Shown here: positions 1 to 34,500 of the stretch, in pieces
Layout of the letters: each line of letters begins with the position of its first letter
How positions within the stretch are numbered: the stretch's first letter is position 1
Assembly (NCBI GenBank): GCA_944359625.1
Contig: CALVSW010000014.1
Span: 1-34,500, forward strand
DNA length: 34,500 bases
Reading direction: 5' to 3'
Source: an uncultured Bacilli bacterium
GTDB taxonomy: Bacteria > Bacillota_I > Bacilli_A > RF39 > UBA660
Notes under the pieces: model-generated
What the model was told of the DNA's origin: nothing
Seen by the model: only the letters and a program-made list of their open reading frames with translations
Database searches by the model: none
Program-made: the position numbers and the translations under genes

Positions 1-172
1 ATGTATATAGGTATTTTTATTTCGGATATCCAAATTTAAATTTATATATAATTCGGATTTCGATATTTTAATGAACAAGACTAATATTTTATAATGAATT
101 TTGAAATTAGAAATGGTAAAATATTTATAGATGTATTTTTCATCTAGGGATAATCTACATTTGATACAGGCA
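1..172. other. AT-rich stretch with no recognisable gene
   Basis: I see no open reading frame with a ribosome binding site on either strand. The sequence is low-complexity A+T with a short hairpin-like AGATG/CATCT pair near 127-146, just before the template-like repeat. If a DGR reverse transcriptase belongs with the repeat at 173-285, it would have to lie left of this window. Confidence 0.5.
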
Positions 173-285
173 CATGTCGCCGAACAATTTCAACTCTGGC
201 AACTCTGCTGCTAACGAGTTCCGTCAGAACGCGACTGGTAATGCTAACAACGACTGGGTGACCAACACCAATGGCTTGCGTCCGG
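173..285 (+). repeat. DGR template-repeat (TR)-like sequence
   Basis: This 113-bp GC-rich block in an AT-rich background is homologous over its whole length to the cores at 12100-12212 (+) and 20623-20735 (-), and to the split copy at 519-664 plus 10056-10133. Read in the WSMSP frame it gives MSP-NNFNSGNSAANEF and ends NTN-GLRP, with AAC or AAT at nearly every position that varies in the other copies. Such loading with AAY codons is the known hallmark of a DGR template repeat, because adenines are the mutated base. Homology stops sharply at CATGTCGCCG on the left and at GCTTGCGTCCGG on the right; that right end has the GC-rich character of an IMH-type sequence. A few non-adenine differences (GCT at codon 9 after MSP, CGT at codon 14, GAC at codon 24) suggest that the cassettes were copied from a slightly different sibling or ancestral TR. 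No RT or Avd gene is visible nearby. Confidence 0.78.
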
Positions 286-490
286 ATTCCTACTACGATT
301 AGTAATACTAATGTACTGAGAATAGATGATTATGGTTATCTGTTAGAAGAAGTAGTAAGTATATAAAAATATACTTATAATCTAATTACAGATTGGAAAC
401 GAGATTATTCCTTGGTAATTTACCAGAACAAAAAATACAGATGTTAAAAACTACTATAAGTATTTTAAGACTATAAACTGTATTAGATAA
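286..490. other. Gene-poor interval between TR and terminator
   Basis: There is no supported gene. Short open stretches exist on the plus strand (one ending in LLEEVVSI at about 363, one reading LETRLFLGNLPEQ around 394-430), but neither has a start or a ribosome binding site. They could be remnants of a DGR accessory gene, which I cannot show. The interval probably forms the 3' part of a transcript covering the TR and ending at the terminator at 491-518. Confidence 0.4.
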
Positions 491-518
491 AGCAGGATTT
501 ATTCCTGTTTTTTCTTTT
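491..518 (+). terminator. Intrinsic terminator abutting the VR cassette
   Basis: The stem CAGGA (493-497) / TCCTG (503-507) is extended by weaker A-T pairs and followed by an uninterrupted pyrimidine run with one C (508-518). The VR cassette begins at the very next base (GCCACCGG at 519). It would end any plus-strand transcript that contains the TR. Confidence 0.75.
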
Positions 519-664
519 GCCACCGGATATATGAATCGCTTAACTTATATCTACCAAAATGGCTATTATTGGTCCATGTCGCCGTCCTTTTTCAACGTTG
601 GCGCTCTTCTGCTTGCGAGTTCTATCATTACGCGGCTGGTCACGCTACCGGCCACAGCAATGTG
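519..664 (+). repeat. VR cassette, 5' part (split by the 9.4-kb element)
   Basis: It starts with GCCACCGGATATATGAATCG, as do the cassettes at 12045 and (reverse) 20790, and reads in frame FATGYMNRLTYIYQ-NGYYWSMSP before the variable core. In the core a single base is missing around 611 compared with the other copies, so the frame breaks. Homology to the cassette stops at the GTG at 662-664, where recombinase-derived sequence begins; the missing 3' part is at 10056-10133. There is no promoter or upstream gene body: a terminator lies directly before it. Its variable codons differ from the TR largely at adenines, but less cleanly than the other two cassettes, so it may come from another template. 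Confidence 0.8.
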
Positions 665-702
665 TATAGTCGTCTATTAAATGAAACTTTCTACCCAAAT
701 TA

Positions 703-732
703 GTGGCTACTTTTTATATAAAAAGTGACCAC
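703..732. repeat. Imperfect inverted repeat next to the left junction
   Basis: GTGG-ct-ACTTTTT-atat-AAAAAGT-ga-CCAC begins at the exact base where identity with the recombinase copy at 5026 ends. It may be a structured end of the element or a leftover hairpin; function unknown. Confidence 0.6.
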
Positions 733-824
733 TCATAATTATTTTATTAAAAATATGTGTTTACATCCTCTAGTTTTTAATTTAATTTATATAACACCTT
801 CTTTCAAAACAAAAAGAGAAGAAT

Positions 825-1058
825 AAAAAAATAGACTCATCCAATAAGGACGAATCTATCATGGTACCACCTTAATTTATATAACTAATTAAATTAATTA
901 TATATCTCTATATCTTAACGTGATTAACGGAATAATTTGTATATATTATTCTGATCCAAAGCTTCATTCAAATATATCAAATGTTAATTTACACCAACCA
1001 TTAACTCTCTATGCATGAAAATATTTTACTCTTCTTCACTGCTTTCAAACACAAGCAA
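825..1058 (-). ncRNA. T-box riboswitch leader with no downstream gene
   Basis: On the minus strand the leader contains the Stem I signature AGAGAG...GGTTGGTG (about 1010-985), the conserved T-box AAGGTGGTACCATG (873-860), and an intrinsic terminator of 12 base pairs, 859-848 with 842-831 around a 5-nt loop, followed by a U-run (830-825). T-box leaders sense uncharged tRNA and control aminoacyl-tRNA synthetase or amino-acid genes. A Shine-Dalgarno-like GAAAGAAGGTG follows at 806-796, but the next ATGs give at most nine codons and the element boundary comes at 702, so the regulated gene has been lost. I could not fix the specifier codon; the 3' side of Stem I reads GATATATTTGAATG. Confidence 0.85.
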
Positions 1059-1087
1059 ATTATAACACTTTTATATTAATTTATCAA
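1059..1087 (-). promoter_or_regulatory. Sigma-A promoter of the T-box leader
   Basis: Minus strand: -35 TTGATA (1087-1082), 17-nt spacer, -10 TATAAT (1064-1059). It lies just upstream of the leader, so the leader is probably still transcribed although it has no gene. Confidence 0.75.
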
Positions 1088-1090
1088 AAA

Positions 1091-1405
1091 TTATATTCCC
1101 ATTTTTTGCTTTATAATTTTTCTTATTTCATCTGAAATATAATATGTGTAATACGAACCTTTATCATATACAAATACAAAGAAACCTACCACATCAGATT
1201 CATATGCTGAAAAAATCATTGAGTTTTCATTATTAACTAATTTACTAAAAAACATTTGAGTAAACATATCATCTTTAGTCATTTCTAAAGTTTCTTTAAA
1301 TTCTTCAATAATATATTTTGCTAATTCTTTTATAGTTTTAATATCATATTCTTTTAATCTATTATTAATTATTTTCTCATCTATCTTTTCAAGTGAAGAT
1401 AACAT
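1091..1405 (-). CDS. Unrecognised small protein, possibly degraded
   Basis: A 104-residue acidic/lysine-rich protein without a signal peptide. I recognise no family. It begins with a mostly helical N-terminal half (roughly residues 1-50) and ends with a more beta-like hydrophobic stretch near residues 70-95 (VVGFFVFVYD). There is no convincing ribosome binding site before the ATG at 1405, and a stop lies close upstream, so it may be the surviving 3' part of a longer gene, or may start elsewhere. It lies downstream of the 499-residue gene, separated by a stem-loop, and just upstream of the orphan T-box promoter. No function assigned. Confidence 0.4.
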   Translation of the reverse strand: MLSSLEKIDEKIINNRLKEYDIKTIKELAKYIIEEFKETLEMTKDDMFTQMFFSKLVNNENSMIFSAYESDVVGFFVFVYDKGSYYTYYISDEIRKIIKQKMGI

Positions 1406-1444
1406 ATCTGTTTTACTATCTTTTTATCACTAGCTTCCCTCTGA

Positions 1445-1472
1445 GTAGTGTGTACTGTTTTTGTCACACTAC
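1445..1472 (-). terminator. Stem-loop directly after the 499-residue gene
   Basis: GTAGTGTG / CACACTAC (eight base pairs, 12-nt loop) starts at the base after the stop codon of the gene ending at 1473. It lacks a clear U-run, so it may act as a 3' stabilising hairpin rather than a true intrinsic terminator. Confidence 0.5.
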
Positions 1473-2972
1473 CTATAAATGATAGTGCACAATAGCACAT
1501 TTCATTTTATCTACTATATCTTTTTTTACATCATTTCCAAATACTATATCTACATTTCCAAAAAAACTTTTAAATACTATAACGCCCTTAAACATAAGTA
1601 ATGTTGTACTAATAATTTTTGGTAATTCTTTAGGATTCATCATTTTATCAAAATCTGTTCTAATACCTTTTACCATATATAATTTTCCATCATCTGATAG
1701 TATTTTTGTATACTCTCTATCAAATCCCACAATAACAAAATAGTTACTAGTAATAGCATTTTTAAATTTATTTATTTCTGAAAGCTCTTCTTCAGTAAAT
1801 TTATAATCATTGTCTTTTATAAAATCACTAATAATTTCTTTATGTTTCCATAAATATTTATCGATATCATATATTTTATTAACATCTATTCCTTCTTGTT
1901 TATATATTTTTTTTATTTCTGGATGGATTTTATATTTTTTATTTATGTAATCTAACAAAGCAAAATAAAGTTTATAATAATGATCAGCAGCATTTTTACA
2001 TAAATGAGCATTATTTTGAGGAATACATGAGAATTCTCTATCTAAATCCAATTCTTCATAAAGTTGATTATTATACTCATTTGGAGTAAAACCATTCATA
2101 GCTGCGCAAGGGCATTCATCAAGTGCTTCGTTTACAACTTCAAGTAATCTATTATCCATAAATGTGTCAAGTCCCATTCTATTATTTAATACTCTTGCTT
2201 CATCAATAATTTGAAATAAAAATTCCTTATCAACTCTTTTATTTATTTCATTATACATTTTTTTGATTTTTTCTTTTCTAATAGGAAATCCATAATAGAA
2301 AGTATCAAAATCGTCTCTTATATCAAAAGGTATTGAGCCAGCTATTCCATATATTTTTCTTGATTCTTTTAACTCATTTAATATATTGTAATAATCTCTA
2401 TAACTAACAAGCTCTTCCTCTTGTTTAGAAAAATCAAAAAATTCATAATTAAATTCACAATAAAAATGAAATAATGGAGATCCCATAATACTATTAATTT
2501 CTTTTTCATCAATATTGTACATACTTTCAATCATAGAAGTTAATGCTTTTGTTAACATAATAGCATTGGTTTTGACTTTACTTATCATAAAAATAATAAT
2601 ATCTTCAATTCCTTTTTTATTATTTTGTTCATAAGTTTTTAAGGCATCTTGTACATTTTGTTTTTGTTCTTCAAATACTTCTAATGTAACTCTACTAAAA
2701 ATACATTTTTCATTTAATATTTTTATTTCCCATTCATATTTCTTTATATCATCTACACTTAATTTATTTTTACTTATATACTTTAAGAAATCAAGTTCTT
2801 TTCTTGTACAAATATGATATAAATAGTTTTCTTGATTATATTCTTTTATAATTTCTTCAAGCATTTTATTTCTTGTAATGTTATCATAATCTTTTGTTTT
2901 ATAAACAATCTTAAGGTACGTTTCATATAACATTTCCTTTGGCAATTTCAAATATTCATCTTTTAATTTCAT
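1473..2972 (-). CDS. Unrecognised 499-residue cytosolic protein
   Basis: I do not recognise this family. The protein is soluble, charged and largely helical, without signal peptide or membrane segments. A CPC motif followed by AAMNGFTPNEY stands near residues 290-305, in a region that also has isolated Cys and His residues (CIPQNNAHLCK, HYYKLY), which could bind metal, but that is a guess. The C-terminal about 90 residues look like a separate alpha/beta domain. The start at 2972 is supported by AGAGGT seven bases upstream. The first 17 bases overlap the end of the phosphoesterase gene, whose last codons contain this ribosome binding site, implying translational coupling. Accessory cargo of the element; defence or nucleic-acid roles are possible but unsupported. 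Confidence 0.75.
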   Translation of the reverse strand: MKLKDEYLKLPKEMLYETYLKIVYKTKDYDNITRNKMLEEIIKEYNQENYLYHICTRKELDFLKYISKNKLSVDDIKKYEWEIKILNEKCIFSRVTLEVFEEQKQNVQDALKTYEQNNKKGIEDIIIFMISKVKTNAIMLTKALTSMIESMYNIDEKEINSIMGSPLFHFYCEFNYEFFDFSKQEEELVSYRDYYNILNELKESRKIYGIAGSIPFDIRDDFDTFYYGFPIRKEKIKKMYNEINKRVDKEFLFQIIDEARVLNNRMGLDTFMDNRLLEVVNEALDECPCAAMNGFTPNEYNNQLYEELDLDREFSCIPQNNAHLCKNAADHYYKLYFALLDYINKKYKIHPEIKKIYKQEGIDVNKIYDIDKYLWKHKEIISDFIKDNDYKFTEEELSEINKFKNAITSNYFVIVGFDREYTKILSDDGKLYMVKGIRTDFDKMMNPKELPKIISTTLLMFKGVIVFKSFFGNVDIVFGNDVKKDIVDKMKCAIVHYHL

Positions 2973-3492
2973 TATTTTTACCTCTTATTTTATTAATTTT
3001 ATCTAAACTTACTGGTTTATAGTTAGTAACATCAACACTTAAATTAACATGTTTATTTTCAGTATAGTTTTTAGGATAATCATCACTAATTTTTTTATTA
3101 TGAATGTGTCCGTGTAAATTAATATATTCCTCTTTGATTTTAGCATCTGGTAGTGGTACATGAGATAACATTATTTTATATTCATCTAATATGATTGGTG
3201 CATGTGTCAAAACCTTAAAACCAACGTTTTCATAAAATTTAACAGGTTTTCTATCATGATTACCACGAATTAATATTTTATTTCCATTTAACTTATTAAA
3301 AATATTTTTAATTTCATCATCATTAGATAAACAAAAATCTCCTAAATGATATATAGTATCATCTTTTTTAACAATACTATTCCAATTATTAATTATGGTT
3401 TCATTCATTTCATTAATATCTTTAAAAGGTCTATTACAATATTTGATAATATTACTATGATGAAAATGTGTATCAGAAATAACATATATCAT
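2956..3492 (-). CDS. Calcineurin-like metallophosphoesterase
   Basis: A 178-residue protein with the metal-binding motifs of the superfamily in order: D-x-H near the N-terminus (SDTHFHHSNI, residues 6-15), GD (HLGDF, about residue 51), GNHD (RGNHDRKP, about residues 76-83), a single His (LSHVP), and GH-x-H near residue 128 (LHGHIHNKK). These bind two divalent metal ions and catalyse phosphoester hydrolysis. The short length and HFHHSNIIKYCNRPF signature match the small phage- and element-borne phosphoesterases whose substrates are mostly unknown. The start has TAGGAG about ten bases upstream. It lies 17 bases after the ATPase gene and overlaps the 499-residue gene, so the three probably form one operon. 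Confidence 0.9.
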   Translation of the reverse strand: MIYVISDTHFHHSNIIKYCNRPFKDINEMNETIINNWNSIVKKDDTIYHLGDFCLSNDDEIKNIFNKLNGNKILIRGNHDRKPVKFYENVGFKVLTHAPIILDEYKIMLSHVPLPDAKIKEEYINLHGHIHNKKISDDYPKNYTENKHVNLSVDVTNYKPVSLDKINKIRGKNNEIKR

Positions 3493-3509
3493 TTACACAA
3501 CACTCCTAA

Positions 3510-4700
3510 TTATTTATCTAATAACCAGTCTAATACATTTATCTTTCTTATACCATCAAAAGTAGTTTCTGGGTCTATATCATTAACAAGCAAGAACTTT
3601 TGATAATGATCTTTTACTGCTTTAAGTGGTCTTAATTCTCTTTCTAAAGTATTCTTATCTCTAACCGTTTCACAAACTTGATAATACTCTATACCTTTAC
3701 TATTTATTGCGACAAAATCTATTTCATATTCATCAACTTTACCGATATATACATCATATCCACGTCTTTTAAGTTCCAAATAAACTACATTTTCTAATAT
3801 ATGTCCTTTATCTCCCTCTCTTCTACCAAGTAAAAAATATCTCATTCCTAAATCAGCTACATAATACTTATCTCCTGTTTTTAGATACTGCTTACCTTTA
3901 ACATCATATCTACTTGCTCTATAAAATACAAACGCCTCTAGTAAAGAGTTTATATAACTTTCAACAGTATGAACACTTATAGAACGACCATTTGAAGTCA
4001 TTGTATCAGCTATCTTATTTGTTGAAGTTAAATTACCAACATTATCTAACATAAAATTAACAACACTTTGAAACATTAACATATCAGGAAATTTACGTCT
4101 TGCCATTATATCTTTTAAAAGAATAGAGTCATATATACCTTTTATATACATTTCAATATTATCTGTATTATTTAAACTTAACACATAAGGAAAAGAACCA
4201 TTAGATATATATTTTTGAAATAATCTATCTTCACTTTTATCATCACTTATAGATACATATTCTTTAAATGATAATGGTAACATCTTTATTTCTATATATC
4301 TTCCAGAGAGTAATGTAGCAAGTTCGCCTGATAAAAGATTAGCATTAGAACCAGTTATATATAAATCCACATTTTTTTTAATGTATAAACCATCACAAGC
4401 TTTTTGAAATTTCGGTATAGCTTGTACCTCATCTAAAAATACATAATTTTTTTTCTTAGGATTTAATTTTTCTGAAACAAAATTATATAATTTCATATAG
4501 TCATCTAAATCATGATATATTGGATCTTCAAGATTTATCTTTATTATTTGACTTTCATCCACACCATTATCTAACAAATAACCTTCAAATAAGTCAAACA
4601 ATGTTGATTTGCCACATCTTCTTATTCCAGTTACAACTTTAATTAATTCCTTATCTTTAAAATCTTTTAATATTTTTAAATATTCTTCTCTTTGTATCAT
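3510..4700 (-). CDS. AAA-type ATPase with DUF4143 (archaeal-type ATPase family)
   Basis: A 396-residue protein. Walker A is GIRRCGKST (about residues 25-33), Walker B is YVFLDEVQ (about residues 86-93), and a sensor-1-like TGSNANLLSG follows near residues 115-125, in the order typical of the AAA_14/DUF4143 ATPases. The C-terminal third has the DUF4143 pattern: LENVVYLELKRRGYDVYIGK and a nuclease-like EIDFVA (the D/E-x-D stretch seen in PD-(D/E)xK-like domains). Family members are abundant in gut anaerobes and their biological role is not established. It is the first gene of a three-gene operon with a strong promoter and an inverted-repeat operator upstream (4718-4773). Start at 4700 is supported by GGTGAT five bases upstream. 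Confidence 0.9.
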   Translation of the reverse strand: MIQREEYLKILKDFKDKELIKVVTGIRRCGKSTLFDLFEGYLLDNGVDESQIIKINLEDPIYHDLDDYMKLYNFVSEKLNPKKKNYVFLDEVQAIPKFQKACDGLYIKKNVDLYITGSNANLLSGELATLLSGRYIEIKMLPLSFKEYVSISDDKSEDRLFQKYISNGSFPYVLSLNNTDNIEMYIKGIYDSILLKDIMARRKFPDMLMFQSVVNFMLDNVGNLTSTNKIADTMTSNGRSISVHTVESYINSLLEAFVFYRASRYDVKGKQYLKTGDKYYVADLGMRYFLLGRREGDKGHILENVVYLELKRRGYDVYIGKVDEYEIDFVAINSKGIEYYQVCETVRDKNTLERELRPLKAVKDHYQKFLLVNDIDPETTFDGIRKINVLDWLLDK

Positions 4701-4717
4701 ATTTCATCACCAATTTA

Positions 4718-4746
4718 ATTCTATATCAATTTTGCATAAATGTCAA
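4718..4746 (-). promoter_or_regulatory. Sigma-A promoter for the ATPase operon
   Basis: Minus strand: consensus -35 TTGACA (4746-4741), 17-nt spacer, -10 TAGAAT (4723-4718). It is followed by the ribosome binding site and ATG at 4700. Confidence 0.8.
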
Positions 4747-4773
4747 CTTTTTGCAGTGCCAATGCAAAAAGTT
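4745..4773. promoter_or_regulatory. Perfect 11-bp inverted repeat, likely operator
   Basis: AACTTTTTGCA - 7 nt - TGCAAAAAGTT, touching the -35 box of the ATPase promoter. Further TTTTTGCA/TTTGC half-sites follow at about 4788-4860. The position suggests a repressor or activator site; no regulator gene is evident beside it. Confidence 0.7.
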
Positions 4774-4878
4774 CTTGTTTTTAGACGTTTTTTGCAACTA
4801 TATTATTTGCGTTAAAATGCAAATCTTTTATATTTTTTAGTAATTTTTTGCATATGCATTTCAAAAAATATAGGTATA

Positions 4879-5364
4879 TCAGAAATATGTGTAACAATTA
4901 TATTCATATTCAACATCATATTTTTTAGTATATTTACTAGTTAATCCTCTAGTTATAGTAAAGGTATCATTTAAAAGACCACAAGGTGTATAGTCGTCTA
5001 TTAAATGAAACTTTCTACCCAAATTATCGGAGAATATATTTATGCTTTCTCCTGTCTTAATATAAATACCTAGTTTTATCTTTTTACAGTCTTCTTTATA
5101 AACATATACTTTATCAATTAATTCATTAAATACATCGCTATAACATTTATCATCATTTAAACAATTATCTAACACCTTTTTTAGTTCCTTAATTTTATTT
5201 TCAATATAATTTTTATCCTGCTTGTTATTTTGTAATTCATTTAATCTGTTTTGATTAGTAATTATTTCTTCATTAATTAAATCTACCTGTTTTTTATAGT
5301 CCTCTTTAGATAAGTATTCTTCCATAACAAGTTCTAGTAATTTATCTTTTTTATTATTAAACAT
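4879..5364 (-). pseudogene. Serine recombinase, C-terminal fragment
   Basis: 161 codons remain, starting at an accidental ATG. They begin within the coiled-coil linker typical of large serine recombinases (EEYLSKEDYKKQVDLINEEI, then heptad-rich sequence to about residue 90), followed by the closing beta domain (FNELIDKVYVYKEDC, IKTGESINIF). The catalytic N-terminal domain with its serine and the recombinase/zinc-ribbon domains are missing. The 5' end is fused to a broken AbiEii gene. The stretch at 4894-5026 is the only uninterrupted copy of the sequence that is split between the two element ends, so it resembles the attP of the element, with GTG at 4986-4988. Large members are usually about 500 residues. 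Either a relic of a previous integrase or part of a second nested insertion. Confidence 0.8.
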
Positions 5365-5454
5365 TAAAATTTTGAATTATATATTCATTAGGAATATTTG
5401 TTTGTATTGCTAAATTAGATGCTTTTGCTTTTAAACTATCTTTATTTTAATCAT
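5357..5454 (-). pseudogene. AbiEii-type nucleotidyltransferase toxin, N-terminal remnant
   Basis: Directly after abiEi (ATG at 5454 overlapping its TGA) the minus strand reads KDSLKAKASNLAIQTNIPNEYIIQNF, which matches the opening of AbiEii/AbiGii toxins (SLKxKAxNLAxxxxI...ILQxYFFERFL). The ATG is not in frame with this stretch, so there is a frameshift within the first codons. After about 26 residues the frame ends and serine-recombinase sequence begins. The catalytic nucleotidyltransferase core is absent, so no toxin can be made. Confidence 0.7.
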
Positions 5455-6038
5455 TTAAGAACCTCAAATGTATCTCTTACTTTATTATAAACATTCATCT
5501 TTTTAGCATACTCATATAATTTTAAAGTATTTTTCTTTTTGCTATAAAAATATTCTCTAATAGCTTTATTATAAATTTCCGAATCTAATTTCTTTTTATT
5601 TTTGATAATATCACAAATAGTTTTATCTAAATCGTAAATTCTAATAACATTGCCTGAATCAAGTTTATAGTCTATTACACCTAAATTTAAAAGTTCTTTT
5701 TTGGTATAAAATAAATTAACATTATTATTTTTTTGAAGAGATCCGTTATATCCATTATTAATAGTAATATCATATTTTAAAGGAATTCTATTAGAAAATC
5801 CATGTAAATATAAAGCAGTCATATTTGAATAAATTGCATACTTACTTTTACTTTGTAAAATAACAAATTCATCAACCAATTCATTTTTCTTAATATATAC
5901 TCCTCGACTTACTCTTTCTATTTTGTTTTCTTTAATAAGTTTAGTTAAATAAAATCTAGGAATATTATTATCATTAACATCTTTAGTAGTTAAATAACCA
6001 TTTTTAAATAAATTTAAAATTTTATTTTCATATTCCAT
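5451..6038 (-). CDS. abiEi: AbiEi-family antitoxin / transcriptional regulator
   Basis: A 195-residue protein. The N-terminal winged helix (residues about 5-50) has GYLTTKDVNDNNIPRFYLTKLIKENKIERVSRGVYI, the standard AbiEi antitoxin signature, followed by the C-terminal antitoxin domain (SKYAIYSNMTALYLHGFSNRIP, KYDITINNGYNG, VIRIYDLDKTICDIIKNKKKLD). AbiEi normally represses its own operon by binding inverted repeats and neutralises AbiEii, a nucleotidyltransferase toxin, in abortive infection. The ATG at 6038 is chosen because AAAGGA precedes it by nine bases; a GTG at 6056 lies inside the operator. A perfect inverted repeat sits at the promoter (6054-6083). Its toxin partner has been destroyed, so the protein is an orphan antitoxin, perhaps protecting against related AbiEii elsewhere. 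Confidence 0.88.
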   Translation of the reverse strand: MEYENKILNLFKNGYLTTKDVNDNNIPRFYLTKLIKENKIERVSRGVYIKKNELVDEFVILQSKSKYAIYSNMTALYLHGFSNRIPLKYDITINNGYNGSLQKNNNVNLFYTKKELLNLGVIDYKLDSGNVIRIYDLDKTICDIIKNKKKLDSEIYNKAIREYFYSKKKNTLKLYEYAKKMNVYNKVRDTFEVLK

Positions 6039-6053
6039 ATTATCATTTCCTTT

Positions 6054-6083
6054 CACGATTAAATTATATCACATTTAATCGTG
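6054..6083 (-). promoter_or_regulatory. abiEi promoter with inverted-repeat operator
   Basis: CACGATTAAAT - 8 nt - ATTTAATCGTG is a perfect 11-bp inverted repeat. The -10 box TATAAT (minus strand, 6068-6063) lies partly in its spacer, so a bound dimer would block transcription. This fits the negative autoregulation known for AbiEi proteins. Confidence 0.82.
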
Positions 6084-6101
6084 TTTGAAAATATTGTGAT
6101 T

Positions 6102-6175
6102 AAAAAAAACATTGTTTTAACACTAATATTTTAAAATAAATATTTAATTTATTACTAATAATGTTAAAAACAATG
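6102..6175 (-). terminator. Long hairpin terminator after the exporter operon
   Basis: Minus strand: CATTGTTTTTAACATTA (from 6175) pairs with TAGTGTTAAAACAATG (to 6110) around an AT-rich loop, followed by a run of T (6109-6102). It closes the four-gene exporter operon before abiEi. Confidence 0.7.
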
Positions 6176-6210
6176 CTTTATTTTAGTAAATATTTTATCA
6201 ATACTGTTTA

Positions 6211-6510
6211 TTAAGTATTTGTATTATTTAAAGAACTATTTTTATTTTTAGCAAAATATTCTTTTTTTAATTTAGAAATAGTTCCTATAATCAAGAATAA
6301 ATCTATGATAATAAGTAAAATTCCTGCAATTATACTTTCTTTAAATGCTAAAATACTAACAATAAATATAAATCCAATTACCAATACAAAAAATAATAAT
6401 ATTATTACAATCAATGGATACCTAATAAATTTAGGGACTTTATTACTTTTACTTGTTTCTAGCATTCCATCAAATAAAAATTCAAATATTAATTCTATTA
6501 TAAAATCCAT
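6211..6510 (-). CDS. Small membrane protein of the exporter operon
   Basis: A 99-residue protein with two strongly hydrophobic segments (about residues 30-56 and 60-77) and a lysine/asparagine-rich, probably cytoplasmic tail. I recognise no family. The start has AAAAGGAG five bases upstream and lies 29 bases after the second ABC-2 permease, so it is the last gene of the exporter operon. It could be an accessory or immunity subunit of the exporter, which is inference from position only. Confidence 0.75.
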   Translation of the reverse strand: MDFIIELIFEFLFDGMLETSKSNKVPKFIRYPLIVIILLFFVLVIGFIFIVSILAFKESIIAGILLIIIDLFLIIGTISKLKKEYFAKNKNSSLNNTNT

Positions 6511-6539
6511 GCTTACTCCTTTTATTAAAATTGTTATTT

Positions 6540-7688
6540 TTAACCTATTTTTTGTTTTCTTTTTGATACTATATTAGTTAGAATAATAAACATAATAGAA
6601 AAAGATAATACAATTATAATATTTAATAATATTGGTTTTATAGTATTTAAATTAATAAGTTCTAATGTTTTTAAAACTTCATTATTACTTATATAGTAAT
6701 ATGAAGGTAAAATATGAGCAATTTTTATAACTCCATCTGGTAGCCACTCCATTGGAACAAATGCTCCACATAAGAAACTTGATCCAAGAGCTATTACATT
6801 AACTATTCCACTTATTGCATTTTTATTTGAAACTATATTACCAATAAATAAGGCAATTGTGGTAGCACATATTGTAAATACAAATGAATTTATTAAGTAA
6901 AAAATGCCATGAATAGAAAACATTATATCCCCTACTAAAATGAAACTTAATACAACATATATCATCCACAAAATTATGGAAAACAAACTATTTGATAACA
7001 ATATTTTTCTATTTAAAGTTTTATAATTAGTACTACTAATAATTGTTCTTTTTTGAATTTTTATATCTTTAAAACTTGCTAAAATCAAACATATAACATA
7101 TATCAAACATGCCATTATGCTATAGTTAGCAAAATTATAATAAAATGTTGCTTTTGATAAAATATTAGTATCTAATTTGGATGTTATTTTAACTTCACTT
7201 TTTTTAGATAAAGTTTCATTTATTTTATTAATTAATTCTTCTTCACTATTAATCCTTTTTTGATAAATATTTGCTACTTTAATATATCTTGATAGTAACA
7301 TTTCGGCAAATGATGATTGATAATCTCCCGTACTTTTAATTTCTATTTCAGGATTTTTTCCATCCATAAAATCTTTATTATAATTTTTAGGAATATATAC
7401 TACATAATTTACATCTCTATAAAATAAGGCATCATTAATTGCATCTTCATTATTCTTTAAATCTACTACATTACTATTTTCTTCTATATATTTTATTAAA
7501 TCTTTTGTAATTCCTTTTTCTTCATCATAATTTACTATCATTATATCTGGTTTACTTGCAACAAAGTTTATATTACTCTCACTTGTTTGCATATTAAATC
7601 CACCAAAGAATATTAAAAATAATGTGTATAATATTATAATGAATTTATTTTTATTCAATATTTTTAAAAATGTTTTAAACACTGTCAT
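6540..7688 (-). CDS. ABC-2 type transporter permease (second subunit)
   Basis: A 382-residue membrane protein of the ABC-2 family: one N-terminal membrane segment (about residues 15-33), a large extracytoplasmic domain (about 35-190), then five or six membrane segments. The closing part has the usual layout, including NAISGIVNVIALGSSFLCGAFVPMEWLP and ILPSYYYISNNEV, corresponding to the conserved G-[FY]-xP-x-[DE]-xLP region of the family. Its first 14 bases overlap the other permease gene, so translation is coupled. With the partner permease and ATPase it should form a heterodimeric exporter, most likely for drugs, peptides or lipids; the substrate cannot be read from sequence. Confidence 0.9.
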   Translation of the reverse strand: MTVFKTFLKILNKNKFIIILYTLFLIFFGGFNMQTSESNINFVASKPDIMIVNYDEEKGITKDLIKYIEENSNVVDLKNNEDAINDALFYRDVNYVVYIPKNYNKDFMDGKNPEIEIKSTGDYQSSFAEMLLSRYIKVANIYQKRINSEEELINKINETLSKKSEVKITSKLDTNILSKATFYYNFANYSIMACLIYVICLILASFKDIKIQKRTIISSTNYKTLNRKILLSNSLFSIILWMIYVVLSFILVGDIMFSIHGIFYLINSFVFTICATTIALFIGNIVSNKNAISGIVNVIALGSSFLCGAFVPMEWLPDGVIKIAHILPSYYYISNNEVLKTLELINLNTIKPILLNIIIVLSFSIMFIILTNIVSKRKQKIG

Positions 7689-8856
7689 ATTTTTGCCTCC
7701 TTAAACTGATATAAGAAACTACTATCAATGTGAAAGCAAAAATAAGCAAACTTACAACATTAAATATATATCTATCTAAAGTTTCATAATAATATAAAGA
7801 ATATAAACCATCTGTTATCATATTTGCAGGATTTAATTTATTAATAATCGGAATATTTTTATCAATTATGTATTTCATTGTTATTCCCATCATTCCTGAT
7901 AAAAAACAACCTAACATTGTTATAGATAAAATTATTCCAGTTTTAACATTTTCATTTGATTTAATTATTGTTGCTACTAAAACACCTAATGATAATCCTG
8001 CTAGACTTCCTACCATTGCTAAAATAATAATTAATCCTAAATTATTACCATAATCAACATTTAATACAAAGATAGTATAAATAAATAATAATGCAACTCC
8101 TATTAATTGAGTAATATAGCTTGCAAGAACACTACTTAAAATTACTTTACCTTTTGTTGTGGGTGCTACTGATACTCTTTTTCCTTGATTAGACATATTA
8201 GCTAAATTTTGATTTATAGAAACAGTTCCAAGTATCCCACCATATAAACAAACCATTGCAATAAGTGTATAAAATTCTATCATTGTATAACTTAGATTAT
8301 CACTCGAAATATTCTTAAGTTTAACATTTTCTTCAGTTGTAATCTCTATTACTTTATTATAAATACTTTCATAGTCAACATTGAAATTTCCTGTCATAAT
8401 TTGGTTTTGTATTTCTTCTTCAGTAAGGTTATTTATAATATTACTTGTTTGCATAATTTCTTCTGATACATATTTAAATATAGTTTCATTAATACCACTT
8501 GTTATAAAAGTTAATTTAGGTTTATCATCTATTAACTCCATATACCCAACTACTTTTTCTTCTTCTAGTAATTTTTGTGCTTCTTCTTTTGTAGTGTATT
8601 TGGTTTCGAATAATCTATCCTTATTATTTTTATCACTCATTTCTTCAAAGGCTGATTTAAAAACTTCATTATTATCAAAATCATCATTTTGAATAATTGC
8701 TATATTTATAATGTCTAATTTTTCACTATTTTCTATATCTGAAAACGCCATATTAAAGAAAGTTGCTAATATTATTGGAAATGCAAAAGTCCAAAATATT
8801 AATTCTTTGTTTCTAAAAAGAGTTTTTAAAGAATATTTAAAATTATGAATAAACAT
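7675..8856 (-). CDS. ABC-2 type transporter permease (first subunit)
   Basis: A 393-residue membrane protein with the same architecture as its neighbour: one N-terminal membrane segment beginning in FRNKELIFWTFAFPIILATFFNMAF (residues about 15-39), an extracytoplasmic domain with many charged residues to about residue 190, then a six-helix block ending near residue 385. FRNKELIFWTFAFPI is a typical entry motif of ABC-2 (YadH/YhgE-like) permeases. The start codon at 8856 directly precedes the stop of the ATPase gene (8857-8859), so the genes abut. Likely pairs with the downstream permease. Confidence 0.9.
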   Translation of the reverse strand: MFIHNFKYSLKTLFRNKELIFWTFAFPIILATFFNMAFSDIENSEKLDIINIAIIQNDDFDNNEVFKSAFEEMSDKNNKDRLFETKYTTKEEAQKLLEEEKVVGYMELIDDKPKLTFITSGINETIFKYVSEEIMQTSNIINNLTEEEIQNQIMTGNFNVDYESIYNKVIEITTEENVKLKNISSDNLSYTMIEFYTLIAMVCLYGGILGTVSINQNLANMSNQGKRVSVAPTTKGKVILSSVLASYITQLIGVALLFIYTIFVLNVDYGNNLGLIIILAMVGSLAGLSLGVLVATIIKSNENVKTGIILSITMLGCFLSGMMGITMKYIIDKNIPIINKLNPANMITDGLYSLYYYETLDRYIFNVVSLLIFAFTLIVVSYISLRRQKYDSV

Positions 8857-9795
8857 TTAATCTCTAAGTTCCTTTCCAGTTAATTCAAGAAACACATCGT
8901 TAAGTGTTGGTCTTTCTGAATATATTTTATTATATTTAATATTATTTTTCTTTAAAAACTCCATTATTTCAACTAAATTATTTTTACCTTTTTTATATGT
9001 AACAAGCAATATATTACTACTATATTTAACATCATCTACATTTTTTAATTCTTTTATTTTATCTATGTAATTAATATCTAAGTCATTTATTTCTATCGAT
9101 ATTTTTTCTTCTATTTTAGCTAATTCTTTTAATTCATCAGTTTTACCAGTTGCTAAGATTTTACCTTTATCGAGTATAATAACTCTATCACAAAGTATTT
9201 CAACTTCTTCCATGTAATGTGTTGTATATACGATCGTTGCTCCATTATCTCGTAATTTTTTTATTCCATCTAGAATATTATTTCTACTTTGTGGATCTAC
9301 TGCAACAGTTGGCTCATCTAAAAAAATAAGTTTAGGTTTATGGGCTATACCACACGCAATATTTAATCGTCTTAATAAACCACCAGATAATTTTTTGGGA
9401 TAAAAGTTTTTAAAACTTTCCAAACCTACTAAGTTTATTGCATCTTCAATATACTTTTTTCTTGTTTCTTTATTATTAATATATAGTCCACAAAAATAAT
9501 CTACATTTTCGTAAACAGTTAATTCATCAAAAACTGCTACTTCTTGAAATACAACACCTATTTTAGATTTTATATCGTAAGAATCGGGTTTCATCTCTTT
9601 ACCAAATATTTTTATACTTCCACTACTATAATTTAATAGTGATAATAGACAATTTATTGTTGTTGTTTTGCCACTTCCATTTGGACCTAAAAGACCTAGA
9701 ATTTCTCCTTCATGAACTTCAAAAGATAAGTTATCTACTGCTTTTATTTCTTTATATTCTTTTATTAAATTTTTAACTTCAATTACATTTTTCAT
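8857..9795 (-). CDS. ABC transporter ATP-binding protein
   Basis: A 312-residue ATPase. Walker A is GPNGSGKTT (about residues 38-46), the Q-loop is VVFQEVAVFDELT, the signature is LSGGLLRRL (about 137-145), Walker B is LIFLDEPT, the D-loop is VAVDPQSR and the switch His is in TTHYMEE. The C-terminal about 90 residues form the DUF4162-like domain ending in RPTLNDVFLELTGKELRD, characteristic of the ABC-A (drug/lantibiotic exporter) subfamily. The ATG at 9795 is chosen because AAAGGGAG stands six bases upstream; a longer reading from 9822 would use a start without a ribosome binding site. First gene of a four-gene operon. Confidence 0.93.
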   Translation of the reverse strand: MKNVIEVKNLIKEYKEIKAVDNLSFEVHEGEILGLLGPNGSGKTTTINCLLSLLNYSSGSIKIFGKEMKPDSYDIKSKIGVVFQEVAVFDELTVYENVDYFCGLYINNKETRKKYIEDAINLVGLESFKNFYPKKLSGGLLRRLNIACGIAHKPKLIFLDEPTVAVDPQSRNNILDGIKKLRDNGATIVYTTHYMEEVEILCDRVIILDKGKILATGKTDELKELAKIEEKISIEINDLDINYIDKIKELKNVDDVKYSSNILLVTYKKGKNNLVEIMEFLKKNNIKYNKIYSERPTLNDVFLELTGKELRD

Positions 9796-9897
9796 TTCAT
9801 ACTCCCTTTTTAATGAAAACATTTTTTAATATAATTACTTTTAGATAATTATTTTTGTTTTTTCAAACATACCCATAATTTATCACTTACATTTATT

Positions 9898-9906
9898 ATT
9901 ATACCA
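9898..9906 (-). promoter_or_regulatory. Probable extended -10 promoter of the exporter operon
   Basis: Minus strand TGGTATAAT: TATAAT at 9903-9898 with the TGn extension before it. The -35 region is not recognisable. It lies about 100 bases upstream of the ATPase gene start, leaving a leader of roughly 90 nt. Confidence 0.5.
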
Positions 9907-9960
9907 TAGACTTTTGGCATATTTTATTAATAGTAGTATTTAAATCTATATATTTATCAA

Positions 9961-10055
9961 ACACTTATATTCATACTCCACATCATATTTTTTAGTGTAT
10001 TTACTATTTAATCCTCTAGTAATAGTAAGGGTATCATTTAAAAGACCACAAGGTG
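9961..10055 (-). pseudogene. Serine recombinase C-terminal end at the right junction (attR-like)
   Basis: The minus strand encodes PCGLLNDTLTITRGLNSKYT and continues KKYDVEYEYKCLINI to a stop just past 9961. This is about 93% identical over 95 bases to 4894-4988 inside the element, with differences such as T for F, N for T and a different terminus. The upstream coding part is replaced at GTG (10053-10055) by VR cassette sequence. It represents the half of the recombinase gene carried to the right end on integration. The body of this gene is not found at the left end, where only 38 bases remain. Confidence 0.75.
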
Positions 10056-10133
10056 GCCGACGGCTTTGGCTTGCGTCCGGTAATCAATCTGCAATCTGAT
10101 GTCACGATAATGATTAATGTAACAAAAAACTAA
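10056..10133 (+). repeat. VR cassette, 3' part (partner of 519-664)
   Basis: Continues the cassette interrupted at 664: in frame it reads ADGFGLRPVINLQSDVTIMI and then NVTKN to a stop (10131-10133). The segment GGCTTGCGTCCGGTAATC is shared with the cassettes at 12045-12230 and 20611-20793. Joined to 519-664 across GTG it gives ...ATGHSNVADGFGLRPVINL, one codon longer than the other copies and with a non-Trp residue where they have W. Unlike the other cassettes it keeps a plausible natural protein C-terminus. Confidence 0.8.
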
Positions 10134-10153
10134 TAACGTAAAAATTATTAGTT
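10124..10153 (-). terminator. Terminator of the histidine kinase gene
   Basis: Minus strand: AACTAATAA (10153-10145), 8-nt loop, TTATTAGTT (10136-10128), followed by T-rich sequence. It overlaps the last codons of the kinase gene and points toward the VR cassette end. Confidence 0.75.
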
Positions 10154-11995
10154 ATTATTATTAAATATATTACTTAATTTAGCTTTAATTTGATCTTTAC
10201 TAAATGGTTTTGCTATGTAATCAGTAAATCCTTCTTCTTTATATTTAGCTTCAGCTCCCGCTATAGCATCAGCTGTTAAAGCAATGACTGGTGTATTAAA
10301 ATCAGTTCTTTTTTTTAAGTTTGCCATTACCGCTTCCCCACCCATAACAGGCATCATGATATCCATTAAAATTAAATCATATTTTTTACCACTATCAAGT
10401 AAATTTAAACATTCTTGACCATTATAACATTCATCTACAACTGAAAAATTTAATGGTTCAATACTACGTCTAGCAACCTTTATATTAAGTTTATTATCAT
10501 CAACTATTAAAACTGATTTACCAGCGCAATTTAAATCATTGACTGGAACATTATTATTAATAACTATTTCTTCTTGCTTTAATGGCTCATTTAATTCTTT
10601 AATCTTTTGAGGTATAGTAGCAATAAATATAGAACCTTGACCAAATTGAGATTCAACATTTATACGACCACCCATCATATCTAATAATTTTTTAGTTATT
10701 GCTAAACCTAAACCAGTTCCTTCAATTGTCGAATTCTTTTCTATATCTAATCTTTCAAATTTAGTAAATAATTTATTAATATTTTCAGCTTTTATACCTC
10801 TTCCTGTATCTTTAACACTAATAATTAAAGTGCAAATATTACCAGAATTAATACATTTAACATTTAATTCTACATAACCTTTATCAGTATATTTAATAGC
10901 ATTACTTAATAAATTATAAACAATTTCTTTAACATGACCTTTATCCCCTAATAATTCATATGGAAGATCAGGCGCTAAAGTTACTTTTAATTCTACTGGT
11001 TTATCACCAATACGTACAGCATTTAAACGAGCTAAAGACATAATCTCTTCTTTAAATTTATAAGGTTCTTCTACAATTTCTAATTTATCCGATTCAATCT
11101 TGTTAATATCCATAATATTACCAACAATTTCTAACAAAGTACGTGAAGCAGATAATATATCATTTAAATCTTCTTTAAGATCATCAGGACAACTTTTTCT
11201 AGTTACTATATCTTCTGATAATCCTACTATTGCATTTAAAGGAGTTCTAATTTCATGAGACATACTAGATAAGAAATCGGATTTAGCACGGTTAGCACGT
11301 TCAGCATTTTCTTTAGCTACATTTAATTGAGCAACCATTTTTAAATCAGGATTTTCAATAGTAAAATACATTAATACACATACTAAAGACATTGCTGGAT
11401 TCATTAAAAGAATACTAGGATTTATAGCACGACCAGCTAAAGCAACGATAATACATATAAATAATAAGAATAAGGGACTGATCTTTTTTAAATGAATTCT
11501 TTTACGATTACGAAATAAACATATTACCCATAATACAAAATAAGAAATAATAGTAACAAAAACAACATTAGTACTTGGTCCATAAGAATAAATACTTGTT
11601 TCGTCGGTATAATAATATATCGGTAAGATAATCGATGCAATAGATAAAATAACAATAGTATTATTAGAGATATTATCAATAATCATAGATTCAGTAGAAT
11701 TACTATCTTCATAACATATATAATGAATATATTTTGTAAAAATATAACCCCAGATAGATATCGCTAAAACAAACCCTTTACAAATGACCGCCGTCCATAC
11801 ACCTAAAGTAAAACTATTTTGTACTGCCCAGAAACATAATAATTCTAAAATCATACTAGTAATACTAACTATAATTAAAGCTGTAAATATTTTATTTTCT
11901 TGAGTTTTAATTTTCTTCTTATTAAAATAAACAACAGCCATCATAAAAGTAAATACTAGACAAACACTAGTAGCGGTAAAAACTATATACCTCAT
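10148..11995 (-). CDS. Membrane-bound hybrid sensor histidine kinase
   Basis: A 615-residue protein. Residues 1-215 hold six to seven membrane segments with short loops and no large extracytoplasmic domain. A short coiled coil leads to HisKA with the phospho-acceptor His in SHEIRTPLN (His about residue 247). The ATPase domain follows with N box [13 protein letters not shown]1 DTGRGI and G2 [10 protein letters not shown] linker leads to a C-terminal receiver domain (about 490-612) with the acidic pair VDD, phospho-Asp in LILMDIMMP, Thr in ALTAD and Lys in AKPF. Hybrid kinases are uncommon in small low-GC Firmicutes. No separate response regulator is nearby, so output must go through a phosphotransfer protein elsewhere. 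GGTG five bases before ATG supports the start. VR cassette sequences flank it on both sides. Confidence 0.93.
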
Positions 11996-12044
11996 ACTAT
12001 CACCATTATAATTGTATCAAATTACATGACTAAAGTCTATATTT

Positions 12045-12230
12045 GCCACCGGATATATGAATCGCTTAACTAATAATACCCAAATGGCTATTATTGGTCC
12101 ATGTCGCCGTACGATTTCCACTCTGGCACCTCTTCTGCTCTCGAGTTCTATCAGCACGCGACTGGTTACGCTACCTACGACTGGGTGACCAGCAGCCATG
12201 GCTTGCGTCCGGTAATCAATCTGCAATCTG
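12045..12230 (+). repeat. VR cassette, complete, promoterless
   Basis: It starts GCCACCGG and ends CAATCTGCAATCTG. Its 113-bp core (12100-12212) aligns without gaps to the TR at 173-285 and encodes WSMSPYDFHSGTSSALEF, then YQHATGYATYDW and VTSSHGLRPVINL. I count 17 base differences from the TR, 12 at TR adenines; the other five lie in four codons that also differ from the TR in the copy at 20611-20793. Upstream of the core the frame is broken: TAA TAA precedes YPNGYYW because one A is missing compared with the copy at 519-664. The cassette lies between the kinase promoter and the terminator of the acyl-CoA synthetase gene. It has no start codon or ribosome binding site and is much richer in G+C than its surroundings. 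Confidence 0.88.
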
Positions 12231-12243
12231 CTAATTTCAAAAT

Positions 12244-12266
12244 AAAAAAAGTAATATTATTACTTT
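12244..12266 (-). terminator. Terminator of the acyl-CoA synthetase operon
   Basis: Minus strand GTAAT-AAT-ATTAC (12263-12251), extended by AAA/TTT, and followed by a T-run to about 12244. The VR cassette end lies about 15 bases further on. Confidence 0.75.
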
Positions 12267-12271
12267 TAAAA

Positions 12272-14140
12272 TTATAATTTACGTTTTAAAGATATATTAT
12301 TATCTTTTTGATTATATTCAGATTCTAATGATTTAGTATCTACTTTACCTATTGAAGTATAAGGAAGAGAATCTTTTATTATAAAATCTATTGGCACTTG
12401 ATATTCAGGTAAGTTTTTTAAACATAAATCATTAACTTCACTTATTATATCTTCTGTTTTTAATTTATATTCATCTTTTATAACTATATAAGCAACTGGA
12501 AATTTACCCATTGAATATTCAGGTTTGGAACCACCTACTACTTTACATGTATAAATACCAGGATGTTGTAAAATAATATTTTCAATAGTTAAAGGGTATA
12601 CTTTAAAACCATCTGGTCTGATTATCATATTTTTTATTCTATCTTCGATAAAGATACAACCATCTTTATCGATACTACCAATATCACCAGTTTCTACCCA
12701 CTTAGTACCAAAATCATCGGTATGAATCATTGCCTTAGTTTGAGCTTCGTTATTAAGATAACCACCCATAATAGATGGTCCAGTAATATATATTTCTCCG
12801 GATTCTCCATACATCTTTTCTTCTTTAGTTTCAGGATCAACTATTTTAAAGTTATCTTTTGCTAAAGGTATACCTACACTACCAAGTTTATTATTTAAAT
12901 CACAAGAAGTAAAAGAAGCACAAGAACTAACTTCTGTTAAACCATAACCTTTACTTAGTTTATATTGACAACCATGTTGAGTTAAAAATTTATTAACTCT
13001 TTTTTCTTCTTCAGGATTAATTCCACATCCACCCGCAATTACACTTCTTAAATAAGAAAAATCACGATGCATAGCATATTTGCTATCAGTTAAACTTAAC
13101 CAAAATGATGGAACGCCAATAACATGTTTGGGTTTATGTTTATTTAATAATTGAGCAAATTCTTGATGATTAAAGTTAGGAATTAAATCGACTACGGCTC
13201 CTACAGATAAAGGATTATTAATACCACAAGTTAAGCCAAAGGCTATAAAAGGAGGCATTATATTTAAATATTTATCTTTTCTTTCTACTAAAGGCATACT
13301 AGATTTTTGATGATAAGCAATAGCATTTAAACACTTTGTTGTCATAATTGCCCCCTTAGAAGGTCCAGTAGTGCCACCAGTATATACAATTGCAGCTGGA
13401 AAATCCGGATCATATTTAGCATCAATTACCGGTTTATTACCACGATATTCGATAAAATCTTCCCAAGTCATAAAATTAGATTTGTTAGAATCTTTTTTAC
13501 CCTTAAATAATTCTATAGCTTGTAATCCTAAATTAAGTACTAATGGTAGGGATAAGGTTGGTGATACACTTATAATATTTTTAGTAGTTAAATAAGGTCT
13601 AATATTTTCTATTTTATCTTCACTTACATTAATTACTATTACCATTTTGGAATTAGTATCATTTATTAAATGTTTTATCTTATCTTCATTATATCTGGGA
13701 TCTATCATATTGGCAGTTACCCCAAGACGATTTAAAGCATAAAAAGCATAAAAAGTTTCTGGTGTTGAAGGCATTATGATACTTACTGTATCCCCTTCTT
13801 TAATACCAAAATTAATAAATGCTTGCGCAGCCTTTTTTATATTATCAAAAAACTCGCCAAAACTTATTTTACGTCCATAATATAATAAAGCTGTATCAGA
13901 TAAATGTTTTCTATTATTATCATATATAACATCATAAACACGTTTTTCAGGAATATTACCTTTAATAGCATCATTATCATAATAACGTAACCAAACTTTA
14001 TCAATTTCTGGATATCCTGTTAAAGGTCCGCTTATATTTCCTAAAGCTAAATCTTTTAAATACAAATCTCTTTTTAAAGATTCTTCTTCGTTTAAAGAAC
14101 TAATCTTTCTTTTTAAATCTTCTAAATATTCTTTTTGCAT
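12272..14140 (-). CDS. AMP-dependent acyl-CoA synthetase / ligase
   Basis: A 622-residue adenylate-forming enzyme. The phosphate-binding loop is YTGGTTGPSKGA (about residues 252-263), A5 is GYGLTEVSS, A7 is ETGDIG, A8 begins in RIKNMIIRPDGFKVYP, and the A10 lysine is in TSIGKVD near the C-terminus. These make it an ANL-superfamily enzyme that activates a carboxylic acid as acyl-AMP and probably transfers it to CoA. It most resembles medium/long-chain fatty acyl-CoA ligases, but the substrate is not certain. An N-terminal extension of about 80 residues precedes the adenylation core. It is the last gene of a three-gene operon, 14 bases after the CmpB-like membrane gene. AAAGGAT precedes the start. 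Confidence 0.92.
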   Translation of the reverse strand: MQKEYLEDLKRKISSLNEEESLKRDLYLKDLALGNISGPLTGYPEIDKVWLRYYDNDAIKGNIPEKRVYDVIYDNNRKHLSDTALLYYGRKISFGEFFDNIKKAAQAFINFGIKEGDTVSIIMPSTPETFYAFYALNRLGVTANMIDPRYNEDKIKHLINDTNSKMVIVINVSEDKIENIRPYLTTKNIISVSPTLSLPLVLNLGLQAIELFKGKKDSNKSNFMTWEDFIEYRGNKPVIDAKYDPDFPAAIVYTGGTTGPSKGAIMTTKCLNAIAYHQKSSMPLVERKDKYLNIMPPFIAFGLTCGINNPLSVGAVVDLIPNFNHQEFAQLLNKHKPKHVIGVPSFWLSLTDSKYAMHRDFSYLRSVIAGGCGINPEEEKRVNKFLTQHGCQYKLSKGYGLTEVSSCASFTSCDLNNKLGSVGIPLAKDNFKIVDPETKEEKMYGESGEIYITGPSIMGGYLNNEAQTKAMIHTDDFGTKWVETGDIGSIDKDGCIFIEDRIKNMIIRPDGFKVYPLTIENIILQHPGIYTCKVVGGSKPEYSMGKFPVAYIVIKDEYKLKTEDIISEVNDLCLKNLPEYQVPIDFIIKDSLPYTSIGKVDTKSLESEYNQKDNNISLKRKL

Positions 14141-14154
14141 AACTAAATCCTTTC

Positions 14155-14892
14155 TTATTTAGCCTTTTTATTCTTTTTGGATTCCTTTAAATTCTTACGA
14201 AATTTCCAAATAATATCCAACTCTTCTTCATTATTTTTAGATATATTAGGAAATGCTTTAATTAATCTATTACTAACAATCTTTAATTTTTCTATTTCTT
14301 CTTTATATTTTTTATTTATTATAAAAGGAATTTTCTTTAACTTTTCTGCTTTTAATTCTTCAGCAATAATTATACGATGACGTAAATTATAAGCAATAAC
14401 AAAAGAAGCAATAACATCTATCATAAAAATTATTAATAAAATAGTACCAATAATTACTAAAGTTTGATTAGTAAATAAAGCAAATAAACTTAAAATAGCA
14501 GGATATAGGTAATAAATTATTAATAAAGAACCAATACCAAAAAAGATGGAATTACCTATACAAATACGACCATTTATACTATCACGACGATCAGAATAAT
14601 CCCACCATCTATTATGGAATATCTTTTCTAAGACATAACTAGTATAATATTCTATTAAAGAAGTTAAAACTGTTCCCATAACAAATACAACAATCGGATC
14701 TTCATAATATCTATTTAAGCACCAAATTATTACTAATCCACCTAACCCATATATTGGACAATATGGTCCAAAGAAAAAACCACGATTAACTATTTTTTTA
14801 TAATTATAACTACATACAACTATTTCTAATAAATAACCTAAAAAACTAATAATAATAAATATTAAAAAAAGTTTAATTAACGATATATACAT
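14155..14892 (-). CDS. Putative ABC_trans_CmpB-family membrane protein
   Basis: A 245-residue protein with about five or six membrane segments. Conserved family features are visible in order: FLGYLLEIV, RGFFFGPYCPIYGLGG, EYYTSYVLEKIFHNRWWDYS and GRICIGNSIFFG. Proteins of this family (PF06541) are called putative ABC transporter permeases but no transport activity is firmly known. The C-terminal about 65 residues are charged and probably cytoplasmic. The ATG at 14892 is chosen because GGAG lies six bases upstream and the previous gene stops one base before, giving tight coupling; a longer reading from 14928 would overlap that gene. Confidence 0.85.
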   Translation of the reverse strand: MYISLIKLFLIFIIISFLGYLLEIVVCSYNYKKIVNRGFFFGPYCPIYGLGGLVIIWCLNRYYEDPIVVFVMGTVLTSLIEYYTSYVLEKIFHNRWWDYSDRRDSINGRICIGNSIFFGIGSLLIIYYLYPAILSLFALFTNQTLVIIGTILLIIFMIDVIASFVIAYNLRHRIIIAEELKAEKLKKIPFIINKKYKEEIEKLKIVSNRLIKAFPNISKNNEEELDIIWKFRKNLKESKKNKKAK

Positions 14893-14893
14893 A

Positions 14894-15325
14894 CTATTCT
14901 CCATACTTTTCAAATTGACAATTGCCATTATCTTCTAAACACGAAATACAAGCTTCATATTTATTTTCAATATCTTCATACTTAATTGCATCATCTAAAA
15001 TATGAAATATAGCAAATACTAATGAAGGTGTAACAAAAACTAAAATACCTGCAATTGCTCTTTTAGCAAATACTATTAATTGTTTATTTAAATTTTCAGG
15101 ATTACCAGTTACTACTTTAATTAAATCTAATATACCTGTAAAAACTAATAAAACCGGAACAGCAATCTTGATAATTAAAATAACAACTGATGCTATATAT
15201 AATACACGCATTACCCCATCATCACTGCAGGGATTATCATAATTAAAACCGGGTTCATAAGCATAAACGCTACCTATACTTAAAATAGTTAATAATATAA
15301 TTAACCAAGGTACATATTTTTTCAT
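14894..15325 (-). CDS. VirB2/TrbC-like small membrane protein (T4SS-pilin-like)
   Basis: A 143-residue protein with an N-terminal signal/membrane segment ending at VYAYE (about residue 23), then two membrane helices (about 42-68 and 85-110) separated by a short polar loop KVVTGNPENLNKQ. This pattern resembles VirB2/TrbC pilin-type proteins found scattered in Firmicutes. Four Cys residues (CSDDG in the N-terminal loop; CISCLEDNGNC near the C-terminus) suggest disulphides outside the membrane. No other type IV secretion gene is present, so a pilin role is doubtful. First gene of the operon with the CmpB-like gene and the acyl-CoA synthetase. AGAGGT stands just before ATG, and a clear promoter lies upstream. 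Confidence 0.75.
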   Translation of the reverse strand: MKKYVPWLIILLTILSIGSVYAYEPGFNYDNPCSDDGVMRVLYIASVVILIIKIAVPVLLVFTGILDLIKVVTGNPENLNKQLIVFAKRAIAGILVFVTPSLVFAIFHILDDAIKYEDIENKYEACISCLEDNGNCQFEKYGE

Positions 15326-15344
15326 AAAACCTCTTTTCTTTTAA

Positions 15345-15373
15345 ATTATATCATAATAAAAATAAATTACCAA
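15345..15373 (-). promoter_or_regulatory. Sigma-A promoter of the acyl-CoA synthetase operon
   Basis: Minus strand: -35 TTGGTA (15373-15368), 17-nt spacer, -10 TATAAT (15350-15345). It is divergent from the sporulation block. Confidence 0.78.
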
Positions 15374-15431
15374 TAAATATCATAATTAGAAAGATAAGGA
15401 ATATATTTTATTAAAGTGAAAGGATAAGTAT

Positions 15432-15914
15432 ATGAATAAGCAAAATTTATGGTTTATAACTTTATTAAGTATTATTTTAATATTAAGTATTTATTATATA
15501 AGTATTCCTAGTAATACTATTTTAGAATATACTAATACTCCTAATAATGATGTAACTGAAGTAATTAGTGAATCAACTAATTTAGTAGCATTAAGAGTTA
15601 GTGATGATGAAGAAGTACTTAATACAATTCAAGAATTACAAACTACTTTATTAGACAAAGATACTACGATTGAAGAAAAAAACTTAGCTTATGAATCATT
15701 AAAAAATATTAATGAAACTCAAGGTAAAGAAGAAGAAATAGAAAAAATATTAAAAGATGAATTTAATTATGAATCTTTTGTAAAAATTAAACAAGATCAA
15801 ATTAATATCGTAATATCTAGTACTACTCATGATAAAACAATAGCAAATAAGATTATCACAAGAATTCAATCTCTTTTTGAAGATAAAAAGTATATAACTA
15901 TTAAATTTCAATAA
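15432..15914 (+). CDS. spoIIIAH: SpoIIIAH-like stage III sporulation protein
   Basis: A 160-residue protein with one N-terminal membrane anchor (NLWFITLLSIILILSIYYI, residues 5-23) and an extracytoplasmic domain. The opening MNKQNLWFITL and the closing ring-forming domain (EIEKILKDEFNYESFVKI, INIVISS, ANKIITRIQS) match SpoIIIAH. In Bacillus SpoIIIAH sits in the mother-cell membrane, binds forespore SpoIIQ and helps build the feeding-tube channel between the two cells. It is shorter than Bacillus SpoIIIAH (about 218 residues), lacking part of the linker. GAAAGGAT precedes the start. It stands alone, without the rest of the spoIIIA operon, and leads a plus-strand sporulation block. Confidence 0.85.
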   Translation: MNKQNLWFITLLSIILILSIYYISIPSNTILEYTNTPNNDVTEVISESTNLVALRVSDDEEVLNTIQELQTTLLDKDTTIEEKNLAYESLKNINETQGKEEEIEKILKDEFNYESFVKIKQDQINIVISSTTHDKTIANKIITRIQSLFEDKKYITIKFQ

Positions 15915-15920
15915 TATGGA

Positions 15921-15948
15921 ACTCTCACTTTAATATATTCATAAAATA
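15921..15948 (+). promoter_or_regulatory. Candidate sigma-K promoter for gerE
   Basis: AC (15921-15922), 17-nt spacer, CATAAAATA (15940-15948), which fits the sigma-K consensus AC - 16/17 - CATAnnnTA. gerE is sigma-K dependent in Bacillus subtilis. The motif is short, so chance occurrence in AT-rich DNA cannot be excluded. Confidence 0.55.
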
Positions 15949-15966
15949 AAATAAAGGAATGAGATT

Positions 15967-16167
15967 ATGAATTTATTAACGATGAGGGAAAAAGAAGTAT
16001 TTAATTTATTAATTATTAATAAGTCAACTAAACAAATAGCAGATACCTTAAAAATAAGTGAAAAAACAGTCCGCAATCATATTTCTAATGTTATTCAAAA
16101 ATTAGGTGTTAAAAGTCGTAGTCAAGCTTTAATTGAGTTATTAAAATTACAAGAAATATCTTTATAA
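15967..16167 (+). CDS. gerE: GerE, LuxR-type regulator of late mother-cell genes
   Basis: A 66-residue protein that is a bare LuxR/GerE helix-turn-helix domain: LTMREKEVFNLL, then STKQIADTLKISEKTVRNHI, then QKLGVKSRSQALIELLKL. The recognition helix SEKTVRNHISN and QKLGVK are essentially those of Bacillus GerE (74 residues). GerE acts in the mother cell late in sporulation, activating and repressing coat genes together with sigma-K. It has no receiver domain, as expected. GGAATGAG gives a moderate ribosome binding site. It is followed by a strong terminator and preceded by a sigma-K-like promoter. The setting among germination and sporulation genes supports the call over a generic LuxR regulator. 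Confidence 0.9.
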   Translation: MNLLTMREKEVFNLLIINKSTKQIADTLKISEKTVRNHISNVIQKLGVKSRSQALIELLKLQEISL

Positions 16168-16189
16168 AAGCCATTTTATGGCTTTTTTT
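16167..16189 (+). terminator. Intrinsic terminator after gerE
   Basis: AAAGCCA - TTTTA - TGGCTTT followed by TTTT, beginning at the gerE stop codon. Confidence 0.9.
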
Positions 16190-16234
16190 GGTATTAAATA
16201 AGTAATTAAAAATATAATTTATTAGGTGATTACA

Positions 16235-17125
16235 ATGATTTCATCTTTGCAAAGAAAACTAATTATTTCCTTCTTATCTTTAATAGTTCTTTTAATTATT
16301 TACTTAATTCCTACAAATATTAATTATCAAGAAACAAGTACTTATATTGATGTAAAAAAAAATAATGTATATTTATTAAATAATGATCTTTTAGTTCAAA
16401 CTGAAGTAATATCTAATAAAGATGATATTAATGATAAAATTTTAGAAATAATAGACACATTAACTATTAATGGTTCGAAAAAAAATTATATTAGTAAGGA
16501 ATTTACTCCTGTTATCCCAGCAAATACTAAAGTATTAGATTTAGAATTAAAAGATAAACTTTTAAAAATTAATTTTAGTAAAGAATTTAATAATGCTGAT
16601 ATTAAAGCTATTGAATCTCTTGTATATTCATTAACGGAATTAGAAGAAGTAGATAGTATTATGTTATTTGTAGAAGGTGTTAAAATAGATAAAATTGGTG
16701 ATAAAATTATTCCTAATGTTTTAAATAGAGATTTTGGTATTAATAAAGTATATGATATTACAACATTAAATAATGTTTATAAAGCTACAATGTATTATTA
16801 TGTAAATATTAATGATAATTTTAATGTTGTTCCAGTAACTTTATTTACTAATGATAATGTTAATAAAGTAGAAATAATAGTAGAAAAGTTAAAATCAGCT
16901 CCTATATATCAATCTAATTTAATGAGTTTTTTAGCAAATAACGCTAAATTATTAGATTATGAAATAGAAGAAAACAAAATAAGATTAGAATTTGAAAATG
17001 CGCTTTTAGATAACTTTTTTGAAAGCGAATTATTAGAAGAAGTAAAGTATGCTATTAGTGAAACTTTAAAAAGTACTATTGGTGTAAATGAAATTACTTT
17101 TGTATTGGATAATAAAGAAATATAA
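16235..17125 (+). CDS. gerM: GerM-like sporulation/germination protein
   Basis: A 296-residue protein with an N-terminal membrane segment (about residues 10-28) and two GerMN repeats. The first spans about residues 38-155 (VLDLELKDKLLKINFSKEF, followed by IKAIESLVYSLTELEEVDSI) and the second about 165-290 (LLDYEIEENKIRLEFENALL, then EEVKYAISETLKSTIGVNEI). In Bacillus GerM lies in the intermembrane space and forms a ring around the SpoIIIA/SpoIIQ complex, so its place next to a SpoIIIAH-like gene is sensible. Bacillus GerM is a lipoprotein; no lipobox Cys is seen here. The ATG at 16235 is preferred over the GTG at 16226, which is part of the ribosome binding site AGGTG. Confidence 0.85.
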   Translation: MISSLQRKLIISFLSLIVLLIIYLIPTNINYQETSTYIDVKKNNVYLLNNDLLVQTEVISNKDDINDKILEIIDTLTINGSKKNYISKEFTPVIPANTKVLDLELKDKLLKINFSKEFNNADIKAIESLVYSLTELEEVDSIMLFVEGVKIDKIGDKIIPNVLNRDFGINKVYDITTLNNVYKATMYYYVNINDNFNVVPVTLFTNDNVNKVEIIVEKLKSAPIYQSNLMSFLANNAKLLDYEIEENKIRLEFENALLDNFFESELLEEVKYAISETLKSTIGVNEITFVLDNKEI

Positions 17126-17192
17126 AATTATTTTATAACTTATAAATTACATAATTAATTATATTTAGGGCAATATAATTATAGGTGATTAT

Positions 17193-18578
17193 ATGCAACT
17201 TGTTGATAAGATTAAAAATACATTTAATAATAGTAGTGATTTAATAATTAAAAATAATAATAATATTTATATAGTATATTTAGAAAGTTTATGTTCTCAA
17301 GATAAAATAAATGAGTATATATTAAAAGTTTTAACTATTAAAAATTCTAAAAAATTACAAGATAATAATGCTGCTCCTAATACCAAAGTAGTTAAATCAT
17401 ATGATGAAATAATTAATTTTATATTAAATGGATTTACTATTATTATCGATAAACAAGTATATGCTGTAGAGACTAAAGGTGATTTAATACGAGGTGTTGA
17501 ATCACCTACTACGGAACCAGATTTAACTGGACCAAAAGATTCCTTTAATGAATCAATTCAAACTAATTTAGGATTAATAAAAAGAAGAATTAAATCACCA
17601 TTACTTATAAGTGATGATTATTTTATTGGGCGTTATACCAAAACTAAAGTTAGTATTTTATATATTAGTAATATAGCTAAGAAAGATATTATCGATAATA
17701 TTATTACAAAAATTAAAAATATTGATATTGATGGGATAACAGATGCTAGTCATTTAAAACAATTAATTAGTGATAAAACTAATACTTTATTTCCAACAGC
17801 TATTTTAACGGAAAGACCAGATAAAGTCTCTCAAGATTTACTAGATGGTAAAATAGTTATTTTAGTAGATTCATCACCATTTGCTATAATTATTCCTGCT
17901 TTTTTTGCCGATTTTGTTAATCCAGCCGTAGATAGTTATAAAAAATATACTAATATTAATTTTATTAAATTAATCCGTTTTATATGTTTAGTATGTACAT
18001 TATTTCTTCCAGCTTTTTATGTTGCTTTAATTAGTTATAATCAAGCATCAATTCCTTTAAATCTTTTAATAAACTTTGCTATTCAACGTCAAAGTGTTCC
18101 CTTTCCCTCTTATATCGAAGCTATATTTATTCTGATTATATGCGCTATATTAAGGGAAAGTGATATTCGTTTTCCAGCTAATTATGGTTCATCAATTTCC
18201 ATAGTAGGAGCTTTAGTAATGGGTGATGCTGCTGTTAATGCCGGTATTGTATCTCCTATTATGATTATCGTAATAGCAGTAACTTATATTACAAGTATGG
18301 TCTTTACAGATATCGAAGTAATATATTCTTTTCGTTACGTAAGATTTTTAAGTATTATATTAGTTTGTTTTCTAGGATTATATGGTTTATATATGGCAAT
18401 ATTTTTCTTTTTAATCCATATATGTAATTTAACAAGTGCTGGTATTCCTTATACATTCCCCCTAGCACCATTTAATAAACCATATTTTAATAAAGCTATT
18501 TTTAATATAAGTAGAAAAAAAGATAAATATCGTTCTAGTTATCTAACTAATAAAAATTATCGTAAACAAGGAGATTAA
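17193..18578 (+). CDS. GerA-family spore germinant receptor subunit A
   Basis: A 461-residue protein. The N-terminal soluble domain (residues 1-250) carries family motifs such as LIRGVESPTTEPDLTGPKDS and FNESIQTNLGLIKRRIKSP, followed by GRYTKTKVSILYI. The C-terminal part (about 265-430) has four or five membrane segments, with IRFICLVCTLFLPAFYVALI and GAALVMGDAAVNAG-type sequence (here GALVMGDAAVNAGIVSP). These are diagnostic for GerAA/GerBA/GerKA proteins of the inner spore membrane, which with B and C subunits sense germinants. AGGTGAT precedes ATG. It is followed after one base by the GerC gene, then GerAB: the order is A-C-B. Substrate specificity cannot be read. Confidence 0.95.
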   Translation: MQLVDKIKNTFNNSSDLIIKNNNNIYIVYLESLCSQDKINEYILKVLTIKNSKKLQDNNAAPNTKVVKSYDEIINFILNGFTIIIDKQVYAVETKGDLIRGVESPTTEPDLTGPKDSFNESIQTNLGLIKRRIKSPLLISDDYFIGRYTKTKVSILYISNIAKKDIIDNIITKIKNIDIDGITDASHLKQLISDKTNTLFPTAILTERPDKVSQDLLDGKIVILVDSSPFAIIIPAFFADFVNPAVDSYKKYTNINFIKLIRFICLVCTLFLPAFYVALISYNQASIPLNLLINFAIQRQSVPFPSYIEAIFILIICAILRESDIRFPANYGSSISIVGALVMGDAAVNAGIVSPIMIIVIAVTYITSMVFTDIEVIYSFRYVRFLSIILVCFLGLYGLYMAIFFFLIHICNLTSAGIPYTFPLAPFNKPYFNKAIFNISRKKDKYRSSYLTNKNYRKQGD

Positions 18579-18579
18579 T

Positions 18580-19602
18580 ATGAAAAAATTACTACTAATT
18601 ATTCTTATAATTTTATTAACAGGGTGCTATGATTATAAAGAATTAAATGATATTGCTATTATAAGTGGTATTGGAATTAGTAAAGAAAATGATGAATATA
18701 GAGTAATATATGAAGTTATTAATACCGAAGCTAATAAAGAAAGTAATAATGATATTAAAAAATATAATGTAGAAGCTCAAGATAAAAATTTAAGTAATGC
18801 AATTAGTAAAGCTAATGAAGCTTTAGCTAAACAACCATATTTTGAACAAATAAAAGTTTTATTAATTACAAAAGATGTTAATATTTTAGATATAAGTGAT
18901 TATATATTTCGTAATGAAAAATTTAATACTAGTTTTTATTTAGCATTATGTGATGATATCGATGAAATATTTGATTATACTTCCGTTAATGAGCCTAATA
19001 ATTCAATAGCAATTAATAATCTTTTAAAAAAAATTAATTATGATAAAATAACAAATTTATTTGATTTTAATGTAGATAATTTAATGCAAGGATATGATAT
19101 ATATTTACCATATATTGTAATTGATAAAGAATTAGCTTTAAAAACGATTGGTATTTTTGATAATAATTCTTTTAAAAGATATTTAACTAATGAGGAATAT
19201 CGTATTTTTAAATATTTAAATAAAGTAAAAGAAGTTCCAATAATAAATAATAATGATTCTATAAAAATTTATAGTAGTAAATTAAATTATGATATTAAAG
19301 ATAGTAATGTAACTATTAAATATGATGCTAAAGCATCAATTAACTATTTAACTAAGCAATATAATTTAAGAAATCAAAATACATATCAAGATTTAAATAA
19401 TTTATTTAAAGATACTATTTATAATGAAATAAGTACTTTTATAAATAATCTTCAAAAAGATAATATAGATATTTTAGGTATAACTAAGTTATATAATACT
19501 AAATACTATAAAAATAAATTAGATATTAAAGATATTAAATTAGATTATGAAATAAATGTTGATATAGATAAAGCTGGTACAGCTTTTAAGGAGGTAAAAT
19601 GA
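18580..19602 (+). CDS. Ger(x)C-family spore germination lipoprotein
   Basis: A 340-residue protein with a lipoprotein signal peptide: hydrophobic residues 4-13, then the lipobox LLTGC with the acylated Cys at residue 16. The mature start CYDYKELNDIAIISGIGISK is the Ger(x)C signature (CWDxRElxxlaivxgiGiD). The remaining domain includes SNAISKANEALAKQPYFEQIKVLLI, as in GerAC/GerKC. Family function: outer-leaflet lipoprotein of the germinant receptor complex on the inner spore membrane. Slightly shorter than the usual 370-400 residues. AAGGAG lies close before ATG. It overlaps the GerAB gene by four bases (ATGA). Confidence 0.93.
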   Translation: MKKLLLIILIILLTGCYDYKELNDIAIISGIGISKENDEYRVIYEVINTEANKESNNDIKKYNVEAQDKNLSNAISKANEALAKQPYFEQIKVLLITKDVNILDISDYIFRNEKFNTSFYLALCDDIDEIFDYTSVNEPNNSIAINNLLKKINYDKITNLFDFNVDNLMQGYDIYLPYIVIDKELALKTIGIFDNNSFKRYLTNEEYRIFKYLNKVKEVPIINNNDSIKIYSSKLNYDIKDSNVTIKYDAKASINYLTKQYNLRNQNTYQDLNNLFKDTIYNEISTFINNLQKDNIDILGITKLYNTKYYKNKLDIKDIKLDYEINVDIDKAGTAFKEVK

Positions 19603-20570
19603 TAAGTAATAGAGTCCAAAGTATATTAGCATTTACTTTATCTAGATGTCTTTATTTTGGTTTAGGGATATCTTTTATAATTAATAAGAGTAATAATTTA
19701 TCGATAATTTCTACTTTTTTAGGTTTTATTATAGGTTATTTTATCTTATACTTTCTTACCAAAAAAAATTATTATGATTTTTTTAATACTTTAATAGGTA
19801 AAATAATAATTACTTTATTATCTTTATATATTGTAAATTATTGTGCAATTGCTTTTGATATCTTATCTAGTAATTTTTACTTAACAAATACTCCTAATAT
19901 TTTAATAGTACTACCCTTTTTTATCTTAATTGGTTATGGAGTTAAATGTGGCTTACCTACTATATCTCGATTAAGTGAGATATTAATAATAATTAGTGTA
20001 AGTATTATTATTTTAATAGTTATAACATTTATACCAAATATTAATTCTAATAATTATTTTCCTATTATATTTCAAGAAAATAATTTCCTACTTTCAACAT
20101 TATCTACAACCGTATTTAGTACTACACCAATAATTATTTTATTATCTTTAATAAAAGATTATAATTCTAAATCTATTTTAAAAGGATATATATTTGGTTC
20201 ATTATCAATTTTCTTTATATTAATAAGTATTATAGGAATTTTTGGCTCTAGTTTAGCTAATTTATATCGTTATCCAGAATATAAATTATTACAACAAGTT
20301 ACTCTTTTTGATTTTTTAGAAAAACAAGAAAACTTCTTAGCTATTATCTGGTTTATTGATTTATTAATAACGGCTTTACTATCTAGTTATGCTGTAAAAA
20401 AAGCTACTAATAATAAATTTAATATAATAAGTATAATATTTATTTTAATAAGTTATATATTCTTTATTAATAATTATCAAAATGCTTTATTTCTCTATAA
20501 TAATACTAGTTTTATTCTTTTAGTATTCTTAATAATTTCAATATTTATTAAAAAGAAAAAAGCTACTTAA
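19599..20570 (+). CDS. GerAB/ArcD/ProY-family germination permease
   Basis: A 323-residue integral membrane protein with about ten hydrophobic segments, resembling the GerB subunit of germinant receptors (amino acid/polyamine/organocation-type fold). Family landmarks include the N-terminal SNRVQSILAFTLSRCLYFGLGI and the segment GVKCGLPTISRLSEILIII (compare GLExiaRxxEil). The B subunit is thought to bind the germinant. It is a little short (usual 360-370). GGAGG stands before ATG inside the GerC reading frame, so translation is coupled. It ends the operon at a terminator adjoining a VR cassette. Confidence 0.92.
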   Translation: MISNRVQSILAFTLSRCLYFGLGISFIINKSNNLSIISTFLGFIIGYFILYFLTKKNYYDFFNTLIGKIIITLLSLYIVNYCAIAFDILSSNFYLTNTPNILIVLPFFILIGYGVKCGLPTISRLSEILIIISVSIIILIVITFIPNINSNNYFPIIFQENNFLLSTLSTTVFSTTPIIILLSLIKDYNSKSILKGYIFGSLSIFFILISIIGIFGSSLANLYRYPEYKLLQQVTLFDFLEKQENFLAIIWFIDLLITALLSSYAVKKATNNKFNIISIIFILISYIFFINNYQNALFLYNNTSFILLVFLIISIFIKKKKAT

Positions 20571-20579
20571 CTTAGACTC

Positions 20580-20607
20580 AAGTAATTAATCAATAATTAC
20601 TTTTTTT
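20580..20607 (+). terminator. Terminator of the ger operon
   Basis: AAGTAATT (20580-20587) - 7 nt - AATTACTT (20595-20602) followed by T to 20607. The VR cassette begins four bases later. Confidence 0.85.
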
Positions 20608-20610
20608 ATT

Positions 20611-20793
20611 GCAGATTGATTACCGGACGCAAGCCATTGCCGACGGTCACCCAGCTGTTGGTAGCGTAACCAGGCGCGTCCTGAATGAACTCGCCAGCAG
20701 AAGAGGGGCCAGAGTAGAAATTGCCCGGCGACATGGACCAATAATTGCCATTTGGGTATTATTAGTTAAGCGATTCATATATCCGGTGGCAAA
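20611..20793 (-). repeat. VR cassette, complete, promoterless
   Basis: On the minus strand it runs from GCCACCGG (20790) to CAATCTGC (20611). The 113-bp core (20735-20623) encodes WSMSPGNFYSGPSSAGEF, then IQDAPGYATNSW and VTVGNGLRPVINL, aligned without gaps to the TR and to the cassette at 12045. I count 21 base differences from the TR, 15 at TR adenines. Between this copy and 12045-12230 there are 18 differences within the core but only one in the flanks. Both share the missing A upstream that breaks the frame before YYW. The cassette lies in the convergent gap between gerAB and frr; T-runs of the two opposing terminators touch both of its ends. No promoter, start codon or ribosome binding site. 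Confidence 0.9.
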
Positions 20794-20818
20794 TAAAAAA
20801 GTAGTATTTAAACTACTT
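20794..20818 (-). terminator. Terminator of frr
   Basis: Minus strand AAGTAGT - 6 nt - ACTACTT (20818-20799) followed by T-rich sequence to 20794. The VR cassette begins right after it. Confidence 0.85.
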
Positions 20819-21353
20819 ATACTTGCATTAATTCTTCTTCTTTCTTTTCTTGTTTTTCATCTATTAAAGAAATGTATTTATTTACTAATTCTTGAATGTC
20901 TTCTAAACGTCCCTTTTCTTCATCTTCAGGTAATTTAGCTTTTTTTATTTCATTATTAGCATCTTGTCTAATATTTCTTATAGCAACTTTTGCTTCTTCA
21001 GATAAAGCTTTAGCCTGTTTAACATAATTTCTTCTTGTTTCCTCTGTTAAAGCTGGCACTGTTAATATTATCATTTCTCCATTATTAGTTGGATTAATAC
21101 CTATATTAGCTTCATTAATAGCATGTTCAATATCTTTTAAAGTACTACGATCAAATGGTTTAATAAATAATTGTCTTGCTTCAGGTACAGTAATATTAGC
21201 AACACTATTAATTGGTGTTGGTACTCCATAAAAATCTACCATAATCCCATTTAACATTGAAGGATTAGCGCGTCCAGCACGAATATTTAAATATTTAGCA
21301 TCTAAAGCTTCTAAAGATTTCATCATTTTTAATTCTATTTCATCTATGTCCAT
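20817..21353 (-). CDS. frr: Ribosome recycling factor
   Basis: A 178-residue protein, close to the usual 185, and recognisable throughout: LDAKYLNIRAGRANPSMLNG, then VDFYGVPTPINSVANITVPE, LFIKPFDRSTLKDIEHAI, GINPTNNGEMIILTVPALTE and RRNYVKQAKALSEEAKVAIR. RRF splits post-termination ribosomes together with EF-G. It folds as a three-helix bundle with a beta-barrel domain II. AAAGGAG stands six bases before ATG. Unusually it follows a membrane protein gene by ten bases rather than lying with pyrH or tsf, and closes that operon. The C-terminus ends in a charged EKKEEELMQV tail. Confidence 0.97.
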   Translation of the reverse strand: MDIDEIELKMMKSLEALDAKYLNIRAGRANPSMLNGIMVDFYGVPTPINSVANITVPEARQLFIKPFDRSTLKDIEHAINEANIGINPTNNGEMIILTVPALTEETRRNYVKQAKALSEEAKVAIRNIRQDANNEIKKAKLPEDEEKGRLEDIQELVNKYISLIDEKQEKKEEELMQV

Positions 21354-21363
21354 AAATTCTCCT

Positions 21364-22107
21364 TTAATTAAAACTTATAACATCATTATATTGTACTTCA
21401 CCCATATTGACAAGAATTTTTACCATTAATTCACCATATTCATTATAAAATAACTGATAATTATTATTAATAGTACCATCGATATCTATATTAAGATCAT
21501 TTTCATTAACTAAGTATTCTCTTATTTTATTAATAACATCTTCATTATTAATATTCTCATTTTTTAATATATCATCATTATTTAATAATTTGCCTGTATA
21601 TTTATCAAATACATAATATTCTAAATTACTAACACTATCTTCTAAGGTTGCATAATAAGTATAACTATTAGCTAAAATAGTTAAATATTTACTACTATCG
21701 TAAATACTATAATCAAGAATTTCTGCCTCTAATATATCATCATAATCCATGATAATATCATCTTCTGAAACATCACTTTCACTAATTAATTCATACTTTC
21801 CTTTAATACTAGCCATTTTTTCATTTAATTCATTTTCAACTTTTCTAGCATCTTCACTATCTAAATTAATATGAATATCACGATAAATTAAACCAGCATC
21901 TTCACTTACAGTAGTAATATTATCATAATAAACTATATCTTTATTTTCATCTTGATATAATATCGTAGCTTCTTCTTTTTTAGAATTATCAGTATCATTA
22001 TTTACAAATTTTAAAGCAATATTACCAACAAATACTAATAATGCTATAAAAGCAATAAATCCTAAAACACAAAGACTATTTTTTTCAAACTTGTTCACTA
22101 AACCCAT
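21364..22107 (-). CDS. Membrane-anchored extracytoplasmic protein, unrecognised
   Basis: A 247-residue protein with one N-terminal membrane segment (about residues 13-33) and an acidic extracytoplasmic domain. The layout (a pair of similar stretches with IYRDIHINLDSEDARKVENELN and LTILANSYTYYA, followed by YYVFDKYTGKLLNNDDIL) resembles DUF4163/DUF3298-type extracytoplasmic domains, but the match is by eye. It overlaps the thioredoxin-fold gene by 23 bases and is followed by frr after ten, so all three are one operon. Function unknown. Confidence 0.75.
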   Translation of the reverse strand: MGLVNKFEKNSLCVLGFIAFIALLVFVGNIALKFVNNDTDNSKKEEATILYQDENKDIVYYDNITTVSEDAGLIYRDIHINLDSEDARKVENELNEKMASIKGKYELISESDVSEDDIIMDYDDILEAEILDYSIYDSSKYLTILANSYTYYATLEDSVSNLEYYVFDKYTGKLLNNDDILKNENINNEDVINKIREYLVNENDLNIDIDGTINNNYQLFYNEYGELMVKILVNMGEVQYNDVISFN

Positions 22108-22675
22108 CCATTTCTAAATAATAAGCTATTCTTTGTTGAAAATCATTTACCTTTTCTTCACTCCAATAAATATTAGGACTAGTATTGTAACTAGTTAAGG
22201 CTGTTTCATCATCAAAATACATTATTTCTCCATCTTTTATAAATACTAAAGCTGGAGTAAATAAATATTCAACGCCTTGATCAGTTACTTTTAAATATTC
22301 ACTCAATATTTCTTCTAATTGTTTAAAATATTTAGTTCCTTTAGAGCGATCTTCTTGAACATCATAATAATAAACAGTTGATAAATTATGTTCTTTAAAG
22401 ACTGGATAAACATATTTTACATATTTTTGCATCCATTCATTTGAAGAAAAACCTATAAGTATAATAGCATCTTCACCATTATTAATTAAATCCAATAAAT
22501 GAATAACATCAATATATTTAAACATATTATCAGTTGAAATTTCTGGATACTCCATACTAAAAATTTCAGCATCACTTTTTTTATTACCATAATCTTTTTT
22601 ACCTAAATATACAAACATACCAATTAAAATAACAAAAACTATTAAGTAAATAAAAGATCTTAATTTTTTATTCAT
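22085..22675 (-). CDS. Membrane-anchored thioredoxin-fold protein without CxxC
   Basis: A 196-residue protein with an N-terminal membrane anchor (about residues 7-24) and an extracytoplasmic thioredoxin-like domain: AIILIGFSSNEWMQKYVKYV at the position of the active site, then VYYYDVQEDR and the cis-Pro region LFTPALVFIKDGEIM. The CxxC of redox-active members is replaced by SSNEW, so it should not be an ordinary disulphide oxidoreductase. It resembles the bacteriocin-transport accessory/thioredoxin-like group. AAGGAG stands eight bases before ATG. First gene of the operon ending with frr. Confidence 0.78.
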   Translation of the reverse strand: MNKKLRSFIYLIVFVILIGMFVYLGKKDYGNKKSDAEIFSMEYPEISTDNMFKYIDVIHLLDLINNGEDAIILIGFSSNEWMQKYVKYVYPVFKEHNLSTVYYYDVQEDRSKGTKYFKQLEEILSEYLKVTDQGVEYLFTPALVFIKDGEIMYFDDETALTSYNTSPNIYWSEEKVNDFQQRIAYYLEMDGFSEQV

Positions 22676-22760
22676 TATCTCAACTCCTTAATTAACTATA
22701 TTATATCTTAATTTTACTACTTGTACTTATTAATCACCTAATTATTCGTCAATATTTTGT

Positions 22761-23009
22761 CTATTTCTTATTATCTTTCTTTAAAATAGATTCTCCAATT
22801 AAATTTAAAACCACTCCAATTATTGCTATAATAAGACATATAATTAAACCAATTAATTTTATTAAGAGATCAGTAACAAAAATAGAAATAATCAAAATAG
22901 CTATTAATGCTAGTGTTGAAATAATTAAACCACTTCTAATATATTTATTATAATTATGTTTATTTAACAAACTTTTGAAACTAAATTTTTCTTTATTCAT
23001 TTTTTTCAT
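22761..23009 (-). CDS. Small two-helix membrane protein
   Basis: An 82-residue protein with two adjacent membrane segments (about residues 27-48 and 50-71), a basic N-terminus and a lysine-rich C-terminus. No family recognised. AAGGTAGG precedes the start; a second Met lies at residue 4. It follows the 210-residue membrane protein by 20 bases and is probably co-transcribed. Confidence 0.7.
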   Translation of the reverse strand: MKKMNKEKFSFKSLLNKHNYNKYIRSGLIISTLALIAILIISIFVTDLLIKLIGLIICLIIAIIGVVLNLIGESILKKDNKK

Positions 23010-23029
23010 ATTTTTACCTACCTTCTTAT

Positions 23030-23662
23030 CTATTTTAAATCAGTTAAAAATAAAGAATCAACAATAAAATCACTAACTACTTCCCATTCTTCTTGTAAAT
23101 CTTTAGTACAATTAAATGATATTAAAACTAATTTATTATTATAAGAGAAAAATATAGTATTATTATATATTTTAGTATCTACTGCATTACTTAAATATTT
23201 TATCTTGCCAATATTATGATTATCTACTTCATAATAATCACTATATATAATTCTACTATTATCTCCTAAAAGTTTAAGCATTTCATCATGATAACTTTTT
23301 ATATCATCATTACTCATTTCATCAGTAGTCATATTAATTAAAATATTAATAGTATCATCTTCATTAGAAAATACTGTCTGGGGAACATCGCCATAATATT
23401 TTTGCGAAATAGTATCAGCATCTAATTGTTTAAAATTAGTAGGTATCTTAATAAAAAACTTCTCATTATCAATACGTGTATATAAAGTCATTATTTCTTG
23501 ATTACTTTTAGTTTTAATCTCTAAAGTTTTTAACTTTTCATTTTCTCTTTCTACTTCTTTAATAGATTTATTAAGATTAATATAAATAATTCCACTTATA
23601 ATAACTATTAGTATAATAATTCCTATTAATATACCTATAACTATCTTTTCTTTATTTTTCAT
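23030..23662 (-). CDS. Membrane-anchored extracytoplasmic protein, unrecognised
   Basis: A 210-residue protein: membrane anchor at residues 6-29, a short coiled-coil stretch (NKSIKEVERENEKLKTLEIK), then a globular domain of about 150 residues starting IDNEKFFIKIPTNFKQLD. The domain resembles the PsbP/DUF-type surface domains often fused to a single anchor (IKIPxxF, followed by beta strands, with a final KLVLISFNCTKD and WEVVSDFIVDSL). I cannot name the family. AGGAG stands six bases before ATG. First gene of a two-gene unit. Confidence 0.75.
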   Translation of the reverse strand: MKNKEKIVIGILIGIIILIVIISGIIYINLNKSIKEVERENEKLKTLEIKTKSNQEIMTLYTRIDNEKFFIKIPTNFKQLDADTISQKYYGDVPQTVFSNEDDTINILINMTTDEMSNDDIKSYHDEMLKLLGDNSRIIYSDYYEVDNHNIGKIKYLSNAVDTKIYNNTIFFSYNNKLVLISFNCTKDLQEEWEVVSDFIVDSLFLTDLK

Positions 23663-23726
23663 AATTACTCCTAGTTACCAATATTATTGTAACAGATTTT
23701 TTATTAAAAGTCTTGAACTTTATCAT

Positions 23727-23757
23727 AAAAAAAGTTCATAGTATTTATACTATGAAC
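23727..23757 (-). terminator. Terminator downstream of tRNA-Arg
   Basis: GTTCATAGTA / TACTATGAAC, a ten-base-pair stem (23757-23734) with a short loop, followed on the minus strand by seven T (23733-23727). Confidence 0.9.
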
Positions 23758-23770
23758 GAAATATACTTAA

Positions 23771-23847
23771 TGGTGCGCCCAAAGGGAGTCGAACCCCTAA
23801 CCTTTAGATCCGTAGTCTAACGCTCTATCCAATTGCGCTATGGGTGC
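23771..23847 (-). tRNA. tRNA-Arg (anticodon ACG)
   Basis: A 77-nt cloverleaf with encoded CCA: acceptor GCACCCA from 23847, D arm with AATTGG, anticodon stem TTAGA/TCTAA with loop CTACGGA giving anticodon ACG (read as ICG, codons CGN), T arm AGGGG-TTCGACT-CCCT and 3' TGGGCGC-A-CCA. The acceptor helix shows one A-C mismatch at position 3-70 (GCA against CGC in the strand here), unusual for a functional tRNA but possibly tolerated or corrected. Confidence 0.95.
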
Positions 23848-23909
23848 ATCTGAATTGCAATTTAATTATATATTCATTTTAATTAAATTGCAAGTTTTTT
23901 ATAGCTTTC

Positions 23910-24734
23910 TTAGCTAAAATTTATATCAACATTACCAATACCAGTTTCTAAGTAAATAGTATTAGTTCCTGTACCATAAGTTCTACCATCATACTTTTCA
24001 CCTGCTATGTTAACATTTCCTAAACCCTTATCAATATTAAATTGATAAATATCAGCACCACCTAATAAGTTTAAGTTTACTTTGCCAACACCTGTTTCAA
24101 TACTACTTCGACCAGTAATTGTTCCTTCTAAATTCACTTCACCAACACCAGTTTCTAATTCTAAATCATTAAAAGTAGAATTAGTAGCATTAATTTTACC
24201 AGCACCACAAGATATACTTGATTTTAAAGCTTCAATATTATTTAACTCTGTTTCGGTACTTCCTAAATCCAAATCCAGTCTTTTTATTTGAATGCTATCT
24301 AATATTAGTTTTCCAGCTCCAATGTCAATATCAACATTATCTAAAGAATCAGGAACATATATGGTAACACGACTATGGGCTTTATCCCAAAACCAAAAAT
24401 GTTCTTCTTCGATATATAATTTATTATTAGTAGTATGGGTTTTAAAATTATCCGAAATATCATAAGTTTCAATTTTAAACTCTGTACCTCTTTTTATTTC
24501 TAAAGTAGCATTATCTAAATCAATTTCTAAATTAGTTATATTACTATAATTTACATTATTATTAACATTTCCTGTATTATTATTATTATAATCGCCAACA
24601 TAATTATTATGATGGCTATAATCATGAGGGACAAATATCATTACCAAAGAAAAAATGACACTAATAATTATTAAAATTAAGAATATAGCTAATGCAATTG
24701 CACCATATTTAACACCTTTTTGCCAACTAGTCAT
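23910..24734 (-). CDS. DUF4097-type (Toastrack) beta-solenoid membrane protein
   Basis: A 274-residue protein with one N-terminal membrane segment (about residues 10-34), an asparagine-rich linker (about 38-62), and a repetitive beta-sheet domain. The domain repeats G-A/V-G motifs: VDIDIGAGKLILDSI, LDLGSTETELNNI, SCGAGKINATNS, ETGVGEVNLEGT, ETGVGKVNLNLL, DKGLGNVNI, ETGIGNVDI. This is the pattern of DUF4097/DUF2807 head-domain proteins, often linked to LiaF-like envelope-stress proteins. Its gene overlaps the LiaF-like gene by eight bases, so the two are translated together and likely work together at the membrane. Confidence 0.85.
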   Translation of the reverse strand: MTSWQKGVKYGAIALAIFLILIIISVIFSLVMIFVPHDYSHHNNYVGDYNNNNTGNVNNNVNYSNITNLEIDLDNATLEIKRGTEFKIETYDISDNFKTHTTNNKLYIEEEHFWFWDKAHSRVTIYVPDSLDNVDIDIGAGKLILDSIQIKRLDLDLGSTETELNNIEALKSSISCGAGKINATNSTFNDLELETGVGEVNLEGTITGRSSIETGVGKVNLNLLGGADIYQFNIDKGLGNVNIAGEKYDGRTYGTGTNTIYLETGIGNVDINFS

Positions 24735-25404
24735 CTATTTCCACACTCCCAAATAAAGCTAAAGCATTAATATAAATTACCTTTTTACCATCTTTATTCT
24801 TACACTTATTACTAATGTCACCAAATATTGGCGTTGACTTAACTTTGATGGTTACATTTTTGGGCACAATAAGTTTTACCTCGCCAAAAATAGCACTAAT
24901 ATTAATAAGCGATTCTTCAGAAATATCAGCATCTTTCAAATCAAAAGTTAAGGAACCAAAAACAGCATCTAAATTTATTTGTTTAAATTTATCATCTTTA
25001 GAAAGAGATTGACTAGAAAATATAGAACAAAATTCCTCATACTTATTAGTATTTAAATCTTTTATTTTAGAATTTAAATCTTTTTTAATAACACTTCCAA
25101 ATACTAAGTATAAACCACCTATTAAAAAGATAGCAGGTATAAATAGTTTAATAACTAAAGTAATATTTAATACTCTCTGCATTAATAGTAATAATATTAT
25201 ACCTATTAATATACCAATTATATCTCCCATTTTGTCTTCTTTATTGGGATTAATCAAATCAATTAAACACGGAATAATAATTAATAAAGTCCACCAACCA
25301 TTAAAGAAAATATTAATTTTAGTAATCTCTAAAGCATTTAAAAGAAAAATAAAGCCTAAAGCAATTAATAATATTCCCCATATTATACGACTAATCTTAC
25401 TCAT
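24727..25404 (-). CDS. LiaF-like membrane protein (LiaI/LiaF transmembrane plus C-terminal domain)
   Basis: A 225-residue protein. Residues 1-110 contain four hydrophobic segments of the LiaI-LiaF-like transmembrane region (IIWGILLIALGFIFLLNALE at the start is typical). The C-terminal domain (about 140-225) has repeating FGS/FGE/FGD turns: DAVFGSLTFDLKDADI, SAIFGEVKLIVPKNV, TPIFGDIS and LALFGSVEIDD, the cell-wall-active LiaF/DUF2154 pattern. LiaF restrains the LiaRS envelope-stress system in Bacillus; no LiaRS pair is present here, so the regulatory role is open. GAGGTAAT stands before ATG. It follows the methyltransferase gene by 23 bases. Confidence 0.88.
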   Translation of the reverse strand: MSKISRIIWGILLIALGFIFLLNALEITKINIFFNGWWTLLIIIPCLIDLINPNKEDKMGDIIGILIGIILLLLMQRVLNITLVIKLFIPAIFLIGGLYLVFGSVIKKDLNSKIKDLNTNKYEEFCSIFSSQSLSKDDKFKQINLDAVFGSLTFDLKDADISEESLINISAIFGEVKLIVPKNVTIKVKSTPIFGDISNKCKNKDGKKVIYINALALFGSVEIDD

Positions 25405-25427
25405 ATTACCTCACTTATCTAATTTAA

Positions 25428-26192
25428 TTATATCATAATATTTAATAAATATTTATTTAATGTTTTTAATTCTTCATTACTTATAATTTCAAATTTTGTT
25501 TCCAAAATAGATTCTGGTATATTTAAATTACTTATTATCTTTTTAGCTTCCTTTTGTGTTAAATTATTTATTTTAATTAAACTTTCTTTTAAACTATTTT
25601 TTATTTTTTTATCTTGATAATAATATAAAAGATTATATATTTTATAAATATCACTTAAAGAATTAAAATCCTTTTTTTCTAGTTTTACTACATAAGATAA
25701 AGTATGGGGAGGGATATCAAAACTACTTGGCAATACTTCTAGTAATTTAGTTAAATTAAAATAACTATTAGTAATAATACTTAATTTATTTATATTATTA
25801 TTTAATACATCATCGACATAGTTACTACCAATTAACATATATAATTCTTTAAAATTTGTATTTATTAGTTTTTTAGTAAATGGTTCAATTATATTATATG
25901 GTAAAGATGTTACTATTTTATCACAAGATGGGATATCTACATTTAAAACATTATCATAGATTACAGTAATATTATCTATTTTATCTAGATATTCTTTTAA
26001 TCTTTTATCTATTTCTATAACATATAATTTTTTTGCTACATCTTTCAAATAATTAGTTAAAACTCCTTTCCCAGCTCCTATTTCGACAACTACATCATTA
26101 GGTTTAATATTTAATAATTTTAAATATTTATTGATAATATTTTGATCGATTAAAAAATGTTGATTATAATTAATAATATTATTTTTAAACAT
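25428..26192 (-). CDS. rRNA adenine dimethyltransferase family protein (RsmA/Erm-like)
   Basis: A 254-residue methyltransferase. NQHFLID (residues 10-16) is the family's N-terminal motif, EIGAGKGVLT (37-46) is the SAM-binding motif I, VIEID (58-62) is motif II, and SLPYNI (96-101) is at motif IV. RsmA/KsgA and Erm enzymes dimethylate adenine N6 in 16S or 23S rRNA; both normally have N(L/I)PY/F at motif IV. Here Ser replaces Asn (Ser96), a change at the catalytic position. The C-terminal helical domain seems complete but divergent (QKEAKKIISNLNIPESI). It could be a diverged RsmA or a paralogue with another target. AGAGGT precedes ATG. Confidence 0.83.
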   Translation of the reverse strand: MFKNNIINYNQHFLIDQNIINKYLKLLNIKPNDVVVEIGAGKGVLTNYLKDVAKKLYVIEIDKRLKEYLDKIDNITVIYDNVLNVDIPSCDKIVTSLPYNIIEPFTKKLINTNFKELYMLIGSNYVDDVLNNNINKLSIITNSYFNLTKLLEVLPSSFDIPPHTLSYVVKLEKKDFNSLSDIYKIYNLLYYYQDKKIKNSLKESLIKINNLTQKEAKKIISNLNIPESILETKFEIISNEELKTLNKYLLNIMI

Positions 26193-26245
26193 ATATACCT
26201 CTTCTTTTTATATTATACAATAAATATTTATTAAATTAAAATTAT

Positions 26246-26614
26246 TTAACAGCTTGTTAATCCAGTATAACCATCAATATCATCAATTGGAATACTTACT
26301 ACGACATAATCTTTTTCTTCATTTAATGAAGACATTCCAATAGCAACAATATTTATTATTTCATTATTAAAACAATTAAACCAATTATTAGAATTAGTAC
26401 ATATATTAATAGCAACATTATTATTAGTTTTTAAAACATTTATTAACTTAGATGACTTTTTTAATTTAAAAGACAAAATAAAACAACTATTAAAAAAATC
26501 TAAATCATATTTTATTAAATATGTAAAAGGTTCATTATTAATACAAACGGCTAATATTCCCAATTTACTATTTTCTAAGTAATAAAGACAATCTTTTTTC
26601 TTAAGTTTACTCAT
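26246..26614 (-). CDS. Pyridoxamine 5'-phosphate oxidase-like flavin-binding protein
   Basis: A 122-residue split-barrel protein. The opening KKDCLYYLENSKLGILAVCI, then NEPFTYLIKYDL and SFKLKKSSKLINVLKTNNNVAINIC follow the pattern of the NimA/PNPOx-like family (C-x-x-x-L...G-x-L-A...P-x-x...S..G.K...N.VC). Such proteins bind FMN or haem, but enzymatic roles are usually unknown. The sequence is rather divergent, with no clear active-site signature. AGGAGG gives a strong ribosome binding site. It stands alone between the Hsp20 and methyltransferase genes. Confidence 0.75.
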   Translation of the reverse strand: MSKLKKKDCLYYLENSKLGILAVCINNEPFTYLIKYDLDFFNSCFILSFKLKKSSKLINVLKTNNNVAINICTNSNNWFNCFNNEIINIVAIGMSSLNEEKDYVVVSIPIDDIDGYTGLTSC

Positions 26615-26644
26615 AAAACCTCCTCTTTAAAATATATGTGTAAA

Positions 26645-26676
26645 TAAAAAAATTACCCAGCGTTAACTGAGTAATT
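26645..26676 (-). terminator. Terminator of hsp20
   Basis: Minus strand AATTACTCAG (26676-26667) - 6 nt - CTGGGTAATT (26660-26651) followed by T to 26645. Confidence 0.85.
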
Positions 26677-26681
26677 ATTAA

Positions 26682-27074
26682 TTATTTAATTTCGATATAC
26701 TTCTTATCTTTATTCTTTTCTTTCTTAGCAACTACAATATGAAGTGTTCCATCTTTAAATGATGCTTCAATACTATCTTCATCAACATCATCTAAATAGA
26801 ATCTTCTGCTAATCTTTTGATAATTTCTTTCTTTACGAATATACTTCTTGTTAGAATTATCTTCCTTAGATTCATTCTTAGCTGTAATTGTTAAGTAGTT
26901 ATTATCAAAATTAACTTTTATATTTTCTCTTTTAAAACCTGGTACATCCATTTCGATGTGGTATTTGTTATCTTCTTCATAAATATCGCATTTCATAGAT
27001 GGTGTCCTATCAAACATCATACTATCTAAATCGAATAAATCGTCAAAATAATCTTTTCTTGGAATTAGTTCCAT
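26682..27074 (-). CDS. hsp20: Hsp20 / alpha-crystallin small heat-shock protein
   Basis: A 130-residue protein, slightly short for Hsp20. The alpha-crystallin domain spans about residues 28-120: MKCDIYEEDNKYHIEMDVPG, FKRENIKVNFDNNYLTITAK, RRFYLDDVDEDSIEASFKDG and TLHIVVAKKE. The closing motif is the A-x-x-x-G-x-L equivalent (ASFKDGTLHI). It acts as an ATP-independent holdase that keeps unfolded proteins soluble. ATG at 27074 is chosen because GGAG lies about ten bases upstream; a GTG nine bases earlier sits too close to it. A CIRCE operator lies just upstream. Confidence 0.95.
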   Translation of the reverse strand: MELIPRKDYFDDLFDLDSMMFDRTPSMKCDIYEEDNKYHIEMDVPGFKRENIKVNFDNNYLTITAKNESKEDNSNKKYIRKERNYQKISRRFYLDDVDEDSIEASFKDGTLHIVVAKKEKNKDKKYIEIK

Positions 27075-27118
27075 ATTTATCACTCTCCTCTTTTGACATT
27101 ATAAATATAACACCATTA

Positions 27119-27145
27119 TTAGCACTTGTCAATAATAAGTGCTAA
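27119..27145. promoter_or_regulatory. CIRCE operator (HrcA site) upstream of hsp20
   Basis: TTAGCACTT - 9 nt - AAGTGCTAA is a perfect nine-base inverted repeat differing from the CIRCE consensus (TTAGCACTC-N9-GAGTGCTAA) at only one base per arm. It implies HrcA repression of hsp20, relieved on heat shock; HrcA itself is not in this window. Confidence 0.92.
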
Positions 27146-27181
27146 TTTTTTTTAAAATTTTTTTACTAGATATAAAAATAA

Positions 27182-27190
27182 TGCTATACT
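27182..27190 (+). promoter_or_regulatory. Extended -10 promoter of the gene at 27208
   Basis: TGCTATACT with a -35-like TTTACT 17 bases upstream (27162-27167), followed by AGAGGTAGG before the ATG at 27208. Divergent from hsp20 and just beyond its CIRCE site. Confidence 0.6.
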
Positions 27191-27207
27191 GATAATAGAG
27201 GTAGGAT

Positions 27208-27669
27208 ATGAATACTAAATATACATTTAAATATAAAAATAATACATTATCTAAATATTTTCTTATTTTATTTATAATTATTTATGTAATAGGAAGTATT
27301 TTAATTAATAAATATATAATGTTAAATGCTAGTAAACTTCTTTTTATGTTAATTTATTTATTACTTCTAGTTTTATGGATGTTACAAATTAAAAAAAGAT
27401 TAGATATTACTTATGGGGAATTTATTTTTAATGAAGAAGAACTTAGTTATACTACTTTAAATAAAACTTATTATATTAATTATAAAGAAATAGATAGTAT
27501 TAAAAAAATAATATATATTGAAAATACTAATATTATTTCTTATAAATCTTATGAGTATATAATTAAAATTAAAGATGCTGGCCAATTTATCTTTAGATAT
27601 TATGATAATTCTTTAGATACTGCTATTAATGCTTTAGCAAATAAATTAGATATCGATATTATAGAATAA
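27208..27669 (+). CDS. Membrane protein with PH-like domain, unrecognised
   Basis: A 153-residue protein with two membrane segments near the N-terminus (about residues 17-34 and 42-60) and a small beta-rich cytoplasmic domain (about residues 75-150: FIFNEEELSYTTLNKTYYIN, EIDSIKKIIYIENT, IIKIKDAGQFIFRYYD). This layout resembles two-TM bacterial PH-domain (bPH/YdbT-like) or YcxB-like proteins, but I cannot confirm it. AGAGGTAGG stands shortly before ATG. Single gene, convergent with the thioredoxin-like gene. Confidence 0.7.
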   Translation: MNTKYTFKYKNNTLSKYFLILFIIIYVIGSILINKYIMLNASKLLFMLIYLLLLVLWMLQIKKRLDITYGEFIFNEEELSYTTLNKTYYINYKEIDSIKKIIYIENTNIISYKSYEYIIKIKDAGQFIFRYYDNSLDTAINALANKLDIDIIE

Positions 27670-27696
27670 AAAAAAGTAATCATTTTTCGATTACTT
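27666..27696 (-). terminator. Terminator of the thioredoxin-like gene
   Basis: AAGTAATC - 7 nt - GATTACTT (27696-27674 on the minus strand) followed by T to 27666. It lies between convergent genes and overlaps the last codons of the minus-strand gene; the T-run favours the minus strand. Confidence 0.85.
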
Positions 27697-28263
27697 AATT
27701 CCGTTTTCATTTAAGAATTCTTCAAACTTACTTTCAGAATATGCTCCTACTGAACAATCTACAGCTTTACCATCTTTGATAATAATTACCATTGGGGTAT
27801 AACCGAAGAATTCACCAATATCAGCAGTTACTTTTTCACCATTTATATTTTCAGTTACTTCAACTTCCAATAATTCTTGGAACTTTTTATAGTCACTACT
27901 ACCCGTACTTACTGTAGTAATATCTAAATAATTAGTAACATAACCATACTTTTCTTGAACAGCTTTTAATGTTGGTAAGAAGGAAACACAAGCACCACAA
28001 GTAGAACGTCCTAAGTATAAAACGCTAGTACCATCTTTTTCAAATAAATCTAATACGCCACTTAAATTAAGAGTATTAAAATCTGATACATCATAATTAC
28101 TATTTTGAGAAGTTTGACTAGTTGTTGAATCATTAGAAATTGTACTTGAAGTATCTTTAGTACTAAATAAGTTTATAAAAGTTAATAATAAATTAAAACC
28201 TGTTATAACAATTACTACTATAAGTAAAGTATAAATTTTTTTAAAATATTCTTCTTTTTCCAT
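27691..28263 (-). CDS. Membrane-anchored thioredoxin-like protein (CGAC active site)
   Basis: A 190-residue protein: membrane segment at about residues 10-32, a Ser/Thr/Asn-rich linker (about 36-58), then an extracytoplasmic thioredoxin domain with VLYLGRSTCGACVSFLPTLK holding the CxxC site (CGAC) and the cis-Pro loop GYTPMVIIIKDGK. It is likely a thiol-disulphide oxidoreductase acting outside the membrane, close to the bacteriocin-type thioredoxin-like group. The ATG at 28263 is chosen because AAAGGGAG lies six bases upstream; a longer reading from 28317 would start inside the promoter. Confidence 0.9.
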   Translation of the reverse strand: MEKEEYFKKIYTLLIVVIVITGFNLLLTFINLFSTKDTSSTISNDSTTSQTSQNSNYDVSDFNTLNLSGVLDLFEKDGTSVLYLGRSTCGACVSFLPTLKAVQEKYGYVTNYLDITTVSTGSSDYKKFQELLEVEVTENINGEKVTADIGEFFGYTPMVIIIKDGKAVDCSVGAYSESKFEEFLNENGIK

Positions 28264-28288
28264 AAATAACTCCCTTTCTTCGAAAGAT

Positions 28289-28317
28289 ATTATACTATTA
28301 AATATAAAAATAAGCAA
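28289..28317 (-). promoter_or_regulatory. Sigma-A promoter of the thioredoxin-like gene
   Basis: Minus strand: -35 TTGCTT (28317-28312), 17-nt spacer, -10 TATAAT (28294-28289). It decides the start at 28263, since the longer reading would overlap it. Confidence 0.75.
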
Positions 28318-28322
28318 ATATA

Positions 28323-29009
28323 TTAATTAATTTCATAATCTTCTATAATAATTTGTTTATCTTCTTTTTTACCTACACGACCAGTTAACTCAATTTTATC
28401 ATTAACTTTAATATCATCTAGATATCTATTAAAATAAATTTTTAAACTAATATTATTATTAAAAATAATATTATTATCTTTTATAATATAAGATCTTAAT
28501 AAAAAATAATCATCTGTTACTTCAGATACTATGCCATTTACTTTTATAAAAGTATCTAAGTATTTATCATAATTAGTAACTAATTCTACGGCATAAGTAT
28601 TAATATTAGTACTATCTAAATTTTTTGTTTCACAAAAATAACCTATCTTATCCAAATTATCAATGATATATACATCTTCATTTATATTACATTGCCATAC
28701 ACGATAAAACAAAGAATTATAAACACGAATACTACCGCTATCAATTATTTGATATATTAAAATAGGAGGTTTGTTAAAATATTTAATAGCAACGTAATCA
28801 AGAATTTGGGCTAATAAAAGAAGAATAAAAGTAAATATTAGAATAGCTATTTTTTTATGAGTCCTTTCAATAACATTAAATAGAACAAGAAAAAATATTC
28901 CTAATATTAAAATTATTATTCTTAATAATTGATTATTTAATACTAAAGATGTAATTATAAAAAATATTCCTAAAATTAAAGATAATATTCTAATAATACT
29001 TTTATTCAT
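28323..29009 (-). CDS. Membrane protein with C-terminal OB-like domain, unrecognised
   Basis: A 228-residue protein with three hydrophobic segments in the first 75 residues (two at about 6-44, one at about 52-73) and a C-terminal region (about 140-228) that looks like an OB fold: DTFIKVNGIVSEVTDDYFLL, then ISLKIYFNRYLDDIKVNDKI and ELTGRVGKKEDKQIIIEDYE. The pattern VxGxV...V.D.I.LTGRV is that of tRNA_anti/NADase-like OB-fold domains. No enzyme motif visible. AGGGGAG stands before ATG. It is six bases beyond the thioredoxin-like gene's promoter. Confidence 0.75.
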   Translation of the reverse strand: MNKSIIRILSLILGIFFIITSLVLNNQLLRIIILILGIFFLVLFNVIERTHKKIAILIFTFILLLLAQILDYVAIKYFNKPPILIYQIIDSGSIRVYNSLFYRVWQCNINEDVYIIDNLDKIGYFCETKNLDSTNINTYAVELVTNYDKYLDTFIKVNGIVSEVTDDYFLLRSYIIKDNNIIFNNNISLKIYFNRYLDDIKVNDKIELTGRVGKKEDKQIIIEDYEIN

Positions 29010-29035
29010 CGATTACTCCCCTAATAATATATAAA

Positions 29036-29059
29036 GAAAAGAAGAACATGAAGTTCTTC
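29036..29059 (-). terminator. Terminator of the HU gene
   Basis: GAAGAAC (29059-29053 on the minus strand) - 5 nt - GTTCTTC (29047-29041) followed by TTTTC. It is short but well placed just after the HU stop. Confidence 0.8.
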
Positions 29060-29069
29060 CATAAACAAA

Positions 29070-29342
29070 CTAATTTAAAGCGTCTTTTAATTTAGAACCA
29101 GCTTTAAAAGTAGCAACTTTCTTAGCAGGAATGCTAATTTGTTCTTTAGTTAAAGGATTAATACCTTCTCTAGCAGCTCTAGTTTTAGCTTGGAATGTTC
29201 CAAAACCAACTAAAGATACCTTTCCTTCTTTTTTTAGACCTTCAGTAATACCTTCGATCATTGCTTCTACTGCTCTAGCAGCATCAGCTTTAGTTAAACC
29301 AGCTTTAGCAGCAATTACTTCTACTAATTCAGTTTTTCCCAT
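29070..29342 (-). CDS. hup: HU-family DNA-binding protein
   Basis: A 90-residue protein with the canonical HU length and sequence: MGKTELVEVIAAKAGLTKAD, then KKEGKVSLVGFGTFQAKTRA and AREGINPLTKEQISIPAKKV ending GSKLKDALN. HU bends and compacts DNA as a dimer. In HU from most bacteria RxGxNPxTxexixIpAxkvpxFxxGk is seen; here it is present. A very strong ribosome binding site (TAGGAGG) precedes ATG. Next to spoIVA, as in many Firmicutes (hbs follows spoIVA in Bacillus). Confidence 0.97.
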   Translation of the reverse strand: MGKTELVEVIAAKAGLTKADAARAVEAMIEGITEGLKKEGKVSLVGFGTFQAKTRAAREGINPLTKEQISIPAKKVATFKAGSKLKDALN

Positions 29343-29513
29343 AATTTTTTCCTCCTAAATTTTTCTATTTATATAAGGACTACACACGTAATGTACCTTA
29401 CAAGAAAAATTTAGCACATATATCTAGTAAAAATCAATAAAAACCTGCATTTTTTGACTATTTAAGGCCTATTTTGTAAAATTTTATGTCTAATTTACAA
29501 GTGATTTACATAA

Positions 29514-30989
29514 TTATAAGACTATAGCAATTAGATTACTACTTCCTTTATTAACAATTTTAGTTACAGTTTGACTTAATTTATAACGAGTATTTTCGGG
29601 CATAATAGATAATTTAGCTTGAATACCTTCTTGAACTATCGTATCTAAACTACGACCAAATATTTCACTCTTCCAAATACTAGCCGGATCAGATTCATAA
29701 TCTTTCATAATATAATTAATAAGTTCTTTACTTTGAATTTCACTACCAATAATTGGTTCAAAAGTAGAAATAACATCAACCTTCATTAAATGAATTGAAG
29801 ATGCAACAGCACGTAATTTAACCCCATATCTACTTCCCTGTTTTATTATCTCAGGTGTATCTAATTTCATGTCTTTTAAAGTTGGATAGACTATACCATA
29901 CCCCGTAGATTTTGCCTGTTTTAAAGCTTCTTTAATACCATTAAACTCTTCTTTACCTTCTTTATAAGAAGCAAATACTTTTAACATAGCAGCTTTAGAA
30001 TTAATAGATTCTCCAATCATCTCTTGTAATACTTCGTTATATAATTCATCACTACTATCTAAACTAACCATTACGGTACCAGTACCCGTATCTAAATTAC
30101 TAATAAATGCTTTATTTATATATTTAGAATCTTTAAAATAATTTAATAAATTATCTACATCTTTAACTTTTCTTATTTCAGTAACACAATTTCTTATTAA
30201 ATCTAAATAATGTTTTTTAATTTCATTTTTATTATCTAAGATAGCAACCCATTCAGGAATATTAAATTTAATATCTAAAACAGGATACTCATATAAAGCT
30301 GCTTTTAATACTTCATAAATATCATCTGTACGCATATCAAGAATTGAAAGTGGTAAAACTGTTACATTATAAGTATTACTTAAATCTTGGGCTAATGCTT
30401 TAGCAGCTTCACTATTAGGATTCTTAGTATTTAATACTATTATAAAAGGTTTACCTATATCTTTTAATTCATTAACAACTTTTGCTTCAGCTTCGACATA
30501 ATCTTCTCTTTTTAATTCCCCAATAGAACCATCAGTAGTAACAACAATACCAATTGTTGAATGATCCCTAATTACTTTACTAGTACCAACTTCGGCAGCT
30601 TCTGTAAATGGTATTGCTTCTGGAAACCAAGGAGTCATTACCATACGATTATTGCCTTCAGAATCAACATAACCATTACAATTAGGAATTACATAACCTA
30701 CACAATCTATTAATTTTATGTTAGCTGTAAATTCATCAACTTTAATTTTAGCTCCACTACTAGGAACAAATTTTGGCTCTGTAGTCATTATAGTTTTACC
30801 TTGAGCTGTTTGTGGTATTTCGTCTAAATATCTTTTCTTCTCTATTTCATCATCGATATTAGGAACAACTAAATTTTCAATAAACTTTTTAATAAATGTC
30901 GATTTGCCTGTTCTTACTGCACCTACTACTCCTAAATAAATATCTCCATTACCTCGTTTAGCTAAAGGAATAATTACTTTTTCATTCAT
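29514..30989 (-). CDS. spoIVA: SpoIVA, spore coat morphogenetic ATPase
   Basis: A 491-residue protein, essentially the Bacillus length (492). Walker A GAVRTGKST (about residues 27-35), a switch-like DEFTANIKLIDCVGYVIP, and VTTDGSIGELKREDYVEAE follow the SpoIVA pattern; PFIIVLNTKNPNSEAAKALA is the NKxD-equivalent region. SpoIVA hydrolyses ATP and polymerises on the outer forespore membrane as the basement layer of the coat. The C-terminal about 100 residues include the conserved LDTIVQEGIQAKLSIMPENT and RYKLSQTVTKIVNKGSSNLI. The ATG at 30989 is chosen over an upstream TTG reading (31013): AGAGAG stands nine bases upstream and the product length then matches the family. HU follows, as in Bacillus. 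Confidence 0.97.
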   Translation of the reverse strand: MNEKVIIPLAKRGNGDIYLGVVGAVRTGKSTFIKKFIENLVVPNIDDEIEKKRYLDEIPQTAQGKTIMTTEPKFVPSSGAKIKVDEFTANIKLIDCVGYVIPNCNGYVDSEGNNRMVMTPWFPEAIPFTEAAEVGTSKVIRDHSTIGIVVTTDGSIGELKREDYVEAEAKVVNELKDIGKPFIIVLNTKNPNSEAAKALAQDLSNTYNVTVLPLSILDMRTDDIYEVLKAALYEYPVLDIKFNIPEWVAILDNKNEIKKHYLDLIRNCVTEIRKVKDVDNLLNYFKDSKYINKAFISNLDTGTGTVMVSLDSSDELYNEVLQEMIGESINSKAAMLKVFASYKEGKEEFNGIKEALKQAKSTGYGIVYPTLKDMKLDTPEIIKQGSRYGVKLRAVASSIHLMKVDVISTFEPIIGSEIQSKELINYIMKDYESDPASIWKSEIFGRSLDTIVQEGIQAKLSIMPENTRYKLSQTVTKIVNKGSSNLIAIVL

Positions 30990-31059
30990 ATTATCACACT
31001 CTCTTACTATCAATATTTATGATATATGTATTAAGAATATGCTAATATTTTTAAGCATT

Positions 31060-31084
31060 TTAAAACATCAGATTTACTGATGTT
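31060..31084 (-). terminator. Terminator of the small gene at 31095
   Basis: Minus strand AACATCAG (31084-31077) - 5 nt - CTGATGTT (31071-31064) followed by TTAAAA. The U-run is weak. Confidence 0.65.
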
Positions 31085-31094
31085 TATTAAGCAA

Positions 31095-31358
31095 TTACTT
31101 TCTTTTTTTAGTAAGTTTGTATGATTTTTCATAATGTTTAGCTAAAGCACTATTATTCATAAATACTATATTATTTTTAGCTTCAAAAGTTGGTACTAAA
31201 GATCCTTGTATAAATACTCTATCAATTCCATTAAAATAAATATTAAAATCTATATTTGGATTATCTCTTTCTACAAGTATAAAATCTTTAATTTGATTTG
31301 GATTTTCTATATCATAAGTTACAATATAACTTCCAACGTATAAATATTTATTATTCAT
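31095..31358 (-). CDS. Small conserved-looking protein, unrecognised
   Basis: An 87-residue protein, soluble, starting MNNKYLYVGSYIVTYDIENP. It has a beta-rich middle (FNIYFNGIDRVFIQGSLVPT) and a basic C-terminus. AGAGGAG stands nine bases before ATG and a hairpin follows the stop, so it is a real gene, but I cannot assign a family. Confidence 0.7.
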   Translation of the reverse strand: MNNKYLYVGSYIVTYDIENPNQIKDFILVERDNPNIDFNIYFNGIDRVFIQGSLVPTFEAKNNIVFMNNSALAKHYEKSYKLTKKRK

Positions 31359-31493
31359 ATTAAAATCTCCTCTTCTTAAATATTTATTATATAATATTAA
31401 TTAATAATTACAATATATATTAAACATAATAGACATTACTTGATACTTTTATATCATACAAATGTTATATTTTTATAAAAGGTTATATTTGAA

Positions 31494-32291
31494 TTATTTA
31501 ATTACATCTTTATATTTTTCTTTATATTTTTCATAATCTTCTTCAGAAATAAGATACAATTTTTTAGCTTGTATAGCACAATTCATAATAAATTTTTTAT
31601 CTTTAGTTGCTACTACTTTATCTATTAGTTTATCCATATTTAAATCTTCATTGACAGCACTTATAAGTTCTAATAAATAGTAAGCATCTCTTTTTTCGAT
31701 AAAATAATCTTCTATAAGAGTAAAATCTTTTTTTCTTTTATTATAATTAAAAGCTAATCGCCATAAAGCTTCTCTTTTATCTTCTTTAATACCTACTTTA
31801 ACTAAATCATTAAATTTTTCTTGATCTATATTTGGTGGTAAATATACACATATATATTGAGTTATAAAATTTAATAATTCTAAATCATTCATTTTTTTAC
31901 AATAATTTATATATACTGAATTATTTATTAAAAGATCATATAACTTTTTATATCTAGGACCACTATCTCTTATTTTCTTCTTTTCTTTTAACAAACTATT
32001 ATATCTATTTTGAGCAAATTCTATAATTTCTTGGCTATTTCCTTTATTATCGATTATCCCTTTTAAAATATCTATAAGATAATCTGAGTTACTATTTCTA
32101 TTTATTTCAATTTCATCCATTTCAATAGGTACATTTTTTATAATATCTTTGACATCTGCTAGTAATTTATTAAGTTCTATTACTTCTTTTTTACTAAATT
32201 TACTTTTATCTATATTTTCTAATAATTCTACTAATTTATCACTATTAATAATACGATTTATATATTTATAAACAATATTTACTAAATCCAT
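31494..32291 (-). CDS. Unrecognised helical protein
   Basis: A 265-residue soluble, highly charged, predominantly helical protein. The second half has repeated pairs of helices reminiscent of HEAT/TPR-like solenoids (REALWRLAFNYNKRKKDFTL, then DYFIEKRDAYYLLELISAVN, DKLIDKVVATKDKKFIMNCA), so protein-protein binding is likely. No enzymatic motif. AGAGGTG precedes ATG. A single gene with unrelated neighbours; possible accessory gene. Confidence 0.7.
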   Translation of the reverse strand: MDLVNIVYKYINRIINSDKLVELLENIDKSKFSKKEVIELNKLLADVKDIIKNVPIEMDEIEINRNSNSDYLIDILKGIIDNKGNSQEIIEFAQNRYNSLLKEKKKIRDSGPRYKKLYDLLINNSVYINYCKKMNDLELLNFITQYICVYLPPNIDQEKFNDLVKVGIKEDKREALWRLAFNYNKRKKDFTLIEDYFIEKRDAYYLLELISAVNEDLNMDKLIDKVVATKDKKFIMNCAIQAKKLYLISEEDYEKYKEKYKDVIK

Positions 32292-32485
32292 ATAACACCT
32301 CTAATTACAAATATTTTATCATAATTATAGATATATTTAAATTTAACTATAAATTGGAACAGATAAAAAAATTATAAAACATTTAAAATAATATCTTTTG
32401 TCGATGGTTTAACACTTTTATTATTTTATTTAGAGATAAACCAAAATAAATAGTTTATATCATTAATAATCTTATTGATTTTTTT

Positions 32486-32517
32486 ACAAAAAAATCAATT
32501 CTAATTTAGAACTGATT
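32486..32517 (-). terminator. Terminator of the gene at 32548
   Basis: Minus strand AATCAGTTCT (32517-32508) - 5 nt - AGAATTGATT (32502-32493) with one G-T pair, followed by T. Between it and the gene at 32291, at about 32340-32460, I see only AT-rich sequence. Confidence 0.85.
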
Positions 32518-32547
32518 AACTAATTATTATTAAATTTTTTTTAAATA

Positions 32548-33363
32548 TTAATTATTTACTCTTTTAGTAAGACTTTTAATTTTTTGTTTTTCTTCTGAGT
32601 TATTATACCAGTCGTTACATAATTTTGAAACTTGTTCATATAAATAATTACCATCTCCAGATGATAAAATTCTATTTATTTGCTCTTGCAATTCATTAAT
32701 ATAACTTCTCATATCTTTTAATATTTTTTTCTTTGTAAATTTTTTTCTTAAAAGTGATACAAAATACGAGAAATTATTATTTTTACATATACAACCAGTC
32801 GCTTCACCATTTGAATAATCAAGTCCTAAATCTATTGAAGGCATTACTTCAATAGTTTCATTGCGTTGTAATTTGTTATAAATCGGTTCTGATTTTGTTT
32901 GTACTATAACAATTTTATTATTTTCTATTAAATTTTTGATTTCTTTTTTAGTTAATATAGAATCATATTTAATTTTAGTATCTTCTGCGACTGCAATTAT
33001 GTATTTTACTTGATATAATTGTTCCCAACAATCAAAACTTTTTCCATGACCTTCACTAGCCAAATCTTTAAAAGTCATATAAGTACCTATTTCCATAAAA
33101 CGATTATATTTATTATTTTTCATTTTTGATATTATATTTAAATAATCTTCATCATTAAGTATAATACTATAAACTTCAGAAATAAAATTATAAAATTCAT
33201 CATCTGACAAATTTTCAAAGTTTCTATTTATAAAATTTTCTAATATATTTACATTTCTTTTTAATTCTTTTTGAAATGTTTTTAAAATATCTTCTTCATC
33301 TGTTCTACCTATATAAGCATATGTAGAATCTTCTAATTTTACATCAATTAAGTCAACAAACAT
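32548..33363 (-). CDS. Unrecognised protein with helical C-terminus
   Basis: A 271-residue soluble protein. The first part is helical and acidic (YAYIGRTDEEDILKTFQKEL); a central segment FDCWEQLYQVKYIIAVAEDT-KIKYDSIL is alpha/beta; a patch with DYSNGEATGCICKNNNFSYF holds two Cys. The C-terminal helices look like coiled coil (KKILKDMRSYINELQEQINR). No family recognised. The ATG at 33363 is chosen because AAGGAG lies seven bases upstream; a longer reading from 33399 lacks one. Accessory-looking single gene. Confidence 0.7.
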   Translation of the reverse strand: MFVDLIDVKLEDSTYAYIGRTDEEDILKTFQKELKRNVNILENFINRNFENLSDDEFYNFISEVYSIILNDEDYLNIISKMKNNKYNRFMEIGTYMTFKDLASEGHGKSFDCWEQLYQVKYIIAVAEDTKIKYDSILTKKEIKNLIENNKIVIVQTKSEPIYNKLQRNETIEVMPSIDLGLDYSNGEATGCICKNNNFSYFVSLLRKKFTKKKILKDMRSYINELQEQINRILSSGDGNYLYEQVSKLCNDWYNNSEEKQKIKSLTKRVNN

Positions 33364-33546
33364 AAATTTTCTCCTTTTTAATAATAAATTATTATACATA
33401 TTTTTATGAAAATTTAAACATTTTATTTAAACATAAGTTTTCTTTTATAATTTATTCATTAAATATCGCTTTAACTTAAAGATATCCATTATTTATTTAA
33501 ATTGTATTATATCCATTGTATTTGATTATCAATTTGTACTATGTGT

Positions 33547-34329
33547 TTATTTTAAATTTCGTACTCTAGAATACCCTTGTTCTAATTTTTTAACAAAATT
33601 TTCCGGAATTTTTTGTTTTGCTTGTTCGATTATTGCTTTATCAATTCCAAATAAAGCTTCAGCCATCGAGCCAACAATACATGCATTAGTATCGGTATCT
33701 CCACCAAAAGTAATTATCTTAATAACAGCTTCTTCATAACTATTAGATGTAAAAAGGGCGTATAAACAATTATCTATCGTTTTATAACAAGTACTATTAA
33801 ATTTTTCAAATGGAGAATATATATAATTCAATTTTAATATTTCAATTATTTTTTCTTTTTGATAGCCTTTTCTTGCTAAATAAATTATTTGAGCAACTAT
33901 TGTTGCACATTTAATCGCTTCTTCGGAATTATGAGATGGAATTGTAGCTAGCTTGGCATTTGCAATTACCTTGTTTTTCGAATCAAATAAGTATCCAACA
34001 GGAGAAATTCTCATCATAGCGCCATTTCCATTACTATTACCAACTTCATTATTATTTACCCATTTAACGAATCTAGGAGAAAAGGTACTTTTAAAATAGG
34101 GCCTAAAATTAGGCCTATATTCTTTGTATTCATTAGCATATTTTTTCAAATAGTATTCGTAATTTCTATCATTTAAAATAGCATCTAAAATTGCAACTGT
34201 TAAAATTGTATCATCACTAAAAAAACTATCTTTTAAAATGAGAGTATCCAATGCTATATGAGAAACTTTTTTCACTTGTCCAAATTCATATAATGATCCT
34301 GCTAAGTCTCCTATAATTGCACCCCACAT
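33547..34329 (-). CDS. ADP-ribosylglycohydrolase (DraG family)
   Basis: A 260-residue enzyme of normal family length. GAIIGDLAGSLYEF (residues 3-16) opens the fold; FSDDTILTVAILDAI (about 36-50) is the SDDT metal-binding motif; NGNGAMMRISPVGYLF holds the substrate loop; and ITFGGDTDTNACIVGSMAEA (about 207-226) is the GGDTDT(N) metal-binding motif. These bind two Mg or Mn ions and remove ADP-ribose from proteins or other targets. It most resembles small single-domain DraG-like enzymes of gut anaerobes. AAGGAGG stands eight bases before ATG. It lies next to a group II intron end. Confidence 0.95.
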   Translation of the reverse strand: MWGAIIGDLAGSLYEFGQVKKVSHIALDTLILKDSFFSDDTILTVAILDAILNDRNYEYYLKKYANEYKEYRPNFRPYFKSTFSPRFVKWVNNNEVGNSNGNGAMMRISPVGYLFDSKNKVIANAKLATIPSHNSEEAIKCATIVAQIIYLARKGYQKEKIIEILKLNYIYSPFEKFNSTCYKTIDNCLYALFTSNSYEEAVIKIITFGGDTDTNACIVGSMAEALFGIDKAIIEQAKQKIPENFVKKLEQGYSRVRNLK

Positions 34330-34426
34330 AAGCTAATCCTCCTTTTTTTAAATTACCTATATTAATTCGTAATTATTTTTTAAATAAATTTATTATTATG
34401 AACGTATTAATATAAATAAAAGTATA

Positions 34427-34500
34427 ATCGAGTAGAGGAAAATAAATAGATTATTTTGCCCCTCTCACACCACCGTACGTACGGTTCGCGTATACGGCGG
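34427..34500 (-). mobile_element. Group II intron, 3' end (domains V and VI)
   Basis: On the minus strand, read from 34500: a domain V hairpin whose lower stem is nine base pairs (ACCGCCGTA with TACGGTGGT; the first A lies just beyond the window) with a two-base CG bulge, a short upper stem and a loop. It is followed by GTGAGAGGGGC and a domain VI hairpin (AGAGG, AAAATAA with TTTATTTT, CCTCT), ending ACTCGAT at 34427. This is the typical 3' end of bacterial group II introns of the IIB-type. The intron and any reverse transcriptase it carries lie beyond the window. The 5' exon is therefore not visible, and the 3' exon is the intergenic DNA at 34330-34426. Confidence 0.85.

Follow-up and report, generated by a model that had tools for sequence, protein, structure and literature searches.

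The genome that carries the window (the whole 34,500-nucleotide stretch of DNA analysed, contig C14) contains around 45 apparently promoterless cassettes of ~190 bp each, derived from the variable region (VR) of a diversity-generating retroelement (DGR), against a single full-length target gene. On the basis of the sequences compared here, we consider it probable that these cassettes form a DGR-derived silent-cassette gene-conversion system. In this model, a DGR (template repeat (TR) RNA, with RT and Avd either supplied in trans or lost since then) would have made adenine-directed C-terminal VR variants of one gene, and VR copies with a DNA homology arm on each side would have reached the 3' ends of other genes, at about 45 promoterless positions. 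Often placed right behind a terminator U-tract and between convergent genes, these sites would be expected to be transcribed on neither strand. Homologous recombination (gene conversion) would exchange VRs among the cassettes, and between them and the one full gene, with the cassettes serving as an archive of usable variants. More tentatively, but as a serious possibility, the DGR may write variants into one expressed gene while recombination stores them in dozens of insulated silent cassettes for recall, which would join a generator of mutations to a memory that is inherited.

Window anatomy and cassette census

All data come from draft metagenome-assembled genomes: that of the window (G000; 1.25 Mb, 40 contigs, ~23% GC, 91% complete), and those of a sister species (G001; 89% complete) and a third congener (G002). 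The focal cassette, on the minus strand at 20608–20795, consists of a 5' arm (TTTGCCACCGGATATATGAATCGCTTAACT), a VR core and a 3' end (CAATCTGCAAT), and its VR frame (YWSMSP...GLRPV) is open. As the original prediction held, it lies between two opposing terminators with U-tracts touching it on both sides. The terminator of the upstream gene (20793–20817, minus strand; hairpin AAGTAGTTTAAATACTACTTTTTT, −6.3 kcal/mol) passes through its T-run directly into TTTGCC, the 5' end of the cassette, and the opposing terminator of a convergent plus-strand gene (20581–20607, plus strand; hairpin AAGTAATTAATCAATAATTACTTTTTTT, −5.4 kcal/mol) ends in 7 T that touch the 3' end. Both terminators are AT-rich; a scan requiring at least three G–C pairs missed the hairpins around 20608–20795 and 12250, and an AT-tolerant search found both.

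The other predicted placements near terminators were also borne out. The plus-strand cassette at 12042–12230, which is 90% identical to the focal one, is followed by an opposing terminator (12243–12265, minus strand) whose hairpin (12250–12265) lies 20 nt past the cassette end, and its orthologous site in G001 is filled (C2:2097). A split cassette begins on the plus strand (left half, 516–659) right behind the terminator at 493–513, the natural end of a TR RNA unit, and its right half (10053–10098, plus strand) heads toward an opposing hairpin at 10129–10152. Between the halves, one or more integrated islands (660–10052) interrupt the VR at a GTG core, with attL/attP/attR-like sequences: the junctions at 660, 4982 and 10052 resemble attL, attP and attR of two tandem elements, and an integrase-like C-terminal fragment is found at 4879–5364 (phrog_95, E = 5e-6). 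VR cassettes may act as attB sites.

A search with the 12042 cassette returned 47 matches in G000, including three TRs and two trivial ones. A motif scan of the fetched G000 stretches yielded 45 copies, or 43 after removal of the full gene and one contig-end duplicate (C31:6122 / C7:43, with a flank in common); adding C11:30786 and a decayed copy (C13:16768) brought the total to ~45. The 5' end is sharply defined, with 39 of the 45 motif copies starting exactly at TTTGCC, five reaching 12 nt further (TATGTATGCCGGA) and the remaining one being the gene. The 3' ends are ragged, departing from the gene sequence 10 to 46 nt past GTCCGG. Tandem arrays of cassettes with a ~342-bp period and a common ~150-nt AT-rich spacer occur at C2:29218–30453, C20:1360–2305 and C1:123445–124717.

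The original prediction described the window copies as having no N-terminal gene, promoter or start codon. Genome-wide, one copy of about 46 is in a full-length gene, and type-A cassettes, found outside the window, do have an in-frame ATG within the 5' arm (GGATATATGAATCGC), with no promoter or ribosome site shown. One subtype has a 5' arm shorter by 1 nt (ACTAATAATACCCAAATGG, TAATAATACCCAAATGG) and includes both whole cassettes of the window (arm positions 12042–12075 and 20760–20793) and around a quarter of those in G000, and a similar subtype occurs in G001. It is frame-shifted upstream of the VR, the whole window cassettes being open only from YPNGYYW onward; in this quarter of the cassettes, a conversion tract starting upstream of the shift would break the gene.

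The sole full-length copy in G000 (contig C35, L038:842–2920, minus strand) encodes 692 aa with a hydrophobic N-terminal segment and a VR reading YWSMSP...GLRPVINL; a TR lies ~140 nt past its stop codon on the same strand. We class it as a surface-type gene; the protein has no Pfam, NCBIfam, PHROG or convincing PDB match. In 117 scanned genomes of the family, with up to 41 matches per genome, the C-terminal region lies mostly within long open frames (~400–800 aa), and cassette proliferation therefore looks particular to this genus. Within the genus, G001 has the same arrangement at many identical sites (one full gene, ~23 cassettes found) and also carries the 30-nt arm of the G000 cassettes, and G002 combines a classic DGR with three full genes. 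A viral origin was rejected, as IMG/VR gave no hit for the target protein or for the arm pattern.

DGR origin of the variable regions

Variation in the cassettes is adenine-directed. Across 42 VRs, 587 of 1,171 TR adenine positions were altered (50%), against 5% of C, 8% of G and 4% of T positions; each VR was scored against the nearest of three TR versions, and the C, G and T changes come partly from the use of several TRs. The window itself holds a DGR RNA unit (105–513, plus strand) that consists of a leader, the TR, a conserved spacer (GATTGGAAACGAGATTATTCCTTGGT) and a terminator of its own; we aligned the unit with four other G000 copies, with G001 and with the G002 DGR. Its TR core (173–285, plus strand) retains its adenines, is identical to the TR at C10:23426–23538 and has flanks unlike those of the VRs. 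The TR RNA, including ~200 nt past the TR, is conserved in all three genomes. Units of TR, RNA and terminator are repeated in G000 (C10:23107–23957, C20:7292–8140 and C14:173–516), and in three of the five G000 TR copies the TR terminator is immediately followed by another VR cassette.

The classic DGR of G002 comprises a target gene, TR, Avd (bAvd, E = 8e-13) and an RT with a GNMTSQ motif. Searches of the G000 and G001 assemblies (tblastn, RVT_1) found neither Avd nor a DGR RT, which may reflect an assembly gap at 89–91% completeness. Only two RTs were found in G000, on C18 (L042:153–2073) and C1 (L041:7001–7960), and both are retron St85-like; one adjoins a gene resembling an St85 family effector.

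The expression site has a further DGR-type feature. Two genes have a perfect 13-bp stem with a 4-nt loop (CTCC or CTCT) 3' of the VR: the full gene of G000, where it stands at +91, and the cis gene of G002, where it stands at +89. The stem sequences differ between the two, but the geometry does not. No such hairpin follows the G001 gene, the C24 gene of G002 or any silent cassette. Homing in BPP-1 requires a downstream hairpin 4–34 bp from the VR (PMC3240598), a range that +89/+91 exceeds. We infer that mutagenic homing would act on the expression site and that cassettes would receive their variants by recombination. In G000, the VR forms the coding end of one gene, and ~45 others lie outside full genes; a survey covering 948 DGRs found 92.6% of their VRs overlapping ORFs (PMC6642488).

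Terminators and occupied sites

To compare cassette positions with chance, we clustered copies into loci, scored abutment as a same-strand U-tract within 6 nt and took the background from independent stretches rather than cassette-rich ones. In G000, 11 of 32 loci fitted this definition, compared with 4.8% of positions in intergenic DNA (P = 2e-7), 6.3% of those on the 3' side of a gene (P = 2e-6) and 13.9% of 3'-side positions starting with TTT (P = 3e-3). In G001 the count was 8 of 20 (P = 2e-6, 2e-5 and 4e-3 against the same three backgrounds). Counting either an abutting same-strand terminator or an opposing one within 35 nt, 19 of the 32 G000 loci qualified. Gene orientation was also skewed: the 26 G000 loci with both neighbours called were convergent (13) or tandem (13) and never divergent, whereas background gaps comprised 12 convergent, 87 tandem and 18 divergent (convergent excess P = 2e-5; length-weighted, P = 1e-3). 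For abutment and orientation alike, the effect size is approximate, because gene calls were simple ORFs and the terminator score was self-devised. U-tract abutment is common, at about 35–40% of loci, yet not universal.

These counts run against both outcomes that would have refuted the original prediction: copies mostly lie outside full-length genes, and terminators are enriched genome-wide. The proposed distribution mechanism targeting terminators fared less evenly: the enrichment stood against random intergenic, 3'-side and TTT-matched positions, but targeting like that of group IIC introns is undemonstrated, and the RTs in G000 are retron St85-like. We rejected group IIC-like insertion, as no intron or intron RT was found; Rfam gave no intron match in the window. 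Selection for harmless sites insulated from transcription can produce the enrichment as well, and so can microhomology at T-runs.

Comparison of empty and filled sites, as the original prediction had proposed, separated the three genomes. G002 was empty at all three sites tested, and G001 was filled at the same sites, those of both whole window cassettes included. At the focal site, G002 has ~23 bp with one strong hairpin (−12.4 kcal/mol; C17:5305–5329); its other empty sites, at C10 and C1, measure 88 and 44 bp. Hairpin-bearing empty sites, a fixed TTTGCC start with a ragged 3' end and U-tract abutment above all backgrounds could also describe a mobile sequence that inserts behind terminator U-tracts, in the manner of a group IIC intron or through cDNA, and has no host function. 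We think this improbable: the cassettes contain no mobility gene, their gene-derived arms are not in the TR, open frames and gene–cassette identity indicate use, and the enrichment drops to P = 3e-3 against controls starting with TTT.

In at least one case, a gene may have been reduced to a cassette. The site of C1:112608 in G000 holds a full-length gene in G002 (C24), and the cassette retains part of the gene's 3' end; in addition, C19:6270 has lost its VR core and the C13 copy is decayed. Such cases would fit pseudogene debris, that is, truncated former full-length DGR target genes kept by chance. As a general account, we regard this as very improbable, because an identical start recurs at dozens of unrelated sites, the G002 sites are empty, the scored VRs have no stops and the loci are homogenised.

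Signs of use and related systems

The cassettes behave like an archive in use. Every VR scored, 42 in G000 and 20 silent ones in G001, has an open frame, with no stop in 826 G001 codons, even though non-adenine sites have drifted in many VRs of G001. The changes in these G001 VRs lean synonymous (47 of 93, against 22.7 expected; P = 5e-8), a weak excess when each change is counted once (14 of 41, against 8.7 expected; P = 0.04). An analysis of synonymous change relative to the consensus of G000 (P = 4e-21) was discarded, as it was inflated by species-fixed changes.

The arms show concerted evolution: they are nearly uniform within species (98.8% agreement in G000, 96.6% in G001) and fixed differently between species at shared sites (GCCACC..CGCTT in G000, GCCAAC..CGATT in G001). 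Gene and cassettes also share sequence directly: an exact 218-nt tract, running from TTTGCC onward, is common to the G000 full gene and the cassette at C1:112797. Among shared variable tracts, six pairs had at least 12 sites, against 0.6 in column shuffles, several of the strongest being whole-cassette duplicates. At the strain level, the same cassette on two contigs that are 98–99% identical (G000 C9 and G001 C66) differs by 19% in its VR and by 1.4–2.5% in its flanks, and its changes extend into both arms, past the TR homology. The second contig may be a misbinned one from a G000-like strain, which leaves the strain comparison unaffected. Together, open frames, concerted evolution, the 218-nt tract and strain-level turnover support well the original suggestion that the cassettes are a silent reservoir, whose copies would act as donors to the gene.

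Some of these patterns would also be expected if the cassettes were direct DGR targets, rewritten in place by mutagenic retrohoming, with the adjacent terminator hairpin serving as homing hairpin or cruciform. The adenine-specific diversity of the G000 cassettes, the need of BPP-1 homing for a downstream hairpin and the 19 loci near a terminator are in keeping with this. We nevertheless consider it unlikely, given that the strain-pair changes reach arm sequence outside the TR homology, that 218 nt are identical to the gene, that no cassette has the 13-bp, 4-nt-loop hairpin and that a DGR RT was not found in the assembly. We also rejected an artefact of assembly from a collapsed hypervariable repeat, to which we give almost no weight: the genomes are metagenome-assembled and some contigs end at cassettes, but two species whose genomes were assembled separately have cassettes at the same sites, and contigs from near-identical strains (L072 and G001 C66) span cassettes with unique flanks.

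We rate the preferred system, a DGR feeding silent cassettes that undergo conversion, as a junction of two known kinds. With DGRs (the BPP-1 type and the multi-target DGR of Treponema denticola) it shares adenine-directed TR variation, a conserved TR RNA and, at the G000 full gene, a C-terminal VR with a hairpin behind it, farther off than the published range, as well as Avd and RT in G002; it differs in that nearly all VRs lie outside full genes, as promoterless cassettes, and in that a DGR RT was found in neither cassette-bearing assembly. With Neisseria pilE/pilS, Borrelia vlsE and Treponema TprK, the last with 53 donor cassettes (PMC10063172), it shares one full gene with dozens of promoterless partial copies, homology arms, shared tracts and an open VR, and it would work in a similar way. 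Here, however, donor diversity would come from a DGR, and the cassettes are scattered genome-wide, often beside terminators. Group IIC introns also sit just past terminator hairpins, in the sense orientation, whereas the cassettes here are fragments of a protein gene and no ribozyme or intron RT was found. Integron gene cassettes are likewise promoterless units, sometimes in tandem arrays like those on C2, C20 and C1, but the cassettes here hold partial genes. The original prediction knew of no described DGR with this arrangement, and we likewise found no system combining a DGR with silent cassettes in the open-licence literature.

DGRs overwrite their own target, so useful variants are lost in the next round; silent-cassette systems preserve variants and cannot invent them. 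A joined system would solve both problems and show a way in which donor repertoires of the pilS or vls type can arise. The three congeners look like stages: G002 with a DGR and no archive, G000 with DGR features and an archive, and G001 with an archive and no homing hairpin. If the model is true, the archive in G001 would have outlived its generator.

In G000, the contig of the full gene has a perfect 77-nt inverted repeat at its two ends (L038 1–77 and 3292–3368). The repeat is identical in G002 (C21:14584–14660) and resembles the promoter and start of outward-facing genes; the full-gene locus might be invertible.
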